From positions 868,001 to 932,000 of the forward strand of contig NZ_QXTG01000001.1 of the NCBI RefSeq assembly GCF_003581425.1: a stretch of DNA of 64,000 bases. Direction: 5' to 3'. Of this stretch, positions 1 to 64,000 are shown piece after piece. Source of the stretch: Amnibacterium setariae. Its GTDB lineage: Bacteria > Actinomycetota > Actinomycetes > Actinomycetales > Microbacteriaceae. The position numbers were made by a program, and so were the translations under genes. Positions within the stretch are counted from its first letter, which is position 1. Every line of letters starts with the position of its first letter. The notes beneath the pieces are model-generated. The model was not told where the DNA came from. It saw nothing but the letters and a program-made list of their open reading frames with translations, and searched no databases.

Positions 1-310
1 AGAGCACGGCGTAGACGATCCCGCCGACGACGAGGAACAGCTTCGCCCCGCGGGCGCTCCGGGACGCGATGATGCCGACGATCCCGAACAGCAGGTGGAC
101 GACGTTGTGCAGGATCGACACCTGGAAGACGCCGAGCAGCATCGCCATCGACCCCGTCCCCGCGAACGACAGGTCGCCGTACCGCGTCGTGAGGCCCGGG
201 ATGAACCCGGCGACGCCCACGAGCAGGAAGACGATCCCGACGATCAGGGCGACGATCTGGACGGGGGTACGCGCGGTGCGGTCCTGGGAGGCGGCGACGG
301 CTGAAGTCAT
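1..310 (-). CDS. DUF4383 family membrane protein, C-terminus cut by window edge
   Basis: The first 103 residues are visible, starting at the ATG whose complement is at 308-310. After a short polar N-terminus there is a hydrophobic segment near residues 17-37, a second near 57-83 containing SILHNVVHLLFGIVG, and a third beginning near 92. The His-Asn-x-x-His pattern within the second helix and the overall layout match the DUF4383 family of small four-helix membrane proteins common in Actinobacteria. Function is unknown in the family. The C-terminal part lies outside the window, so length cannot be compared. Confidence 0.75.
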   Translation of the reverse strand, partial: MTSAVAASQDRTARTPVQIVALIVGIVFLLVGVAGFIPGLTTRYGDLSFAGTGSMAMLLGVFQVSILHNVVHLLFGIVGIIASRSARGAKLFLVVGGIVYAVL

Positions 311-440
311 GCCTCCAGGCCACACGAGCGCGGCTGAGAAACGCAGGGGTTGACAGCGTCGGGTCGGCGTGAAGCGGGCGCGGACCGGACGTCCAGCAGG
401 TACCCGGAGGGCCTGCAGCCGAGGGGATCAGGCTCGACCC

Positions 441-557
441 ATGAGCGATCCGAAGGACCAGCAGCCCGACGCGACCGACCCGGACGACCTGCCGAACGGC
501 AGCGGCCCCGCCGACGAGACGACGACCGGCGGCGACGACGACCAGTTCGAGGGCTGA
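441..557 (+). CDS. Small acidic hypothetical protein, 38 aa
   Basis: A 38-residue protein very rich in Asp (10 of 38) plus Glu, Pro and Gly, beginning MSDPKDQQPDATDPDD. No membrane segment or known motif is seen and it is probably disordered. A purine-rich GAGGGG lies about 12 bases before the ATG, a distant but possible ribosome binding site. It stands between divergent neighbours. It is short enough that it could be a chance ORF, although codon third positions are G/C-rich. Confidence 0.4.
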   Translation: MSDPKDQQPDATDPDDLPNGSGPADETTTGGDDDQFEG

Positions 558-585
558 GCCGATCGGGCCCGTCTGATCCGCCCGT

Positions 586-1032
586 CTACCGGGACAGCCG
601 CATGGGGACGTGCGGGATGTCGTCCTCCAGGTAGCGCTCGCCGGCCACGGCGAAGCCGAAGCGGGCGTACCAGGCCGCGAGGTGCTCCTGCGCGTCGAGC
701 AGCACCGGCAGGTCCGGCGCGAGCTCGGTGCAGCGGTCCACCGCCGCGCGCATGAGCGCGGAGGCCACCCCGCGGCTGCGGGCCGCCGGCGCCGTCGCGA
801 CCCGGCCGATGCGCAGGGCACCCGGCTCGCGCAGCACCCGTGCCGTGCCGAGCACGACGCCGTCCTCCTCGGCGTGGAGCAGCTCCGCGCCGGGCTCGAC
901 GTCCCGGCCGTCGAGGTCGAGGTAGGCGGCGCGCTGCTCGACCACGAAGACGGCGACCCGCAGCTCGAGCAGCCGGTAGAGCACGACGGGGTCGAGGTCG
1001 GCGGCGGCGGATCGGTGGAGCGTGATCGTCAC
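586..1032 (-). CDS. ElaA-like GNAT family N-acetyltransferase
   Basis: A 148-aa protein of the GCN5-related acetyltransferase fold that would use acetyl-CoA to acetylate an unknown amine. The N-terminal LLELRVAVFVVEQ and the following YLDLDGRD resemble the ElaA subgroup. The acetyl-CoA loop is seen as RVATAPAARSRGVASALM around residues 78-95, and a late WYARFGF segment is typical of the last strands. The start is GTG (complement at 1030-1032). It is followed after 9 bases by the start-proximal end of no gene but precedes the ferritin-like gene's stop on the same strand, so the two may share a transcript. Substrate cannot be inferred. Confidence 0.85.
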   Translation of the reverse strand: MTITLHRSAAADLDPVVLYRLLELRVAVFVVEQRAAYLDLDGRDVEPGAELLHAEEDGVVLGTARVLREPGALRIGRVATAPAARSRGVASALMRAAVDRCTELAPDLPVLLDAQEHLAAWYARFGFAVAGERYLEDDIPHVPMRLSR

Positions 1033-1041
1033 CGCACGACG

Positions 1042-1854
1042 CTAGCGGGCGCCTGCGCCCGCCCTCGGCTGCGGCCCGACGAGGTCCGGCCGCAGGACCG
1101 AAGGTCCGAGGACCCGGTCGGCCGGGCCGGTCAGCACGGTGCCGAGCGCGCCCGCGAACGCGCGCAGGCCGCGCGCCCAGATGACCGCGGGCCGGCGCCC
1201 GCACGCGCGCAGCGCGGGTGCGTGCCCGACGACGAGCACGGTCGCGGCGCCGAGCGCCACGGCCGACCAGACGGCCGCGATGCCGGCCCGCGCGAGCAGC
1301 GGCCTCGGCCGCAGGTCGCGGTGCAGCCGGTCGATCTGGAACCGGATGTGCTCGCGCTCGTCCGCGGTGATGCGGCGGCCGATCCCGGAGACGACCGGGT
1401 CGGGCGAGGTCGCGAGCGCCTCGAACCAGTCGAGCGCGACGGTCTCGGCGACGAGGAACAGCGCGACCTCCGTGTCGAGGCCCAGCGAGCGCCGCAGCAG
1501 GGTGAACGCCCGGTCGCTCCAGTGCCCGGGCAGCGACGGCGCCGTCAGGTGCCGGAGGCCGCGACCGAAGAGGACCGAGTGCCGCTGCTCCTCGGCGATC
1601 AGCAGGCGCACGGCGTCGACGTACTCGGGGTCGCCGGCGCGCGCGGCGAGGGCGAGCAGGTGCTCGCCCTCGCCGCTCTCGCCGAGCTCGAACCGCTGGA
1701 ACGAGTGCGCGATCGCGCGCCGGGCCTCGCCGGGCAGCGCGCACGGCGCGTCCCAGTCGACCGTCGCCTCGATGCGCTGCTGGCGCACGCGGTTGCGGGT
1801 GAAGTAGTCGGTCCAGACGGCGAAGGGGGAGGGCGCCGGGGAGGTCGTGGTCAT
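1042..1854 (-). CDS. Ferritin-like di-iron domain protein
   Basis: A 270-aa protein with repeated metal-ligand patterns of ferritin-like four-helix bundles: GEGEHLLALA and EEQRHSVLF in the first half, then FLVAETVALDWF and DEREHIRFQ in the second. These Glu and Glu-x-x-His positions would bind two irons. A hydrophobic stretch near residues 203-222 (GIAAVWSAVALGAATVLVVG) suggests membrane association of the C-terminal part. The reaction is unknown; relatives include di-iron oxygenases and desaturase-like proteins. The ATG at 1852-1854 is chosen because upstream codons belong to non-coding sequence before the promoter region. The same strand continues from the GH3 gene, but a hairpin at 1893-1921 separates them. 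Confidence 0.75.
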   Translation of the reverse strand: MTTTSPAPSPFAVWTDYFTRNRVRQQRIEATVDWDAPCALPGEARRAIAHSFQRFELGESGEGEHLLALAARAGDPEYVDAVRLLIAEEQRHSVLFGRGLRHLTAPSLPGHWSDRAFTLLRRSLGLDTEVALFLVAETVALDWFEALATSPDPVVSGIGRRITADEREHIRFQIDRLHRDLRPRPLLARAGIAAVWSAVALGAATVLVVGHAPALRACGRRPAVIWARGLRAFAGALGTVLTGPADRVLGPSVLRPDLVGPQPRAGAGAR

Positions 1855-1892
1855 GGCTCGACGGTAGGAACGGGTCGGGGTCGGCCGCCTCG

Positions 1893-1921
1893 GCCGGACG
1901 GAGGGGGTTCCTCCGTCCGGC
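1893..1921 (-). terminator. Hairpin after the GH3 gene
   Basis: A perfect 12-bp inverted repeat, GCCGGACGGAGG against CCTCCGTCCGGC, with a 5-base loop. It begins 8 bases beyond the stop codon of the leftward beta-glucosidase gene and lies before the ferritin-like gene. No clear T-run follows, which is common for actinobacterial terminators. Confidence 0.6.
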
Positions 1922-1928
1922 GGATGGT

Positions 1929-4106
1929 TCAGGCGAGGCGGAGCGGCGCCGTCGGTCCGGTCTCGTCGGCGGCGTTCGCGGCGGCCCGGACGAGCACCTC
2001 CTGCGCGCCCGGCCGCCACCCGTCCGGCGTCCACCGGTGCAGGGGCCGGAGGGAGAGCGGCACCGCGACGGTCCGCTCCTCGCCCGCGGCGAGGGCGACC
2101 GCGGCCCAGCCGAGCAGCGCGCGGTGCGGGAGGGCGTCGTCGCCCTGCGGCTCGCCGTAGACCTGCACGACGGTGCGCCCGTCCCGGCGGCCCGTGTTGG
2201 CGACGGTCACCCGCGCCGTGGCGGTCTCGGCGGCGGTCCCGTCGGACGCGTCGTCCACCGCGAGGTCGCGGATCGCCGTCGTCGTGTAGGAGAGGCCGAA
2301 GCCGAGCGGGAACGCGGCCGGCACGCCGAGCCGGTCGAGCAGGTGCTGCCCGAACCAGCGGTCGTAGGTCACCGCGGTCGCCGCGGCGTCGAACGGGGGC
2401 AGGTGCTCCTCGCTCGTCGGGATGGAGAACGGCAGGCGCCCGGCGACGTCGACCGCGCCGGTGAGCACGTCGGCGAGGGCGGCGCCGCCCTCGCTGCCCG
2501 CGTACCAGGCGAGCAGCACGGCGGGCACCGTGCTGCGCCACTCCTCCGTGATGACGGCGCCCGCGGCGACGATCACGACGACCGTCCGCGGGTTGGCGGC
2601 CGCGACCGCGCGGATCAGCTCGACCTGCGCGGCCGGCAGGCGGAGGCTGCGGCGGTCGCCGCCGGCGCTGCCGCCGCTGATGCCGCCCTCCGTGCTCGCG
2701 CCGGCGAGGAAGTCCTCCGCCCAGGCGTCGCCGTCGGTCGGCGGGTAGGTGGCGACGAGGTCGGGGGCGAGGAAGGCGCCGGCGTCGATGAACTCGCCCT
2801 CGTCGGCCGCGGTGTAGCCGACCACGACCACCGCCGCGTCGGCGTCGGCCGCGACGCGCGCCGCCTCGTCGGGGTCGTCGCCGGCGGCGACGACGCGGTC
2901 CTCGCCGAGCGCGGCGCGCAGCCCGTCGAGCGGGGTCGTGACGGCGGGCGACCGCACGTCGGAGGAGCCGTTGTCGCCGGTGTTCGCGCGGGCCGCGAGC
3001 GACCCGACGACCGCGATCCGGCCGTTCCCGGCCGGGTCGAGCGGGAGCACCGGAGCGCCCTCGACCGGCTCGTCGACGAGCAGGACCATGGAGCGGGCCG
3101 CCGCCTCGCGCGCGAGCGCCCGGTGCTCGGTCGAGAACACGACCGACGCGTCCGGCTTCTCGGCGACGCGGCGTGCGGCGGCGCGCAGCTGCACCGCGAG
3201 GACCCGCTCGCCCGCGGCCTCGACCAGCCGCTGCAGCTCGGGCCGCTCCGCGATCGCCGCGGGGAGGTGCAGCGCCCGCTGCTCCGAGAACGGCTCCTCG
3301 ACGTCGAGCCCGGCCTCGAGCGAGGCGACGGCGTCGCGGAGGCCCCAGATGAAGTCGGAGACGGCGATGCCGGCGAAGCCCCACCCGTCCCGCAGGATCT
3401 CCGTGATCAGGTGCCGGTTCTGGCCGGCCCACTCGCCGTTCACCGAGTTGTACGCGGTCATCACGGCGTCCGCGCCGGCCTCGACGACGGCGCGGAAGTG
3501 CGGCAGGTGCACCTCGTGCAGCACGTCCTCCGCGACCGAGACGTCGACCGAGAACCGCGCGTTCTCCATCGAGTTCAGCGCGTAGTGCTTCACCGTCGTC
3601 ATCGCGTTCGGGGCGACGCCGCGGTGCAGCGCGGACCCGAAGGCGCCGAGCAGCAGCGGGTCCTCGCCGTAGGTCTCCTGGATGCGGCCCCACGCGGGGT
3701 GGCGGGGCAGGTTGATGCAGATGCCGCCGAAGAGGTTGCCGCCGAGCGCGCGAAGCTCGAGCCCGATCGCGGTGCCGATCCGCTCCTCGAGCGCGGGGTC
3801 CCAGGTCGCGCCGCGGGCCATCGCGACGGGGAACGCGGTGGCCTCGCCGAGCACGACGCCGCGCGGGCCGTCGCCGAACCGGAGCCCCGGGATCCCGAGC
3901 CGCGGCACCGCGCCGTGCACGTACGGCGTGTGGTTGTACCCCTCCTCGACCATGACCCGCATGCCGCGCCAGAACGGCTCGTCGCCGTCGAGGAGGCCGA
4001 GCCGCTCCTCGTCCGTCAGCTGCTCGAGCAGCGCTCGCGCCTCCCGCGCGGCGTCGCCGCCGTCCCGAACCCGTGCGACCGCCTCGTCGAACGCCGTCCC
4101 GCTCAT
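1929..4106 (-). CDS. Glycoside hydrolase family 3 beta-glucosidase
   Basis: A 725-aa, apparently cytoplasmic enzyme (no signal peptide) predicted to release glucose or another sugar from beta-linked oligosaccharides or glycosides. The N-terminal (beta/alpha)8 domain carries KHYALNS near residue 173 and the catalytic nucleophile in SDFIWG (Asp 251). A Rossmann-like second domain and a C-terminal fibronectin-III-like domain (VTVANTGRRDGRTVVQVY near residue 625) complete the usual three-domain plan. The ATG at 4104-4106 is favoured; a longer reading frame extends upstream over the divergent SDR promoter and is not credible. It shares a 76-base divergent promoter region with the SDR gene. Exact substrate is uncertain. 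Confidence 0.93.
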   Translation of the reverse strand: MSGTAFDEAVARVRDGGDAAREARALLEQLTDEERLGLLDGDEPFWRGMRVMVEEGYNHTPYVHGAVPRLGIPGLRFGDGPRGVVLGEATAFPVAMARGATWDPALEERIGTAIGLELRALGGNLFGGICINLPRHPAWGRIQETYGEDPLLLGAFGSALHRGVAPNAMTTVKHYALNSMENARFSVDVSVAEDVLHEVHLPHFRAVVEAGADAVMTAYNSVNGEWAGQNRHLITEILRDGWGFAGIAVSDFIWGLRDAVASLEAGLDVEEPFSEQRALHLPAAIAERPELQRLVEAAGERVLAVQLRAAARRVAEKPDASVVFSTEHRALAREAAARSMVLLVDEPVEGAPVLPLDPAGNGRIAVVGSLAARANTGDNGSSDVRSPAVTTPLDGLRAALGEDRVVAAGDDPDEAARVAADADAAVVVVGYTAADEGEFIDAGAFLAPDLVATYPPTDGDAWAEDFLAGASTEGGISGGSAGGDRRSLRLPAAQVELIRAVAAANPRTVVVIVAAGAVITEEWRSTVPAVLLAWYAGSEGGAALADVLTGAVDVAGRLPFSIPTSEEHLPPFDAAATAVTYDRWFGQHLLDRLGVPAAFPLGFGLSYTTTAIRDLAVDDASDGTAAETATARVTVANTGRRDGRTVVQVYGEPQGDDALPHRALLGWAAVALAAGEERTVAVPLSLRPLHRWTPDGWRPGAQEVLVRAAANAADETGPTAPLRLA

Positions 4107-4182
4107 CGATGAGCTCCTCCCGTGTCGTCCAGGAGTTTCCGCGACTTCCACAACAAACTGCTGAGCGAGTCGAGGAGGACGC

Positions 4183-4941
4183 ATGCCGGCATCGCTGGAG
4201 GGGACCGTCGCGGTCGTGACGGGGGCCGCGCGCGGCATCGGCCGGGCGATCGCGCTCGAGCTCGCGGAGGCGGGCGCGGACGTCGGGCTGGGGCTGAAGG
4301 ACGCGGAGCGCGACGCGGGCCTCGTCGCCGAGATCGAGGCGCTCGGGCGCCGGGCGCTGCCGCTCGCGATGGACGTGACCGACCTGGCGCGGGCGCGGGC
4401 GGCGATCGACCGCGCGGTCGCGGAGCTCGGCCGGATCGACGTGCTCGTCAACAACGCGGGCGGCAGCATCCTCGGCGACGCGATCGACGTGACCGAGGAC
4501 GACTTCGACGCGGTCTGGGCGCTCAACACGCGCAGCACGTTCTTCCTGTCCCAGCAGGCCGCGCGGCACATGCGCGGCTCCGGCGGCGGCGCGATCATCA
4601 ACGTCGCGTCGCAGGCCGGGCTCGTCGCGCTGCCGGGGGAGTCCTCCTACTGCACCGCGAAGGCGGCCGTGATTCACCTGACCCGCTGCCTCGCCGTCGA
4701 GTGGGGCGGGCTCGGGATCCGCGTCAACGCCGTCGCGCCGACGTTCATCGAGACGGACGGGACGGAGCCGGCGCTCTCCGACCCCGCGTTCCGCGCGGAC
4801 GTCGTCGAGCGGATCGCCGCGCTGCACCGCATCGGCACGCCGACGGAGGTGTCGGCCGCGGTCGCGTTCCTCGCGTCGCCCGCCGCCTCCCTCATCACCG
4901 GGCAGACGCTCGCGATCGACGGGGGCTGGACGGTCCGCTGA
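4183..4941 (+). CDS. SDR family NAD(P)-dependent oxidoreductase
   Basis: A 252-aa classical short-chain dehydrogenase/reductase. The Rossmann nucleotide loop TGAARGIG is at residues 13-20, NNAGG at 90-94, the catalytic Ser near 143 and the YxxxK pair at Tyr156 and Lys160. It reduces or oxidises an alcohol/carbonyl on an unknown substrate. A strong GAGGAGG site stands about 5 bases before the ATG. It is divergent from the GH3 beta-glucosidase, which hints at a sugar or sugar-acid substrate, but that is inference. The C-terminal GGWTV motif is standard for the family. Confidence 0.9.
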   Translation: MPASLEGTVAVVTGAARGIGRAIALELAEAGADVGLGLKDAERDAGLVAEIEALGRRALPLAMDVTDLARARAAIDRAVAELGRIDVLVNNAGGSILGDAIDVTEDDFDAVWALNTRSTFFLSQQAARHMRGSGGGAIINVASQAGLVALPGESSYCTAKAAVIHLTRCLAVEWGGLGIRVNAVAPTFIETDGTEPALSDPAFRADVVERIAALHRIGTPTEVSAAVAFLASPAASLITGQTLAIDGGWTVR

Positions 4942-4956
4942 CCGCCCGGCCCCCGT

Positions 4957-4976
4957 CCCGCCTGCTGCAGGCGGGG
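4957..4976. terminator. Convergent hairpin between SDR and aldo/keto reductase
   Basis: CCCGCCTG and CAGGCGGG form an 8-bp stem with a 3-base loop in the 35-base gap between two convergent genes. It ends directly at the stop codon of the leftward aldo/keto reductase gene. It probably ends transcription in both directions; there is no T-run. Confidence 0.5.
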
Positions 4977-6026
4977 CTACTGCAGGTGGGGCGCGAGGAG
5001 GGCCTTCGTCGCGGGGCCGGTGCGGTCCGAGGCGCCCAGCTGGTGCCAGTGCGGGTAGCGCAGCGGCTCGAGCGAGACGGCGTCGAGGCGCGCGAGCTCG
5101 TCCGCGGACAGCTCGAGGTCGGCGGCGGCGAGGTTGTCCGCCAGCTGCTCCTCCGTGCGCGCGCCGACGATCAGCGACGTGACCGCCGGCTTCGCCAGCG
5201 TGTAGGCGAGCGCGACGCGCGCCGCGGAGACGCCGTGGCCGTCGCCGATCTCGACGAGCGCGTCGATCGTGTCGTAGAGCCGGTCCTCGTCGTGGATGGG
5301 CGGCTCGGTCCAGCCGGCGAAGCGACGGGTGCCCTCGGGGGCGTCCTGGCCGCGGCGGTACTTGCCGGAGAGCAGGCCGCCGGCGATCGGGCTCCACACG
5401 AGGATGCCGAGGCCCTGGTCGATGGACACCGGCACGAGCTCGGTCTCGGCGTCGCGGGCCTGCAGCGAGTAGTAGATCTGCTGGCTGACGAACTTCTCGA
5501 GGTGGTGCCGGTCCGACGTCCACAGCGCCTTCATCAGCTGCCAGCCCGTGTAGTTGGAGGCGCCGAGGTAGCGGACCTTGCCGGAGCGCACGAGGTCGTC
5601 GAGCGCGCGGAGCGTCTCGTCGAGCGGGGTCTGCCCGTCCCACTCGTGCACCTGGTACAGGTCGATGTGGTCGGTCCTCAGGCGACGGAGGCTCGCCTCG
5701 GCCGCCCGGACGATGTGGTGCCGGGAGAGGCCCGCGTCGTTCGGGCCCTCGCCCATCGCGCCGCGCACCTTCGTCGCGATGAGGACGTCGTCGCGGTTCG
5801 CGCCGAGCGCCTCGCCGAGGATCTCCTCGGACAGGCCGTTCGAGTACACGTCCGCGGTGTCGATCAGGTTGACGCCGGCGTCGCGGGCCAGGTCGATCTG
5901 CCGGCGGGCGCCGTCGACGTCGAGGTTCCCGATGGGGGTGGCCCACCCGGTGCCGCCGAAGCCCATGGTGCCGAGGGTGATGGTGGAGACGCGGAGGCCG
6001 GACGAGCCGAGCTGTCGGTACTGCAT
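4977..6026 (-). CDS. Aldo/keto reductase
   Basis: A 349-aa NADPH-dependent aldo/keto reductase with a TIM-barrel fold. The catalytic tetrad is visible: Asp56 and Tyr61 in IDTADVYS, Lys86 in ATKVRG and His127 in LYQVHEWDG. Later conserved segments include WSPIAGGLLSGKY. It is closest in style to the YajO/Tas-like soluble reductases of plant- and soil-associated bacteria. It follows the response-regulator gene on the same strand after 58 bases. It is one of four aldo/keto reductase genes in this window. Substrate unknown. Confidence 0.92.
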   Translation of the reverse strand: MQYRQLGSSGLRVSTITLGTMGFGGTGWATPIGNLDVDGARRQIDLARDAGVNLIDTADVYSNGLSEEILGEALGANRDDVLIATKVRGAMGEGPNDAGLSRHHIVRAAEASLRRLRTDHIDLYQVHEWDGQTPLDETLRALDDLVRSGKVRYLGASNYTGWQLMKALWTSDRHHLEKFVSQQIYYSLQARDAETELVPVSIDQGLGILVWSPIAGGLLSGKYRRGQDAPEGTRRFAGWTEPPIHDEDRLYDTIDALVEIGDGHGVSAARVALAYTLAKPAVTSLIVGARTEEQLADNLAAADLELSADELARLDAVSLEPLRYPHWHQLGASDRTGPATKALLAPHLQ

Positions 6027-6084
6027 GCCGCGAGCGTAGGCACGGCCGCTCCGCGCCTCCTGCAGGGTTCCGCCGTCCGGCGCC

Positions 6085-6732
6085 CTAGCCGGCGAGGACG
6101 AGGGCGATCGCCTGGGCGCGGCTGGTCGCGCCGAGCTTCGCGAGGATCGCGGTCACGTACGACTTCACGGTCGCGGGGGTGAGGAAGAGCTCGGCCGCGA
6201 TCTCGGGGTTGGCCCGGCCCTCGGCGACCCGCGCGAGCACGTCCGCCTCCCGCGCGGTGAGCGCCGGGAAGCGGGCGCGGAGGCCGGCGGCGTCCGTCGG
6301 GGCGGGGGCCGGCTCCGGCGCGAAGCCGGCGGCGAGCCGGGCGCCGACCGCGGGGTCGAAGACCGCCTGGCCCTCGGCCGCAGACCGCACGGCCGCGAGC
6401 AGCTCGCGCCGGCCCGCGTCCTTCGTCAGGTACCCGATCGCGCCGGCGCGCAGCGCACCGGCGATGGAGGCGTCGTCGGCGTAGGTGGTCAGCACGAGCA
6501 CGCGGGTGCCCGGCCGCTCGGCGAGGATCCGCGCGGTCGCGCCCGCGCCGTCGAGGACGGGCATCCGCAGGTCCATGAGCACGAGGTCCGGCGCGAGCTC
6601 GGCCGCGAGGCGCACCGCCTCGGCGCCGTCCGCGGCCTGCCCGACCACCTCCACCTCGTCGCTGAGACCCAGCACCGTCACGAGGCCGTCGCGCACGATC
6701 GCCTGGTCGTCGGCGACGAGCACCCGGATCAC
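6085..6732 (-). CDS. NarL/LuxR-type response regulator
   Basis: A 215-aa two-component response regulator. The receiver domain has the acidic pair near residues 8-9, phosphoacceptor Asp54 in LMDLRMP, Thr in LTTYADD and Lys in YLTKDAG. A proline-rich linker leads to a C-terminal LuxR helix-turn-helix (LTAREADVLARVAEGRANPEIA). The start is GTG at 6730-6732, overlapping the kinase stop by four bases (GTGA), so the two are translationally coupled. It would be phosphorylated by the histidine kinase upstream. Confidence 0.93.
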   Translation of the reverse strand: MIRVLVADDQAIVRDGLVTVLGLSDEVEVVGQAADGAEAVRLAAELAPDLVLMDLRMPVLDGAGATARILAERPGTRVLVLTTYADDASIAGALRAGAIGYLTKDAGRRELLAAVRSAAEGQAVFDPAVGARLAAGFAPEPAPAPTDAAGLRARFPALTAREADVLARVAEGRANPEIAAELFLTPATVKSYVTAILAKLGATSRAQAIALVLAG

Positions 6733-7913
6733 GCGAGCACCGCCCGCGCCTCGACGACGAACCGGTCCGCGCGACGGCCCGCGGTCGCGGCGGAGCCGTC
6801 GTCGAGCGCCGTGAAGCGCTCCGCCATGCCGACGAGCCCGTGGCCGCCGCCGGGCGAGGGGACGGGCGTCTCCGGCGCCGGGTTCTCGACCCGGAGGAGG
6901 AGAACCCGCGGATCGCGCTCGACCACGACGCGGACGGGCGCGGCGGGGGCGTGCCGCCGCGCGTTCGTGAGCGCCTCCTGCAGCGCCCGGAGGAGGGCCT
7001 GGCGGTGCGGCTGATCGACGCCCGTCAGCGCCGCGTCGCCGACGACCTCGAGCTCGCCCCCGAGCGACCGGTGCGCGGCGAGCAGGTCGTCGAGCGCCTC
7101 GTCGGGCACGGCTGGCGCGGGCTCGGTCTCGCGGGCCGGGTCGCGGAGCGCGGCCACGGCGCGGCGGGCGTCGGCGAGCCCCTCCGCGGCGAGGCTCCGA
7201 GCGGCGCCGGCTCGCACGGCGGCCTCGTCGACGCGGCCGCGCTCGAGCAGCGCCTCGATCGCGTCGAGCTGCAGCACGAGACCGCCGAGGCCGTGCGCGA
7301 GCACGTCGTGGATGTCGCGCGCGACGGCGGCCCGGTCCTCCAGCAGGCGGTTCCGCGCGGCGTCCTGCTCCGCGGTCCGCGCCGCCTCCCGCAGCGCCTC
7401 CTGCTGCTCGACGGCCTTCACCCGGTAGCGGCGGCTGACGCCGATGAGCACGCCGAACGCGAGCACGCCGAGGTCGATCAGCAGCGCCGTCGCGGTCAGC
7501 CGGGCGAGCGCGCCGGCGACGAGCAGCAGGGCGGTCCCGCCGCCGGTGAGCGCGACGACGGGGACGAGCCGCTGCCGCGGGTCGCCGATCAGCAGCACGG
7601 ACCCCGCGACCAGCCCCGCGACGAGCTGCGGCACCCCGAGGCCCGCGCAGATCGCGGACGCGGCCGCGCAGACGACGATCAGCGCGGAGCGGAGCCGCCC
7701 GGGCTGCAGCACCGTCCAGGCGAGCCACAGCAGCAGGGACGCGACCGCCAGCACGAGCACCGGCGGGTGCTCGACGGCCGCCCGGGTCTGCAGGGCGCTC
7801 AGCCCGAGCGCCGCGATGATGACGAGCACGACCCAGCTGCGCGTGCCGGTCGGGTCGGGCGCGCCGAACGGCACGGCCCGCGAGGGCCGTGCCGTTCTCG
7901 GACGGTCGGTCAC
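6729..7913 (-). CDS. Sensor histidine kinase (HisKA_3 type)
   Basis: A 394-aa membrane sensor kinase. About five hydrophobic segments fill residues 27-160, then a coiled-coil region leads to the HisKA_3 dimerisation domain with phospho-His202 in RDIHDVLAHGL. The ATP-binding domain contains the N box EALTNARRHA and the glycine-rich GGGHGLVGM. There is no large extracellular sensing domain, so it probably senses membrane or membrane-protein signals, as in LiaS/DesK-type kinases. The GTG start lies 7 bases after the stop of the preceding small membrane protein gene, giving a three-gene operon. Confidence 0.92.
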   Translation of the reverse strand: MTDRPRTARPSRAVPFGAPDPTGTRSWVVLVIIAALGLSALQTRAAVEHPPVLVLAVASLLLWLAWTVLQPGRLRSALIVVCAAASAICAGLGVPQLVAGLVAGSVLLIGDPRQRLVPVVALTGGGTALLLVAGALARLTATALLIDLGVLAFGVLIGVSRRYRVKAVEQQEALREAARTAEQDAARNRLLEDRAAVARDIHDVLAHGLGGLVLQLDAIEALLERGRVDEAAVRAGAARSLAAEGLADARRAVAALRDPARETEPAPAVPDEALDDLLAAHRSLGGELEVVGDAALTGVDQPHRQALLRALQEALTNARRHAPAAPVRVVVERDPRVLLLRVENPAPETPVPSPGGGHGLVGMAERFTALDDGSAATAGRRADRFVVEARAVLA

Positions 7914-7920
7914 AGGTCGA

Positions 7921-8412
7921 TCATGCCGACAGGAGCGCCGCCTGCGGGGCGCGGGAGCGGGCGACGAGCGCGGTCGCGCCGCGCGCGGCGGCGAGGATCA
8001 GCAGCGACACCCCGGTCGAGGTCGCCGCGTGGACGCCGAGCGCCGGACCCGCGACGGAGACGCCGACGCGCATCGCGATGAGCACGAGCCAGAGGGCCGC
8101 GCCGACGGCGCCCGTCCGGGCCTCCCACGCTCCGGGCGCAGCGGGCGAGGCGCGGAAGACCGTCCGGACGCCCATCGTCGCGCCCACGCCGAGCGCGACC
8201 GCGACCTCGCCCGCGAGCACCACCAGGTCGACGGCGCCGATGCGCACCGCGGTCGTCGCCGTCGCGATCTGCACGAGCCCGAGCGCGCCGAGCACGATCG
8301 GGAGGCGCAGCACGCGGTGCGCGTCGAACCGGGTCCAGCGCAGCTGGCGCCACACGAGCAGGGCGACCACCACGAGGGCGAGGGCGGCGATCGCGTAGGG
8401 CTGCAGGGACAT
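7921..8412 (-). CDS. Multi-pass membrane protein, possibly DUF1453/CcdC-like
   Basis: A 163-aa protein with about five membrane segments, starting MSLQPYAIAALALVVVALLV. The pattern RFDAHRVLRLPIVLGALGL after the first helix resembles the DUF1453 (CcdC-like) family, but this is tentative. It is the first gene of an operon with the kinase (gap 7 bases) and response regulator, which suggests that it is an accessory sensor or the regulated target of that system. The ATG at 8410-8412 follows GAGGAGG with good spacing. Confidence 0.7.
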   Translation of the reverse strand: MSLQPYAIAALALVVVALLVWRQLRWTRFDAHRVLRLPIVLGALGLVQIATATTAVRIGAVDLVVLAGEVAVALGVGATMGVRTVFRASPAAPGAWEARTGAVGAALWLVLIAMRVGVSVAGPALGVHAATSTGVSLLILAAARGATALVARSRAPQAALLSA

Positions 8413-8585
8413 CGGGTTCCTCCTCCTCGGGCCGCCGTCCGGCGACCTGCTCCCAGCGTCCTCGGCGGGCAGGCGGCGCGACACCGACCAGGGGTGGTGC
8501 CCGGGTGGTGTTCCGTCGGATGTCAAGCCCGGGCCTCCGCGGGCGGCGTGTCCGGGAGGATGGGGCGACGGCAGGGGGAGCGCGG

Positions 8586-9521
8586 TTGCAGGACCGATCG
8601 GAGATCCGGATCGAGGCGTCGGGGCGACGCCCCGAGGACGCGATCGCGGCCCTGCCGGGCCTGTACGGCGGCACCCGGTGGTCGGCCGCCGGCGACGAGT
8701 ACGAGTTCCGCTACACCGCCGTCGGCGACGACGCCCTGACGCTGCGCACGTCGCGGATGCGCGGGTCGATCACCGGGGACATCCCGGTCGGCGACGACGT
8801 CGTCGTGCAGTGGCTCGTCTCCGGCAGCGGCCGGGTGGACCCGACCGGGGAGGACATCCGGCTCGCACCGAACGTGCCGCTGCTCTTCCCCGCGGATCGC
8901 GCCTTCGTCTTCGACTACCGGGACTACGACCAGCGGCTCGTCCACCTCAGCCGGGCCGCCATCGCGGGGCTCGCCGCGGAGCGAGGGCTCACCGCGGCGC
9001 TCCGGTTCGACCACGCCGCGGTCCCGGCGGAGTCCGCGACCGCGCTGTGGTTCGACACGGTGGCGATGGCGGCGCGGACCGTACGGCGGGGACCCGTCAA
9101 CGACCTGCTCTGGCACGAGCTGACGCGGATGACGACCGCGGCGTTCCTCGAGCTGTACCCGCCGCTCGCGGAGCCGGACGACCCGCTGCTGCAGCCCGGC
9201 GCCGGCGCGGTCCGGCAGGCGGTCGAGCACATCCGGCGCTCGATCGACCTCCCGCTGACCCCCTCCGAGATCGCCGCGGTCGTCGGGATCTCGCCGCGGG
9301 CGCTGCAGGCCGGGTTCCAGCGCTTCCTCGGCACCTCGCCCGCGGCCTACATCCGGTCCGTGCGGATGGAGGCGGCGCACGCCGAGCTCGCCGCCGGAGA
9401 TCCGGCGCGCACGACCGTCGCCGCTGTCGCCCGCCGCTGGGGGTTCGCGCACCTCGGTCGCTTCTCCGCGCAGTACCGGGAGCGGTACGGCAGGAACCCG
9501 AGCGAGACCCTCCGGAACTGA
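8586..9521 (+). CDS. AraC family transcriptional regulator
   Basis: A 311-aa regulator. The N-terminal two thirds form an AraC-like ligand or dimerisation domain. The C-terminal 95 residues hold two helix-turn-helices: LTPSEIAAVVGISPRALQAGF and VAAVARRWGFAHLGRFSAQY, ending with the usual YRERYGRNPSETLR. I place the start at TTG 8586 because AGGGGGAG stands about 7 bases upstream. The frame is open back to 8505, so a longer form is possible. The domain preceding the HTH resembles AraC-binding-like proteins (AraC_binding_2). It is divergent from the two-component operon across 173 bases. Target unknown. Confidence 0.88.
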   Translation: MQDRSEIRIEASGRRPEDAIAALPGLYGGTRWSAAGDEYEFRYTAVGDDALTLRTSRMRGSITGDIPVGDDVVVQWLVSGSGRVDPTGEDIRLAPNVPLLFPADRAFVFDYRDYDQRLVHLSRAAIAGLAAERGLTAALRFDHAAVPAESATALWFDTVAMAARTVRRGPVNDLLWHELTRMTTAAFLELYPPLAEPDDPLLQPGAGAVRQAVEHIRRSIDLPLTPSEIAAVVGISPRALQAGFQRFLGTSPAAYIRSVRMEAAHAELAAGDPARTTVAAVARRWGFAHLGRFSAQYRERYGRNPSETLRN

Positions 9522-9530
9522 TCCGTTCCG

Positions 9531-9585
9531 CGACGCGGGCTGTCCATCCTGCGCAGGAGTCCTGCCGAGTACGCAGCCCGCGTCG
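9531..9585. repeat. 12-bp inverted repeat with inner palindrome
   Basis: CGACGCGGGCTG (9531-9542) is exactly matched by CAGCCCGCGTCG (9574-9585), and the 31-base interval contains the palindrome CCTGCGCAGG. It lies just after the AraC gene stop and ends 12 bases before the ATG of the small zinc-ribbon gene. It may be a terminator for the regulator, a regulatory structure for the small gene, or another member of this genome's intergenic palindromes. Confidence 0.6.
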
Positions 9586-9597
9586 TACGGTCGAGCC

Positions 9598-9780
9598 ATG
9601 GGGACCGCGCGGACGACGTGGACGGTACGGGGAGCGGGGCCGGTGGCGGAGATCGCGGAGACCGACGAGGTCTTCTACAGCGTCCGCGAGTGCGGGAGGT
9701 GCGGCGGGCGGCTGGAGGCCACCCGCGGCCTGCTCGGTGAGCGCTGGGTCTGCACCGCCTGCGGCAAGAAGGCGCACTGA
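9598..9780 (+). CDS. Small zinc-ribbon-like protein, 60 aa
   Basis: A 60-residue protein with two CxxC knuckles 20 residues apart (CGRCGG near 32-37 and CTACGKK near 52-58), which would bind one zinc ion in a zinc-ribbon fold. The N-terminal half is a short beta-rich segment without motifs. Function is unknown; such proteins can be nucleic-acid binders or regulators. It sits alone between the AraC gene and the leftward DUF222/HNH gene. No strong ribosome binding site is visible, and the spacer carries a conspicuous inverted repeat. Confidence 0.65.
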   Translation: MGTARTTWTVRGAGPVAEIAETDEVFYSVRECGRCGGRLEATRGLLGERWVCTACGKKAH

Positions 9781-9789
9781 GCCGACCGC

Positions 9790-11142
9790 TCAGAACGGGC
9801 AGGGCTCGTCCGGGTCCGACGGGCGGGGCGGGAGCAGCTCGGGTGGTGCGGGGTCGAGCGGGTCGTTCGGCGGGTCCGAGAAGTGGTGGCCCCAGGCCTC
9901 GTTCCAGCCGACGGTGCCGTCGTCCTCGACCGCCTCGGTGAAGAGGCCTGCTGATTTCAGGTTGTGGTCGGTCCTGCCGAGGGTGACGAGGTTGGCGGAG
10001 TCGGTGGTGCCGCCGTGCTGCCACTCCCTCGCGTGGTCGATGTCCGCCAGGTGCGGCGGGGTCGTCGAGCCGGGGAACCGGGACCGCCCGTCGCGGATCT
10101 TCACCCACCGGGCCAGGTCGGCCGGTGGCGCGTAGACCCTGCGATCCATCGTCAGCCGGACCCCGGTGATCGGGTCGGTGAGGACGCGGATGAATGAGGT
10201 CGCCGTGCCGGCGAGGGCCTTGGCGGTCTCGAGGTCGATCGGGCCGTAGCCGGTCAACTGCGCCTGCTCCTTCGTCTTCCCGAGCCAGGCGAGTGCTGGG
10301 ACGGTGAGGATCAGCTGGACCTGCACGGGCTTGCGCTGGGGTACGAGCGCTCCGTCCGTGGCGGGCGACTGGAGGCCGTTGCGCAGGAGGTCGAGGGCGA
10401 TGTCGTGGCGGAGCTGCGCGATCCCGCGGGTCTCGCCGTCGATGCCGTGCGCGGCGACGGCCGCCCTGTGCAGGGCGTCGTTGATCGGCACCCAGTCGGC
10501 TGCGAGGCCTTCCGCGACGAACGCGACGCCGCCGTCGTGGCCGAGCTCCAGGCTCGTGCGGCGGCGCTCGTGCGTGGTCCGGGCGCGCTTCGCGGCTGCC
10601 TCGTCATCGAGCCGCGCCCGGGCCTTGCGGAGGTCGTCCTTCAGCCGCATCGAGGAGACGACCTTGACCGCGGCGACCTCGTCGTACGCGGCCCAGTGCT
10701 CGGCGTCGAGCCCCTCTGCTTCGCGGACGACGGTCCGCATCCGGTTCCAGGACGCCTTCCCGGCCTGGAACGCCCTCCAGGTGAGCGGGAGGCGGTCGCG
10801 GAGGATCAGCCCTGCGTCGACCTCGCCAGCGACCGCGGCCGGGTGGGCGCCGTTCTGGAGGCCGAAGGAGCGGAAGAACGCCTGCGCACCGAGTCCCGCA
10901 CGGGTGCCGTAGGACGAGCCGAAGCGGACCGCGAGATCGATCATGGCGCGCTCGTACGCGAAGAGGAGCGCGTCGATCCGGTGCGCATCGGCGATCGTGC
11001 TCGCCCGTGCGGCCTCCGCAGCCATCTCCTGGCTGTAGACGGCGGCGTCCTCGGTCAGCGCCGCGGGCAGCGCGCGCCAAGCGTCGGCGAGCTCGGGCGG
11101 GATCGCCCGCTCGGCCTCATCGCTTGCACCGTCCTCGAACAC
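9790..11142 (-). CDS. DUF222 / HNH endonuclease domain protein (13E12 family)
   Basis: A 450-aa protein with an N-terminal DUF222 helical region (residues about 40-330) and a C-terminal HNH nuclease fold carrying ADIDHAREWQHGG, then NLVTLGRTDHNLK. This is the REP13E12-like family that is multi-copy in many Actinobacteria. The usual zinc-binding cysteines before the HNH core (typically CxxPGC) are replaced here: the text reads SRFPGSTTPP. The HNH His and Asn residues are still present. The GTG at 11140-11142 is favoured because a longer frame would overlap the divergent acetyltransferase start. Role unknown; often considered mobile-element-like. Confidence 0.85.
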   Translation of the reverse strand: MFEDGASDEAERAIPPELADAWRALPAALTEDAAVYSQEMAAEAARASTIADAHRIDALLFAYERAMIDLAVRFGSSYGTRAGLGAQAFFRSFGLQNGAHPAAVAGEVDAGLILRDRLPLTWRAFQAGKASWNRMRTVVREAEGLDAEHWAAYDEVAAVKVVSSMRLKDDLRKARARLDDEAAAKRARTTHERRRTSLELGHDGGVAFVAEGLAADWVPINDALHRAAVAAHGIDGETRGIAQLRHDIALDLLRNGLQSPATDGALVPQRKPVQVQLILTVPALAWLGKTKEQAQLTGYGPIDLETAKALAGTATSFIRVLTDPITGVRLTMDRRVYAPPADLARWVKIRDGRSRFPGSTTPPHLADIDHAREWQHGGTTDSANLVTLGRTDHNLKSAGLFTEAVEDDGTVGWNEAWGHHFSDPPNDPLDPAPPELLPPRPSDPDEPCPF

Positions 11143-11219
11143 GTGTCCGAATGTAGAGGAGGGGTCCGACAGCGGTTCGCTGCCACCGCCCGGTCGGAGG
11201 TCCGGTCTACGGTCCTGCC

Positions 11220-11822
11220 GTGGCCGACGACGACACCGCCCCAGCACCCGCACTGGCGCCGGACTACCCGGTCGAGACGGAGCGGCTGCTGCTGCGACCG
11301 ATCGATCCGGAGCGCGACCTCGACGCGATGCACGCGTACCGGTCGCGTGAGGACGTGTGCGCGTACATCCCGCCCGTGCCGGCCACGCGCGAGCGGCTCG
11401 CCGAGATCTACCGCGACCCGGAGCGCACCCGCTCCGTGCTCACCGAGGCGGGCCAGACCCTCGCGCTCGCGGTCGAGCTGCGCGCGACCGGCGAGCTGAT
11501 CGGCGACCTCGTGCTGTTCTGGCACAGCGCGGAGCACCGCAGCGGCGAGGTCGGCTACATCGTCGCGCCCGAGCACCAGGGGCACGGCTACGCCACGGAG
11601 GCGACCCGCGCCCTCCTCGCGCTCGGCTTCGACGGGCTCGGGCTGCACCGGATCACGGGCCGCATCGACGCCCGCAACCCCGCGTCCGGCCGCGTGCTGA
11701 CCAAGGCCGGCATGCGGCAGGAGGCGGTGCTCGTCGAGAACGAGTGGTTCAAGGGGGAGTGGAGCACCGAGGTCGACTTCGCGATCCTCGAGCAGGAGTG
11801 GCGGGAGCAGCGCGACCTCTAG
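11220..11822 (+). CDS. RimJ/RimL-type GNAT acetyltransferase
   Basis: A 200-aa acetyltransferase. The N-terminal ETERLLLRPIDPERD is the hallmark of the RimJ/RimL (Acetyltransf_3) group. The acetyl-CoA-binding loop follows VGYIVAPEHQGHGYATEA near residues 115-132, and RITGRIDARNPASGRVLTKAGM is the typical C-terminal core. It would acetylate a protein N-terminus or small amine; substrate unknown. The GTG at 11220 is used. It is divergent from the DUF222/HNH gene, and its stop codon overlaps the palindrome that precedes the membrane/HTH pair. Confidence 0.88.
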   Translation: MADDDTAPAPALAPDYPVETERLLLRPIDPERDLDAMHAYRSREDVCAYIPPVPATRERLAEIYRDPERTRSVLTEAGQTLALAVELRATGELIGDLVLFWHSAEHRSGEVGYIVAPEHQGHGYATEATRALLALGFDGLGLHRITGRIDARNPASGRVLTKAGMRQEAVLVENEWFKGEWSTEVDFAILEQEWREQRDL

Positions 11823-11867
11823 TCAAGGAGCCTTGACATGGCGACCGGCGTCGGCCAGGCTCGAGTC
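11822..11867 (+). promoter_or_regulatory. Promoter with palindromic operator, probably leaderless
   Basis: TTGACA at 11833-11838, a 17-base spacer and CAGGCT at 11856-11861 form a near-consensus sigma-70-like promoter. The first base of the ATG at 11868 lies 7 bases after the -10, where transcription should start, so the message is probably leaderless. GTCAAGG-AG-CCTTGAC (11822-11837) is a perfect inverted repeat overlapping the -35, a likely repressor site. A further CCTTGACA-like half-site is just inside the gene near 11880-11887. Autoregulation by the HTH protein encoded second in the operon is inferred. Confidence 0.6.
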
Positions 11868-12284
11868 ATGACAAGCAACCTTGACACTCGGGCCGCCAGC
11901 ACCGGCGACCGTCGTCGGAGCAGGGCGTACCTGGCCGAGTTCGTCCCGGGCATCGCGGCCTACGTCCTCCTGCTGTCCGCGGCCCTGCTCTGGGGCGGCT
12001 TCGACGGCACGAGCCCGGGGCGCTTCGTCTGGGCGCTCCTCCCGGTGCTGCCGATGATCTGGATCGCCGTGGCCGTGCTCCGGCACCTGCGTCGCCTCGA
12101 CGAGTACCAGCGGGCCCGCACGCTCAGCGGGCTCGGGGCGGGATTCGCGGTCGCGATGCTGGCGTCGATCGCGCTCGGCATCCTGCAGAGCGCGGGGCTC
12201 GAGCTCGAGGGCTCGGGCTTCTGGATCTACGCGCTCGGCATGGCGACGTGGGGCATCAGCGCCGCGGTCACGAGCCGTCGATGA
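11868..12284 (+). CDS. Four-helix membrane protein, partner of HTH regulator
   Basis: A 138-aa protein with four predicted membrane segments: FVPGIAAYVLLLSAALLWG, then about residues 50-67, 85-104 and 115-132. The pattern RHLRRLDEYQRARTLSGLG between helices 2 and 3 is typical of small membrane proteins paired with YozG-like regulators. An ATG at 11838 is also in frame and preceded by AAGGAG, but it overlaps the -35 hexamer, so the ATG at 11868, consistent with a leaderless message, is preferred. The stop overlaps the start of the HTH gene (ATGA). Function unknown. Confidence 0.8.
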   Translation: MTSNLDTRAASTGDRRRSRAYLAEFVPGIAAYVLLLSAALLWGGFDGTSPGRFVWALLPVLPMIWIAVAVLRHLRRLDEYQRARTLSGLGAGFAVAMLASIALGILQSAGLELEGSGFWIYALGMATWGISAAVTSRR

Positions 12285-12496
12285 GGAACGACCTCCGGCA
12301 GCGCCGGGAGGAACGGGCATGGACGCAGGCGCAGCTCGCCGATCGGCTCGACGTCTCGCGGCAGACCGTGAACGCGCTCGAGACCGGGCGCTACGACCCC
12401 AGCCTGCCGCTCGCCTTCCGCATCGCCGCGCTCTTCGAGGCGCCGATCGAGGCGATCTTCGAGCCGGACGGCGCCGACCTCGACGTCCGCCGTTGA
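12281..12496 (+). CDS. YozG/Xre-type helix-turn-helix regulator
   Basis: A 71-aa single-domain DNA-binding protein. The HTH covers WTQAQLADRLDVSRQTVNALE near residues 15-35, followed by RYDPSLPLAFRIAALFEAPIEAIF, the standard ending of this Cro/CI-like family. Its ATG overlaps the preceding membrane-protein stop by four bases, so both proteins are made together. It is the best candidate to bind the GTCAAGG-AG-CCTTGAC palindrome before the operon. A strong hairpin follows directly. Confidence 0.88.
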   Translation: MRNDLRQRREERAWTQAQLADRLDVSRQTVNALETGRYDPSLPLAFRIAALFEAPIEAIFEPDGADLDVRR

Positions 12497-12497
12497 C

Positions 12498-12540
12498 ACC
12501 GGGAGGGCCCGTGCCTCGACGAGGCGCGGGCCCTTCCGGT
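12498..12540 (+). terminator. Long stem hairpin terminator
   Basis: ACCGGGAGGGCCCGTGCCTC pairs with GAGGCGCGGGCCCTTCCGGT around a GAC loop, giving a 20-bp stem with two mismatches. It lies directly after the HTH gene stop and before the convergent EmrB-type transporter gene, so it likely serves both. Confidence 0.75.
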
Positions 12541-12547
12541 CGAACGG

Positions 12548-14077
12548 TCAGTGGGCGACGACCGGCTCCGCGGCCTGCTGGCCGGGCTTCGCGTGCGACG
12601 GCGCCTGCGGGCGGCCCCAGCGGAGGATGAAGAACGCCAGCACCGCGACGCCGACGAACACGCCCGAGGACGTGAGGAAGGCGGTGTGGTAGCTGTCGAG
12701 CTGCGCCAGGGCCTGCGCCTGCCGTGAGGTGCCGTTGTCCGTCAGGTACCGCGTGACGGCGCCCGCCGCGATCGTCGACAGCACGGCCGTGCCGATCGAG
12801 CCGCCGATCTGCTGCGACGTGTTCACCATCGCCGAGCCGACGCCGGCGTCGCGCGGGTCGATGCCCGCCGTCGCGGTGTTGAAGGCGGCGCCGAAGATGT
12901 TGCCCATGCCGAGGCCGAGGACCACGAGGCCGGGGGCGACGGTCAGCCAGTAGTCGCTGTCGAGCCCGATCCGGCTGAGGATGAACAAGCCGGTCGCGCC
13001 GAGCAGCGCGCCGATCACGATCATCGGCTTCGGGCCGAACCGCGGCAGCACGCGCGGGGCGATCAGCGTCGAGGTCAGCGCGATCGTGACGGGCATCGGG
13101 AGGAAGCCGATCCCCGTCTGCAGCGGCGTGTACCCGCGGAGCACCTGCAGGTAGTAGGCGAGGAACAGGAAGACGCCGAACAGCGCGGCGCCCGTCAGCG
13201 CGACCGTCAGGTACGCGCCGCCGCGCTGCCGGTCGAGCACGACGCGGAGCGGCAGCAGCGGGTGCGCGACCCGCGACTCGAGGACGACGAACGCGACGAG
13301 CAGCACGACGCCGAGCACGAGCGAGACGATCGTCTGCGCCTCGCCCCAGCCGTTCGTCTCCGCGGAGGAGAAGCCGTAGACGACCGCGACGAGGCCGAGC
13401 GACACGATGATCGTGCCCGGCAGGTCGAGCTTCGGCCGCGTGCCGGTCGGGCCCTGACGGCCGAAGAAGGTGAACGCGCCGACGATCGCGACGATCGCGA
13501 AGAACAGGTTCACGTAGAGGCACCAGCGCCAGGACGCGTACTCCGTGAGCACGCCGCCGAGCAGCAGGCCGACCGCGCCCCCGGAGCCGGCGACGGCGCC
13601 GAACACGCCGAAGGCGCGTCCGCGCTCGCGGCCGTCGGTGAAGGTGGTGCTGAGCAGCGACAGCGCGGCGGGGGCGAGCAGCGCGCCGAACGCGCCCTGG
13701 ATCGCGCGAGCCGCGACGAGCTCGCCGAAGCTCTGCGCGGCGCCGCCGAACGCGGAGGCGGCGGCGAAGCCGACGAGCCCCGCGATGTAGGTGACCTTGC
13801 GCCCGAAGAGGTCCGACAGGCGCCCGCCGAGCAGCAGCAGGCCGCCGAAGGCGAGCGAGTAGGCCGTGACGACCCACTGCCGCTGGTCGGAGTCGAAGTC
13901 GAGCGCCTTCTGCGCGGTCGGCAGCGCGATGTTCACGATGGTGGCGTCGAGCACGACCATCAGCTGCGAGAGCGCGAGCACGGCGAGCACCCACCAGCGG
14001 TGCTCGTGCTTGGCGCCGTGGCGCCGGGCGGGCGCCGCGGAGGCGGGGGCAGGGGATTCGACAGTCGTGTCCGCCAC
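12548..14077 (-). CDS. DHA2 (EmrB/QacA-type) MFS transporter
   Basis: A 509-aa major facilitator drug:proton antiporter of the 14-helix DHA2 group. Diagnostic pieces are MVVLDATIVNIALPTAQ in helix 1, GGRLSDLFGRKVTY (motif A) near residue 88, and GAVAGSGGAVGLLLGG (motif C) in helix 5. It probably exports toxic organic compounds. The GTG at 14075-14077 is chosen because GAAGGAG stands 6 bases upstream; the ORF continues further upstream without such support. The long C-terminal tail is polar. No TetR or MarR gene adjoins it. It lies downstream of the sugar-porter gene on the same strand, separated by a hairpin. Confidence 0.9.
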   Translation of the reverse strand: MADTTVESPAPASAAPARRHGAKHEHRWWVLAVLALSQLMVVLDATIVNIALPTAQKALDFDSDQRQWVVTAYSLAFGGLLLLGGRLSDLFGRKVTYIAGLVGFAAASAFGGAAQSFGELVAARAIQGAFGALLAPAALSLLSTTFTDGRERGRAFGVFGAVAGSGGAVGLLLGGVLTEYASWRWCLYVNLFFAIVAIVGAFTFFGRQGPTGTRPKLDLPGTIIVSLGLVAVVYGFSSAETNGWGEAQTIVSLVLGVVLLVAFVVLESRVAHPLLPLRVVLDRQRGGAYLTVALTGAALFGVFLFLAYYLQVLRGYTPLQTGIGFLPMPVTIALTSTLIAPRVLPRFGPKPMIVIGALLGATGLFILSRIGLDSDYWLTVAPGLVVLGLGMGNIFGAAFNTATAGIDPRDAGVGSAMVNTSQQIGGSIGTAVLSTIAAGAVTRYLTDNGTSRQAQALAQLDSYHTAFLTSSGVFVGVAVLAFFILRWGRPQAPSHAKPGQQAAEPVVAH

Positions 14078-14182
14078 GCGGAGCTCCTTCGATCGGTCGG
14101 AGGGGTTCGCGCGGCGCTGCACAGAACGGAGGGGGACGCCGAAGCGCCCGCTCAAGAGAAGCAGAGCGGGCGCCCAGGTATT

Positions 14183-14225
14183 CCCCCGACGCGCGGCGCT
14201 CTCGGGCGACGCGCGTCGGGAGGGG
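14183..14225 (-). terminator. Hairpin after sugar porter gene
   Basis: CCCCCGACGCGCG (14183-14195) pairs with CGCGCGTCGGG followed by an A bulge and GGGGG (to 14225) around a 14-base loop. It starts just beyond the sugar porter stop codon on the minus strand. Confidence 0.6.
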
Positions 14226-14227
14226 GT

Positions 14228-15709
14228 CTAGCGGGCCGCCTCCTTCGCCGCCTTCCGGGCCTTCGGCCCGAACGCGAGGCCGCCCATGTCCTCGAGGCTC
14301 ACACCCTTCGTCTCCGGCACGAGGAAGAACACGAACAGCAGCGAGATCAGCGCGAACGCGGCGTAGAGGCCGTAGGTGAGCGGCAGCGACAGGTCCGCCA
14401 GCGGCGGGAAGGTGAGCGTGACGACGAAGTTCGCGATCCACTGCGCGGCCGCGGCGACGCCGAGCGCCTTGGCGCGGATGCGGTTCGGGAACATCTCGCC
14501 GAGCAGGACCCACACGAGCGGGCCCCAGGTCGCGCCGAAGCAGACGACGAACAGGTTCGCGCCGATCAGCGCGATGACGCCCCACGGGTTCGGCAGGGTC
14601 ACCGCGCCGCCGGAGCCGGTCTGGGCCTGGCTGAACGAGACCGCGACGGCCGCGAGCGCGATCACCATGCCCGCGGAGCCGCCGAGCAGCAGCGGGCGCC
14701 GCCCGACCTTGTCGACGAACGCGATCGCGACGAACGTGACGACGACGTTGATGATCGCGGAGATCACCGAGATCGCGAAGGAGTCCTTGAAGCCGACCGC
14801 GTTCCAGAGCGTCGTCGAGTAGTAGAAGATCACGTTGATCCCGACGAACTGCTGCAGCACCGAGAGCACGATGCCCGCCCACACGACGGGCTGGAGCCCG
14901 AGGACGGGCCCGCGGAGGTTCGCCTTGCGGGCGTTCTCGCGGTCCTCCTTGATCGTGTCCTCGATGCTCCGGACCTCGTCGTCGATGTCCTCCGGCGACG
15001 TCGTCTGCTGCAGCACGGCGCGGGCGCCCTGCTCGTCCCGCTTCGCGAGCAGGTGGCGGGGCGACTCGGGCAGCCGCAGCGCGATCACGCCGTAGAGCAC
15101 GGACGGCACGACGCCGACGAGGAACATCCAGCGCCACGCCTCGGCGCCGAACAGCAGCTGGCGGGAGGCGCCGTCGGCGCCGTTGAAGTCGGCGAGCAGC
15201 GCGTCGGAGAGCAGCGCGGCGAAGATGCCGAGCGTGATCGCGAGCTGCTGGAGGGAGCCGAGCCGGCCGCGCACGTTCGCGGGCACGACCTCCGCGATGT
15301 AGGTCGGGGAGACGACGGAGGCGACGCCGATGCCGAGGCCGCCGACGACGCGCCAGAACATGAAGTCGCCGACGCCGAACGCGAGGCCGGCGCCGAGGGA
15401 GCTGACGAGGAAGAGGACCGCGCCGACGAGCATCGTGCGGGTGCGGCCGATCCGGTCCGCGATGCGGCCCGCCAGGTAGGCGCCGACGGCGCAGCCGAGC
15501 AGCGCGACCGCCACGGCGAAGCCCTGCAGCGTCGGGTTCAGCTTGAACTGCTTGCCGATGGCGTCGACCGCGCCGTTCACGACGGACGAGTCGAACCCGA
15601 AGAGGAACCCGCCGAGCGCGCCGGCGACGGCGAGCGCCGTGACCTTGCGCTTGAGCCGCGCGAGATCGGGCGGAGCCGTCCTGCTGTCGCGGTGCTGGGT
15701 GCTGCTCAT
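14228..15709 (-). CDS. Sugar porter family MFS transporter
   Basis: A 493-aa, 12-helix sugar:proton symporter. Family signatures are present: GRIADRIGRTRTM after helix 2, PESPRHLL before the central loop, QQFVGINVIFYYS in helix 7, and the C-terminal PETKGVSLEDM. These match the XylE/GalP/AraE group, so glucose, xylose or arabinose is a plausible substrate, but the sequence does not decide. The arabinose operon is 44 kb away, and the neighbour upstream is metY. The ATG at 15707-15709 is preferred over an in-frame upstream ATG, which would add an unlikely Arg-rich extension. Confidence 0.93.
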   Translation of the reverse strand: MSSTQHRDSRTAPPDLARLKRKVTALAVAGALGGFLFGFDSSVVNGAVDAIGKQFKLNPTLQGFAVAVALLGCAVGAYLAGRIADRIGRTRTMLVGAVLFLVSSLGAGLAFGVGDFMFWRVVGGLGIGVASVVSPTYIAEVVPANVRGRLGSLQQLAITLGIFAALLSDALLADFNGADGASRQLLFGAEAWRWMFLVGVVPSVLYGVIALRLPESPRHLLAKRDEQGARAVLQQTTSPEDIDDEVRSIEDTIKEDRENARKANLRGPVLGLQPVVWAGIVLSVLQQFVGINVIFYYSTTLWNAVGFKDSFAISVISAIINVVVTFVAIAFVDKVGRRPLLLGGSAGMVIALAAVAVSFSQAQTGSGGAVTLPNPWGVIALIGANLFVVCFGATWGPLVWVLLGEMFPNRIRAKALGVAAAAQWIANFVVTLTFPPLADLSLPLTYGLYAAFALISLLFVFFLVPETKGVSLEDMGGLAFGPKARKAAKEAAR

Positions 15710-15832
15710 GTGCCGGTGTCCTGCCCCGCGGCCAGACGAGCGGGTACCCGGTCGTGCCGCGTCCATGCGACTGGGACCCGGCTGCAATGCTGCCGCGGAT
15801 TGGTTTGGCGTCCGCTGAGCGGCGCCGGGCTC

Positions 15833-17134
15833 TCAGGCGACGGTCGTGCGGCCCGTCGCGGCGTCGAGCGCCTGGTCGAGGTCGGCGACGATGTCGTCCA
15901 GGTCCTCGATGCCGACGCTGATGCGCACGAGCCCCGCCTGCACGCCCGCGTCCTCCAGCTGCTGGTCGGTCAGCTGCGCGTGCGTGGTCGACGCGGGGTG
16001 GATGACGAGCGTCTTCGCGTCGCCGATGTTCGCGAGGTGGCTCGCCAGGTCGACGGACTCGATGAACGTGCGGCCCGCGTCGCGGCCGCCCTTCACGCCG
16101 AAGCCGAACACGCTGCCCGGCCCCTTCGGCAGGTACTTCCGCGCCCGCTCGAAGTGCGGGTGCGACGCCAGGCCCGCCCAGCTGACGTACTCGACGCGGT
16201 CGTCCGCCTCCAGCCACTCCGCCACGGCCCGCGCGTTGTCGACGTGCGCCTGCATGCGGAAGGGGAGGGTCTCGACGCCGAGCGACAGGAGGAACGCGGA
16301 GTGCGGCGCGAGCGCCGGGCCGGTGTCGCGCAGCTGCTCCGCGCGGAGCCGGGTGAGGAAGGCGTACTCGCCGAAGTTGCCGTGCCACTGCAGGCCGCCG
16401 TACGACGGCACGCTCTGCTCGAAGAGCGGGAAGCGCTCGCCGGACCAGTCGAAGCGGCCCGACTCGCTGACGACGCCGCCGAGCGTCGTGCCGTGGCCGC
16501 CGAGGAACTTCGTCGCGGAGTGCGTCACCATGTCCGCGCCCCACTCCATCGGCCGCGAGAGGTACGGCGTCGCGACGGTGGCGTCGATCATCAGCGGCAC
16601 GCCCGCCGCGTGCGCGACGTCGGCGAGGCCCTCGACGTCGGCCACGGTGCCGGAGGGGTTCGCGACGCTCTCCGCGAAGACCACCTTCGTGCGGTCGGTG
16701 ATCGCCGCCGCATAGGCCTCCGCGTCGCTCGACTGCACGAACGTCGTCTCCACGCCGAAGCGGCGCAGCGACACGTCGAGCTGCGTGAGGGAGCCGCCGT
16801 AGAGGTTGGCGGAGGCGACGACGTGGTCGCCCTGGCCGACGAGGCTCGCGAAGGTGATGTACTGCGCGCCCAGCCCGGACGCGGTGGCCACCGAGCCGAG
16901 GGCGCCCTCGAGGCTCGCGATGCGCTCCTCGAACGCGGCGACCGTCGGGTTCGCGAGGCGGCTGTAGATGTTCCCGTACTTCTGCAGCGCGAAACGGGCG
17001 GCCGCGTCGTCGGTGTCGTCGAAGACGAACGCGCTCGTCTGGTAGATCGGCAGCGCCCGAGCGCCGGTCGTCGCGTCCGGGATGTTCCCCGCGTGGATCG
17101 CCCTGGTTCGGAACCCGTACTCGCGGTCGGCCAT
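15833..17134 (-). CDS. metY: O-acetylhomoserine sulfhydrylase (aminocarboxypropyltransferase)
   Basis: A 433-aa PLP enzyme that makes homocysteine from O-acetylhomoserine and sulfide, feeding methionine synthesis. PLP binds Lys209 in THSATKFLGGHGT; YGNIYSRLANPT near 53-64 and DATVATPYLSRP near 184-195 are standard for the Cys/Met metabolism PLP family. Length about 430 and the insert around FEQSVPSYGGLQWH distinguish MetY from cystathionine gamma-synthase. In many actinobacteria metX follows metY; here it is absent and the next gene is a sugar porter. The ATG at 17132-17134 is used. Confidence 0.95.
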   Translation of the reverse strand: MADREYGFRTRAIHAGNIPDATTGARALPIYQTSAFVFDDTDDAAARFALQKYGNIYSRLANPTVAAFEERIASLEGALGSVATASGLGAQYITFASLVGQGDHVVASANLYGGSLTQLDVSLRRFGVETTFVQSSDAEAYAAAITDRTKVVFAESVANPSGTVADVEGLADVAHAAGVPLMIDATVATPYLSRPMEWGADMVTHSATKFLGGHGTTLGGVVSESGRFDWSGERFPLFEQSVPSYGGLQWHGNFGEYAFLTRLRAEQLRDTGPALAPHSAFLLSLGVETLPFRMQAHVDNARAVAEWLEADDRVEYVSWAGLASHPHFERARKYLPKGPGSVFGFGVKGGRDAGRTFIESVDLASHLANIGDAKTLVIHPASTTHAQLTDQQLEDAGVQAGLVRISVGIEDLDDIVADLDQALDAATGRTTVA

Positions 17135-17166
17135 GCGTTCGACGCTACCGGCGCCCGGATGCGGGC

Positions 17167-17205
17167 GATCCCCGCCGCGTCACCGGGAGGAACGCGACGG
17201 GGATC
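17167..17205 (-). terminator. Hairpin after MT0933-like gene
   Basis: GATCCCCGCCGC pairs with GCGACGGGGATC (one mismatch) around a 15-base loop, 12 bases past the stop codon of the leftward small gene and before metY. Confidence 0.5.
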
Positions 17206-17217
17206 GAGAGGTCCGGC

Positions 17218-17391
17218 TCAGCTGCCGAGCTTCGTGTCGGCCGTCTGCTCCGCCTTGTCGATCTGGTCGCCGTGCTTCCCGCCGGTGGCCTTGTCCGCCG
17301 CGTCGCCGGCCTTGTCGAGGGCGCTGTCGCTGGCCTGCTCGCCCTTGTCCGAGCTCAGGAAGTCCTTCGCCTTGTCTCCGATGCCGCTCAT
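17218..17391 (-). CDS. MT0933-like small antitoxin-family protein (PF14013 type)
   Basis: A 57-residue, highly charged, helical protein. The layout GDKAKDFL at the start, then DKAGDAADKATGGKHGDQIDKAE matches the actinobacterial family annotated as antitoxin after Mycobacterium MT0933, with its core DKAGD-x-x-D-x-x-TGGK. No toxin gene is adjacent (metY downstream, SnoaL-like gene divergent), so an antitoxin role is doubtful here; many homologues are solitary and may be stress proteins. GGAG stands about 7 bases before the ATG. A longer upstream frame is rejected. Confidence 0.75.
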   Translation of the reverse strand: MSGIGDKAKDFLSSDKGEQASDSALDKAGDAADKATGGKHGDQIDKAEQTADTKLGS

Positions 17392-17564
17392 GCGGTGCTC
17401 CGTCCCTCCGCGCCCAACGGCGCGGTCGGCCAGAGTCTGCGCGGCCGGGGTGGGCGCCTCCTCCCCGGCGCCCGACCGTCCGCTGCACACGCGGCGCGTC
17501 CTCCCTTGACGCACCACCGGCGGTGCCGTTGGATCGGTGACACTTCACGGACTGAGGAGGGCGC

Positions 17565-17915
17565 ATGGCGACCACGGCCGAGCTGCTGGCGGCGAACCTG
17601 CACGGGGTCTTCGGGGAGCGGGACGCCGACCGGCGTCGCGCGACGGCGGACGCGATCTACACGGACGACGTGCGGTTCGTCGACCCGGAGGAGACGGTGG
17701 TCGGCGTCGACGCCGTGGTGGCGAAGGCGGCCGGGCTGCTCGACGGCGCGCCCGGCTTCGTCTTCACCGACGACGGCCCCGCGTACTCGGCGGGGGAGCG
17801 GGCCGCGCTCGCGTGGCGGTTCGGGCCAGCCGGCGCGGAGCCCGTGGCGCGCGGCATCGACGTGCTCACGGTCGTCGACGGCCGGATCGCCGAGGTGCTG
17901 ACCCTGCTCGCCTGA
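17565..17915 (+). CDS. SnoaL-like/NTF2-fold protein
   Basis: A 116-aa protein with a cone-shaped NTF2-like fold predicted from AELLAANLHGVFGE, then RRRATADAIYTDDVRFVDPEE, typical of nuclear transport factor 2/SnoaL-like proteins. The family includes isomerases, cyclases and ligand-binding proteins, so the role is open. GAGGAGG lies 5 bases before the ATG. It is divergent from the MT0933-like gene and convergent with the MarR gene. Confidence 0.8.
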   Translation: MATTAELLAANLHGVFGERDADRRRATADAIYTDDVRFVDPEETVVGVDAVVAKAAGLLDGAPGFVFTDDGPAYSAGERAALAWRFGPAGAEPVARGIDVLTVVDGRIAEVLTLLA

Positions 17916-17936
17916 CCGTCAGCGGCGGCCCGGCGC

Positions 17937-18449
17937 TCAGGGGTGGTCGCTCGGGCGCGGCAGCGAGCCGTGCTCGATGAGCGAGTCGTAGACGCGGTCG
18001 AGCGCGTCGTGCAGCCGCCCGAGGTCCTCGCGCGGGAGCGCGTCGAGCACCGCGGCGCGCACGAACGCGACGTGGCCGGGCGTCGCCTCGGCGAGCACGC
18101 GGCGCCCCTCCGCCGTCAGGGCGACCTCGGACCCGCGGTGGTCGTCCTCGGACCGGTCCGTCGCGACGAGGCCGCGCGCCCGCATCCGGGCGAGGTGGTG
18201 CGACAGCCGGCTCCGCTCCCAGCCGATGCGCACCGCGAGGTCGCCGACGCGCAGCCGCCCGTCGCCCTCGCTGGTCAGCGCGACGAGCACGTCGTAGTCC
18301 GCCATCGAGATCCCGGAGGCGGTGCGCAGCTGCCGGTTCATCTCGTGGCGGACCCGCAGCAGGACCTTCATGTACGAGTACCAGAACGCGGTCTCGTCCT
18401 CGTCGAGCAGCGAGAACGGCGACGCGGGGTCGAACGGCGGGGCGGGCAC
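17937..18449 (-). CDS. MarR family transcriptional regulator
   Basis: A winged-helix regulator of about 170 aa. SMADYDVLVALTSEGDGRLRV, then IGWERSRLSHHLARMRARGLV and the wing RSEDDHRGSEVALTAEG give the MarR core. The GTG at 18447-18449 follows GGAGG by 5 bases and is used here. Another GTG at 18468-18470 would overlap the hydrolase stop codon as GTGA and adds 7 residues. Either way the gene is coupled to the isochorismatase-family gene, which it may control. Ligand unknown. Confidence 0.88.
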   Translation of the reverse strand: MPAPPFDPASPFSLLDEDETAFWYSYMKVLLRVRHEMNRQLRTASGISMADYDVLVALTSEGDGRLRVGDLAVRIGWERSRLSHHLARMRARGLVATDRSEDDHRGSEVALTAEGRRVLAEATPGHVAFVRAAVLDALPREDLGRLHDALDRVYDSLIEHGSLPRPSDHP

Positions 18450-18466
18450 GCCCTCCTCCCGGCCCG

Positions 18467-19090
18467 TCACGCCCTCGCGGGCTCGGTGGCGGCCCAGAGG
18501 TCGGGACCGGGCAGCGGCGCGCCGTCGATCGCGGCCGCCACCCAGGCGTCCGTCGGCACGACCGCGGCGAAGCCCGACGCGAGCACGAGCAGGCTCCGCT
18601 CGTGCACCTCGCGCGCGGTCATCGCGCCGGCCGGGGTCGTGAGCGGCAGGGTGCCGGTCGCGTCCGACAGCACCTCGACGGCGAGGCCGAGGTCCGCCGC
18701 GTCGCGCGCCGTCGATTCGTCGCAGTGCTGCGTCATGAAGCCGGCGATCGCGAGCGTGTCGACGTCGCGCGCGGCGAGCCACTCCGCGAGGCGGGTGCCG
18801 CCGAAGCACGACACCTGCTGCTTGACGAGCAGCAGGTCGTGCGCCGCGTCGGCGACCACGTCGTGCAGCTCGGCGCCGCGTGAGCCCTCCGCGAAGACGG
18901 GGGAGTCCGCCGCGTCGACGTGCCGCACGAGGACCACCGGCACCTCCGCGGCGTGCGCGGCCTCCACGGCGGCCTTGATGTTCGGGAGGCTCTCCTCGAG
19001 CGGCGGGTGCGCGATCGGCAGGGCGCCGTCCACGTACTCGCGCTGCACGTCGATCACGATCAGCGCCCTGCGGGGCCCGGAGTCGGTCAT
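18467..19090 (-). CDS. Isochorismatase-family cysteine hydrolase
   Basis: A 207-aa alpha/beta hydrolase of the isochorismatase-like superfamily. The Asp in LIVIDVQREY, Lys in LLVKQQVSCF and catalytic Cys in GFMTQHCDESTARDA form the triad of nicotinamidase-type enzymes. Substrates in the family are amides or isochorismate; none can be assigned. It is the first gene of a pair with the MarR regulator. The ATG is at 19088-19090. Confidence 0.9.
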   Translation of the reverse strand: MTDSGPRRALIVIDVQREYVDGALPIAHPPLEESLPNIKAAVEAAHAAEVPVVLVRHVDAADSPVFAEGSRGAELHDVVADAAHDLLLVKQQVSCFGGTRLAEWLAARDVDTLAIAGFMTQHCDESTARDAADLGLAVEVLSDATGTLPLTTPAGAMTAREVHERSLLVLASGFAAVVPTDAWVAAAIDGAPLPGPDLWAATEPARA

Positions 19091-19106
19091 GCCGCGACGG
19101 TAGCCC

Positions 19107-20069
19107 TCAGTCGATGGACAGCAGCACCCGGCCGTGCACGGCCGGGTCCATGACGGCGTCGTGCGCCTCGGCGATCCGATCCAGGGGGAGCACGGCGGCG
19201 ACGGGCGCCTCGAGCGCCCCGGCGGCGGCTGCGGCGGAGAGGTCGGCCGCGGCCTGCGCCTTCGCCGCCTCCGGGAAGTCGTCGCTGCCGAGCAGCCGGA
19301 TCGTCGTGTTCTGGAAGAGCATCGGCCAGAAGGGCAGGCCCGGCCGGTCGTCGTGCGTGGCGTAGGCGGCGATCACGCCGAGGTTGCGGATCACGGCGGC
19401 GTCGAGGTCGGCATTGGCGTCGAGCGCGACCTCCACGATCCGGTCGACGCCGCCGGGCGCGAGGCGGAGGACGGCGGCGGCCGGGTCGTCGTCGAGCGCG
19501 ACGAGGGACGAGACGCCCCGCACCGCGGCGGACGTCGCCGTGCGCACCGTGCCGATCACGGTGGCGCCGCCCCACGCGGCGAGCTGGGCGGCGAGGGAGG
19601 AGACTGCGCCGCGCACGCCGTGGACGAGCACCGTCGAGCCCGACACGGGGCCGTCGCCGAAGACCGCGCGGTGCGCCGTGATGCCGGGGATGCCGAGGGC
19701 GGCGCCGAGGTCGTCGGACACGCCGTCCGGCAGGTCGACCGCGAGCGGCTCGGGGACCACGACGTACTCCGCCGCCGTGCCGAGCTGCCGGTACGACTGC
19801 GCGCCGTGCACCCAGACCCGGCGCCCGATCCGGGCCGCGTCTGCGCCGGGACCGACGGCGTCGATCACGCCGACGCCATCGCTGTGCGGGACGACCCGCG
19901 GGTACGCCATCCCGCTGTACTCGCCGGTGCGCTTCTTGACGTCGCCCGGGTTGATCCCGGACCGGGTCACGCGCACCCGCACCTCGCCCTCTCCGGGCTC
20001 CGGGTCGGGCAGCTCGCCCACCTGCAGCACAGACGAGGGGCCCTGCGTGTCGTACCAGGCTGCGCGCAC
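19107..20069 (-). CDS. Quinone oxidoreductase-like MDR family dehydrogenase
   Basis: A roughly 320-aa medium-chain reductase without structural zinc cysteines. The GroES-like N-terminal domain has RVTRSGINPGDVKKRTGEY, the NADPH domain starts with VLVHGVRGAVSSLAAQLA. This is the NADPH:quinone reductase/zeta-crystallin group. The GTG at 20067-20069 gives the expected VRAAWYD start; a GTG 9 bases upstream is possible. It is 16 bases from the hydrolase start on the same strand. In the nucleotide loop the usual GxGGxG reads GVRGAV, slightly atypical. Substrate unknown. Confidence 0.88.
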   Translation of the reverse strand: MRAAWYDTQGPSSVLQVGELPDPEPGEGEVRVRVTRSGINPGDVKKRTGEYSGMAYPRVVPHSDGVGVIDAVGPGADAARIGRRVWVHGAQSYRQLGTAAEYVVVPEPLAVDLPDGVSDDLGAALGIPGITAHRAVFGDGPVSGSTVLVHGVRGAVSSLAAQLAAWGGATVIGTVRTATSAAVRGVSSLVALDDDPAAAVLRLAPGGVDRIVEVALDANADLDAAVIRNLGVIAAYATHDDRPGLPFWPMLFQNTTIRLLGSDDFPEAAKAQAAADLSAAAAAGALEAPVAAVLPLDRIAEAHDAVMDPAVHGRVLLSID

Positions 20070-20309
20070 GTCGCCCACTGTGCCACCGCCGTCGGACGGC
20101 GGCGCTCGGAAGCCCGGGAACCGGCCCCTGACCTGGGCGGGCGCCCCCGGCTGGTACCCTGGGAACGCGCCCGAGACGGGCGTGGGCGTCGAAGCGCACC
20201 CGACCTCCCGCATCCAGCGGTCGAGACGGTGTCGCACGCGGCGCGTTCAGGTGCACAGTCCGCACCGCCGCCGCGGCCAGAACGCCGCATCGAATCAGAG
20301 AGAACCCCT
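20070..20309. other. Divergent intergenic region before DEAD-box gene
   Basis: 240 bases between the quinone reductase and helicase genes, the longest gap in the window. I see no gene, but a TACCCT hexamer at 20155-20160 could serve as a -10, giving a leader of about 145 bases for the helicase. Long structured leaders are common for DEAD-box genes. No consensus -35 is visible. Confidence 0.35.
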
Positions 20310-21920
20310 GTGCCCGCTTCCTTCGCCGATCTCGGCGTGCCCGCATCCCTGCTCCCGGCCCTCGACGGCCTCGGGATCGCGGAGCCCTTCCCCATTCAGA
20401 CCGCCACGCTGCCCGACAGCCTCGCCGGCCGCGACGTGCTCGGCCGCGGCCGCACCGGCAGCGGCAAGACGCTCGCCTTCGCGCTGCCGCTCGTCGCCCG
20501 CCTGCAGGGCGGCCAGCGCCGCTCCGGCCGGCCCCGCGGCCTCGTGCTCGCACCGACCCGCGAGCTCGCCACGCAGATCGCGGCGACCGTGCAGCCGATC
20601 GCGGCCGCGGCGGGCATGACCGTGACGACCGTCTTCGGCGGCGTCTCGCAGAACCCGCAGGTCGCGGCGCTCCGGGCCGGCGTCGACATCCTGGTCGCCT
20701 GCCCCGGCCGGCTCGAGGACCTGCTGAAGCAGCGCGCCCTGACGCTCGACGGCATCGAGATCACCGTGCTCGACGAGGCCGACCACATGGCCGACATGGG
20801 CTTCCTGCCGGGCGTCACCCGCCTGCTCGCCGCGACGCCGCAGGGCGGCCAGCGGCTGCTGTTCTCCGCGACGCTCGACAACGGCGTGGACAAGCTGGTC
20901 AAGCGCTTCCTCTCGAACCCGGTCACGCACTCCGTGGACGACGGCCGCCCCGCGGTCGAGACGATGGAGCACGCCGTGCTCGAGGTCGCCGACGCCGACG
21001 GCAAGCGCCTCGTGATGGAGGCGCTCGCCGGAGGCACCGACCGCCGCATCCTGTTCGTGCGGACGAAGCACGTCGCGAAGCGGATCGCGAAGCAGCTGAC
21101 CGCCGCGGGCATCCCCGCCGCGGACCTGCAGGGCAACCTCTCGCAGAACGCGCGCGAGCGGAACCTCGCCGCGTTCTCCTCCGGCGCCATCAAGGTGCTC
21201 GTCGCGACCGACGTCGCGGCCCGCGGCGTGCACGTCGACGACGTGGCGCTCGTGATCCACGTCGACCCGCCCACCGAGCACAAGGCGTACCTGCACCGCT
21301 CCGGCCGCACCGCGCGCGCCGGCGCCGCGGGCACCGTCGTGACGCTCGTCCTGCCGGAGCAGCGTCGGGACGTCGCGCAGCTGCTCCGCGCGGCCGGCAT
21401 CGCCGCGAAGCCGGTCCAGGTGACGGCGCAGTCCGACGCGGTCCGCGACCTCGTCGGCGAGGTCGCGCCGAAGGTCGCGCCCGCTCCCGTCGTCGTGCAG
21501 CAGCAGGCGCCGGCCCGCCCGAAGGCGGACCGGCCCGCCGGGCAGCAGCGCGCCGGCGGCCAGCAGCAGCGCCGCACCCGCGGCGAGGGCGTCGAGCGCA
21601 CCGGCGCCCCGGCAGCCGGCGGCGGCCGCCGCCGCGGCTCCGGCGAGGGCCAGGGCGAGCGGCGCGACCGGTCGGAGCGGTCGGGCCAGGCGGGCCGGTC
21701 CGGGCAGAGCGGCGAGCGCCGTCGCGGCGGCGAGGGCCGTCCGGCCGCCGGTGGCGGCCGCCGCGACGAGCCCCGCGGCGCCGCTCCCGTGCGCTACTCC
21801 ACCTCCTCCGGCTCCACGCCGCGCGCGGCCTGGGCCCAGTTCAGCGACGCCGCCCCGGCGGAGCGGCGCGGCAGCCGCCGCGCGGGCCGTCCGGCCGGCC
21901 GCCCCGAAGGCGGTCGCTGA
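20310..21920 (+). CDS. DEAD-box ATP-dependent RNA helicase
   Basis: A 536-aa RNA helicase with all core motifs: Q motif PFPIQ, Walker A GRTGSGKT (47-54), PTRELA, PGR, DEAD in VLDEADHMADMGF, SAT, DVAARGVHV and HRSGRTARAG. The last 160 residues are a low-complexity, Arg/Gly/Gln-rich basic tail that likely binds RNA. It would unwind structured RNA in ribosome assembly, decay or cold adaptation. The GTG at 20310 is chosen by homology (starting near SFADLGVPASLL); the frame is open much further upstream and is not meaningful there. A hairpin follows the stop. Confidence 0.93.
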   Translation: MPASFADLGVPASLLPALDGLGIAEPFPIQTATLPDSLAGRDVLGRGRTGSGKTLAFALPLVARLQGGQRRSGRPRGLVLAPTRELATQIAATVQPIAAAAGMTVTTVFGGVSQNPQVAALRAGVDILVACPGRLEDLLKQRALTLDGIEITVLDEADHMADMGFLPGVTRLLAATPQGGQRLLFSATLDNGVDKLVKRFLSNPVTHSVDDGRPAVETMEHAVLEVADADGKRLVMEALAGGTDRRILFVRTKHVAKRIAKQLTAAGIPAADLQGNLSQNARERNLAAFSSGAIKVLVATDVAARGVHVDDVALVIHVDPPTEHKAYLHRSGRTARAGAAGTVVTLVLPEQRRDVAQLLRAAGIAAKPVQVTAQSDAVRDLVGEVAPKVAPAPVVVQQQAPARPKADRPAGQQRAGGQQQRRTRGEGVERTGAPAAGGGRRRGSGEGQGERRDRSERSGQAGRSGQSGERRRGGEGRPAAGGGRRDEPRGAAPVRYSTSSGSTPRAAWAQFSDAAPAERRGSRRAGRPAGRPEGGR

Positions 21921-21932
21921 CCCCACTGCGAT

Positions 21933-21962
21933 GCGTGCACCGGAATAGAACCCGGTGCACGC
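21933..21962 (+). terminator. Hairpin between helicase and ohr
   Basis: GCGTGCACCGG and CCGGTGCACGC form a perfect 11-bp stem with an 8-base loop (aatagaac), followed by GTCTT. It is 12 bases after the helicase stop and 15 bases before the ohr ATG, so it could instead be an operator or leader structure for ohr. Confidence 0.6.
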
Positions 21963-21976
21963 GTCTTGGTGGTGGC

Positions 21977-22399
21977 ATGGCAACGATCTATACGGCCGAG
22001 GCGCTCTCCACGGGCGCCGGGCGAAACGGGCACGTCCGCTCCTCCGAGGGCATCCTCGACCTCGACATGGCGGCGCCGAAGGAGATGGGCGGCTCCGGCG
22101 CGGGCGCGAACCCCGAGCTGCTGTTCGCGGCCGGCTACGCGGCCTGCTTCCACTCCGCCCTCCAGGGCGTCGCGCGCAGCCGGAAGGTGTCGCTCGGCGA
22201 CTCGAGCGTCGGCGCGCGCGTCGGCATCGGCCCGAACGACGCGGGCGGCTACGCGCTGACCGTGCACCTCGAGGTCGTGATCCCGGACCTGCCGCACGAC
22301 CAGGCCCAGGAGCTCGCCGACGCGGCGCACCAGGTGTGCCCGTACTCGAACGCGACGCGCGGCAACATCGAGGTGACGGTCGCCGTCTCCGACGACTGA
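21977..22399 (+). CDS. ohr: Organic hydroperoxide reductase Ohr
   Basis: A 140-aa OsmC-superfamily peroxidase that reduces organic hydroperoxides with thiols, usually lipoylated partners. The peroxidatic Cys57 in AGYAACFHSAL and resolving Cys121 in HQVCPYSNATRGN are both present; the NATRGN ending is typical of Ohr rather than OsmC. The ATG at 21977 gives the family-standard MxxxYTAEA start. No OhrR-type MarR gene adjoins it. Confidence 0.95.
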   Translation: MATIYTAEALSTGAGRNGHVRSSEGILDLDMAAPKEMGGSGAGANPELLFAAGYAACFHSALQGVARSRKVSLGDSSVGARVGIGPNDAGGYALTVHLEVVIPDLPHDQAQELADAAHQVCPYSNATRGNIEVTVAVSDD

Positions 22400-22411
22400 C
22401 CCGACGCGGGG

Positions 22412-23638
22412 CTAGCGACCCGCGAGGTACGCGTCCGCGGCGCGGCGGCCCGACACCAGGGCGCCCTGCTGCGACGGGGTGTCCCGGTGGTCGCCGGCGA
22501 CGTACAGCCCCTCCGTGAGCCGGACCGGCTTGCGGAGGGGGCTGCCGCCCGGCAGCGCGGGCAGCGCCGCGGGCACGCGGGTGACCGCGACCTCCTCCCA
22601 ACCGGTCGTGCCGACGCCCCAGATCCGCGCGAGCGTCGACCGCAGCAGCCGGTCCGGGATCGGCTCCGGCGCGAGCATCGACGACGCGACGAGGGCGCGG
22701 CGGTCGGGGGAGTAGGCGGGGGCGGCGTTCGACATCACGACGCTGTTCGCGACGGGGCCGCGCTCGGTGTCGAGCGCGATGGCAGGACGCCGCGTCGGCG
22801 GCGCGGGCACCGCGTGCCACACCGTCGTCACGGCGTGCATCACGGGGACGCGGAGGTCGAGCAGCCCGGCCGCGGTCACCGGGTCGGCGGCGACGATCAC
22901 CGCCTCCGCGCGACGGGTGCCCTCGCCGGCGACGTCGACCTCCCCGGGGCGCACCGCCTCCACGCGCCGGCCGTACTCGATCGCGCCCGCGGGCAGCCGC
23001 GCCGCGAGGCCGTCGGAGAGCGCGCCCATCCCGTGGGCCGGCACCCCGACGCGGCCGAGCGCGAAGCAGCGGAGCACGAACCCGGCGAAGCGGTTCGAGG
23101 TCGTGAGGTCCCGCTCGAGCAGCACGCCCTGCAGGAACGGGCGGAGGAAGTGCTCGACCGGGGCGCCGCGCACGCCGTGCCGGGCGAGCGCCTCCCGCAG
23201 CTCCACGTCGCGGCCCCGCCGCAGCCGCCCCGTCGGCGTGACCACGACGCCGGCGAGGTACGCGCCGAGCGCCGCCCGCTGCACGGCGGTGCCGAGCGGC
23301 GCGGTGACGAGCCCCGGCGCGCCCGCGGGCGCGGAGCGCGGGTCCGCGACGAGGTGCAGGCCGTCGGCGTCGCGGAGGAGCGCACCGCGGACGAACGCGC
23401 CGAGGTCGAGCCCGGCCGGCAGCCCGATCCGCTGCAGCTCCGGGTACGCGGTGAGCAGCACCTGGAACCCGCGGTCGACCGTGAACCCGTCGATCCGGTC
23501 GGAGCGCACGCGGCCTCCGGGTGCGTCGGAGGCCTCCAGCACCCGGACCGAGCGACCGGCGGCGGTCAGGCGCAGCGCCGCGGCGAGCCCCGCGAGACCC
23601 GCCCCGACGACGAGGACGTCCGCGTCGCGCGCGGTCAC
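22412..23638 (-). CDS. FAD-dependent amine oxidase/phytoene desaturase-like oxidoreductase
   Basis: A 408-aa flavoprotein. The N-terminal dinucleotide motif VVGAGLAGLAAAL is followed by EASDAPGGRVRSD, and the C-terminus has GLYVAGDHRDTPSQQGALVSGR, the FAD-binding ending of NAD(P)/FAD amine-oxidase and desaturase relatives. Substrate is unknown. The GTG at 23636-23638 overlaps the stop codon of the small NTF2-like gene (GTGA), so the two are translated together and may act on one pathway. Confidence 0.88.
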   Translation of the reverse strand: MTARDADVLVVGAGLAGLAAALRLTAAGRSVRVLEASDAPGGRVRSDRIDGFTVDRGFQVLLTAYPELQRIGLPAGLDLGAFVRGALLRDADGLHLVADPRSAPAGAPGLVTAPLGTAVQRAALGAYLAGVVVTPTGRLRRGRDVELREALARHGVRGAPVEHFLRPFLQGVLLERDLTTSNRFAGFVLRCFALGRVGVPAHGMGALSDGLAARLPAGAIEYGRRVEAVRPGEVDVAGEGTRRAEAVIVAADPVTAAGLLDLRVPVMHAVTTVWHAVPAPPTRRPAIALDTERGPVANSVVMSNAAPAYSPDRRALVASSMLAPEPIPDRLLRSTLARIWGVGTTGWEEVAVTRVPAALPALPGGSPLRKPVRLTEGLYVAGDHRDTPSQQGALVSGRRAADAYLAGR

Positions 23639-23976
23639 GGCGCGATGACGAGCCGCGACACCCGGTCGCCGCGCAGCGTGAACTCGAGGTCGCTCGTGCC
23701 GTTGTAGCCGTCGCCGGAGACGACGACCGTCGCGACGAACTGCTGGTCGCCGACGCCGGGCTTCACGGCGAGCAGCTCGAAGCGCGCCCGCTTGCCGATG
23801 TTGTCGGTGCGGTCCCAGTCCGCGATCTCCTCGTGGCCGCGGTACTCCCGCCCCCAGTCGGACAGGAACGCGTCCTCGGTGAACGCGGCGACGAAGGCGG
23901 CCGAGTCGCCCGCGTTGGTCGCGTCCACGAACGCCTGGATCGCGATCGGCACATCGCTCGAGAGGCTCATGCTCAT
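23635..23976 (-). CDS. NTF2-like/SnoaL-type protein
   Basis: A 113-aa protein whose N-terminus AIQAFVDATNAGDSAAFVAAF followed by DAFLSDWGREYRGHEEIADW is typical of NTF2-like folds, with a beta-rich second half ending DLEFTLRGDRVSRLVI. Two ATG codons are possible (MSMS); the first is given. It is the first gene of a coupled pair with the FAD oxidoreductase. Role unknown; it may bind or isomerise the oxidoreductase's product. Confidence 0.85.
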   Translation of the reverse strand: MSMSLSSDVPIAIQAFVDATNAGDSAAFVAAFTEDAFLSDWGREYRGHEEIADWDRTDNIGKRARFELLAVKPGVGDQQFVATVVVSGDGYNGTSDLEFTLRGDRVSRLVIAP

Positions 23977-24010
23977 GGCGTCATCCTGGCCCCGCGCGGT
24001 GTGCGCCGCC

Positions 24011-24463
24011 TCAGCCCGCCTCCGACGTCGCCCGCTCCGCGCGCTCGCGCGGGGAGAGCGGCGTCCAGCCGAACCAGCCGCCGTCGACCCGCACCACGGC
24101 CCAGTTGCCGCAGCGCTCGACGGTGTCGGGCACCTTCGAGGGCGCCCAGTCCTCGCCGAACGAGTCGAGCGAGTGCCGGGGGACCGTCGTGCAGTCGTCC
24201 GGGAGCGCGCTCCGCGTGGTCGCCCGGACGGAGGCGGGCGTCTCGTCCGCGGGGCCGTTCGTCGCCGCGACGTAGCGGATCCGCTTCGCGTCGGCCGGGA
24301 CCCAGTCGGGCTGCGACGCCGGCGTGTGCCAGGCGTGCTCGAGCGCGTCCCGGGAGTCCGCGGTGCCGCTCGTCTGCTTCTGCAGCAGGTCCTGGACGCC
24401 GCAGCCCGTCAGGAGGAGGGGCAGCAGCACCACCAGGCCGAGGGCGGGTGCGATGCGGCGCAT
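24011..24463 (-). CDS. Lipoprotein, coupled to ABC exporter
   Basis: A 150-aa secreted lipoprotein: MRR, a hydrophobic core and lipobox LLLTGC with lipidated Cys21. Two further Cys residues in the mature part (DDCTTV and ERCGNW) could form a disulfide. No known domain is recognised. Its start overlaps the permease stop (TGATG), so it is the last gene of the ABC operon and may be its extracytoplasmic partner. A GTG one codon upstream is an alternative start. Confidence 0.8.
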   Translation of the reverse strand: MRRIAPALGLVVLLPLLLTGCGVQDLLQKQTSGTADSRDALEHAWHTPASQPDWVPADAKRIRYVAATNGPADETPASVRATTRSALPDDCTTVPRHSLDSFGEDWAPSKVPDTVERCGNWAVVRVDGGWFGWTPLSPRERAERATSEAG

Positions 24464-25851
24464 CACAGGGCGCCCAGCGCCTCGACCGGCGCCACGCGGG
24501 TGGCGCGGCGGGAGGGCGCGACCGAGGCGATCAGGGTGAGCAGCACGCCGCCGCCGACCACGATCCCGGCGAGCGCCCACGGGAAGCCGATGAAGAGCAG
24601 CCCCGGAGCGCCGTGCGCGGCGCCGAGCAGGGAGTGGGCGCCGGCCCAGCCGTAGACCGTGCCGAGCACGAGGCCGAGCAGCACCGCCGTGAGCACGAGC
24701 TGCCCGCTCTCCGCGAGGATCATGCGCCGCAGCTGCCGCGCGCTGAAGCCGAGCGCCCGCAGCAGGCCGAGCTCGCGGGTCCGCTGCAGCACGCCGAGGG
24801 AGAGGGAGTTGACGAGCCCCACCCCGGCGATCACGGCGCTGAAGCCGATCAGCACGGAGAAGACGGTGGTCACCGCCGTGAGCATCGCCTCGGTGTTCGC
24901 GTAGTACACCGGGTCGTTCCCCGCGGCCGCCTCGATCATGTCGCCGAAGGTGCGGATCGCGACGCCGAACGTCGTGATCAGGGTGACGGCGATGAGCAGG
25001 CCGACCGTGGAGCGGGTGCTCCGCTGCGGGTACCGGACGGCGTTCTCGGCCGCCAGGCGCGTGGTGGCGGAGCCGCCCATCAGCCGGCCGACGAGCCGCA
25101 GCGCGCGCGGGATGACGAGGTGCGCGCCGAGCACGATGCCGGTGAAGGAGACGATCCCGCCGACGAACGCGACGAGCAGCCCCGCGAAGGAGACGACCCC
25201 GAGCGCGACGCCGCCGACGAGCAGCAGCGCGCCGATCGCGCCGAGCACGATCGCGGCGGCGGAGCGGAGGGCGCTCGCGCGGCTCTCCTCCTCGCTGACC
25301 TCCTCCGCCCCGCCGAGCGCCTGCATCGGCGTGACGGCGAGCACGCGGCGGGAGCCGACGACCGCGGCGAGCCAGGTCGTGAGCACCACGGCCGCCGCGG
25401 GGAGCAGCACCTCCGGGTTCGCGTACGAGTACGGCGTCGCGGGCAGGACGTCCGCGACGCGGGCGCCGGCCGCGATCAGCGCGACGCCGACCGAGCCGAC
25501 GAGGACGCCGATCGCCGCGCCGACCGCGCCGACGACGAGGCCCTCGCGCGCCACGGCGCCGCGCTCGGCCCGGGCGGTCGAGCCGAGCAGGCGGCGGAGC
25601 GCGATCGCCTTGACACGACCGGCCACGATCACGGCGAACGTGTTCGTGGTGACGACGGCGCCCGCGTAGAGCGCGAGGCCGAGGAAGACCGCGGAGGTGA
25701 TCCGCAGCAGCGCCGCGACGGTGTCGCTGGTCCCGGTCGTGCCGTCGGCCCGGAGCGCCGCGGTGAGCAGGCCGGTGCCCTGCAGCAGGGCGACGCCGAA
25801 GGCGGAGGAGAGCGCGGCGACGAGGACGCCGGAGCCGTGCTGCCGGATCAT
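24463..25851 (-). CDS. MacB/FtsX-type ABC transporter permease
   Basis: A 462-aa membrane permease with two FtsX-like halves: one after residue 45 (ITSAVFLGLALYAGAVVTTNTF) and another after residue 325 (TVFSVLIGFSAVIAGVGLVNSLSL, then RTRELGLLRALGFSARQLRRMI). The ELGLLRALG coupling motif is diagnostic. It ends with PSRRATRVAPVEALGAL. With the ATPase it would export a peptide, lipid or antibiotic, or extract molecules from the membrane. The ATG at 25849-25851 overlaps the ATPase stop (ATGA). Confidence 0.9.
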   Translation of the reverse strand: MIRQHGSGVLVAALSSAFGVALLQGTGLLTAALRADGTTGTSDTVAALLRITSAVFLGLALYAGAVVTTNTFAVIVAGRVKAIALRRLLGSTARAERGAVAREGLVVGAVGAAIGVLVGSVGVALIAAGARVADVLPATPYSYANPEVLLPAAAVVLTTWLAAVVGSRRVLAVTPMQALGGAEEVSEEESRASALRSAAAIVLGAIGALLLVGGVALGVVSFAGLLVAFVGGIVSFTGIVLGAHLVIPRALRLVGRLMGGSATTRLAAENAVRYPQRSTRSTVGLLIAVTLITTFGVAIRTFGDMIEAAAGNDPVYYANTEAMLTAVTTVFSVLIGFSAVIAGVGLVNSLSLGVLQRTRELGLLRALGFSARQLRRMILAESGQLVLTAVLLGLVLGTVYGWAGAHSLLGAAHGAPGLLFIGFPWALAGIVVGGGVLLTLIASVAPSRRATRVAPVEALGAL

Positions 25852-26624
25852 CGGTCGGCCTCGAGGGAGAGCATGAAGCGCGCGATGCGCTCGGCCTCCA
25901 TGCGGCCCTCCTCCGCGACGACGCGGCCGTCGGCGAGGAACACGATGCGGTCGGCGTAGCTCGCCGCGACCGGGTCGTGCGTGACCATCGCGATCGCCTG
26001 GCCGTGGTTCGCCGCGGCGCCGGCGAGCAGCGCCAGCACCTCCCGGCCGGTGCGGGAGTCGAGGTTGCCGGTCGGCTCGTCGGCGACGACGAGGCGGGGC
26101 CGGGAGGCGAGCGCGCGGGCGATCGCGACGCGCTGCTGCTGGCCGCCGGAGAGCTCGCGGGGCCGGTGGCCGAGCCGGTCGGCGAGGCCGAGCTCGTCGA
26201 GCAGGCGCCCGATGAGGTCGCGCTCCTCCCGCGTCGGCTTCGCCCCGCGCAGCTCGAACGGCAGCATCACGTTGCCGATGACGTCGAGCGTCGGCACGAG
26301 GTTGAACGCCTGGAAGACGAAGCCGATGCGCTCGCGGCGCAGCAGGGTCAGCGCGGTGTCGTCGAGGGCGCCGATCTCGCGCTCGCCGAGCCACACCTCG
26401 CCGGAGCTCGGGGAGTCGAGGCCGGCGAGCAGGTGCATCAGCGTGGACTTGCCGCTGCCGGAGGGGCCCATGATGGCGACGAACTCGCCGCGGCGGACCT
26501 CGAGGTCGACGCCGCGGAGGGCGTGGACGGCCGCGTCGCCGCTGCCGTAGCGCTTGACGACCTGGTGCACCTGGGCGACCGCGTCCACGGCGGTCCGGGG
26601 CTGGACGGGGAGGGCTGTGCTCAT
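25848..26624 (-). CDS. MacB/LolD-type ABC transporter ATP-binding protein
   Basis: A 258-aa ATPase with Walker [11 protein letters not shown]-loop [10 protein letters not shown], signature [15 protein letters not shown], Walker [12 protein letters not shown] and switch VTHD. The GPSGSGKST/QxFNL text places it in the MacB/LolD exporter group. It is the first gene of the three-gene operon ATPase-permease-lipoprotein. The ATG at 26622-26624 is used; a longer frame upstream overlaps the promoter. An inverted repeat at 26678-26698 precedes it. Confidence 0.93.
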
Positions 26625-26677
26625 GCCTCCGACGCTAGGAACGGCACCCCTCCGCGCGGATCGGGCCGCGGGCTGAA

Positions 26678-26698
26678 CCGCCCTCATCCGAAGGGCGG
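26678..26698 (-). promoter_or_regulatory. Inverted repeat before ABC operon
   Basis: CCGCCCT and AGGGCGG are exact inverted halves with a 7-base spacer, 54 bases before the ATPase start codon. The reverse strand reads TTCGGATGAGGGCGG, which resembles TTCCGGATGAGGCGG before the histidine kinase at 29115. It may be a response-regulator site; this is inference. Confidence 0.4.
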
Positions 26699-26715
26699 AG
26701 ATGCCCGCCTGCTCT

Positions 26716-26748
26716 TCGTCTCGGAGGCGAGGTCCGCCTCCGAGACGA
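26716..26748 (-). terminator. Perfect 14-bp hairpin after P-loop kinase gene
   Basis: TCGTCTCGGAGGCG and CGCCTCCGAGACGA pair exactly around the loop AGGTC. It is 5 bases past the stop codon of the leftward kinase gene and separates that transcript from the ABC operon. Confidence 0.7.
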
Positions 26749-26753
26749 CGGGG

Positions 26754-27257
26754 TCAGCGGAGGAGGTCCTCGGCGAGCTCCCGCGGCGCGCGGCCCGTCG
26801 TGTCGAGGACGCGCTCCGTCAGGGCCGCGTCGTCGAGGATCCCCGTCAGGGCCACCGTGCGGTCGAGGTGCCAGGCGAGCCCGTCGGGGTCGTCGACGTG
26901 GCGGCCGCGGAGGCGCTCCTGCAGGGCGGCGGGCGCGGCGACCAGCCGCACGACCTCGGTGCGCTCGGCACCGATCGCCGCGAGCACCCGCGCCAGCTCC
27001 GCGCGCGTCTCGACGACGCCCGCGACCACGAGCAGGCGGGCGCCCGCCGCCCGGAAGTTCGCCGCCAGCGCCGCGAGGTTCACGAGCTCGATCTCGAGCT
27101 GGAACGGGTCGCCCGCAGGGGCCGGGCGCAGGCGCCGGACGTCGTCGAGGTCGAGCACCGCGTGCACCGTGCCGCGCTCCTCGAGCAGCCCGCTGACCGC
27201 CTCCGCGAGCTTCGACTTGCCGACGCCGACCGTGCCGAGCAGCAGGAGCGCGTCCAT
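26754..27257 (-). CDS. P-loop nucleotide/small-molecule kinase-like protein
   Basis: A 167-aa P-loop protein with Walker A GTVGVGKSK near residues 8-16, a DLDDVRRL segment near 36-43 where APS-kinase and Zeta-like kinases have substrate Asp residues, and a lid-like ERLRGRHVDDP near 114-124. It probably phosphorylates a small molecule, but none can be named. Its ATG overlaps the response-regulator stop by one base (TGATG), an unusual partner for a two-component system. Confidence 0.75.
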   Translation of the reverse strand: MDALLLLGTVGVGKSKLAEAVSGLLEERGTVHAVLDLDDVRRLRPAPAGDPFQLEIELVNLAALAANFRAAGARLLVVAGVVETRAELARVLAAIGAERTEVVRLVAAPAALQERLRGRHVDDPDGLAWHLDRTVALTGILDDAALTERVLDTTGRAPRELAEDLLR

Positions 27258-27922
27258 CAGCGGTCGACGAGGCCGTTCTCGTAGGCGAACACGACGAGCT
27301 GCACCCGGTCGCGGAGGCCGAGCTTCGTCAGCACGTTGCTGATGTGCGTCTTCACCGTCGCCTCCGACACGTACTCGGTGCGGGCGATCTCCGAGTTCGA
27401 GAGGCCCTTCGCGGCGAGGGCGAACACGTCGCGCTCGCGGCCGGTGAGGGTCTCGAACTCGGGCGGCACGGGACGCTGCTGCACCGGCTCGAACCGCTCG
27501 AGGAGCGCCCGGGTGGCGGAGGCGGCGACGACGGCGGTGCCCGCGTGCACGGTGCGGATCGCGGCGATCAGGAAGTCCGGGTCGGCGTCCTTCAGCACGA
27601 AGCCGCTCGCGCCCGCCCGGATGGCGGCGGCCGCGTCCGCGTCGAGGTCGAAGGTGGTGAGCACGATGATGCGCGGCCCGGTCTCGCCGCGGGCGGCGGC
27701 GTCACCGAGGATGCGCTTCGTCGCGGCGACGCCGTCGAGCACCGGCATGCGCACGTCCATCAGCACCACGTCGGGGTGCTCGCGCTCCACGAGCGCGATC
27801 GCCTGCTCCCCGTCGCCGGCCTCGCCGACCACCTGCAGGTCCGGCTGCGAGCGCACGATCATCGAGACGCCGCGGCGGAACATCGCCTGGTCGTCGACCA
27901 GGGCGACGCGGATGCCGGTCAT
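27257..27922 (-). CDS. NarL/LuxR-type response regulator
   Basis: A 221-aa response regulator with phosphoacceptor Asp56 in LMDVRMP, Thr in LTTFDLD, Lys in FVLKDAD, and a C-terminal LuxR HTH ([22 protein letters not shown]). ATG at 27920-27922 overlaps the kinase stop as ATGA. It is the output of the sensor kinase directly upstream and may act on its own operon and on the neighbouring ABC operon. Confidence 0.94.
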
Positions 27923-29115
27923 GCGCGACCGCCCGCCGCCACGACGGGGATCGCGGCCGTGGCGGAGGCCGGGAGGAACGCGCGCACGCGGAAGCGGTCG
28001 CCGTCCGGGCCGGCGCGCAGGTCGCCCTGCACGGCGCCCGCGCGCTCGCGCATGCCGATCAGGCCGTGGCCGCCGGGCGACGGCTTGGGCGGGCGAGCGG
28101 GGTCGATCGCGTTCACGACCTCCACCTCCAGTCCGTGGGGGCTGCGGGTCAGGACGACGGAGGCGGGCCTGGCGAGGTCGCCGTGGCGCAGCGCGTTGGT
28201 CAGCGACTCCTGCACGATGCGGAACGCGGCGAGCTGCGTGGCCGTGCCGAGGGCGGTCAGGTCGTCGTCGCGCTGCAGCTCGACCTCGAGCCCCGAGCCG
28301 CGGAACTGGCCGACGAGCGCGTCGAGGTCCGCGAGGCCGGGCTGCACGCTCGTCGTGCCCTCGTACCGCAGCTGCTGCAGCAGCACCCGCACGTCGGCCA
28401 GCGCGGCCCGGGACACCGAGCCGATCGTCTCGAGCGCCTCGTCGACCGCCTCCGGGTCGGTGCGCCGCAGCAGGCGGGCCCCGTCGGACTGGGCGATGAC
28501 GACCGCGAGGGAGTGGGCGACGACGTCGTGCATGTCGCGGGCGATCCGGGTGCGCTCCTGCTCCGCCGCGACCTGCTGGCCGGCCTCGTCGGCCTCCTGC
28601 CGGTTCCGGCGCGACCGCTGCGCCGTGCGGACCAGGACGCCGAGCGTCCAGGCCAGCAGCAGCGTGACGGCGGTCAGGGCGCCGAATCCCGCGAACCGGG
28701 TGACGGCGTCCTGCAGGTCCGAGGTCGAGCCGCGGGCCGCGTAGAGGAAGGAGTAGCGCGCCGTGAAGACGCCCGCGACGGCGCCGCCGACGAACGAGGA
28801 GGTGAACGCGGCCCAGCGGAGACCGCGCGAGCCGTACGCGGCGCACGCGTAGACGATCGCGGGGATCGCGGCGTCGTAGAGCTCCGGGGCGTCGGCCACG
28901 AGCATCTGCACGACCGCGGCCGCCCAGGCGCCGACCAGCGCGAGCTGCGGCGACCAGCGGCGCAGCGCGAGCGCGCCGCCGAGCAGCAGCACCGGCAGCA
29001 GCCGCACGGGCTCGTCGCCGTAGCCCCGAGCGGTGAGGACCCCGAGCACGAGCACGAAGGCGACGGCGATGACGCCGTCGACGACCTTCTGCGTCTGGCT
29101 GATGGGGCGGAACAC
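27919..29115 (-). CDS. Sensor histidine kinase (HisKA_3 type)
   Basis: A 398-aa kinase with an N-terminal membrane block (about residues 12-165), a coiled-coil linker, phospho-His196 in [16 protein letters not shown] box [11 protein letters not shown] and G box [13 protein letters not shown]. It resembles the DUF7134-containing kinases common beside ABC exporters in Actinobacteria. The GTG at 29113-29115 gives VFRPISQTQ. Little protein is exposed outside the membrane, so it may sense membrane stress. Operon: kinase, regulator, P-loop kinase. Confidence 0.93.
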
Positions 29116-29175
29116 GGGGCAAGGGTAGGCGGGGCGGTGCGGGCCGGGCGGGCCGACCGCGCCGATCTCCTCCTT

Positions 29176-29194
29176 CCGGATGAGGCGGATCCGG
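29176..29194. promoter_or_regulatory. Inverted repeat between kinase and hydrolase genes
   Basis: CCGGAT and ATCCGG are exact inverted halves with a 7-base spacer (gaggcgg), inside the 108-base divergent region. Spacer length equals that of the repeat before the ABC operon and the flanking text is similar, so both may bind the same response regulator. Confidence 0.4.
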
Positions 29195-29223
29195 CGCTCG
29201 GAGGGCGGTGGAAGGATTTCCGC

Positions 29224-30096
29224 GTGACCTCCGGTTCCCTCACCCTGCCCGACGGCCGCGTCCTCGAGACCTGGATCAGCGGGCCCGACGACGGCGTCCC
29301 GCTCGTGTTCCACCACGGCACCCCGGGCTCGGCCCGGCCGACGCGCTCGATGGAACGCGCCGTGCACGCGCACGGGCTGCGCTTCGTCGCCCTGACGCGG
29401 CCCGGCTACGGCGGGTCGACGCGGCGCGCGGGCCGATCGGTCGCCGACGTCGTCGAGGACACTGCCGCGGTGCTCGCGAGCATCGGCGCGGAGGAGGCGT
29501 ACGTCGCCGGCTGGTCGGGAGGCGGCCCGCACGCGCTCGCCTGCGCCGCCCGGCTGCCGCACGTGAAGTCCGCGCTGCTGATCGCGGGCGTCGCGCCCTT
29601 CGACGCCGAGGGCCTCGACTTCCTCGCCGGCATGGGGCAGGACAACCTCGACGAGTTCGGCCTGGCCGTGGAGGGGGAGGCGCACCTCCGCCCCTACCTC
29701 GACGCCCAGCGCCCCGAGCTGCAGGCGACGACGGCCGAGGGCGTCATCGCCGCGATGGGCTCGCTGCTGCCCGACGCCGATAGGGCCGTGCTCACCGCCG
29801 AGTTCGGCGAGGACATGGCGGCGTCGTTCGCGGACGCCCTCCGCGTCTCCGTCGACGGGTGGCTCGACGACGACCTCGCGTTCGTGCGCGACTGGGGCTT
29901 CTCGCTCGACGAGGTCCGGAAGCCGGTCGTGCTCTGGCAGGGCGACGAGGACCTGATGGTGCCGTTCGCGCACGGCCGCTGGCTCGCCGACCACGTGCCG
30001 GGCGTCGCCGCGCGGCTGCAGCGCGGCGAGGGGCACCTGTCGATCGCGGTCGGTGCGATCGACCGCATGCTCGACGAGCTCATCGCCGCCGCTTAG
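29224..30096 (+). CDS. Alpha/beta hydrolase
   Basis: A 290-aa alpha/beta hydrolase. The oxyanion segment VFHHGTPGS lies near residues 28-36, nucleophile Ser98 in [10 protein letters not shown], a catalytic Asp in [10 protein letters not shown] and His in GEGHLSI. Small-molecule ester or related bond is the likely target. The GTG at 29224 is chosen because GGAAGGA stands 8 bases before it. It is divergent from the two-component operon. The M23-like gene follows after 44 bases. Confidence 0.9.
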
Positions 30097-30140
30097 CGGG
30101 CGGTCAGGCGGCCGTGCGCCTCGCCGGGCACGGTCGCCGC

Positions 30141-30986
30141 ATGGCCTCGTCCCGGAACGCGCTCGCGACGGTCAGCGGGCGGGTGCGCCTGCCCGCCCAG
30201 GCCGTCGGGGCGCTCGCGATCGTCGTCGGCGTCGTGCTGGTCCTCGCCGACCTCGACACCGCCGGGCTGCCCTTCGTCCTCACCGGGGTCGTGCTGCTCG
30301 CGGTCGCGCTGGTCGGCACGTTCCTCGGACCGGCCGTCCGGGCCGAGCCGCTCCTGCTCGCCGCGCCGGTCGACGGCCGGTGGGAGGCCCTGAACTCGCC
30401 GACGTCGAAGGTGCCGAGCCACGGCACGCACGCCTACGGCCAGGCCTTCGCGATCGACCTGCTCGCCGCGCCCGCGGGCGTCGAGCGGCCGCGGTTCGGG
30501 GAGGCAGGAGGGTCGTTCCTGGCGCCGGAGCGCTTCCCGGCGTTCGGGCTCCCGGTCCTCGCGCCGGCGGACGGCGTCGTCGTCCGCGCGGTCGATCGGA
30601 TGCGCGACCACCGGAGCCGCTCCTCCTGGCTCGCGTACGCCCTGTTCTTCCTCGAGGCGATCCCGCGGGAGGCCGTCGGACCCGCCGGCGTGCTCGGCAA
30701 CCACGTCGTGCTGCGCCTCGCGGACGGCACGCACTTCGTGCTCGCGCACCTGCAGGCCGGCAGCGTCGGCGTCCGCCGCGGCGACCGCGTCGCCGTCGGG
30801 CAGGTGCTCGCCCGGTGCGGGAACACCGGCAGCACGACCGAGCCGCACCTGCACTGCCAGCGGCAGGACGTCGCCTCCGTCTTCCTCGCGACGGGCCTGC
30901 CGTGGACGGTCCCCGGCGGCCTGCCGGTCGACGGCGAGGCGCTCGGGCCTCAGGCGGACGCGCTCGGCGCGCCCACGGAGCCGTAG
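30141..30986 (+). CDS. M23-like peptidase domain membrane protein
   Basis: A 281-aa protein with two N-terminal membrane helices (about residues 20-38 and 43-63) and an outward-facing LytM/M23-like domain. Ligand positions HAYGQAFAID (HxxxxxxxxD-type) near residues 97-106 and PHLHCQ (HxH) near 235-239 are present, with GNHVVLRL and GRCGNTG-like text before the HxH. Classical members cleave peptidoglycan cross-links. The membrane-anchored form without a long coiled coil is less usual. Its 3' end overlaps the convergent gene by 37 bases. Confidence 0.8.
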   Translation: MASSRNALATVSGRVRLPAQAVGALAIVVGVVLVLADLDTAGLPFVLTGVVLLAVALVGTFLGPAVRAEPLLLAAPVDGRWEALNSPTSKVPSHGTHAYGQAFAIDLLAAPAGVERPRFGEAGGSFLAPERFPAFGLPVLAPADGVVVRAVDRMRDHRSRSSWLAYALFFLEAIPREAVGPAGVLGNHVVLRLADGTHFVLAHLQAGSVGVRRGDRVAVGQVLARCGNTGSTTEPHLHCQRQDVASVFLATGLPWTVPGGLPVDGEALGPQADALGAPTEP

Positions 30987-31273
30987 GTCACCGTCTCGAC
31001 GTAGATCGTCTCGACGTCGGTGCCTTCGATGACCTCCGCGACGCGGTCGCGCCAGTCCGGGCGCACGAGCGGGGCGAGCGCGTCGAGCACGTGGTCCGGG
31101 TCGCCGTCGAACTCGAACACCGTGACAGTCTGGCGCTCGTCCACCGTGGAGCGGGAGACGGAGACGCGGGCCGGGTAGTCCTCGCGGGCGGTGCCCTCCG
31201 GCATCCAGGCGTCGATGTACTGGTCGTCGGTGACGCCGTCCTTCAGCGTGCGGACGTACACGGCTCGCAGCAT
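30950..31273 (-). CDS. Hypothetical protein, possible dimeric alpha/beta-barrel
   Basis: A 107-aa protein starting MLRAVYVRTLKDGVTDDQYIDAW. The alternation of strands and helices and the text TVTVFEFDGDPDHVLDAL suggest a ferredoxin-like dimeric barrel (EthD/ABM-like), but no signature is decisive. The last 12 codons overlap the 3' end of the convergent M23-like gene. Codon third positions are G/C as in real genes here. Function unknown. Confidence 0.7.
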   Translation of the reverse strand: MLRAVYVRTLKDGVTDDQYIDAWMPEGTAREDYPARVSVSRSTVDERQTVTVFEFDGDPDHVLDALAPLVRPDWRDRVAEVIEGTDVETIYVETVTYGSVGAPSASA

Positions 31274-31424
31274 GCGGTCCTCCTCGTGGATCGCTCCGAT
31301 CCTCCCGGCGCGCCCTGGACGCCGCCTCGACGGACGGGGGCGCCTCCCTGAACCCTCATCGTGTTGCCACTGCGCGCGACCTGGAGGGGGTCGGAGGCCA
31401 CGAGGAGCGGCAACGCGCGGGCGG

Positions 31425-31763
31425 TCAGGCGTGGCGGATGCAGCGGTCCGTCGTCGGGCGGGCCTCGAGGCGCGCCGCCGGGATCGGCTCGCCGCAGACC
31501 GCGCAGACGCCGTAGGCGCCGTCCGCGATGCGGGCGAGCGCGGCGTCGACCTCGGCGAGGCGCTGGCGCAGAACGCTGCGGAGGGCGTCCGCCTGCGACC
31601 ACTCGAAGCCGATCGTCGCGCCCTCCGGGTCGTGCTCGTCGTCGGTGTTCGCGTCGGCCCGGGCGGCGGTCATCGCGTCGATGCGCTCGCCCGCCGCGCG
31701 GAGCTCGGCCTCGGCCTCCGCGCGGAGGGCGAGCAGGCGCGCCTCAGCGGGCGCGTCGGACAT
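31425..31763 (-). CDS. TraR/DksA-type zinc finger protein
   Basis: A 112-aa protein. An N-terminal helical hairpin contains RSVLRQRLAEVDAALARIADGAYGVC, then the zinc site CAVCGEPIPAARLEARPTTDRC. The fourth ligand, usually Cys in CIxC, appears to be His in CIRHA. DksA/TraR proteins bind RNA polymerase through the secondary channel; short actinobacterial forms are of uncertain role. It starts 20 bases inside the end of the ABC-F gene, so it is translated from the same message. Confidence 0.88.
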   Translation of the reverse strand: MSDAPAEARLLALRAEAEAELRAAGERIDAMTAARADANTDDEHDPEGATIGFEWSQADALRSVLRQRLAEVDAALARIADGAYGVCAVCGEPIPAARLEARPTTDRCIRHA

Positions 31764-33411
31764 GCCCCACCGCCCAGTCCGGCTCGTCCGCCTCCCGCAC
31801 CCGGCCGTCGGCGTCGAACACGAGGAACCGGTCGAAGCCGCGCGCGAACCAGCGGTCGTGCGTGACCGCGACGACGGCGCCCTCGAACCGGGCCAGCGCC
31901 TGCTCGAGCGCCTCCGCGGACTCGAAGTCGAGGTTGTCCGTCGGCTCGTCGAGCAGCAGCAGCGTCGCGCCCTCCAGCTCGAGCAGCAGGATCTGGAACC
32001 GCGCCTGCTGCCCGCCGGACAGGCTCTCGAACCGCTGCTCCGCGCTCTTCACGAGGCCGTACCGGTTCAGCACCGAGGAGGCGCCGCCGCGGTCGAGCCC
32101 CGAGCGGTCCGGGGAGCCGGCGTCGAGGATCTCGAGCAGGGTGCGGCCCGTGAACTCCGGGTGCTGGTGCGTCTGGTTGAAGTACCCGGTGCGCACCCGG
32201 TTGCCGAGCCGGACCACGCCGGTGTGGGCGACGGGCTCGCCGACGCCGTCCGTGCCGACCCGGTGCTCGTCGGTCTGCCGGAGCAGGCGGAGGAAGTGGC
32301 TCTTGCCCGACCCGTTGCTGCCGAGCACCGCCACGCGGTCCTCGAACCAGATCTCGGTGGAGAACGGCTTCATCAGCCCGGTCAGCTCGAGGCGCTCCGC
32401 GACGATCGCCCGCTTGGCGGTGCGGCCGCCGGCGAGGCGCATCGTCAGCTGCTCCGGGATCGGCGCGGCCTCCGGCATGCCCTCCGCCTGGAACCGCGCG
32501 AGACGGCTCCGGGCGGCCTGGAGGCGGGAGGCCATGTCCGAGTTGTAGGCGGCCTTCACCTTGTACATGGCGACGAGGTCCTTGAGCTTCTGCTCCTCCT
32601 CCAGCCAGCGGCGGCGCACCTCGTCGAGGCGGTCGTTCCGGTCGACGCGCGCCTGCCGGTACGAGTCGAGCCCGCCGCCGTGCAGCCAGAGCGTGGCGCC
32701 CGCCGCGCCGCGTTCGAGCGTGGCGATCGCCGTGGCGCAGCGGGCGATGACCTCGCGGTCGTGGGTGACGAGCAGCACGGTCTTGGGGGAGTCCCGGACC
32801 GTCCGCTCGAGCCACTCCTTGCCGGGCACGTCGAGGTAGTTGTCCGGCTCGTCGAGCAGCAGCACGTCGTCCGGGCCGCTGAACAGGCTCTCGAGCACGA
32901 GCCGCTTCTGCTCGCCGCCGGAGAGCGTCGCCGCGCGCCGGTGCTGCACCTGGTCGAAGGGCACGTGCAGCGCCTCGAGGGTGGCGGAGTCCCAGCGGAC
33001 CTCCTCGTCGTAGCCGCCCGCGTCGCCCCAGTCGGCGAGCGCCCGGGCGTACGCCATCTGCGCCTTCTCGGAGTCGTCCACCATGACCCGCTCCTCGGCC
33101 GCGTCGACGGCCTCCGCAGCCGCCCGGATCGCGGGCGGGCTCGTCGTCAGCAGGAGGTCGCGCACCGTGGATTCGTCGCGCACGCTCCCGATGAACTGGC
33201 GCATCACGCCGAGCCGGCCGGAGAGGCCGCGCGAGCCCTCCTGCACCGGGATGCGGCCGTCGAGGAGGCCCAGCAGCGTCGTCTTGCCGATGCCGTTCGG
33301 GCCGACGAGCGCGACCTTCGCGCCCTCGCCGATGCGCAGCGAGACGTCGTTCAGCAGCGGCCGGCCGTCGTCGAGGGCGTGGTCGACGTGGGCGAGCTCG
33401 AGGTGCGCCAC
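31744..33411 (-). CDS. ABC-F family ATPase (ribosome-associated type)
   Basis: A 555-aa protein with two ABC domains and no membrane segment. Domain 1: GPNGIGKTT, LSGGEQKRLVLE, LLLDEPDNYLD. Domain 2: GSNGSGKSH, LSGGQQARFQI, LLLDEPTDNLD. The linker near residues 235-300 is charged and helical, as in ABC-F proteins, which act at the ribosomal E site in translation regulation or antibiotic resistance. Which subtype is unclear. Walker A of domain 2 ends in SH rather than ST, a mild oddity. The GTG at 33409-33411 follows GGAGGA. Confidence 0.92.
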   Translation of the reverse strand: MAHLELAHVDHALDDGRPLLNDVSLRIGEGAKVALVGPNGIGKTTLLGLLDGRIPVQEGSRGLSGRLGVMRQFIGSVRDESTVRDLLLTTSPPAIRAAAEAVDAAEERVMVDDSEKAQMAYARALADWGDAGGYDEEVRWDSATLEALHVPFDQVQHRRAATLSGGEQKRLVLESLFSGPDDVLLLDEPDNYLDVPGKEWLERTVRDSPKTVLLVTHDREVIARCATAIATLERGAAGATLWLHGGGLDSYRQARVDRNDRLDEVRRRWLEEEQKLKDLVAMYKVKAAYNSDMASRLQAARSRLARFQAEGMPEAAPIPEQLTMRLAGGRTAKRAIVAERLELTGLMKPFSTEIWFEDRVAVLGSNGSGKSHFLRLLRQTDEHRVGTDGVGEPVAHTGVVRLGNRVRTGYFNQTHQHPEFTGRTLLEILDAGSPDRSGLDRGGASSVLNRYGLVKSAEQRFESLSGGQQARFQILLLELEGATLLLLDEPTDNLDFESAEALEQALARFEGAVVAVTHDRWFARGFDRFLVFDADGRVREADEPDWAVGHVRRAR

Positions 33412-33500
33412 GGGATCCTCCGGTGTCGCGGCGCGGTGGCCGGCCGCAGAACGCAGCCGATCAGGGTGCCCGAACCCGGGGGCGCCTCGCAACCGCACGC

Positions 33501-33539
33501 CCTTCGTTCCGCAGGACGTGACGTCCTGCGGAACGAAGG
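33501..33539. repeat. Perfect 19-bp palindrome between AKR and ABC-F genes
   Basis: CCTTCGTTCCGCAGGACGT and its exact reverse complement are separated by a single G. It lies between the stop of the leftward aldo/keto reductase gene and the ABC-F start. With a one-base loop it would form a cruciform or a double-strand protein site more easily than a normal hairpin. It may also end transcription of the aldo/keto reductase gene. Confidence 0.85.
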
Positions 33540-33552
33540 ATGTGCGCAGCGG

Positions 33553-34539
33553 CTACCAGGCGTAGTCCTCCGGGGCGGGCTTGTGGCCCGGGAAGATCGC
33601 ATCGAGGCGGGCGAGCGCGTCGGCGTCGAGCCGCACGTCGAGCGCACGGATGCCGGCGTCGAGCTGCTCGCGGGTGCGCGGACCGATGATCGGCGCGGTC
33701 ACCGCCGGCTGGTGCAGCAGCCAGGCGAGCGCGACGTCGCCCGGCTCGTGGCCGAGCTCGTCCGCGAAGTCCTCGTACTGCTCGATCTGCTCGCGGTGCG
33801 CCTCCAGCGACTCCTTCGCGCGGCCGGAGGTGCGGCGGCTCGAGTCGCGCTCCTTCTTCAGCACGCCGCCGAGCAGCCCGCCCTGCAGCGGCGACCAGGG
33901 GATGATCCCGATGCCGTTGTGCTCCGCGGCCGGGATCACCTCGAGCTCGATCGTGCGGGCGAGCAGGTTGTAGAGCGACTGCTCGGAGACCAGGCCGGTG
34001 TAGTCGCGCTTCCTCGCGGCCTCCTGCGCCGTCGCGAGGTGCCAGCCGGCGAAGTTGCTGCTGCCGGCGTAGAGGACCTTGCCCTGGGCGACCGCGACCT
34101 CCATCGCCTGCCAGATCTCGTCCCAGGGCGTGTCCCGGTCGACGTGGTGGAACTGGTACAGGTCGACGTGGTCGGTCTGGAGGCGCTGCAGGCTGGCGTC
34201 GAGCGCGCGCCGGATGTTCAGCGCGGAGAGCTTTCCGCCGTTCGGCCACGAGTCGCGCTCGCCGAACGGCATGTCCCCGTAGAGCTTGGTGGCGAGCACC
34301 GTGCGCTCGCGACGGCCGCCGCCCTGCGCGAACCAGCGGCCGATGATCGACTCCGTGCCGCCCGGCCCGGTCTTCCCGCCGTACCGGTTCGCGGTGTCGA
34401 AGAAGTTGATGCCGGCGTCGTGCGCGGCGTCCATGATGCGGAAGCCGTCCGCCTCCTCGGCCTCCATGCCGAAGTTCATGGTGCCGAGCACCAGGCGGGA
34501 GACGGAGAGGCCCGAACGGCCGAGATGCGTGTACTGCAC
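33553..34539 (-). CDS. Aldo/keto reductase
   Basis: A 328-aa aldo/keto reductase of the YghZ/Tas-like group. The tetrad is seen as Asp and Tyr in FFDTANRYGG, Lys in ATKLYGD and His in LYQFHHVD. Conserved WSPLQGGLLGG and a C-terminal IIGPRTREQLD follow. The GTG at 34537-34539 gives VQYTHLGRSG, matching paralogues. It is divergent from the adenosine deaminase-like gene across a 15-bp palindrome. Second of four family members here. Confidence 0.92.
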   Translation of the reverse strand: MQYTHLGRSGLSVSRLVLGTMNFGMEAEEADGFRIMDAAHDAGINFFDTANRYGGKTGPGGTESIIGRWFAQGGGRRERTVLATKLYGDMPFGERDSWPNGGKLSALNIRRALDASLQRLQTDHVDLYQFHHVDRDTPWDEIWQAMEVAVAQGKVLYAGSSNFAGWHLATAQEAARKRDYTGLVSEQSLYNLLARTIELEVIPAAEHNGIGIIPWSPLQGGLLGGVLKKERDSSRRTSGRAKESLEAHREQIEQYEDFADELGHEPGDVALAWLLHQPAVTAPIIGPRTREQLDAGIRALDVRLDADALARLDAIFPGHKPAPEDYAW

Positions 34540-34581
34540 GGCGCCAGCCTGCGCCGCGGCGTCTGGACGGCGCCTCCGCGA

Positions 34582-34596
34582 AACACGGACCGTGTT
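34582..34596. promoter_or_regulatory. Palindrome in AKR/adenosine deaminase divergent region
   Basis: AACACGG-A-CCGTGTT is a perfect inverted repeat with 7-bp arms, 10 bases before the GTG of the adenosine deaminase-like gene and 43 bases from the aldo/keto reductase start. Position fits an operator for one or both genes. No regulator gene adjoins. Confidence 0.4.
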
Positions 34597-34606
34597 GAGT
34601 GGTGCC

Positions 34607-35587
34607 GTGACCCGCGATCTCGCCCTGCTCCCCAAAGGCCATCTGCACCTGCACTTCGAGGCGTCGATGCGCCCCGCCACGCTCCGCGACATCGCGGCGG
34701 AGGCGGACGAGCCGGTGCCCTCGTGGGCGGACTTCGCCGACTTCACGGACTTCGAGGCGGCGTACGGCGACGTGCTGCGCCTCATCCGGCGCCCGGACCA
34801 GCTCGAGCGGATCATGACGGAGATGGCCGACGACGCGCAGGCGGACGGCGTCGTGTACGTCGAGGTCACCCTCGCGCCCGTGCTCCACGCGCACCTGTTC
34901 GGCGACGACGCGCAGGCGGCGCTCGACTTCCTGCTCGCCGCGGCGAAGCGGGAGGAGGACCGCACCGGCGTCGTCATCCGCGCGATGATCGCCTCCGCCC
35001 GCACCGTGGCCGTCGAGCTCGCCGTCGCCGACGCCCGCCTCGCCGCCGCCTACGCGGGCCGCGGGGTCGTCGCGTACGGCCTCCACGCCGACGAGCGCGG
35101 CTTCCCGGCCGCGCCGTTCCTCGAGGCGTTCGAGATCGCCCGGGACGCGGGGCTGCTCATCACGCCGCACGCCGGCGAGCTGGTCGGCCCGGAGTCGGTC
35201 CGCGAGGCGGTCGAGGTGCTGCACGCCGACCGGATCCTCCACGGCGTCCGCGTGATCGAGGACCCGGAGCTGACCGCGGAGGTCGCCCGGCTCGGCGTGA
35301 CGCTCGACGTCTGCCCGAGCTCCAACGTCGTACTGCACGTCGTGCCGGACCTCGAGCACCACCCGCTGCCCGCGCTGCTCGCCGCCGGGGTCAGCTGCTC
35401 CATCAACGCGGACGACCCGATCCAGTTCGGGCCGGACGTGCTCGAGGAGTACGAGCTCGCCCGCGAGCGCCTCGGCCTCACCGACGAGCAGCTCGCCGGC
35501 TGCGCCCGCGCCTCCATCACCGCCTCCGGCGCCCCCGAGGACGTGAGGACCCGGGCGCTCGCCGACATCGACGCCTGGCTCGCCTGA
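34607..35587 (+). CDS. Adenosine deaminase family protein
   Basis: A 326-aa TIM-barrel metal-dependent deaminase. Zinc ligands HLHLHF near residues 12-17, GLHADERG, catalytic Glu in PHAGEL and Asp pair in INADDP follow the adenosine/adenine deaminase plan. The canonical ELHxHLxG reads HLHLHFEAS here, so a changed purine or aminofutalosine-like substrate is possible. The reaction would be hydrolytic deamination. The GTG at 34607 is used; it stops 2 bases from the convergent neighbour's stop. Confidence 0.88.
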   Translation: MTRDLALLPKGHLHLHFEASMRPATLRDIAAEADEPVPSWADFADFTDFEAAYGDVLRLIRRPDQLERIMTEMADDAQADGVVYVEVTLAPVLHAHLFGDDAQAALDFLLAAAKREEDRTGVVIRAMIASARTVAVELAVADARLAAAYAGRGVVAYGLHADERGFPAAPFLEAFEIARDAGLLITPHAGELVGPESVREAVEVLHADRILHGVRVIEDPELTAEVARLGVTLDVCPSSNVVLHVVPDLEHHPLPALLAAGVSCSINADDPIQFGPDVLEEYELARERLGLTDEQLAGCARASITASGAPEDVRTRALADIDAWLA

Positions 35588-35589
35588 GC

Positions 35590-35859
35590 TCAGACGCGGC
35601 GCAGCAGCGCCGCGACGGCGGGCGCGGCGAAGCAGCGGAGGCGGAGGGGGCCGTCCGGCGTCTCCAGCAGCAGGACGCGGCGCGGCCGGCCGACGAGCCG
35701 CACCGCCCGCGCCTCGGCCGCAGCGACCTCGACGACCTCGCCGTCGTGCGCCGTGAACCGCAGCGCGCGGTCGCTCAGGCGGAGCCGGCCCGGCGTCCAG
35801 CGCCCCGCCACGAGCAGCAGCGCGCGGCGGGAGGTCCAGACCGTCTCCGGGTCGGGCAT
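35590..35859 (-). CDS. Hypothetical protein, GRAM/PH-like
   Basis: An 89-aa protein rich in beta strands: RRALLLVAGRWTPGRLRLSD, then RALRFTAHDGEVVEV and RRVLLLETPDGPLRL. The order resembles a GRAM or bacterial PH-like domain, which can bind membranes or proteins; this is tentative. It starts 10 bases after the MalY-type aminotransferase stop, so the two are probably cotranscribed. Confidence 0.65.
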   Translation of the reverse strand: MPDPETVWTSRRALLLVAGRWTPGRLRLSDRALRFTAHDGEVVEVAAAEARAVRLVGRPRRVLLLETPDGPLRLRCFAAPAVAALLRRV

Positions 35860-35869
35860 CGCGACGCGG

Positions 35870-37024
35870 TCAGCCGAGGGCGCGAGCGAGCCGGTCGACG
35901 ATCTCCTCGAGCACCGGCCACGGCGTCGCGAGGATGATGCGGACGAACCCCCGGCCGGCCTCCCCGCACGCGGCGCCGTCCGTGAGGGCGACCCCCGCGC
36001 GCTCCAGCACCGCGTCCGCGGGCTTCGCGCCGAGGTCGAGCGCGCGCAGGTCGAGCCAGCCGATGTAGGTGCCCTCGGGGGCGCGGTAGCCGACCTGCGG
36101 CAGCCGCTCCGCGAGCAGCTCGCCGAACCGGCGCCGGTTCTCGTCCAGGTACTCGCGCACCGCGTCGAGCCACGGGCCGCCGTCGCGGTAGGCGGCGGTG
36201 TTCGCGGCGACGCCGAACCCGCTCGCACCGTGGGCGATCAGCCCGGCGACCTCCGCGTACCGGTCCGCGTCGGCGTCGTTCGAGAACACGAGCTGCGCGG
36301 CCTTCAGACCGGGCAGGTTGAAGGCCTTGGAGGCGCTGATCGCGGTGATCGTGTGCCGCGCGGCGGCCTCGCTCACGCTCGCGTAGGGGACGTGCCGGTG
36401 CTCGCCGAGGACGAGCGGCGCGTGGATCTCGTCGGAGAAGACCCGGCCGCCGTGCCGCTCGACGAGCTCGCTGACGGCGACGAGCTCCTCCCGGGTCAGC
36501 ACGCGGCCCACCGGGTTCCAGGGGTTGCAGAGCACGAGCACGTCGGCGCCGGCCGCGAAGGCGCGGTCGATCCCGTCCAGGTCGAGCTCGTAGCGGCCGT
36601 CGACGGAAGGGCTCGGCACCTCGATGATCGCCCGGTCGTGGCGCTGCGGGATCATCAGGAACGGCATGTAGGCGGGCGTCGGCACGATCACCGACCTCGC
36701 CGGGTCGGAGTAGCGCCGCAGCACGAGGTCGAGGCCGCTCAGCACGTCCGCGACCGGCCGCACCTGCTCCGGCCGGACGGCCCAGTCGTAGCGGTCGGCG
36801 CACCAGGCGGCCGTCGCCTCGGCGAGGGCCGTGCTCTCCGAGGCGGGGAGGTAGCCGGTGCGGGCGAGGTCCATCTCCCGCTCCAGCGCCGCGCGCACGA
36901 CGGGCGCGAGGCCGAAGTCCATCTCGGCGACGAACGCGCCGATCGCCTCCGGGAAGGCGGTCCACTTCACGCTGCCGCGTGCGCGGAGCTCGTCGGCGGT
37001 CGGCGTCTCGAACAGGAGGGTCAC
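35870..37024 (-). CDS. MalY/PatB family aminotransferase (cystathionine beta-lyase type)
   Basis: A 384-aa fold-type I PLP enzyme. PLP would bind Lys in SASKAFNLPGLK; VLCNPWNPVGR and FSDEIHAPLV are typical of the MalY/PatB C-S lyases. These cleave cystathionine or other cysteine conjugates to a thiol, pyruvate and ammonia. The N-terminal text RGSVKWTAFPEAIGAFVAEMDF is also characteristic. The GTG at 37022-37024 is the start, because the in-frame ATG 6 bases upstream runs into a stop. Confidence 0.92.
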   Translation of the reverse strand: MTLLFETPTADELRARGSVKWTAFPEAIGAFVAEMDFGLAPVVRAALEREMDLARTGYLPASESTALAEATAAWCADRYDWAVRPEQVRPVADVLSGLDLVLRRYSDPARSVIVPTPAYMPFLMIPQRHDRAIIEVPSPSVDGRYELDLDGIDRAFAAGADVLVLCNPWNPVGRVLTREELVAVSELVERHGGRVFSDEIHAPLVLGEHRHVPYASVSEAAARHTITAISASKAFNLPGLKAAQLVFSNDADADRYAEVAGLIAHGASGFGVAANTAAYRDGGPWLDAVREYLDENRRRFGELLAERLPQVGYRAPEGTYIGWLDLRALDLGAKPADAVLERAGVALTDGAACGEAGRGFVRIILATPWPVLEEIVDRLARALG

Positions 37025-37067
37025 GACTCCATGCTGGCAGCGCGCGGGCGGCGCCGGACTCAGGCCG

Positions 37068-38687
37068 TCAGATCCAGGTCGGCGACCACATGTGGATGTG
37101 CCAGAACCAGTACGGCACCGGCAGCCCCGCGCTGATCGGGAAGTAGAAGGCGCTGACCACGACCGCGGCGATCACGAACCCGAGCGCGACGCCCCGTCGC
37201 ACCTTCAGGCCGTAGGAGGCCTCCGCCGCGACGAGCTCGTCCACCGAGTCGACGCCGGGCGGCCGCACCACCATCAGGCCGATCGTCGCGGCGAGGGCGA
37301 GCAGCAGGTACGGCTCGAACGCGATCGAGTAGAAGAAGAACATCGTGCGGTTCGGGTAGAGCAGCCACGGCAGGTAGCCGGCGACGAAGCCCATCAGGAT
37401 CAGCGCCGCCTGCCACTCCCGCCGCCGGACGAACCGGACGACGAGGTAGACGGAGGCCGCGACCGCCGCGTACCAGAGCAGCGGGTTCGGCAGGTCGGTG
37501 ATGGCGGAGACGCAGCTCGAGCCGCCGCAGTCGCCGGCGTTCGCGTCCCACCACATCGAGGTCGGCCGGGCGATGATGGGCCAGCCGAGCGCGGGCGCCT
37601 TGTAGGGGTGCGGCGAGGAGAGGCCGGTGTGGAAGGCGTAGATGTCCTTCGTCCAGGCCCACAGGTCCTGGATCGGCACCGGCACCCAGGCGAAGAAGCC
37701 GGTGAACCGCGCGCCGCCGTCCTCCACGAACCGCCGGTCGTAGCCGCCGCTCGTGACGAACCAGCCGGTCCAGCCGAGCAGGTAGGCGGCGAGGGCCGGC
37801 GGCAGGAGGCTGATCGCGTTCACCGGCGCCTGCTTGAGCAGGCCGGCGAGGTGCCAGAAGCGGACGCCCGCGCGGCGGCGCAGCAGCAGGTCCGTGCCGA
37901 CGACGTAGACGCCGAACGCGGCGATGAAGTAGATCCCGGACCACTTGACGGCGCAGCAGAACCCGAAGGCGAGCCCGGCGCCGATCAGCCACGGGCGCCA
38001 GAGCAGGGTCGGCCCCCAGTCGCCGATCCCGCGCCGGCGGCGCATCAGCCACTCGCCGAGGCGCCGCTCGGACCAGAACCGGTCCTCGAGCACGCAGGCG
38101 AAGCCGGCCAGCGCGAGCAGCATGACGATGTTGTCGAGCAGCCCCACCCGCGACATCACGATCGCCTGGTTGTCGATCGCGAGGAAGCCGCCCGCGAGCG
38201 TCGTGACGAGGGGCGTCGCGAACATGCGGTGCGCGACGAGCATGAGCAGCGCGACGGCGAGGATGCCCACGACCGCGACGGACAGCCGCCAGCCGTACGG
38301 GTTCTGCGCGCCGCCTGCGACCATCTCGCCGAGCCCGATGATCCACTTCCCGAGCGGCGGGTGCGCGATGTACTGCGCCGCCGCGGAGTAGAAGTCGACG
38401 CGTCCGGCCGCGAAGGCGGCGTCCGCGTTCGCGAAGCCGGCGGGGAGCCCCTCCGAGGTCTTCGCGGGCCAGGTGCCCTCGTAGCCGAGGTGCCAGAGCG
38501 TCCAGGCGTCCTTGACGTAGTAGGTCTCGTCGAAGACGAGCTTCGGCGGGTAGCCGAGGCCGACGAGGCGCGAGACCGCCGCGATCAGCAGCACCGCGGG
38601 CGGCCCGTAGCGCGCCCAGTAGGAGATCCGGTCGAACAGCGTCTGCCGCGCCGCCGTCACGGGGGCGGGGGCGACGGCCTGCGACAC
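37068..38687 (-). CDS. Polyprenol-phosphate-mannose protein mannosyltransferase (Pmt)
   Basis: A 539-aa GT39 membrane enzyme that transfers mannose from polyprenyl-phosphomannose to secreted proteins at the outer face of the membrane. The first outside loop carries the catalytic acidic pair in LVFDETYYVKDA, and later HPPLGKWIIGLGE and WRLSVAVVG are conserved. About 10-11 membrane helices are visible. The GTG at 38685-38687 is used. It is divergent from rsmI, exactly as in Mycobacterium (pmt next to rsmI). Confidence 0.93.
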   Translation of the reverse strand: MSQAVAPAPVTAARQTLFDRISYWARYGPPAVLLIAAVSRLVGLGYPPKLVFDETYYVKDAWTLWHLGYEGTWPAKTSEGLPAGFANADAAFAAGRVDFYSAAAQYIAHPPLGKWIIGLGEMVAGGAQNPYGWRLSVAVVGILAVALLMLVAHRMFATPLVTTLAGGFLAIDNQAIVMSRVGLLDNIVMLLALAGFACVLEDRFWSERRLGEWLMRRRRGIGDWGPTLLWRPWLIGAGLAFGFCCAVKWSGIYFIAAFGVYVVGTDLLLRRRAGVRFWHLAGLLKQAPVNAISLLPPALAAYLLGWTGWFVTSGGYDRRFVEDGGARFTGFFAWVPVPIQDLWAWTKDIYAFHTGLSSPHPYKAPALGWPIIARPTSMWWDANAGDCGGSSCVSAITDLPNPLLWYAAVAASVYLVVRFVRRREWQAALILMGFVAGYLPWLLYPNRTMFFFYSIAFEPYLLLALAATIGLMVVRPPGVDSVDELVAAEASYGLKVRRGVALGFVIAAVVVSAFYFPISAGLPVPYWFWHIHMWSPTWI

Positions 38688-38753
38688 GGAGGCAGGATAC
38701 GGGCGCGGTCGCACCCCGCCGGGTCGGCGCGTCGGCACCGGCAGACTGGGGGC

Positions 38754-39575
38754 GTGCTCGTCCTCGCCGCCACCCCGATCGGGAACCTCGGCGACGCCTC
38801 CCGCCGCCTGATGGAGGCGCTCGCCTCCGCGTCCGTGATCGCCGCGGAGGACACCCGTGTCGCCCAGCGCCTGCTCGCCGGCCTGCACGTCGAGACGCAC
38901 GCGCGCCTCGTGACCGTGAACGAGCACACCGAGCGCGCCCGCATCGGGGAGCTGCTCGACGCGGCCCGGGAGGGCGACGTCGTGCTCGTCTCCGACGCCG
39001 GCATGCCGACCGTCTCCGACCCCGGCTTCGCGCTCGTGCGCGCCGCCGTCGAGGCCGGCGTGCCGGTGACCGCCGTGCCGGGCGCCTCCGCGGTGCTGAC
39101 CGCGCTCGCGCTCTCCGGCCTGCCGACCGACCGGTTCGCGTTCGAGGGGTTCGCACCGCGGCGGGACGGGGAGCGCCGCCGCTTCCTCGAGTCGCTCGCC
39201 GCGGAGCCGCGCACGACGGTGCTGTTCGAGTCGCCGAACCGCACCGCCGCCCTGCTGGCCGCGATGGTGGACGTGCTCGGCCCGGACCGGCAGGTGGTCG
39301 TCGCGCGCGAGCTGACGAAGCTGCACGAGCAGGTCGTGCGCGGCACGACCGCCGAGGTCGCCGCCTGGGCGGAGGGCGGCGTGCGCGGCGAGGTCGTCGT
39401 CGTGCTCGCCGGCGTCCCCGCCGCCGCGCCCGACGCGGAGGACGGGCTGGTGCAGGTGCTCGCGCTCGTCGAGGGCGGCGCGAAGCTCAAGGACGCGACG
39501 GCGGAGGTCGCCGCGCGCACCGGGCTGTCGCGCAAGGGCCTGTACGACGCGGCGCTCGCCGCGCGTTCCCGGTGA
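38754..39575 (+). CDS. rsmI: 16S rRNA (cytidine-1402-2'-O)-methyltransferase
   Basis: A 273-aa tetrapyrrole-methylase-fold enzyme that methylates the 2'-OH of C1402 of 16S rRNA with S-adenosylmethionine, tuning decoding at the P site. ATPIGNLGD at residues 6-14, EDTRVAQRLL, VSDAGMPTVSDPG and VPGASAVLTAL are the family blocks; the C-terminal SRKGLYDAAL matches RsmI helices. GTG start at 38754, 66 bases from divergent pmt. Confidence 0.95.
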   Translation: MLVLAATPIGNLGDASRRLMEALASASVIAAEDTRVAQRLLAGLHVETHARLVTVNEHTERARIGELLDAAREGDVVLVSDAGMPTVSDPGFALVRAAVEAGVPVTAVPGASAVLTALALSGLPTDRFAFEGFAPRRDGERRRFLESLAAEPRTTVLFESPNRTAALLAAMVDVLGPDRQVVVARELTKLHEQVVRGTTAEVAAWAEGGVRGEVVVVLAGVPAAAPDAEDGLVQVLALVEGGAKLKDATAEVAARTGLSRKGLYDAALAARSR

Positions 39576-39614
39576 GTCGGGAATCCTCCGCCGCCTGATG
39601 CGTTCCGGCTGCCC

Positions 39615-40544
39615 ATGCGAGCAGTGCGGTTCGACGAGTACGGCGACGAGACGGTCCTCGAGGTCCGGGAGGTGCCCGACCCGCAGCCGGGCCCGGGCGA
39701 GGTCGTGGTGCGGGTGGTGACCGCCGGCACGAACCCGGGCGAGGTCGGCATCCGGTCCGGCGGGCTGCGCGACCGGTTCCCGGCGCGGTTGCCGGAGGGC
39801 GAGGGCAGCGACCTGGCGGGGTACGTCGCCGCCGTCGGTGCCGACGTGCAGGGGGTGGCGATCGGCCAGCCGGTGATCGGGCTCTCCGACGGGCGGAACG
39901 CGCAGGCGGAGCTGGTGCTGCTGCCCGCGGACCGCGTCGTGCCGAAGCCGGACGCGCTGGGCTGGGACGTCGCCGCGACGCTCTACGTCGCGGGCACGAC
40001 CGCGCTCGCGCTGCTGCAGACGGTCCCGGTGGGCGCCGGCGACACCGTGGTCGTCGCCGGTGCGGCGGGCGGCGTCGGCGTCTTCCTGACGCAGCTCGCC
40101 GCCGGCGCCGGCGCGCGGGTGATCGGCGTCGCGGGGGAGGCGAACCACGGCTGGCTGCGCGAGCACGGCGCGGAGCCGGTGACCTACGGCGACGGCCTGG
40201 AGGAGCGCCTCCGCGCCCTCGCGCCGGACGGCGTGACGGCGGTCTTCGACCTGTTCGGCGGCGGCTACACGGACCTCGCGATCGCGCTCGGCGTGGACCC
40301 GCAGCGGGTCGCGACCGTCGCCGACTTCACGGCGGGCGAGCGGCTCGGCGTGCAGGTGACCGGGATGGCCGCGCTCGCCGACCCGGCGGAGGGCGTCCGG
40401 CAGCTGGCCGCGATCGCGTCGCAGGGCGGGTTCGAGGTGCCGATCAAGGCGCGCTTCCCGCTCGCGGAGGTGCAGGAGGCGTACCGCGAGGTGTCGCGCC
40501 GCTCCGGCCTCGGCAAGGTCGTCCTCGAGGTCTCCGAGCCCTGA
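39615..40544 (+). CDS. NADP-dependent quinone oxidoreductase-like protein
   Basis: A 309-aa MDR-superfamily reductase without zinc ligands. N-terminal MRAVRFDEYGDETVLEVREV, the segment GEGSDLAGYVAAVG, and nucleotide motif VAGAAGGVGVFLTQLA identify it as a quinone reductase/enoyl-reductase relative. It lies between rsmI and metG, a position not usually occupied in Actinobacteria, so it may be a local insertion. Substrate unknown. Confidence 0.9.
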   Translation: MRAVRFDEYGDETVLEVREVPDPQPGPGEVVVRVVTAGTNPGEVGIRSGGLRDRFPARLPEGEGSDLAGYVAAVGADVQGVAIGQPVIGLSDGRNAQAELVLLPADRVVPKPDALGWDVAATLYVAGTTALALLQTVPVGAGDTVVVAGAAGGVGVFLTQLAAGAGARVIGVAGEANHGWLREHGAEPVTYGDGLEERLRALAPDGVTAVFDLFGGGYTDLAIALGVDPQRVATVADFTAGERLGVQVTGMAALADPAEGVRQLAAIASQGGFEVPIKARFPLAEVQEAYREVSRRSGLGKVVLEVSEP

Positions 40545-40582
40545 CCGGAACCGCGCGTCGTAACGGGGGGTCACGACCCCGG

Positions 40583-40591
40583 TAAAATCCC

Positions 40592-40594
<3 letters not shown>
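40583..40594 (+). promoter_or_regulatory. Promoter of metG, probably leaderless
   Basis: TAAAAT at 40583-40588 is an almost consensus -10, standing out in a GC-rich background. The GTG at 40595 begins 7 bases after it, where transcription should start, so metG is probably translated without a leader. No clear TTGACA is seen upstream and no ribosome binding site precedes the start. Confidence 0.6.
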
Positions 40595-42181
<1,587 letters not shown>

Positions 42182-42189
42182 CGCCGCCC

Positions 42190-42292
42190 TTCGCGGATCC
42201 GCACTTCCTCCGCGGATCCGCAGTTCTCGGGCGACACGCCGCTCCGAGGCGTCCGGTAGCGGCGTGTCGCCGAGTTCGTGCGGATCCGCGAA
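42190..42292 (-). repeat. 103-bp GGATCC-core palindromic element, copy 1
   Basis: Read on the minus strand it runs: outer arm TTCGCGGATCCGCAC, inner arm GGCGACACGCCGCT, a 14-base loop, AGCGGCGTGTCGCC, an extra GCGGATCCGC unit, and outer arm GTGCGGATCCGCGAA. The outer arms (15 bp) and inner arms (14 bp) are each perfect inverted repeats. It occupies the whole metG-tatD gap, and its last base is the A of the tatD ATG. Copy 2 at 46010-46113 lies in the opposite orientation with the same layout. Confidence 0.9.
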
Positions 42293-43179
42293 TGGCTGAG
42301 CGGAGCTACCCGCCGCTGCCGGAGGCGCTGAAGGTCCCGGTCTACGACGACCACACCCACATCGACCCGTTCTCCGGGCCGGGCTGGTTCGGCGACGACG
42401 GGGGCGAGCCGCTCGACTGGCGCGAGCAGCTCGACCGCGCCTCCGTCGCCGGGGTGAAGGGCGTCGTGCAGGTCGGCACCGACGTCGAGTCGAGCCGCTG
42501 GTCCGCCGAGCACGCGGCGATCGACCCGCGGATGCTCGCCGCGGTCGCGATCCACCCGAACGACGCCGCGGTGCTGGAGGCGGAGGGCGGCCTCGACGAC
42601 GCGCTCGCGGTCATCGACGAGCTCGCCGCGCAGCCGCGCGTGCGCGCCGTCGGGGAGACGGGGCTCGACTTCTACCGGACCGGGGAGGACGGCCGCGCCG
42701 CCCAGTTCCGCTCCTTCGAGGCGCACATCGACATCGCGAAGCGGCACGGCGCCGCGCTGCAGATCCACGACCGCGACGCGCACGTCGAGGTCGTCGACAC
42801 CCTGCTGCGCGTCGGCGCGCCCGACCGCACCGTCTTCCACTGCTTCTCCGGCGACGCGGGCCTCGCCCGGCTCGCGTCGGCGCACGGCTGGTACCTCTCC
42901 TTCGCCGGCACGGTGACGTTCAAGAACGCGGAGGGGCTGCGCGAGGCGCTGCGCGTCACCCCGCGCGACCGCCTGCTCGTCGAGACCGACGCGCCCTGGC
43001 TCGCGCCGGCGCCGGTCCGCGGCCGGCCCAACGCGCCCTACCTGGTGCCGCACACCCTCCGCTTCATGGCGCAGGTGCTCGAGACCGACCCGTCGATGCT
43101 CGCCGCCCAGATCGCGAGCAACACGGAGGCGGTCTACGGCAGCTGGACCGACGACGCCCCCGAGCGCTGGGGCCGCTGA
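42292..43179 (+). CDS. TatD family metal-dependent hydrolase
   Basis: A 295-aa TIM-barrel DNase/hydrolase. Metal ligands are seen in YDDHTHID near residue 18-25, GETGLDFYR, LQIHDRDAH, FHCFSGD and ETDAPWL. TatD enzymes degrade DNA ends or damaged DNA. In Actinobacteria metG-tatD-rpf-ksgA is a common order; here rpf and ksgA do not follow. The ATG lies at the edge of the palindromic element and has no recognisable ribosome binding site. Confidence 0.93.
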   Translation: MAERSYPPLPEALKVPVYDDHTHIDPFSGPGWFGDDGGEPLDWREQLDRASVAGVKGVVQVGTDVESSRWSAEHAAIDPRMLAAVAIHPNDAAVLEAEGGLDDALAVIDELAAQPRVRAVGETGLDFYRTGEDGRAAQFRSFEAHIDIAKRHGAALQIHDRDAHVEVVDTLLRVGAPDRTVFHCFSGDAGLARLASAHGWYLSFAGTVTFKNAEGLREALRVTPRDRLLVETDAPWLAPAPVRGRPNAPYLVPHTLRFMAQVLETDPSMLAAQIASNTEAVYGSWTDDAPERWGR

Positions 43180-43183
43180 CCCC

Positions 43184-43253
43184 CACTCCGCATATTGCTC
43201 ACGCTTCTGGACGCCGGATCGGCGATCGCGCGTCCAGAAGCGTGAGCGAAGTG
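43184..43253. repeat. 18-bp palindrome between convergent tatD and membrane protein genes
   Basis: GCTCACGCTTCTGGACGC (43197-43214) is exactly matched by GCGTCCAGAAGCGTGAGC (43230-43247) with a 15-base loop, and CCCACT/AGTGGG flank it. It likely forms a bidirectional terminator but lacks a T-run. Sequence is unrelated to the other palindromes in the window. Confidence 0.85.
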
Positions 43254-43258
43254 GGCCG

Positions 43259-44221
43259 TCAGGGGGTGGCGGGGACCGGGTGCTCCGCCGCGTATGCGCG
43301 GATGCGCCGCATCTGCCCCCTGATCAGGACGACGGCCGTCAGTGCCGTGGCGAGCGTCAGCGCCGCGCAGACGAGCAGGAAGCCGGCCAGGCCGCTGTCC
43401 GAGCCGACGGCGTTCGCAGCGAGCACCAGCGGAAGCACCGCGTTCGTCAGCTGTGACAACGTCTGGAGGCGGAGCCAATCGGGCGCCACCGCGGCGTAGC
43501 GCGCCGCGCGGTCCGCGTCCTCCGGCGAGAGCTCCTCCGGCTTCCCCCGCACCGCGCGACCGATCCGACGCGAGCTCGTCCACTCCTCGCCGATCACCTC
43601 GCGCACGCGTCGGCCGACGGCGAGCGAGCCGAACGACGCGGCGAGCGACGCTCCGAGGCCCGTGAAGAGGAGGACGAAGGCGCCGAGACGCCAGTCGAGG
43701 TCGCCCCCCGCGAGCCCGAGACCGAGGACCGTCACGAGCAGGATGCCGAAGGCGAGCCCGATCGCCGCGCCGATGCCCGCGCGTCGCCACGCGGTGCGGA
43801 TCGCCGCTCGCACGCCGTCGAGGTCCGTCCGCACCACGAGGCGCGGCTCGCGCCGCCGCGCCGCCCGGCCGAGCAGCACGGCGAACGGGTCGCACGACAG
43901 CGCGAGCGCCAGGACGCCGAGACCGGCGGGCAGCGCGGACGGGAGCGCCACGAGCACGAGTGCGAAGCCGACCGCCGCGGCCAGCTGCACCGCCGCGAGG
44001 ACGGAGAGGCAGACGCGGAGCCGCCGTCGCGCGTCGCCCTCCCACGCCCAGTAGCTGACGAAGACGCCGGCGAGCAACGGCGGGACGACGAGGAGCGCGA
44101 GGGCGGACGAACCGGCGGCGAGCAGCCCCTGCGGCGCGTCGGCGAGCGCGAGGACGACCCCGCCGAGCGCCACGACGACGAGCGGCGGCAGGGTGAGGGC
44201 GAAGCGGAGCAGCGCGGGCAT
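43259..44221 (-). CDS. Uncharacterised multi-pass membrane protein
   Basis: A 320-aa protein with about eight hydrophobic segments in two groups, split by a charged cytoplasmic-looking region (RRIGRAVRGKPEELSPEDADRAARYAAVAPDW) near residues 215-250. No transporter signature is recognised. AGGAG stands before the ATG at 44219-44221. It is divergent from the secreted sialidase gene. Its third-position GC is a little lower than in its neighbours by eye, consistent with acquired DNA, but this was not computed. Confidence 0.75.
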   Translation of the reverse strand: MPALLRFALTLPPLVVVALGGVVLALADAPQGLLAAGSSALALLVVPPLLAGVFVSYWAWEGDARRRLRVCLSVLAAVQLAAAVGFALVLVALPSALPAGLGVLALALSCDPFAVLLGRAARRREPRLVVRTDLDGVRAAIRTAWRRAGIGAAIGLAFGILLVTVLGLGLAGGDLDWRLGAFVLLFTGLGASLAASFGSLAVGRRVREVIGEEWTSSRRIGRAVRGKPEELSPEDADRAARYAAVAPDWLRLQTLSQLTNAVLPLVLAANAVGSDSGLAGFLLVCAALTLATALTAVVLIRGQMRRIRAYAAEHPVPATP

Positions 44222-44353
44222 CGGAACTCCTGATCAGGTGCTGGAACGGTAGTGCCTGCAGAAGGCGTGCGGCGGCGCGGCCCCCTCGAACCGGGGGCGG
44301 CGCGTCGGCGGCCGATGGCCGACCATGGGCACGACTGCTCGGGGGGAGCGCTC

Positions 44354-45811
44354 GTGTCCGGAGGTCCGCTGCGGCGGGGCGCGCTCGCCGCGCTCGCGGC
44401 CGTGCTGCTCGTCGGCGGCTCGACGCTCGCCGCAGCGCCCGCGTCCGCGGCGCCGCGCACGTGCGCCGCGACGCCGTTCCGCAGCGATCCGGCGAAGCAC
44501 GTCTGGTACCGCATCCCGGCGGTCGTGCGGACGACCGCGGGGACCCTGCTCGCCTTCGCCGAGCGCCGCGACTCGATGGCGCCGTCGAGCGACACCGGCG
44601 ACACGGACGTGGTCGTCGCGCGCTCCACCGACCGCGGCTGCACGTGGAGCGCGCCCCGCGTGGTCGCGGCGAACGGCACCGACACGGTCGGCAACCCGGC
44701 GCCCGTCGTCGACCGGGACACGGGTGAGGTGCTGCTGCTCACCGTCGACCGGCCGCGGGGCGGCACGAGCTACCACGGCCTGCACCTCCAGCGCTCGAGC
44801 GACGACGGCCGCACCTTCACGCCCTACGACCGGGCAGGGAAGGACCTCTTCCGGCTGCCCGGCTGGGCCGGCGGGCTCACCGGCCCGGGCCACGCCCTGC
44901 AGCTGGCCTCCGGGCCGCACTCCGGCCGCATCGTCGTGCCGATCGGGTACGAGCGGGACGGCCGCGCCGGCGCCTACGCGATCGTCAGCGACGACCACGG
45001 GGCGACCTGGTCGACGGGCTTCGACTCCCAGGGCGCCGACCACCGGCAGGAGGGCACGGTCGCCGAGCTGCCCGACGGGCGCCTCTGGATCAGCTACCAC
45101 GAGCAGAGCGCCTCGATCCCGGTCGGGAGAGGCCGCATCGCCGCGCTCTCGAGCGACGGCGGCGCGACGCTCAGCACCCCGTTCACGCGTCTCGGCCTCC
45201 CGACCGTGTCGGTGCAGGCGAGCTCGCTGGTGCTGACGGGGAAGCACGCCGGGCTCCTGCTCGTCTCGAGCCCCGGCACCCCGGACCCGTCCGTGCGCCG
45301 CGTGATGACGATCTTCACGTCGCGGACGGCGGTGCCCGGCGCCTCCTGGACCCGCTACCCGGTCGCGCTCGACGACACCCCCGCCTCCTACTCCGACCTC
45401 GTGCAGCTCGACGACGAGACCGTCGGGATCCTCTACGAGACCGGGCGGCGGTCGTGGCACGAGGGCATCGCCTTCCGCACCGTGCCCGTCGCCGCGCTCA
45501 CCGCGGGCCGGGCGACCGCGTCGAAGGCCGCGCTCGCGCTCCCGAAGCACGCGAGGGCCGGGCGGACGCTCGTCGTGACGGCCCGCGCGATCGTGCCCGG
45601 CACCTCCTCTCCGGCGGGCAGCCTCACCGTCCGCGTCACGGGGAAGCACTGGACGCGCACGACCACGCTGCGCATCATCCACGGCGGGGGCGGGAAGCGC
45701 GTCGCCTCCTTCGCGCGGGTGCCGAAGGGGCGGTACACCGTGTCGGTCGTCTACTCCGGCAGCCCGCGGATCCGCGCGGCGACCGCGAAGGCGGCGCTGC
45801 GGGTCCGCTAG
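44354..45811 (+). CDS. Secreted exo-alpha-sialidase (GH33-like)
   Basis: A 485-aa protein with a Sec signal peptide (cleavage likely after APASA near residue 32). The six-bladed propeller shows WYRIPAVVRT (the FRIP-type arginine motif), Asp boxes STDRGCTW, SSDDGRTF, SDDHGATW and SSDGGATL, the acid Glu in HRQEGTVAEL and a late Tyr in GILYETG. It would remove terminal sialic acids. Residues after about 395 form an Ig-like domain (RAGRTLVVTARAIVPG). No cell-wall anchor is present. GTG at 44354 follows GGGGGGAG; a longer frame lacks a signal peptide at its start. Confidence 0.9.
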   Translation: MSGGPLRRGALAALAAVLLVGGSTLAAAPASAAPRTCAATPFRSDPAKHVWYRIPAVVRTTAGTLLAFAERRDSMAPSSDTGDTDVVVARSTDRGCTWSAPRVVAANGTDTVGNPAPVVDRDTGEVLLLTVDRPRGGTSYHGLHLQRSSDDGRTFTPYDRAGKDLFRLPGWAGGLTGPGHALQLASGPHSGRIVVPIGYERDGRAGAYAIVSDDHGATWSTGFDSQGADHRQEGTVAELPDGRLWISYHEQSASIPVGRGRIAALSSDGGATLSTPFTRLGLPTVSVQASSLVLTGKHAGLLLVSSPGTPDPSVRRVMTIFTSRTAVPGASWTRYPVALDDTPASYSDLVQLDDETVGILYETGRRSWHEGIAFRTVPVAALTAGRATASKAALALPKHARAGRTLVVTARAIVPGTSSPAGSLTVRVTGKHWTRTTTLRIIHGGGGKRVASFARVPKGRYTVSVVYSGSPRIRAATAKAALRVR

Positions 45812-45821
45812 CCTCCCGATC

Positions 45822-46004
45822 GTGATCCGGCGCCCCGTCCAGTGGCGGCGCAACGCCGTCATCGCCGTCGTGCTGGCGCTGCTGATCCTCGTGCTGCAGC
45901 TCGTCGCCGGGAACCCGTTCCTCATCGCGCTGCTCTCGGCCGTCGTCGCGGTCGTCGTGGCGCTCGGCGTCCTCGCCGTCGCGGACCGCTTCTCGCGCCG
46001 CTGA
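45822..46004 (+). CDS. Small two-helix membrane protein, 60 aa
   Basis: A 60-residue protein with two hydrophobic segments (AVIAVVLALLILVLQLVAG and FLIALLSAVVAVVVALGVLA) and basic ends. It starts with GTG 10 bases after the sialidase stop and may be cotranscribed. No function can be assigned. Copy 2 of the palindromic element begins 5 bases past its stop. Confidence 0.6.
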   Translation: MIRRPVQWRRNAVIAVVLALLILVLQLVAGNPFLIALLSAVVAVVVALGVLAVADRFSRR

Positions 46005-46009
46005 CGCCG

Positions 46010-46113
46010 TTCGCGGATCCGCAGGAACGTCCCGACACGCCGCTGTCGGCGGGGCCCTGAGCGGCGCGTCGCGTCGGAACTGCGGATCCGCGCAAGAAGT
46101 GCGGATCCGCGAA
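46010..46113 (+). repeat. 104-bp GGATCC-core palindromic element, copy 2
   Basis: Runs TTCGCGGATCCGCA, CGACACGCCGCT, a loop, AGCGGCGCGTCG, GAACTGCGGATCCGCG and GTGCGGATCCGCGAA. It aligns over its full length with the reverse complement of 42190-42292 (about 77 of 89 positions outside the loop by hand). Compensating changes are not evident in the inner stem, where one arm has drifted. It lies between the small membrane protein gene and the convergent fdhD gene, ending 5 bases before the fdhD stop. Confidence 0.9.
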
Positions 46114-46118
46114 GCGGG

Positions 46119-46943
46119 TCAGGGCGTGATGCGCTCGGGGTGGGCGTAGATCGTGAAGGAGCGGCCGCGGCTGAACCCGATCAGGGTGATGCCCGCCTCC
46201 TCCGCGAGCTCGACGGCGAGGGAGGAAGGCGCGCTCACCGCGGCGAGCACCGGGATCCCGGCCATCCGCGCCTTCTGCACCAGCTCGAACGAGGCGCGGC
46301 CCGAAACCTGCAGGATCGACCGGGACAGCGGCAGGCGCCCCTCCGTCAGCGCGCGCCCCACGACCTTGTCGACCGCGTTGTGCCGGCCGACGTCCTCGCG
46401 CAGCGTCACGAGCGCGCCGTCCGGGTCGAACAGGCCGGCCGCGTGCACGCCGCCGGTCGCGTCGAACAGGTCCTGGCCGGCGCGCAGCCGGTCCGGCAGG
46501 GCGGCGACCAGCCCCTCCGGCACGGTCAGGCCGACCGGCAGGATCGGGAACGCGGAAGCGGTGCGCACGGCGTCGATGGAGGCCAGCCCGCAGACCCCGC
46601 AGGCGCTCGTCGTGTAGAGCGTCCTCGCCCGCTCCGCCGCCGCCGCGACGCCCCGCCCGGTCACCGTCGCGTCGACGACGTTGAACGTCGGCTCGCCGTC
46701 CAGGCCGATCCCCGACACCGTCCGCATCGCCGGCAGGTCGTCCGCCGCAGCGACGACGCCCTCCGACACGAGGAAGCCGGCGACCAGGTCGAAGTCGTCC
46801 CCGGGCGTCCGCATGGTGACGCTGAACCGGCCGCCGTTCACCCGGATCTCGAGCGGCTCCTCGAGCGCGACGACGTCCTCCCGGTGCCGCCGCCCCTCGG
46901 GGATGCGAACAGCCTGCACACGGCGCCGCGCGATCAGCCTCAT
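46119..46943 (-). CDS. fdhD: Formate dehydrogenase accessory sulfurtransferase FdhD
   Basis: A 274-aa protein that carries sulfur from a cysteine desulfurase to the molybdenum cofactor of formate-dehydrogenase-type enzymes. The active-site loop TTSACGVCG, GDDFDLVAGFLVSEG and REDVGRHNAVDKV are hallmarks. It is divergent from the FdhF/YdeP-like oxidoreductase over 62 bases, a common pairing. ATG at 46941-46943. Confidence 0.96.
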   Translation of the reverse strand: MRLIARRRVQAVRIPEGRRHREDVVALEEPLEIRVNGGRFSVTMRTPGDDFDLVAGFLVSEGVVAAADDLPAMRTVSGIGLDGEPTFNVVDATVTGRGVAAAAERARTLYTTSACGVCGLASIDAVRTASAFPILPVGLTVPEGLVAALPDRLRAGQDLFDATGGVHAAGLFDPDGALVTLREDVGRHNAVDKVVGRALTEGRLPLSRSILQVSGRASFELVQKARMAGIPVLAAVSAPSSLAVELAEEAGITLIGFSRGRSFTIYAHPERITP

Positions 46944-47005
46944 GCGGCGATGATCGCACCGGCCGTCCGGGAGGCCCGACGTAGCATCGCACCCGGGAGG
47001 CGGTC

Positions 47006-49351
47006 ATGGGCGACGACACCACCGCGCGAGCGGAGCAGAACATCGACGACTCGGGCCTGCGGGTCACGAAGCCGCGCACGCACGCGACCGGGTGGCCCGC
47101 GATCGGCCACTCGCTGCAGATCGGCGAGGAGCAGATGGGCGCGGTCCGCACCGGCCGCACGCTCCTCGAGATCAACCAGGTGCACGGCTACGACTGCATG
47201 AGCTGCGCGTGGCCGGACCCGGAGCCCTCCCGCCGCTCGCCCGCCGAGTTCTGCGAGAGCGGCGCGAAGGCGGTCGCCGAGGAGGCGACGAAGCGGCGCG
47301 TGACGCCCGCGTTCTTCGCCGCGCACCCGGTGGCGGAGCTGGAGACGTGGGACGACTTCGCGCTCGGGCAGCAGGGCCGCATCACCGAGCCGGTGCTGCT
47401 CGAGCCCGGCGACGACCACTACCGGCCGGTGAGCTGGGACCGCGCCTTCGACGTGATCAAGGAGGAGATCGACCGGCTCGCGTCGCCCGACGAGGCCGTC
47501 TTCTACACCTCCGGCCGCACGAGCAACGAGGCCGCCTTCGTCTACCAGCTGTTCGTCCGCTCGCTCGGCACGAACAACCTGCCGGACTGCTCGAACATGT
47601 GCCACGAGTCGACGACCCGGGCGCTCACGCAGACGATCGGCATCGGCAAGGCGTCCGTGTCGATCGACGACATCGAGCACGCCGACCTGATCCTCATCGC
47701 CGGCCAGAACCCCGGCACGAACGCGCCGCGCATGCTGACGCGCCTCGAGAACGCGAAGAAGAACGGCGGGAGGATCGTCGCCGTCAACCCGCTGCGGGAG
47801 GCGGGGCTGCTCCACTTCGACAACCCGCAGTCGGTGCGCGGGCTCGTCTTCCGCGGCCGGCAGCTCGCGGACGAGTTCCTCCAGATCCGCCTCGGCGGCG
47901 ACCAGGCGCTGTTCCAGGCGCTCGGCAAGGTGCTGCTCGAGCTCGAGGCCGAACGCGGAGGCGGGGTGCTCGACCAGGACTTCATCGCGCACTACACGGA
48001 GGGCTTCGAGGGCTGGCGCGACCAGGTCTCCGGCCTGTCGTGGGCGGAGATCGAGACCGCGAGCGGGCTCACCGAGCAGCAGATCCGCACCGTCGCGACG
48101 ATGATCGCGGACGCGAGGAGCGTCATCTTCGCGTGGGCGATGGGGCTCACGCAGCAGACGAACGCGGTCGCCACGATCCGCGACCTCACGAGCGTGCTGC
48201 TCGCGACGGGCAACGTCGGGCGGCCGGGCGCCGGTCTCCTCCCGGTCCGCGGGCACTCGAACGTGCAGGGCGACCGGACGATGGGCATCTGGGAGCAGAT
48301 GCCGAAGCCGTTCCACGACCGGCTCGACGCGGAGTTCGGCTTCGCGTCGCCCCGCGAGAAGGGCTTGGACACGGTCGAGGCGCTGGAGGCGATGCACGCC
48401 GGCCGGGTCAAGGTCTTCATGGGCCTCGGCGGCAACTTCGCGAAGGCGACCCCGGACACGAAGGCGACCGAGGCGGTGATGCGGACGCTCGACCTCACGG
48501 TCCACGTGTCGACGAAGCTGAACCGCTCGCACGTCGTGCACGGGAAGCGGGCGCTGATCCTGCCGTGCCTCGGGCGCACCGAGATCGACATCCAGGCGTC
48601 GGGCCCGCAGCGCGTCAGCGTGGAGGACACGGTGAGCGCCGTGCACGGCTCCGCCGGCGAGCTGCAGCCCGCCTCCCCGGCCCTGCGCAGCGAGGTCGCG
48701 ATCGTCTGCGGCATCGCCGAGCGCGTCCTCGCCGGGCGGCCGAACGCGGCAGCGGCGGACTGGCGGGCGATGCGGGACGACTACCGCGTCATCCGGCAGC
48801 ACATCTCGCACGTCGTGCCGGGGTTCGAGGCGTACGAGGAGAAGCTCGACGTGCCGGGCGGCTTCGTGCTGCCCCACGCCGCGCGCGACAACCGGCACTT
48901 CGCGACGAACACGGACGGCGGCAAGGACGCCCGCGCGCAGTTCACCGTGAACGCGCTCGAGTACCCGCGGATCCCCGAGGGACGGCTGCTGCTCCAGACG
49001 ATCCGCAGCCACGACCAGTTCAACACGACGATCTACGGCAAGGACGACCGGTACCGCGGCATCCACGGCGCGCGGAAGGTCGCGCTCGTGAACCCGGAGG
49101 ACCTCGCCGAGCGCGGGCTCGTGGAGGGCGACCTCGTCGACCTCGTCAGCGAGTGGACGGACGGCGTCGAGCGGCGCGCGGAGGGGTGGCGGGTCGTGCC
49201 CTACAACACGCCCCGCGGCAACGCCGCCGCCTACTACCCCGAGGCGAACGTGCTCATGCCGCTCGGCTCGACGGCGAAGGAGAGCAACACCCCGGTCGCG
49301 AAGGCGATCGTGATCCGCCTCGAGCGCGCGGCGGTCCCCGTCCCCGCCTGA
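47006..49351 (+). CDS. FdhF/YdeP family molybdopterin oxidoreductase
   Basis: A 781-aa bis-MGD enzyme of the formate-dehydrogenase H-like YdeP group. Near the N-terminus YDCMSCAWPDP (about residues 64-72) and FCESGAK provide too few cysteines for the standard four-Cys [4Fe-4S] site, a known trait of this group. The probable Mo ligand is Cys in SNMCHEST near 196-203. VRGHSNVQGDRTMG and a C-terminal molydopterin-dinucleotide domain follow. Family members are linked to acid resistance; formate oxidation is not shown. TAGCAT at 46982-46987 may be its -10; GGGAGG precedes the ATG. Confidence 0.93.
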   Translation: MGDDTTARAEQNIDDSGLRVTKPRTHATGWPAIGHSLQIGEEQMGAVRTGRTLLEINQVHGYDCMSCAWPDPEPSRRSPAEFCESGAKAVAEEATKRRVTPAFFAAHPVAELETWDDFALGQQGRITEPVLLEPGDDHYRPVSWDRAFDVIKEEIDRLASPDEAVFYTSGRTSNEAAFVYQLFVRSLGTNNLPDCSNMCHESTTRALTQTIGIGKASVSIDDIEHADLILIAGQNPGTNAPRMLTRLENAKKNGGRIVAVNPLREAGLLHFDNPQSVRGLVFRGRQLADEFLQIRLGGDQALFQALGKVLLELEAERGGGVLDQDFIAHYTEGFEGWRDQVSGLSWAEIETASGLTEQQIRTVATMIADARSVIFAWAMGLTQQTNAVATIRDLTSVLLATGNVGRPGAGLLPVRGHSNVQGDRTMGIWEQMPKPFHDRLDAEFGFASPREKGLDTVEALEAMHAGRVKVFMGLGGNFAKATPDTKATEAVMRTLDLTVHVSTKLNRSHVVHGKRALILPCLGRTEIDIQASGPQRVSVEDTVSAVHGSAGELQPASPALRSEVAIVCGIAERVLAGRPNAAAADWRAMRDDYRVIRQHISHVVPGFEAYEEKLDVPGGFVLPHAARDNRHFATNTDGGKDARAQFTVNALEYPRIPEGRLLLQTIRSHDQFNTTIYGKDDRYRGIHGARKVALVNPEDLAERGLVEGDLVDLVSEWTDGVERRAEGWRVVPYNTPRGNAAAYYPEANVLMPLGSTAKESNTPVAKAIVIRLERAAVPVPA

Positions 49352-49404
49352 TCCGTTTTGAAGGAGTTCTCGTGCCGCGCGCGCGAGAACTCCTTCAAAA
49401 CGGA
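49352..49404. repeat. 21-bp palindrome, TTTTGAAGGAGTTC family, copy 1
   Basis: TCCGTTTTGAAGGAGTTCTCG (arm of 21 bases, 49352-49372) is exactly matched by 49384-49404 with an 11-base GC loop. The arms are AT-richer than the surroundings. It starts one base after the oxidoreductase stop, and the stop codon of convergent moeA lies inside the right arm. A second copy with the same 18-base arm core is at 56390-56442. Confidence 0.9.
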
Positions 49405-50522
49405 AGCGGGAGGACCGGGGTCGGGGCGCCTGCCGGGACGCCCTCCGGCGGGACGACGGCGAGCACCGCGGAGGCGGCGAGCCCGCGCAGCATGTTCGGC
49501 CGCACGCCGGGCGCGGGCAGGAGGCCCGCCTCGCCGATCGCGCACGGCACGAGCGACTCCCCGCCCGGCCAGCCGGCCAGCGCGACCGCGGCGGGCATCA
49601 AGGGGAGCGGTGCCGGGGTCGCGCCGGTCAGGGCGTCGACGAGCGGCGGGAGGAACGACAGCAGCGCGGACACGGCGGCGAGCGGGTTGCCGGGCAGCCC
49701 GAGCAGCGGCCGGCAGTCGGGCAGGCGGGTCAGCAGCGCGGGGTGACCGGGCCGCATCGCCACGCCGTCGAACACCGGCTCGGCGCCCTCGAGGGCTTCG
49801 CGCAGCCGGTCGACGCGGCTCCGTCCGGTGCCGCCGACCGTGACGACCACGTCCGCCTGCGCCAGCCCCTGGACCGCCGCGCGGATCGCGATCGGGTCGT
49901 CGCCCACACGCGCCGGCGGCAGCGCCGTGGCGCCGAGCCCCGCGACCGCGAGCGGGAGGAGGGGGTCGAACGCGTCCCGGACCCGCCCCGGCGCGGGCAG
50001 GCCGGCGGTGACGACCTCGTCGCCGGTCAGCACGAGGCCGAGGGTCGGCCGGGCGCGCGCGACGACCGCGTCGAGACCCGCGATCGCGAGCACGGCGACG
50101 TGCGCGGGGGAGAGGCGCGCGCCCGCGGCGACGAGCTCGGTCCCGGCCGGCGCCTCCTCGCCCGCCCGGCGCACGTGCGCGCCGGGCTCCGGCGGGTGAG
50201 CGTCGAGCAGGCCCTCCACGAGGGTCCCGCGCTCGACCGGGACGACGGCGCTCGCGCCGAGCGGCAGCGCGCCGCCGGTGACGACGGCCCGCGCCTGCCC
50301 CGGCACGAGCACCTCCTCCTCCGTCGTCCGCCACGGCGGGGGACCCGCGACGGCCCAGCCGTCCATGGCGGCGGAGTCGTAGTGCGGCATGGGGCGGGGT
50401 GCCGTCGCCGGCTCGGCGAGGACGGCGCCGACGGCCTCCGCGAGCGGGAGGGTGCGCGGTGCGGCGGGCGACCAGGCGGCCGCGGCGGCGCGGGCGTCGG
50501 ACCAGGAGCGGCTCCCGGTCAT
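49395..50522 (-). CDS. moeA: Molybdopterin molybdenumtransferase MoeA
   Basis: A 375-aa enzyme that inserts molybdate into adenylated molybdopterin. LPLAEAVGAVLAEP, PHYDSAAMDGWAV and GLPGNPLAAVSALL identify it. The central G-domain is divergent: the usual SNxxML reads RDAFDPLLPL and the TGGxSxG motif reads TVGGTGRSR. It is short for MoeA (about 400 or more). Its stop codon is supplied by the palindrome at 49352-49404. ATG at 50520-50522 overlaps the DUF6457 stop (ATGA). Confidence 0.9.
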   Translation of the reverse strand: MTGSRSWSDARAAAAAWSPAAPRTLPLAEAVGAVLAEPATAPRPMPHYDSAAMDGWAVAGPPPWRTTEEEVLVPGQARAVVTGGALPLGASAVVPVERGTLVEGLLDAHPPEPGAHVRRAGEEAPAGTELVAAGARLSPAHVAVLAIAGLDAVVARARPTLGLVLTGDEVVTAGLPAPGRVRDAFDPLLPLAVAGLGATALPPARVGDDPIAIRAAVQGLAQADVVVTVGGTGRSRVDRLREALEGAEPVFDGVAMRPGHPALLTRLPDCRPLLGLPGNPLAAVSALLSFLPPLVDALTGATPAPLPLMPAAVALAGWPGGESLVPCAIGEAGLLPAPGVRPNMLRGLAASAVLAVVPPEGVPAGAPTPVLPLPF

Positions 50523-50767
50523 CCCTCCACCGCGGTGCGGGCGCGCTCGATCGCGGCGGTGACGGCCGCCGCCGAGCCGCCGGCCAGGCCCGCCGCGTAG
50601 CCCGCCAGGAAGGTGGTGAGGGGCGCCGCGGGACGCACGACCGCGTGCGCGGCCTCGCCGGCGAGGCCCAGGATCGCGTCCCGGTCCGCGGGCACGTCCT
50701 CGAGACCGAGCGCCTGGACGAGCGTGGCCCACCAGGTCGTCAGGGCGGCATCGACGTCGTCGCTCAT
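50519..50767 (-). CDS. DUF6457 small protein in molybdenum operon
   Basis: An 82-aa helical protein: DAALTTWWATLVQALGLEDVP then GLAGEAAHAVVRPAAPLTTFLAGYAAG. This fits the DUF6457 family, small proteins often fused or adjacent to MobA in Actinobacteria. It is overlapped by four bases on both sides (mobA stop and moeA start), so it is translated with them. Its role in cofactor synthesis is unproven. Confidence 0.8.
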   Translation of the reverse strand: MSDDVDAALTTWWATLVQALGLEDVPADRDAILGLAGEAAHAVVRPAAPLTTFLAGYAAGLAGGSAAAVTAAIERARTAVEG

Positions 50768-51345
50768 CGCGTCTCCTCCCCGGGCAGGGACACCCCCGCC
50801 CGTCGCGCGTCGGCCACGGTATCCACGTCGAGTTCGAGGCCCGCCGGGAGCCGCACCGGCGCGAGGTCGAGCCCTCCGACCAGTGCGCGGAGCGGGCGGT
50901 CCGCGGGGTAGTCGAGGGCGGTCGCCGCGGCCCGCAGCGCCGCTCCCCGGTACCGGCCGAGCAGCCACTGCCGCCGCCCGTCCGCGTCCACGACCACGGC
51001 GCCGTCGGGGCCGAGCGGGGCGGCGAGCAGCAGCGGCAGCGCCTCGGGCAGCCGCGGGAGGTCGACCGCGAGCAGCAGCACCTCCTCGACCGGCGGCAGC
51101 GCCCCGAGCCCGGCGACGACCGCGGCGGCCGGGCCGGAGCCGGGCGGGTCCTCCCGCGCCACCCGGACCCCGGGCAGCCCCCGGGGCGGGCCCACGACGA
51201 CGACGTCGACCCCGGCTCCCGCGAGCGCCGCGAGCGCGCGGTCGAGCAGCGCCACGCCGTCGAGCCGCAGCGCCGCCTTGTCGACCCCGCCCAGCCGGGA
51301 CCCCGCGCCGCCCGCGAGCAGCACCGCCCCGGCGCGCGCGGTCAC
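50764..51345 (-). CDS. mobA: Molybdenum cofactor guanylyltransferase-like NTP transferase
   Basis: A 193-aa nucleotidyltransferase. VLLAGGAGSRLGGVDKAAL is the nucleotide-binding motif, and LLAVDLPRLP is the metal-binding Asp segment. It would attach GMP to molybdopterin to give the MGD needed by the YdeP-like enzyme. The GTG at 51343-51345 overlaps the stop of the aldo/keto reductase gene (GTGA), so the reductase is translationally linked to the operon though probably unrelated in function. Confidence 0.88.
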   Translation of the reverse strand: MTARAGAVLLAGGAGSRLGGVDKAALRLDGVALLDRALAALAGAGVDVVVVGPPRGLPGVRVAREDPPGSGPAAAVVAGLGALPPVEEVLLLAVDLPRLPEALPLLLAAPLGPDGAVVVDADGRRQWLLGRYRGAALRAAATALDYPADRPLRALVGGLDLAPVRLPAGLELDVDTVADARRAGVSLPGEETR

Positions 51346-52355
51346 CACTTCTCGTGGATCGCTGCCCGGAAGAACTCGTCGTAGATCGCGCGGACGCCCG
51401 ACTCGAACGCGTCGCCGAGCGGCGGGAGGAGGCCGGCGGCCGCGTTCGACTCGGCCTGAGCGACGGAGCGCGCGCCGGGGATGACCGTGGTCACGCCGGG
51501 CAGCTGCGCGACCCAGGCGATCGCGGCCTGCGCGGGCGTGGTCCCCTCCGGCGCGTGCTCCGCGACGAGCGCCGAGAACCGACGGGCCGCCGCGACGCCC
51601 TGCTCGAAGTCGACGCCGGAGAACGTCTCGCCCTGATCGAACGCCTCGCCGTGGCGGTTGTAGCTCCGGTGGTCGTTCTCGGCGAAGGTCGTCGACTCGT
51701 CGTAGCGGCCGGAGAGCAGCCCGGAGGCGAGCGGCACCCGGGCGAGGATGCCCACGCCCGCCTCCTGCGCCGCCGGGAGCACCTCGTCGATCGGCTTCAG
51801 CCGGAACGCGTTGAGGATGATCTGCACGCTCGCGACGTGCGGCCGGGCGATCGCGGCGAGCGCCTGCGCGGTCTCCTCGACCGAGACGCCGTAGGCCGCG
51901 ATCGCGCCCTCCGCCACGAGGGTGTCGAGCGCGTCGTACACGGCGTCGTCGTGGAACACGGCGGTGGGCGGGCAGTGCAGCTGCACCAGGTCGAGCACGT
52001 CCTGGCCCAGGTTGCGGCGCGACCGGTCGGTCCACGCGCGGAAGTTGTCGAGCACGTAGTTCTCGGACACCTGGTCGACGCGGCGGCCCATCTTCGTCGC
52101 CACCGTCACGCCCGCCCCCGGGTTCGCGGCGAGCCAGGAGCCGATGATCCGCTCGCTGCGCCCGTCGCCGTAGACGTCCGCGGTGTCGAACAGGGTCACG
52201 CCCTCGGCGGCGGAGGCGTCGAGCACCGCGCGGGCGTCGTCCTCCGACACGTCGCCCCAGTCGGCGCCCAGCTGCCAGGTGCCGAGCCCGACCGCGGAGA
52301 CGGTGCGGCCAGTGCGGCCGAGGGTGCGGGTGGGCATCAGTGCGTCGTCGAGCAT
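51342..52355 (-). CDS. Aldo/keto reductase
   Basis: A 337-aa aldo/keto reductase with Asp and Tyr in LFDTADVYGDG, Lys in ATKMGRR and His in VQLHCPP. ATYGVS-like and VIPGARS segments are standard. Start chosen at ATG 52353-52355 (MLDDALMPTRTLG); a second ATG 18 bases downstream is equally typical. It is the first gene of the mobA-DUF6457-moeA transcription unit by overlap. Third family member in the window. Confidence 0.9.
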   Translation of the reverse strand: MLDDALMPTRTLGRTGRTVSAVGLGTWQLGADWGDVSEDDARAVLDASAAEGVTLFDTADVYGDGRSERIIGSWLAANPGAGVTVATKMGRRVDQVSENYVLDNFRAWTDRSRRNLGQDVLDLVQLHCPPTAVFHDDAVYDALDTLVAEGAIAAYGVSVEETAQALAAIARPHVASVQIILNAFRLKPIDEVLPAAQEAGVGILARVPLASGLLSGRYDESTTFAENDHRSYNRHGEAFDQGETFSGVDFEQGVAAARRFSALVAEHAPEGTTPAQAAIAWVAQLPGVTTVIPGARSVAQAESNAAAGLLPPLGDAFESGVRAIYDEFFRAAIHEKW

Positions 52356-52473
52356 GCGGACGATTCTGCCGGGCGGCGGCTGCGCGCCGCCGGGGCTTGA
52401 ACGACCGGCGAACAGCCCGCGGCGGGCGGGTGCGGCGCTGGCGACCGCGAGCCGGGAGGAGGACCGTGGAGGC

Positions 52474-53616
52474 ATGCGATCCCGCGTGCTCCTCGCCCCG
52501 CTCATCGTCCTCGCCGCCGCCGCCGCCGCCGCCGCGATCGCGGCGCCGGCCGTCGCCGCACCCGCGCACCGCGCCCCCGCCCGGCACGTCGCCTTCTCCT
52601 ACCTCGGGGAGACGGAGCTGCCGCACGCGCTGCAGGTCGACGGCACGACCGTCGGCGGCCTCTCCGGCATCAGCTGGGACGCGCGGACCGGCCGGTACCT
52701 GATCATCAGCGACGACCGGTCGCAGACGGATCCGGCCCGCTTCTACACCGCCTCGATCGCCGCGAGGCCCGGCGCGGTGTCGGTGCGGCTGCGGAGCACC
52801 GAGCCGCTGCGGCAGCCGGACGGCTCCGTCTTCCCGCCGACCTCGGCCGACGGCTCGGTCGTCGCCCCGGACCCGGAGGGCATCGCGGTCGACCCGCGCT
52901 CGCGCCGCTTCGCCTGGTCGAGCGAGGGGGAGCGGAAGCCCGCGCCGCTCACGCTCGGCGACCCCGCCGTGCGCCTCGCCGACCCGGACGGCCGCACCCG
53001 GCGCGTGCTGCCGCTCGCGCCGCAGCTGCACATGAACGCGCAGGAGGTCGGGCCGCGGCAGAACCAGACGCTCGAGGGCCTGTCGTACACGCCGAAGGGC
53101 GACGCCCTCTGGGCCGCGATGGAGGACCCGCTGGTCCAGGACGGCGAGGACCCGACCGCGACGCACGGGGCGCGCGTCCGCTTCACCGAGCACTCGGGGC
53201 AGGGCCTTCCGATCGCGCAGTACGCCTACCCGCTCGAGCCGCTGTTCGAGCCGGGCGGGGCGACCGCGACGAACGGCGTCAGCGACATCGCCGCGCTCGG
53301 CGGCGGCCGCTTCCTCGTGATCGAGCGCGCCTTCACGACGAAGAACAAGATCCGCGTCTACGAGGCCGACGCGACCCGCGCGACCGACGTGCTCGCCCGC
53401 GACGCGCTCGGCAGCGCGCCCCTCACGCCGATGCGGAAGCGGCTCGCCGTCGACCTCGACGCGGTCCGCGGGCTGCCGCGGGTCGACAACGTCGAGGGGA
53501 TCGCGGTCGGCCCGCGCCTGCCCGACGGCCGCCGCCTGGTCGTGCTCGTCTCCGACGACAACTTCTCGACGAGCCAGGTCACCCAGGTCATCGCCTTCGC
53601 CGCCTCCGGGATCTGA
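52474..53616 (+). CDS. Secreted esterase-like phytase family protein
   Basis: A 380-aa protein with a Sec signal peptide rich in Ala (cleavage likely after AVAAP-type site near residue 28). The mature part is a beta-propeller-like fold: GGLSGISWDARTGRYLIISDD, DPEGIAVDP, LEGLSYTPKGDALWAAMED and VDNVEGIAVGP. These match PF13449 (esterase-like activity of phytase). Substrate is unproven; phosphate release is a guess for the family. GGAGG precedes the ATG. Confidence 0.85.
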   Translation: MRSRVLLAPLIVLAAAAAAAAIAAPAVAAPAHRAPARHVAFSYLGETELPHALQVDGTTVGGLSGISWDARTGRYLIISDDRSQTDPARFYTASIAARPGAVSVRLRSTEPLRQPDGSVFPPTSADGSVVAPDPEGIAVDPRSRRFAWSSEGERKPAPLTLGDPAVRLADPDGRTRRVLPLAPQLHMNAQEVGPRQNQTLEGLSYTPKGDALWAAMEDPLVQDGEDPTATHGARVRFTEHSGQGLPIAQYAYPLEPLFEPGGATATNGVSDIAALGGGRFLVIERAFTTKNKIRVYEADATRATDVLARDALGSAPLTPMRKRLAVDLDAVRGLPRVDNVEGIAVGPRLPDGRRLVVLVSDDNFSTSQVTQVIAFAASGI

Positions 53617-53660
53617 GCGGTCCGGATCGGCCCCGGGGAGGCGGGAGTAGCGTCCCGAGC

Positions 53661-54500
53661 GTGAGCAAGGACGCCCCCGCCTCCCTCCGCGACGCGCTGC
53701 GCGTGCCGCCCGGCCCCCTCAGCGTGTCCGGGTTCGACACCGGTGCGAAGCCGCTGATGCCCACGACCAAGCGGCTCGAGCACGACCTCGCCCAGATGGC
53801 GGACCTGCAGGAGCGGCTCTGGGCGGAGTCGACCGGCGGCGGGCAGCGGCGCGTGCTGCTCGTGCTGCAGGGCATGGACACCGCGGGCAAGGGCGGCGTC
53901 GTCACGCACGCCGTCGGCGTCTTCGGCCCGATCGGGGTCGAGTACACGGCGTTCAAGAAGCCGACGGAGGAGGAGCGCGCGCACGACTTCCTCTGGCGCA
54001 TCCGCAAGCGCCTGCCCGGCCCCGGCATGATCGGCGTCTTCGACCGCAGCCACTACGAGGACGTGCTCGTCGTCCGCGTGCACGACCTCGTCCCGAAGTC
54101 GGAGTGGGAGACCCGCTACGACGCGATCAACGCGTTCGAGCAGGAGCTCGTCGACGGCGGCACCACCGTGCTGAAGGTCTTCCTCCACGTGTCGTACGAC
54201 GTGCAGCGGGAGCGCCTGCTGCGCCGGCTCGCGCGCCCCGACAAGCACTGGAAGTTCAACCCGGCGGACATCGACGAGCGGGCCCGCTGGGACGACTACC
54301 GCGCCGCGTACGACGCGGTGCTCGAGCGGACGAACACGGACGCGGCGCCCTGGTACGTCGTGCCGGCCGACCACAAGACGTATCGGAACTGGGCGGTCGC
54401 CGAGCTGCTCCGGGAGACGCTCGCCGAGCTCGACCCCCGCTACCCGCAGCCGGACCTCGACGTCGCGACCCTCCGCGCCCGCCTCGCCCCGCCCCACTGA
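53661..54500 (+). CDS. ppk2: PPK2 family polyphosphate kinase
   Basis: A 279-aa enzyme that moves phosphate between polyphosphate and nucleotides. Walker A GMDTAGKGG at residues 71-79, Walker B FDRSHYEDVLV near 127-137, and a lid with Arg residues in RRLARPDKHWKFNPAD. Length fits single-domain PPK2. Whether it favours ADP, GDP or AMP cannot be told. GTG start at 53661. It follows the phytase-like gene after 44 bases; both concern phosphate, a possible functional link. Confidence 0.94.
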   Translation: MSKDAPASLRDALRVPPGPLSVSGFDTGAKPLMPTTKRLEHDLAQMADLQERLWAESTGGGQRRVLLVLQGMDTAGKGGVVTHAVGVFGPIGVEYTAFKKPTEEERAHDFLWRIRKRLPGPGMIGVFDRSHYEDVLVVRVHDLVPKSEWETRYDAINAFEQELVDGGTTVLKVFLHVSYDVQRERLLRRLARPDKHWKFNPADIDERARWDDYRAAYDAVLERTNTDAAPWYVVPADHKTYRNWAVAELLRETLAELDPRYPQPDLDVATLRARLAPPH

Positions 54501-54516
54501 GCGCGGGCGTCGAGCC

Positions 54517-55218
54517 TCACCGCTCGAACGTCGTCACCGCGTAGCCCGAGACGCCCTGCGTCGCGATCTCGAGCACGAGCGGGCGGGCGCCGTCCGGGAT
54601 CCGCAGCGACCGGCCGTCGAAGCCGCCGCAGCGCCCGGCGTCCTCGGCGAGGGCGCGCCCGTCGGCGGCGCGGACCGTCCATCGGTACCGGCCCTCCGAC
54701 GCCGCGCAGGTCGGCACGACGAGCAGCGCGGTCGCTCCGTCCGACGGCGAGATCCGCAGCCGGCGCGGACCCGTCAGCTGCACGTAGCTGCGCCCGGTGG
54801 GGGAGTCGGACCACTCGGCGGGCAGCTGCCCGGGGTAGAAGCGGAAGTAGTCCTGCGCCGACCAGGTGCCGTTGCTCGCGAGGATGCGAGCGCGCAGCTC
54901 CCCGCCGGGCTCCGTCGCCGCCGGAGCGGGCCGCTCGGGCGCCGTTGCGGGACGGAGGGCCGCCACCGCGGCGCCGCCCAGGAGGGCGCCGACCAGCAGC
55001 GCCGCGACGCCGACGACGGCCGTCGCGCCCCGGCGCCGCCGCTGCGACGGCACGTGCGGCGCGACCGGCAGGGGCCCGTCCGGCCCGCCCGGACTGTGCG
55101 GGCCGCCCGGGCCGCTCGGCTCGAGGGCCGCGAGCCGCGCCAGGTCCTCCGGCGTCGCGTCCCGCCGGTAGGCGGCCTCGCGGGCGGCCCGCAGCCGCCC
55201 GTCCCGCGTCTCCGTCAC
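54517..55218 (-). CDS. Uncharacterised single-pass membrane protein
   Basis: A 233-aa protein: a polar, Pro/Gly-rich cytoplasmic N-terminus with RLRAAREAAYRRDATPEDLARLAALE, one membrane helix near residues 66-89 (TAVVGVAALLVGALLGGAAVAAL), and an exported domain of about 140 residues with two Cys (PTCAAS and GRCGGFD) likely forming a disulfide. No known family recognised. The GTG at 55216-55218 is the start; the upstream continuation is a shadow frame. Convergent with ppk2. Confidence 0.75.
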   Translation of the reverse strand: MTETRDGRLRAAREAAYRRDATPEDLARLAALEPSGPGGPHSPGGPDGPLPVAPHVPSQRRRRGATAVVGVAALLVGALLGGAAVAALRPATAPERPAPAATEPGGELRARILASNGTWSAQDYFRFYPGQLPAEWSDSPTGRSYVQLTGPRRLRISPSDGATALLVVPTCAASEGRYRWTVRAADGRALAEDAGRCGGFDGRSLRIPDGARPLVLEIATQGVSGYAVTTFER

Positions 55219-55368
55219 CCCGCCCGCCGTCCGCGGCGTCCGCACCGCGGCCCCATCGTCGCACCGGCCCGCTCGACGTCCGGGGCTGGGCGATCCGGGG
55301 CCAGGAGACGCGGAGGCGCGCCCGCGTACTTTGTCGACGACGGCAACGAAGTCGGAAGGACGTGGGTC

Positions 55369-56379
55369 ATGGAGTACCGGTACCTCGGGAACAGCGGATT
55401 CAAGATCTCGGAGATCACCTACGGCAACTGGGTGACCGCCGCGAGCCAGGTCGAGAACGAGCGGGCGATCGCGAGCGTGCACGCCGCCCTCGACGCCGGC
55501 ATCTCGACGTTCGACACCGCGGACGTCTACGCCAACACCGGCGCGGAGACGGTCCTCGGCGAGGCGCTGAAGGGCACGCGCCGCCAGTCGATCGAGATCT
55601 TCACGAAGGTCTTCGGCCCGACCGGCCCGAAGGGGCACAACGACGTCGGCCTCTCGCGCAAGCACATCCTCGAGTCGATCGACGGATCGCTCCAGCGGCT
55701 CGGCACGGACTACGTCGACCTCTACCAGGCGCACCGGTTCGACCACTTCACGCCGCTCGAGGAGACGATGCAGGCGTTCGCCGACCTCGTCCGGCAGGGC
55801 AAGGTGCTCTACGTCGGCGTCTCCGAGTGGACCGCGGACCAGCTGCGCCAGGGGGCGGCGCTCGCGAAGCAGCTCGGCTTCCAGCTCATCTCGAACCAGC
55901 CCGAGTACTCGGCGCTGTGGCGCGTCATCGAGGGCGAGGTCGTGCCGGCCTCGGAGGAGCTCGGCATCAGCCAGGTGGTCTGGTCGCCGATCGCGCAGGG
56001 CGTGCTGACCGGCAAGTACAAGCCGGGCCAGCCGCACCCCGAGGGCAGCCGCGCGACCGACGAGAAGGGCGGCGCGAACTTCATCAAGCGCTGGCTGCAG
56101 GACGACGTGCTCCAGCGCGTGCAGGACCTGAAGCCGGTCGCGGACGAGCTCGACCTGTCGCTCGCCCAGCTCGCGGTCGCGTGGGTGCTGCAGAACGACA
56201 ACGTCGCCACGGCGATCATCGGCGCCTCCCGTCCGGAGCAGGTGACGGAGAACGCGAAGGCCGCCGGCGTCGTGATCCCGGCCGAGCTCATGGCCCGCAT
56301 CGACGAGGTGCTCGGCGACGCGATCGAGCGCGACACCTCCATCACGGCGACGCGCTCGCCGCAGCAGCGCGAGGCCTGA
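55369..56379 (+). CDS. Aldo/keto reductase, potassium-channel beta-subunit-like
   Basis: A 336-aa aldo/keto reductase of the YghZ/Kv-beta-like subgroup: MEYRYLGNSGFKISEITYGNW at the start (split by me), tetrad in FDTADVYANTG, FTKVFGP and LYQAHRFD, and WSPIAQGVLTGKYKPG later. Such enzymes reduce aldehydes such as methylglyoxal with NADPH. GGAAGGA precedes the ATG by 8 bases. A palindrome of the TTTTGAAGGAG family follows its stop. Fourth family member here. Confidence 0.92.
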   Translation: MEYRYLGNSGFKISEITYGNWVTAASQVENERAIASVHAALDAGISTFDTADVYANTGAETVLGEALKGTRRQSIEIFTKVFGPTGPKGHNDVGLSRKHILESIDGSLQRLGTDYVDLYQAHRFDHFTPLEETMQAFADLVRQGKVLYVGVSEWTADQLRQGAALAKQLGFQLISNQPEYSALWRVIEGEVVPASEELGISQVVWSPIAQGVLTGKYKPGQPHPEGSRATDEKGGANFIKRWLQDDVLQRVQDLKPVADELDLSLAQLAVAWVLQNDNVATAIIGASRPEQVTENAKAAGVVIPAELMARIDEVLGDAIERDTSITATRSPQQREA

Positions 56380-56389
56380 CCCCGCTTCG

Positions 56390-56442
56390 TCCGTTTTGAA
56401 GGAGTTCGTTGCCGACCGTGCGGAGAACTCCTTCAAAACGGA
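56390..56442. repeat. 18-bp palindrome, TTTTGAAGGAGTTC family, copy 2
   Basis: TCCGTTTTGAAGGAGTTC (56390-56407) is exactly matched by 56425-56442 around a 17-base loop. The arm is identical to the first 18 bases of copy 1 at 49352, while the loops are unrelated. It lies between convergent aldo/keto reductase and VOC genes. Confidence 0.9.
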
Positions 56443-56450
56443 AGGGCGGG

Positions 56451-56816
56451 TCAGGACAGCGGCGCGTAGACGTTGACGAGCACGCCGTCCGGGTCGCGGA
56501 GGAGCAGCGAGCGGTTGCCCCACGGCATGTCCGCGGGCGCCATCGCGACCTCGGCGGACGACCGCATCCGCTCGTGGACCGCGTCGACCGCGGCCGGGCC
56601 CTCCTCCTGGAACTCCACGAGCACGCCGTCGTGCGCGGCCGCGAACCCGGCGACGGGCACCGTGCTCGGGTGCCCGATCGCGAGCGAGCCGGTCGGCGAG
56701 CGGAACACGGCGAAGACCGGCGCGGGCCGGTCCGCGGCGCGGCCGAGCAGGCGCTCGTAGAAGGCGACCGACCGGTCGACGTCGGCGGTGATGATCCGGG
56801 CGGATGCGAGCTGCAC
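56451..56816 (-). CDS. VOC/glyoxalase-like protein
   Basis: A 121-aa single-module vicinal oxygen chelate protein: ARIITADVDRSVAFYERLLG at the start (19 residues after Ser) and NRSLLLRDPDGVLVNVYAP at the end. The conserved second-half Asp-Pro-Asp-Gly and a candidate metal Glu in VLVEFQEE are seen. It may act in resistance or isomerisation. The GTG at 56814-56816 follows AAGGAG by 5 bases. Divergent from the WYL regulator with a shared inverted repeat. Confidence 0.88.
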   Translation of the reverse strand: MQLASARIITADVDRSVAFYERLLGRAADRPAPVFAVFRSPTGSLAIGHPSTVPVAGFAAAHDGVLVEFQEEGPAAVDAVHERMRSSAEVAMAPADMPWGNRSLLLRDPDGVLVNVYAPLS

Positions 56817-56871
56817 GGGGACTCCTTCGGATGACGGCGGCCCTCGTGACCGCCGAGCGGCACGGTAGGAG

Positions 56872-56900
56872 CGATACCGGTCGACCTCCGCCCGGTATCG
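56872..56900. promoter_or_regulatory. Inverted repeat operator candidate between VOC and WYL genes
   Basis: CGATACCGG and CCGGTATCG are exact 9-bp inverted halves with 11 bases between, in the 100-base divergent region. The half-site spacing of about two helical turns suits a dimeric regulator. The WYL protein next door is the natural candidate. Confidence 0.6.
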
Positions 56901-56916
56901 GTGAGAACCTGCTCGC

Positions 56917-57885
56917 GTGCCCCGGCCCACCGCCCGCGTCCTCGCCCTGCTCGAGCTGCTCCAGTCGGGCGGGGTCCGCACCGCGCGGCAGCTCGCGGAC
57001 CGGCTGGGCGTCGACGAGCGCACGGTGCGGCGCTACGTCGAGCACCTCCTGGAGCTCGAGGTGCCGGTGGAGACCCTCCGCGGGCGGTTCGGCGGGTACC
57101 GCATCGGATCGGGCTACCGCGTGCCGCCGCTGATGCTCACCGACGAGGAGGCCGTCGCCGTCGTGCTCGGCCTGGCGGCGTCCGCCCGCAGCGGCCCCTC
57201 CGCGGCGGTGCGCACGGCTGCGGAGACCGCCTCCGCCAAGGTGCGCCGCGTGCTGCCCGCGCCGGTCGCGGAGCAGGTCGCGGGCCTCCTCGACGTGCGC
57301 ACGAGCGCACCGGAGCCGCGCCCGTCCGCGACGCCCGCCGACCGGATCACGGTCGCCAGCGCTGCCGCCGCCGAGCGCCGACCCCTCCTCGTCCGGCACC
57401 GGCGGGGCGAGGAGGTCTCCGAGCGGCACGTGCAGCCGTGGGGCGTCGTGGAGCACGGCGGCCGCTGGTACCTGGTCGGCCCGGACTCGGCGTCGGGGGA
57501 GGTGCGCACGTTCCGGCTCGACCGCGTGGAGCACCTCGAGCCGCTCGACGGCGGGTTCACGGTGCCGGACGGCTTCGACCCGGTGCGCGAGGTGCTGGCC
57601 TCGATCGCGAGCGCGCCCCGCGACCACGCCGTCCGGGTCCTCGTGCGCGCGAGCGAGGACCGGATCCGGCGGCACCTCCCGGCCGCGGTGGCGCGGCTCC
57701 GGCCGGTCCCCGCCGGCGAGGCGGGGAAGGAGGGCTGGGTCCGCGTGCGCCTCGAGGCGCGCAGCCTCGACTGGGTCGCCGGCGTCCTCGCCGCGCTCGA
57801 CGCGCCGTTCCGCGTCGAGCAGCCCGAGCCGCTCCGGCGGGAGGTGCGGGCGCTCGCCGAGCGCCTGCTCGAGCGGACCGCCTGA
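56917..57885 (+). CDS. WYL domain transcriptional regulator
   Basis: A 322-aa regulator with an N-terminal HTH-11 winged helix (VLALLELLQSGGVRTARQLA then GVDERTVRRYVEHL), a WYL ligand domain including the segment HGGRWYLVGPD, and a C-terminal WCX-like extension. WYL proteins sense nucleotides or other small ligands. It is divergent from the VOC gene, which it probably controls with itself. GTG start at 56917. Confidence 0.93.
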   Translation: MPRPTARVLALLELLQSGGVRTARQLADRLGVDERTVRRYVEHLLELEVPVETLRGRFGGYRIGSGYRVPPLMLTDEEAVAVVLGLAASARSGPSAAVRTAAETASAKVRRVLPAPVAEQVAGLLDVRTSAPEPRPSATPADRITVASAAAAERRPLLVRHRRGEEVSERHVQPWGVVEHGGRWYLVGPDSASGEVRTFRLDRVEHLEPLDGGFTVPDGFDPVREVLASIASAPRDHAVRVLVRASEDRIRRHLPAAVARLRPVPAGEAGKEGWVRVRLEARSLDWVAGVLAALDAPFRVEQPEPLRREVRALAERLLERTA

Positions 57886-57911
57886 CGCGCCCGAGCCCTA
57901 CACTCGCGCCC

Positions 57912-58919
57912 GTGCCGAACATCTTCGACGTCGCGAAGGCGGCCGGGGTGTCGCACCAGACCGTCTCCCGCGTGCTGAACGGCGACCCGACGGTCCGGCC
58001 CGCCGTGCGCGAACGGGTCGACGAGGCGATCGCGCGGCTCGACTACCGGCCGAGCGCCGCCGCCCGGGCCCTCGCACGCCGGCGCACCCGCACGATCGGG
58101 CTCGTCGTCGTCGGCATGCCGTACTACGGCCCCGCGAGCATCGCAAACGCGTTCAACGCGGCCGCCCGCGCCAGCGGCTGGGACGTGGCCATCGCCGCGG
58201 CGGACGACGCCGACGGCGACGCGCACGTCCGCGAGGTCGCGGAGACCCTGCTCGCGCAGGACCCGCGCGCGGTCGTCGTGATCGCGCCGGGGCCCTCGGT
58301 CGGCGCCGGTCTCGCCGCGCTGACGAGCCGCCTCCCCGTCGTCACGAGCGTCGACGTCGTCCCCGGCGCGGCCGCCGTCACGGTCGACGACGTGGCGGGC
58401 GGCGCGATCGCGACCGAGCACCTCGCCGCCCTCGGGCACGACGCCGTCCTGCACGTCGCCGGGCCGGAGGGCTGGACGGAGGCGGACCAGCGCATCGCGG
58501 GCTGGCGGGCGGCCTCGGAGCGCCTCGGCCTGCGCGCGCCGGAGGTGCTCCGCGGCGACTGGAGCTCCGCGAGCGGCTACCGCATCGGCAGGGCGATCGC
58601 GGCCGAGGGCGCCCCGTCGGCGATCTTCTCCGCGAACGACCAGATGGCCCTCGGCCTCCTCGCCGCCTTCCGCGACGCGCGCGTGCGGGTGCCGGAGGAC
58701 GTCAGCGTCGTCGGCTTCGACGACATCCCCGAGGCCGCGTTCTTCCCGCCGCCGCTCACGACCCTGCGCCAGGACTTCGCCGCGCTCGGCCGCGGCCTGA
58801 TGGCCCGCCTCGACGACCTGCTCGCCGACCGGGAGCCGGTGGACGCCGCCCCGTTGACGCCGGAGCTGGTCGTCCGCGCCTCGACCGGCGCGCCGCGTCC
58901 CGCCCCCGTCGCGCACTGA
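57912..58919 (+). CDS. LacI family regulator, probably of arabinose genes
   Basis: A 335-aa LacI-type repressor. N-terminal HTH FDVAKAAGVSHQTVSRVLNG, hinge RPSAAARALARRRTRTIG, and a periplasmic-binding-protein-like ligand domain ending DVSVVGFDDIPEAAF. It lies 119 bases before araD in the same direction, and the GTGAGCGCTCAC operator lies between them. GTG start at 57912, 26 bases after the WYL gene. Confidence 0.92.
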   Translation: MPNIFDVAKAAGVSHQTVSRVLNGDPTVRPAVRERVDEAIARLDYRPSAAARALARRRTRTIGLVVVGMPYYGPASIANAFNAAARASGWDVAIAAADDADGDAHVREVAETLLAQDPRAVVVIAPGPSVGAGLAALTSRLPVVTSVDVVPGAAAVTVDDVAGGAIATEHLAALGHDAVLHVAGPEGWTEADQRIAGWRAASERLGLRAPEVLRGDWSSASGYRIGRAIAAEGAPSAIFSANDQMALGLLAAFRDARVRVPEDVSVVGFDDIPEAAFFPPPLTTLRQDFAALGRGLMARLDDLLADREPVDAAPLTPELVVRASTGAPRPAPVAH

Positions 58920-58950
58920 CCGCGGCGCGGATCGCGCGGCGGGCCGACGC

Positions 58951-58989
58951 TTCCCGCGGTCGCGTCGTCCTGGTAGCGTGAGCGCTCAC
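58951..58989 (+). promoter_or_regulatory. Arabinose operon promoter and LacI-type operator
   Basis: TTCCCG (58951-58956), a 17-base spacer and TAGCGT (58974-58979) form a plausible promoter. The perfect 12-bp palindrome GTGAGCGCTCAC at 58978-58989, with the central CG pair of LacI-family operators, covers the end of the -10 and the start site. Binding there would block initiation. Confidence 0.65.
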
Positions 58990-59038
58990 TTCCGTGCGCC
59001 GGGATGCGGCGCGCCCGAGTCGCGTCGATGGAGATGGA

Positions 59039-59758
59039 ATGGCCTTCAGCCCCGAGGTCGAGCAGGCGATCGCGGAGGTCCGGCGGGACGTCGCCGCGCT
59101 CCACGCGGAGCTCGTCCGCTACGGCCTCGTCGTGTGGACCGGCGGCAACGTGTCCGGCCGCGTGCCCGGCGCCGACCTGTTCGTGATCAAGCCGTCGGGC
59201 GTGCCGTACGACGCGCTCGCCGCCGAGGACATGATCCTGTGCGACCTCGACGGGAACGTCGTCGCGGGCAGCCCCGGTAGCCACCGCAGCCCCTCCTCCG
59301 ACACGGCGGCGCACGCGTACGTGTACCGGCACATGCCGCACATCGGCGGCGTCGTGCACACGCACTCGACCTACGCCTGCGCGTGGGCGGCGCGGAACGA
59401 GGAGATCCCGTGCGTGCTCACGGCGATGGCCGACGAGTTCGGCGGGCCGATCCCGGTCGGCCCGTTCGCGATCATCGGCGACGATTCGATCGGCCGCGGG
59501 ATCGTCGAGACGCTGTCCGGCCACCGCAGCCGGGCGGTGCTGATGGCGAACCACGGCCCGTTCACGATCGGCAAGGACGCCCGCGACGCCGTCAAGGCCG
59601 CCGTCATGGTCGAGGACGTCGCCCGCAGCGTGCACGTCGCGCGCGAGCTCGGCCCCCTCGTCCCCATCCCGCAGGAGGCGGTCGACCGTCTCTTCGACCG
59701 TTACCAGAACGTCTACGGGCAGTCCACGGACACCCGCCTCGCCAGCCCCACGGAGTGA
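59039..59758 (+). CDS. araD: L-ribulose-5-phosphate 4-epimerase
   Basis: A 239-aa class II aldolase-fold epimerase that turns L-ribulose 5-phosphate into D-xylulose 5-phosphate. [22 protein letters not shown] and the zinc ligands VHTHSTY with a later His in MANHGPF are all present. The ATG at 59039 is chosen because GGAG lies 5 bases before it. It precedes araA by 4 bases, whereas the classical order is araBAD or araA last. Confidence 0.94.
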
Positions 59759-59762
59759 TGAC

Positions 59763-61274
59763 ATGACCGCGCTCGACACCACCTTCGACTCGTACCGGGT
59801 CCTCTTCCTCACCGGCAGCCAGCACCTCTACGGGCCGGAGACGCTCGCGCAGGTCGCCGACCAGTCGCGCGCGATCGCCGACGAGCTCGCGGCCGGCGTG
59901 CCCGTGCGCGTCGAGTGGCAGCCGGTGCTCACCGACGCCGACGCGATCCGCCGCGCGATGCTCGACGCGAACAGCGACGACTCCGTCATCGGCGTCATCG
60001 CCTGGATGCACACGTTCAGCCCGGCGAAGATGTGGATCGGCGGGCTCACCGCGCTGCAGAAGCCGCTGCTGCACCTCCACACGCAGGCGAACGTCGCCCT
60101 GCCGTGGAGCGAGATCGACTTCGACTTCATGAACCTGAACCAGGCCGCGCACGGCGACCGCGAGTTCGGCTACATCGAGTCCCGGATGGGCGTGCCGCGC
60201 AGCACCGTCGTCGGCCACGTCTCCGACCCCGCCGTCCGCGCGAAGGTCGAGGTCTGGCAGCGCGCCGCCGCGGGCCGCAGCGCCGCCCGCACGCTGAAGC
60301 TCGCGCGCTTCGGCGACAACATGCGCTTCGTCGCCGTCACCGAGGGCGACAAGACCGAGGCGGAGATCCGCTTCGGCATGCAGGTCAACACGTGGGGCGT
60401 CAACGAGCTCGCGGACCGGGTCGCGCAGGTCGCCGACGCGGACGTCGACGCGCTCGTCGCCGAGTACGACCGCCTCTACGACGTCGTCCCGGAGCTGCAG
60501 GAGGGCGGCGCGCGCCGGCAGTCCCTGCGCGACGGCGCCGCGATCGAGATCGGCCTCCGCTCCTTCCTCGAGGAGGGCGGGTTCGCCGCGTTCACCACGA
60601 ACTTCGAGGACCTCGGCGCGCTCAAGCAGCTGCCGGGCCTCGCGGTCCAGCGCCTCATGGCCGAGGGCTACGGCTTCGGCGCCGAGGGGGACTGGAAGAC
60701 CGCGGCGCTGGTGCGCATCGCGAACGTGATGGGCGCGGGGCTCCCGGGCGGCGCGAGCCTCATGGAGGACTACACGTACGACCTCACGCCGGGCAGCGAG
60801 CTGATCCTCGGCGCGCACATGCTCGAGGTCAGCCCGTCGCTCACGACGGCGAGGCCGAGCCTCGAGGTGCACCCGCTCGGCATCGGCGGCAAGGACGACC
60901 CGGTGCGCCTGGTCTTCAACGCCGACGCCGGCCCCGCGGTCGTCGTCGCGATGAGCGACGTGCGCGACCGCTTCCGCCTCGTCGCGAACGTCGTCGACGT
61001 CGTGACGCCGCCGGAGGCGCTGCCGAAGCTGCCCGTCGGCCGCGCGGTGTGGAAGCCGCAGCCGGACTTCACCACCTCCGCGACCTGCTGGCTGACCGCC
61101 GGCGCCGCGCACCACACGGTCATGACGACCGCCGCGGGCGTCGACGTCTGGGAGGCCTTCGCCACGATGACCGAGACCGAGCTGCTCGTGATCGACGACG
61201 CCACCACCGTGCGCGGGTTCACGCGCGAGGTCCAGTGGAACGCGGCCTACCACCGGCTCGCGCGCGGTCTGTGA
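59763..61274 (+). CDS. araA: L-arabinose isomerase
   Basis: A 503-aa enzyme converting L-arabinose to L-ribulose with Mn2+. LTGSQHLYG near residues 17-25, [10 protein letters not shown] near 80-89, [21 protein letters not shown] and HHTVMTT near the C-terminus are hallmarks, carrying the two metal Glu and two His. The length is normal. The ATG begins 4 bases after the araD stop; its stop overlaps the small ORF start (GTGA). Confidence 0.97.
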
Positions 61275-61465
61275 CCGCGTTCGACGAGCTGCTCGCCCTG
61301 GTCGAGCGGCTCGCGGCGCTCGTGCCGCACCTGCCGCGCCTCGCGGTCCTCGACGCCGTCGAGGCCGAGTGGCTGCGGCTCGGCGCGAGCGCCCAGTCGA
61401 CCCTGGCGCCCTTCGTCGGGCCCGCGGCGCTCTGGCGCCTGCGGGCCGGCGCGGAGCCCTGCTGA
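61271..61465 (+). CDS. Small hypothetical protein coupled to araA, 64 aa
   Basis: A 64-residue ORF starting with GTG that overlaps the araA stop by four bases. Every codon third position is G or C, as in real genes here. It is predicted alpha-helical: [19 protein letters not shown], then [14 protein letters not shown], with a single C-terminal Cys. No family recognised. It separates araA from the kinase by 37 bases. It may be a real operon member or the remnant of a longer gene. Confidence 0.6.
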
Positions 61466-61502
61466 CCGTCCCCGCCGCGGCGGGGAGGAGGAGGATCGCG
61501 CG

Positions 61503-63086
61503 ATGAGCGCAGCGGACGTCATCACCGGGGGCCGTGCGGTGCTCGGCATCGAGCTCGGGTCGACGCGAATCAAGGCGTGCCTGATCGGCGAGGACCACGA
61601 GGTGCTCGCCGTCGGCGCGCACGAGTGGGAGAACGCCTTCGTCGACCGGATGTGGACGTACTCCCTCGAGGACGCGGAGGCCGGGCTGCAGGCCGCCTAC
61701 GCCGACCTCGTCGCGGACGTGCGGCGCCGCCACGGCGTCGAGCTCACCGCGCTCGGCGCGGTCGGCGTCTCGGCGATGATGCACGGCTACCTCGCGTTCG
61801 ACGCGGACGGCGGCCTCCTCGTGCCCTTCCGCACCTGGCGCAACACGACGACCGGCTCCGCCGCCGCGGAGCTGTCCGAGCTGTTCGGGGTCAACATCCC
61901 GATGCGCTGGTCGATCGCGCACCTGTACCAGGCGGTGCTCGACGGCGAGGAGCACGTCGCCCGCGTCGCGTCGTTCACCACGCTCGCGGGATGGGTGCAC
62001 CGCCGCCTGACCGGTCGTGACGTGCTCGGCGTCGGCGACGCGTCCGGCATGTTCCCGATCGACGCCGCGACGCACGAGTACGACGCGGCTCTCGTGGAGC
62101 GGTTCGACGCGCTCGTCGCGGACCGGGCGCCGGGGCTGTCGCTGCGCGCGCTGCTGCCCGACGTCCTGGACGCGGGCCGGCCGGCGGGCGAGCTCACCGC
62201 GGAGGGCGCGGCGTTCCTCGACCCGAGCGGCGCGCTCGCGCCCGGCGCCGTCGCGGCGCCGCCCGAGGGCGACGCCGGCACCGGCATGGTCGCGACGAAC
62301 TCCGTCGCGCCCCGCGAGGGCAACGTCAGCGTCGGCACCAGCGTCTTCGCGATGGTCGTGCTCGAGGGGCCGCTCGCGCAGCAGCACCACGAGCTCGACC
62401 TCGTCACCACGCCGGCCGGCGACCCGGTCGCGATGGTCCACTGCAACAACGGCGCGAGCGAGCTCGGCGCGTGGGCGGGCCTGTTCACCCGGTTCGCCGC
62501 GGCCTCCGGCTCCGGCCTCGCCGCCGACGACGTCTTCGGCGTGCTCTTCCGCGAGGCGCTGGACGGCGACGGCGACGCGGGCGGCCTGCTCGCGTACAAC
62601 CTCCTGTCCGGCGAGCCGGTGATCGGCCTCGAGGAGGGACGGCCGCTCGTCGTCCGCACCCCCGACAGCCGCTTCACGCTCGCGAACTTCATGCGGGCGC
62701 AGATCTATGGCGTCTTCGGCGCGCTGGCCGTCGGGATGCGCGTGCTCGCGTCGGAGGGCGTCCGGCTCGACCGGATGCTCGCCCACGGCGGGCTGTTCCG
62801 CACGGAGGGCGTCGCCGAGCGCTTCCTAGCGGGCGCGCTCGCGGCCCCCGTCGCGGTCGGCGAGACCGCCGCGGAGGGCGGCGCCTGGGGCGTCGCGGTG
62901 CTCGCGGCCTACACGGCCTCGGGCGCGGAGACGGACCTGAGCACGTGGCTCGGCGAGCGCGTCTTCGCGGACGCGGCGTTCCGCACGGTCGAGCCGGAGG
63001 AGGCCGACGTGCAGGCCTTCGCCGCGTACCTCGAGCGGTACGAGGCGGGCCTCGCGCTCGAGCGGACGGCGATCACGGCGCTCTGA
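61503..63086 (+). CDS. FGGY family carbohydrate kinase, probable ribulokinase
   Basis: A 527-aa sugar kinase. N-terminal phosphate loop GIELGSTRIKACLI, VSAMMHGYLAFD, catalytic Asp in GVGDASGMFPID and C-terminal HGGLFRTEGVAERF are FGGY features. Context between araA and a LacI gene suggests that it phosphorylates L-ribulose, completing the route to xylulose 5-phosphate, though it differs from classical AraB and is often annotated as xylulokinase. A strong GGAGGAGGAGG precedes the ATG. Confidence 0.88.
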   Translation: MSAADVITGGRAVLGIELGSTRIKACLIGEDHEVLAVGAHEWENAFVDRMWTYSLEDAEAGLQAAYADLVADVRRRHGVELTALGAVGVSAMMHGYLAFDADGGLLVPFRTWRNTTTGSAAAELSELFGVNIPMRWSIAHLYQAVLDGEEHVARVASFTTLAGWVHRRLTGRDVLGVGDASGMFPIDAATHEYDAALVERFDALVADRAPGLSLRALLPDVLDAGRPAGELTAEGAAFLDPSGALAPGAVAAPPEGDAGTGMVATNSVAPREGNVSVGTSVFAMVVLEGPLAQQHHELDLVTTPAGDPVAMVHCNNGASELGAWAGLFTRFAAASGSGLAADDVFGVLFREALDGDGDAGGLLAYNLLSGEPVIGLEEGRPLVVRTPDSRFTLANFMRAQIYGVFGALAVGMRVLASEGVRLDRMLAHGGLFRTEGVAERFLAGALAAPVAVGETAAEGGAWGVAVLAAYTASGAETDLSTWLGERVFADAAFRTVEPEEADVQAFAAYLERYEAGLALERTAITAL

Positions 63087-63105
63087 GACGGGCCGGACGT
63101 GAAGA

Positions 63106-63165
63106 TGCGCGCTGCAGTCGCAGTTGCGCGCGAGCGCTCGCACGCAACTGCGACCGGAGCGCGCA
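63106..63165. repeat. Nested palindrome after the sugar kinase
   Basis: Outer TGCGCGCT/AGCGCGCA (8 bp) and inner GTCGCAGTTGCG/CGCAACTGCGAC (12 bp) form a bulged hairpin with a 14-base loop, 19 bases after the kinase stop. It probably ends the arabinose operon before the second LacI gene. No T-run. Confidence 0.75.
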
Positions 63166-63270
63166 ATTCCGGGCGCGGGCCGCGCGCGCCGCGCGCAAGG
63201 GCTGACCGCGGGCTCCGGGCGGGCGCTAGCATCGCGGCACCTTCCGCGTCGCGACGCACGAGGAGCCCCA

Positions 63271-64000
63271 TGCGCGATCCCGACGGCCGATCCAGGCCTC
63301 CGTCGATCCGCGACGTCGCCGAGCGGGCGGGGGTGTCGTACCAGACGGTCTCGCGCGTGCTCAACGCGCACCCGAGCCTGCGCGCGGAGACGGTCGAGCG
63401 CGTGCGCAGCGCGATCGACGCCCTCGGCTACCGCCCGAACCGGGCGGCCCGCGCGCTCGTCACCTCCCGCAGCCGCACGATCGGCGTGCTGCTGTCGGCA
63501 CGGGCGCTCTACGGGCCCTTCAGCTCGTTCCTCACGATCGTCGAGGCGGCGAAGGACCGCGGGTACAGCGTCACGACGGTGCCGAACTCGAGCGACGAGC
63601 CGCCCGACATCCTCGCCGGGCTCGACGAGCTGATCGCGCACGGGGTCGAGGGCATCGTCGCGATCGCGCCGCAGGACCGCGCCCGGGAGGCCGTGCGCGC
63701 CAGCGGCGCCGACGTGCCGGTGCTGACCCTGCAGGGCGGCCCGGACGAGGTGCACGACTTCGGCTTCGACCAGCAGGAGGGCGCCCGGCTCGCCGTGCGG
63801 CACCTGCACGCGCTCGGCCACCGCCGGATCCTCCACCTGCCGGGCCCCTCCGGCTGGGCCGAGGCGGAGGAGCGGCAGCGCGGCTACGAGGCGGCGATGC
63901 GTGAGCACGGCCTCGTCCCCGTCGTCGGGCCCGACGGCGACTGGACGTCCGACAGCGCGCGGGAGATCGCGACGCGGTTCCTGCCCGTCGAGCAGCCGAC
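63271..64000 (+). CDS. Second LacI family regulator, C-terminus cut by window edge
   Basis: The first 243 residues are visible. HTH SIRDVAERAGVSYQTVSRVLN, hinge NRAARALVTSRSRTIG and the start of the ligand domain with GVEGIVAIAPQD and HLPGPSGWAEAEERQRGYEAA. The recognition helix YQTVSRVLN resembles that of the LacI protein at 57912 (HQTVSRVLN), so related operators are expected. GAGGAG precedes the ATG at 63271 closely. It may control a further sugar locus beyond the window. Confidence 0.9.

Follow-up and report, generated by a model that had tools for sequence, protein, structure and literature searches.

To our knowledge, only one enzyme family has so far been linked with REP-type repeats, and DUF559 is a Pfam name that stands for unknown function. 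REPs generally exceed 100 copies according to the excerpts of PMC2817692, and the CGTC-tagged REPs described in excerpts of PMC3733652 are palindromic and reportedly without a dedicated transposase. The EDxHD nuclease I-Bth0305I dimerises and has a target of nearly 60 bp, as stated in part of a review (PMC3943268). The locus considered here lies in a 64,000-nucleotide stretch of DNA from Amnibacterium setariae, a member of the Microbacteriaceae (the window), which carries two palindromes at gene ends. These probably belong, as solo copies, to a REP-like family that has an AbiEi-DUF559 nuclease of its own and cassettes exchanged in a homing-like manner. The argument draws on features seen in the sequences, namely the box architecture, the gene-end place and orientation, the brackets around the nuclease gene, and the palindrome differences at orthologous sites.

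Layout and spread of the elements

An earlier note had placed two palindromes in opposite orientation at 42190-42292 and 46010-46113, and both the places and the inversion are borne out. A repeat search finds the window copies to be inverted repeats of each other, with 88% complementarity over 56 nt and 82% over 44 nt, and the family alignment sets their limits as given below. The element is about 106 bases long; its A boxes, GCGGATCCGC, usually lie two on one side and one on the other, while box B is an inverted pair, CGACACGCCG/CGGCGTGTCG, at fixed spacing relative to the A boxes.

42189-42293, + strand: element copy 1, type I, 18-bp centre (family alignment); neighbours by Pfam are the methionyl-tRNA synthetase stop at 42179-42181 and the TatD start at 42292
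42193-42202, + strand: outer A box (extra unit), copy 1
42212-42221, + strand: inner A box, copy 1
42232-42241, + strand: B box CGACACGCCG, copy 1
42242-42259, + strand: variable 18-bp centre, copy 1, the putative cut region
42260-42269, + strand: B' box CGGCGTGTCG, copy 1
42280-42289, + strand: single far-side A box, copy 1
46009-46114, - strand: element copy 2, type I, 19-bp centre (family alignment); neighbours by Pfam are a + strand ORF with its end at 46004 and, on the - strand, the FdhD gene at 46119-46943
46101-46110, - strand: outer A box (extra unit), copy 2
46082-46091, - strand: inner A box, copy 2
46062-46071, - strand: B box, copy 2, which reads CGACGCGCCG, one change from CGACACGCCG
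46043-46061, - strand: variable 19-bp centre, copy 2
46033-46042, - strand: B' box, copy 2
46013-46022, - strand: single far-side A box, copy 2

The extra GCGGATCCGC unit, from which a direction had been read, occurs on one side only in 42 of the 44 aligned own-genome copies and on both sides in none (0/44). The linkers and the 18/19-bp centre are free in sequence, the box spacing is fixed, and the centres of unlinked copies are unrelated with the boxes constant. Pairing within a copy does not exceed that of shuffles in the linkers (p 0.93), the 19-bp centres (p 0.06), or the 18-bp centres (p 0.54). Since linkers and centre are free and lack internal pairing, DNA-binding boxes are suggested as the conserved feature, an RNA stem is not favoured, and RNA structure was dropped from consideration in that role. 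Boxes of retained copies are nearly identical between species and their linkers are not kept; this conservation may be partly due to replacement and to search bias.

A profile scan of retrieved stretches gives 50 element copies in the genome of origin (G000). The pattern TGCGGATCCGC occurs 70 + 62 times there and its reversed control 0 + 0 times, which excludes chance; blastn with copy 1 returns 78 match rows, in which one place may count on both strands. Covariance-model matches are found in 7/7 Amnibacterium genomes. What the earlier note gave as grounds for refutation is not seen: copies are many, relatives have them too, and the family is neither restricted to two copies nor assigned to a known annotated one (no Rfam match in 40000-48000). 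The description as a REP-like or mobile palindrome stands for a dispersed, directional, REP-like family, and mobility is plausible only. A further window palindrome, 43181-43266, has no match beside any nuclease locus examined.

Box B with other A boxes is seen in other Actinomycetales genera, at several loci around AbiEi-DUF559-type genes. Outside the order, B pairs occur once in each of 4 genomes among 296 phylum-wide and were taken as chance. The doubled A box is present in 43 stretches of genome contigs, 11 of them from organisms besides A. kyonggiense and the M67 MAG; these 11 show no adjacent box B by eye and are therefore also treated as chance. Plasmids, phages, and viral contigs contain no blastn match to the element and no doubled A box. 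Matches to the B-pair pattern occur in 12 viral contigs. Among the occurrences of the box-B letters examined in excerpts of the literature, only unrelated primers are found.

A plain MITE, derived by deletion from a DDE transposon and having the A and B boxes as its inverted ends, could account for inverted ends, high copy number, and the fact that some sites are unoccupied in relatives. However, the A-9N-B half-site has 86 matches in the own genome and those listed all lie in known full copies, so that no longer element with such ends is seen; furthermore, unrelated centres in unlinked copies combined with fixed boxes are unlike decaying copies of one master, which leaves this explanation very improbable.

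Position at gene ends

The copies are located at the 3' ends of genes. Among 98 copies, 51 lie between convergent, 34 between same-direction, and 12 between divergent genes. In the same-direction pairs, 28/34 copies face the upstream stop, which is the preferred orientation, and the median distance from gene stop to element is 4 bp. Convergent spacers account for 26/44 of those with an element and 105/472 of those without (Fisher p 7e-7). These figures would suit host gene-end sites, i.e., bidirectional terminators or insulators acting as an RNA hairpin or a protein roadblock, which the nuclease gene merely carries or uses; so would the conservation of boxes across species and the RNA folding of both window copies, which is far better than that of shuffles (z -7.6 and -5.6). 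Gene ends are, however, also where elements avoiding harm would accumulate, and a stem plus T-run terminator is absent from 42000-46400, in agreement with the previous judgement that these are not normal terminators. The lack of within-copy pairing above shuffles, the 12/98 copies between divergent genes, and the existence of element-free orthologous spacers also count against host sites, and the nuclease brackets are left unexplained. We consider this explanation unlikely.

Some orthologous spacers in relatives are without the element; the MetRS-TatD spacer of one relative (G002) is empty, and a clear target-site duplication is not visible by eye. The idea that solo elements of several genera share a neighbouring gene was rejected, since among 370 neighbour ORFs from several genera the largest clusters have only 4 members. 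Two of the 4-member clusters combine Amnibacterium with another genus.

The bracketed AbiEi-DUF559 gene and its probable exchange

The partner first suggested was a TnpA_REP-like transposase, and the plan of inverted palindromes flanking a gene, together with solo gene-end copies, is the general plan of a RAYT/REP system with an IS200/IS605-type tyrosine transposase. The Y1/RAYT family PF01797 is nevertheless found in 0/20 genomes, 7 of them Amnibacterium, by a search that is positive in 5/14 control genomes, and the gene that is bracketed instead encodes a predicted DUF559/EDxHD-type nuclease of a different fold. A RAYT was accordingly rejected as partner, and such a system has next to no probability here.

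The candidate partner combines an AbiEi-like DNA-binding N-terminal half with a Vsr-like EDxHD homing-nuclease C-terminal half (DUF559), and its gene sits between two inverted element copies, elsewhere in the genome than the window copies. The bracket test covered 30 loci in 7 Amnibacterium genomes. Elements stand on both sides of 9/9 full-length homologues with at least 45% identity and B-box elements on both sides of none of the remaining 21/30 loci. Without reference to motifs, inverted flank matches at E 1e-10 are present at 17/29 genus loci, with 12/29 lacking a strong inverted bracket, at 6/30 loci in other genera, and in 3/600 random windows, these three sharing a single nuclease locus as their source. 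At L224 the strict B-pair test failed, and L225 has a low-scoring right bracket; in another genus (g28), B pairs lie on both sides of L251, L252, and L272. The tree places the 8 bracketed proteins that it includes within one 11-row clade (support 100/99), whose other 3 rows are bracketed by other palindromes, and brackets of related proteins have box types in common.

A first structure model (6 rows; pLDDT 60) was discarded as too poor, and the model used for Foldseek has pLDDT 93. Its two best kinds of match are the AbiEi antitoxin 6y8q and the homing-endonuclease domain 3r3p (TMt 0.76, E 2e-3), with probability 1.00; E-values range from 1.7e-3 to 0.07, none being at or below 0.001. Residues E207, D234, D246, H251, and D260 are invariant in 30/30 proteins, and E207, D234, H251, and D260 match the E, D, H, D catalytic pattern.

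Orthologous gene-end sites hold different palindromes in different species, with or without a nuclease gene. At one such site, G006 and G004 carry different nuclease and palindrome families; at two orthologous sites, a bracket corresponds to a solo element, with box types differing within each site. The possibility that gene-end palindromes are passive handles, allowing defence-like AbiEi-nuclease cassettes to be exchanged by homologous recombination without nuclease recognition, is in line with the G006 and G004 site and with the PADLOC AbiEi models, which match up to 20/30 proteins (one model). Passive handles would not need boxes retained amid free linkers, though, nor do they fit the roughly 50 solo copies without a cassette or the box types common to brackets of related proteins; we regard them as quite unlikely.

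For a family of palindromes served by a dedicated nuclease, we infer binding, cleavage, and mobility, which would proceed as follows. A protein dimer would recognise the inverted B-box pair together with the A boxes on its flanks and then cut within the 18/19-bp centre of free sequence. Repair of the break, acting between palindromes that resemble each other, would insert, remove, or swap cassettes, as in homing. Because the element is near-palindromic, such repair at a cut copy would place the gene between two elements in inverted orientation, the arrangement observed. The intact boxes of solo copies may mean that the host employs them as binding sites at gene ends, or that new copies keep replacing old ones. 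Type I cores are equally intact in G001, which has a mere remnant of the clade I gene, and in G000 (p 0.70), and only the extra box is worse in G001 than in G000 (p 8e-4); the type II copies of G001 (n=4) are more damaged despite the presence of a clade II gene, and in G006 the nuclease gene has an in-frame stop and the 20 element copies appear intact. Decay of elements in step with enzyme loss was thus tried as an idea, with a mostly negative outcome. A broader reading is conceivable, although we lean slightly against it: an order-wide REPtron-like class independent of RAYTs, in which AbiEi-EDxHD nucleases with their own A-box dialects, many sharing box B, would cut the centres and in this way relocate themselves and exchange one palindrome for another at gene-end sockets.

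Comparison with known systems

If another enzyme family, unrelated to the first, had the gene-between-inverted-repeats plan, this would amount to convergence, DUF559 proteins would gain a concrete, testable DNA substrate, and natural long-target nucleases, with half-sites and spacer readable from genomes, would become available. The N-terminal part resembles AbiEi of the AbiE type IV toxin-antitoxin system in fold and profile matches, but is here fused to a nuclease domain. The catalytic-domain fold match and the E-D-x-H-D residues are shared with I-Bth0305I as described in the excerpts of its review; unlike that enzyme, the protein has an AbiEi-like N-terminal half, a gene located between gene-end palindromes, and dozens of target-like solo copies. 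The CGTC-tagged REPs are likened by their partial description alone, as lacking a dedicated transposase, and no link is claimed. Measured against the REPs of the cited excerpts, which are paired stems of 20-40 bp, the Amnibacterium element consists of fixed-spacing boxes over about 106 bp, its 50 copies by profile fall below the REP norm, and the 44-copy consensus lacks the GTAG tag, or a variant of it, that RAYT-linked repeats have at their foot. As in the REPtrons portrayed in parts of PMC2817692 and PMC3733652, palindromes are dispersed on the downstream side of genes, two inverted copies enclose a dedicated nuclease gene, and different repeat types are paired with different enzymes; the enzyme, however, belongs to another family, being AbiEi-DUF559/EDxHD-like in place of the HUH tyrosine RAYT. 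The system looks as if it works like a REPtron, not with a RAYT but as an independently evolved counterpart of the REP systems.

Element architecture and genomic placement

The palindromes are a real REP-like family, as the earlier note had suggested for the two copies in the window, which occupies C1:868001-932000 of the 3.48-Mb Amnibacterium (Microbacteriaceae) genome (G000). Both window copies are type I, element types being defined by the letters of their A boxes, and they are located as follows.

42189-42293 (+), copy 1, between the methionyl-tRNA synthetase (MetRS) gene and the TatD gene
46009-46114 (-), copy 2, flanked by a 60-aa ORF and the FdhD gene

A blastn search returned 78 match rows in G000 itself, and the fetched G000 stretches held 46 candidate places, of which 44 were aligned; a coding match in locus L057 and a divergent copy with type III letters in locus L040 were left out. 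The latter (~2023-2166) has the outer arm CCTGATCCGTGAA, which resembles the third A-box type of loci L228 and L229. Profile scans counted 50 copies in G000, 28 distinct copies in G001 (29 entries, one copy appearing twice) and 20 in G006, the last two being other Amnibacterium genomes. The covariance model matched in all 7 Amnibacterium genomes and blastn in 9 of 40 genomes, namely these 7 and two others with one weak match each; Rfam gave no match within window positions 40000-48000.

Read from its doubled side, the element comprises an A box, 9 bp, a second A box, 10 bp, box B (CGACACGCCG), a centre of 18 or 19 bp, box B' (CGGCGTGTCG), 10 bp and a last A box. The centre measures 19 bp in 34 of 45 rows and 18 bp in 10, and the remaining row, window copy 2, resolves to 19. 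In 37 of 44 copies neither B nor B' deviates from these letters. The two named stems are paired in 99.0% of cells, and seven stem cells are changed on both sides, six via the A-box variant GCGGATCCGG and one in box B; neither the linkers (p 0.93) nor the centres (p 0.06 for 19 bp, p 0.54 for 18 bp) pair within copies above random dealing. Since a freely drifting RNA stem should give more compensating changes, we read the conserved parts as putative fixed protein-binding boxes. Copies carrying GCGGATCCGG, assigned by the majority of the diagnostic base, constitute type II, and the type I/type II counts are 40/10 in G000, 24/4 in G001 and 0/20 in G006. Locus L025 (G000 C1:802457-804583) contains, at ~1000-1124, a copy with four GCGGATCCGC units rather than three, the extra unit lying again 19 bp further out.

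With gene neighbours taken from a crude GC3-based gene call, 98 copies were placed: 51 between convergent genes, 34 between same-direction genes, 12 between divergent genes and 1 unresolved. For neighbouring genes called in the window and in the stretches of G001 and G006, 26 of 44 spacers with an element are convergent vs 105 of 472 without one (Fisher p 7e-7). Stop codon and element are separated by a median of 4 bp, and in same-direction spacers the doubled side faces the upstream stop codon in 28 of 34 cases and the opposite way in 6 (binomial p 2e-4). Element pairs also bracket two ordinary-looking G000 genes, named by eye from their translations, which are XerD-recombinase-like at L038 and enolase-like at L030. 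A second near-perfect palindrome (window 43181-43266) immediately follows the TatD stop and matches at least six further G000 places by blastn (C2:517517, C2:372069, C1:755645, C1:737067, C1:1054168 and C1:581775); it probably represents another gene-end palindrome family, and it has no match at any nuclease locus examined here.

Predicted nuclease genes bracketed by element pairs

The Y1 domain PF01797 was found in 0 of 20 genomes. Homologous genes bracketed by close element pairs occur in three species, and their products appear to combine an AbiEi-like DNA-binding half with a DUF559/EDxHD homing-nuclease half. A homologue search of the genus gave 36 match rows, with loci for 30. Pfam assigned DUF559 to 27 of the 30 related proteins, REase_MTES_1575 to 26 and AbiEi_4 to 13; the DUF559 match of the G000 protein (L212) lies barely above the cut-off and its MTES_1575 match below it. 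Nine loci are full-length with at least 45% identity to the query. Profile-scored elements stand on both sides at L212, L221, L222, L223, L224, L225 (its right element weak) and L227, and L228 and L229 are flanked left and right by B pairs that go with a different A box. A strict B-pair rule retains 8 of the 30 loci and excludes L224. Of the 21 loci besides these nine, none is flanked by B pairs left and right; they include L240, a 64% fragment adjoining one element where G000 has the orthologous bracket. Among random windows from element-rich stretches, 6 of 2000 are flanked in this way. In the tree of the 30 proteins, the eight bracketed rows all fall inside one 11-row clade (support 100/99), whose remaining rows (L213, L233 and L239) have inverted brackets formed by other palindromes. 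At L222 (G006 C1:942660-946481, gene 1501-2322), the nuclease gene between the elements contains one in-frame TAG, despite which the 20 elements found in G006 look intact.

A motif-free test, in which inverted matches were sought between the left and right 500-bp flanks with L240 excluded at both thresholds, gave matches at E 1e-3 in 33 of 59 loci vs 30 of 300 random windows. At E 1e-10, matches occurred in 17 of 29 Amnibacterium loci and 6 of 30 other-genus loci vs 3 of 600 random windows, and all three positive windows fall at the L141 nuclease locus itself. The association between element and nuclease is strong, and we infer a mechanism that links them.

Of 297 genomes of the order, 34, representing 14 of 95 genera, contained an inverted pair of exact B boxes 8-30 bp apart; the reversed-control pattern had one match in each of four genomes, among the matches listed. 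Phylum-wide, with a 5-35 spacer, 7 of 296 genomes contained a B pair, four of these lying outside the order with one each. Exact inverted B pairs with an 8-30 bp spacer also occur in 12 viral contig stretches (L200-L211). From 12 genomes of other genera, picked for having B pairs, 30 loci were returned, L254 and L276 being one gene. B pairs stand on both sides in three (L251, L252 and L272), with a different box type and odd spacers at L252; L254 has one B pair by program and a second by eye, one B box being reversed in direction. In the loci of other genera that were read, the outer boxes are GACA-N5-AACGGA with a 28/29-bp spacer, CGCTGTGGGTGCA with 18/19 and GAGTCCGTGGTTGCA with 9, and by eye the B-pair spacers fall near 9, 18-20 and 28-29, at intervals of roughly one helix turn.

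Box conservation, site turnover and element type

Across 13 orthologous G000/G001 pairs, 47 of 754 box positions differ (3 of 260 for B and B' together), as do 214 of 495 linker and centre positions; the boxes themselves served to find the copies, and fresh copies replacing old ones at the same place could mimic such conservation. Four pairs have centres at least 55% identical and thus clearly share common descent, and in these the boxes differ at 6 of 232 positions and the remainder at 50 of 175.

Turnover at orthologous spacers is real. Among five orthologous spacers inspected, none of them chosen for an element there, one, the G001 site orthologous to window copy 2, has an element with different A boxes and identical B boxes, one has ~2 kb of other DNA and three have no visible element. 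In the MetRS-TatD spacer, G000 and G001 carry a type I element, G004 an L233-family palindrome, G003 other sequence and G002 no element. At one convergent spacer, G001, G002 and G004 carry a bracketed gene of nuclease clade II and G000 a solo type I element. At a second, G001 and G004 carry a bracketed gene whose A boxes are of the third type, and G006 a solo type II element. At a third, G006 has a type II bracket, and G004 has a different nuclease together with a different palindrome.

If each type of element required the nuclease clade that goes with it, the type I copies of G001 would be expected to decay, since only a remnant of the clade I gene is left in that genome. The G001 type I cores show no decay (p 0.70); their extra box is the sole decayed part (p 8e-4), and the four type II copies are the worse ones (p 0.02), although this genome has a clade II gene. 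The decay comparison therefore does not show that the boxes depend on their matching enzyme.

Protein fold and relation to known systems

An AlphaFold model built from 30 sequences reached a mean pLDDT of 93. Its top Foldseek matches in the PDB were the AbiEi antitoxin 6y8q (probability 1.00, E 1.7e-3) and the I-Bth0305I homing-endonuclease catalytic domain 3r3p (probability 1.00, E 2e-3), followed by Vsr 1cw0 (probability 0.99, E 0.07); none of the PDB matches had an E-value as low as 0.001. Because these E-values are weak and the decay test failed, the odds for the enzyme-specific part are lowered slightly. E207, D234, D246, H251 and D260 do not vary among the 30 proteins, a pattern that fits the EDxHD family. 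A review gives nearly 60 bp as the length of the target on which the EDxHD enzyme I-Bth0305I dimerises (PMC3943268), and a DUF559 protein from Caulobacter has been investigated as a repair enzyme of the Vsr kind (PMC12907096).

Among the open-access papers listed by the literature searches, no title or abstract opening linked DUF559 or AbiEi-like nucleases with dispersed palindromes. The REP-like family is new relative to the literature and databases searched here, and its putative partner enzyme is of a new kind. RAYT genes are said to lie invariably between two inverted REPs and to coevolve with them (PMC2817692), and CGTC REPs are said to be without a dedicated transposase (PMC3733652).
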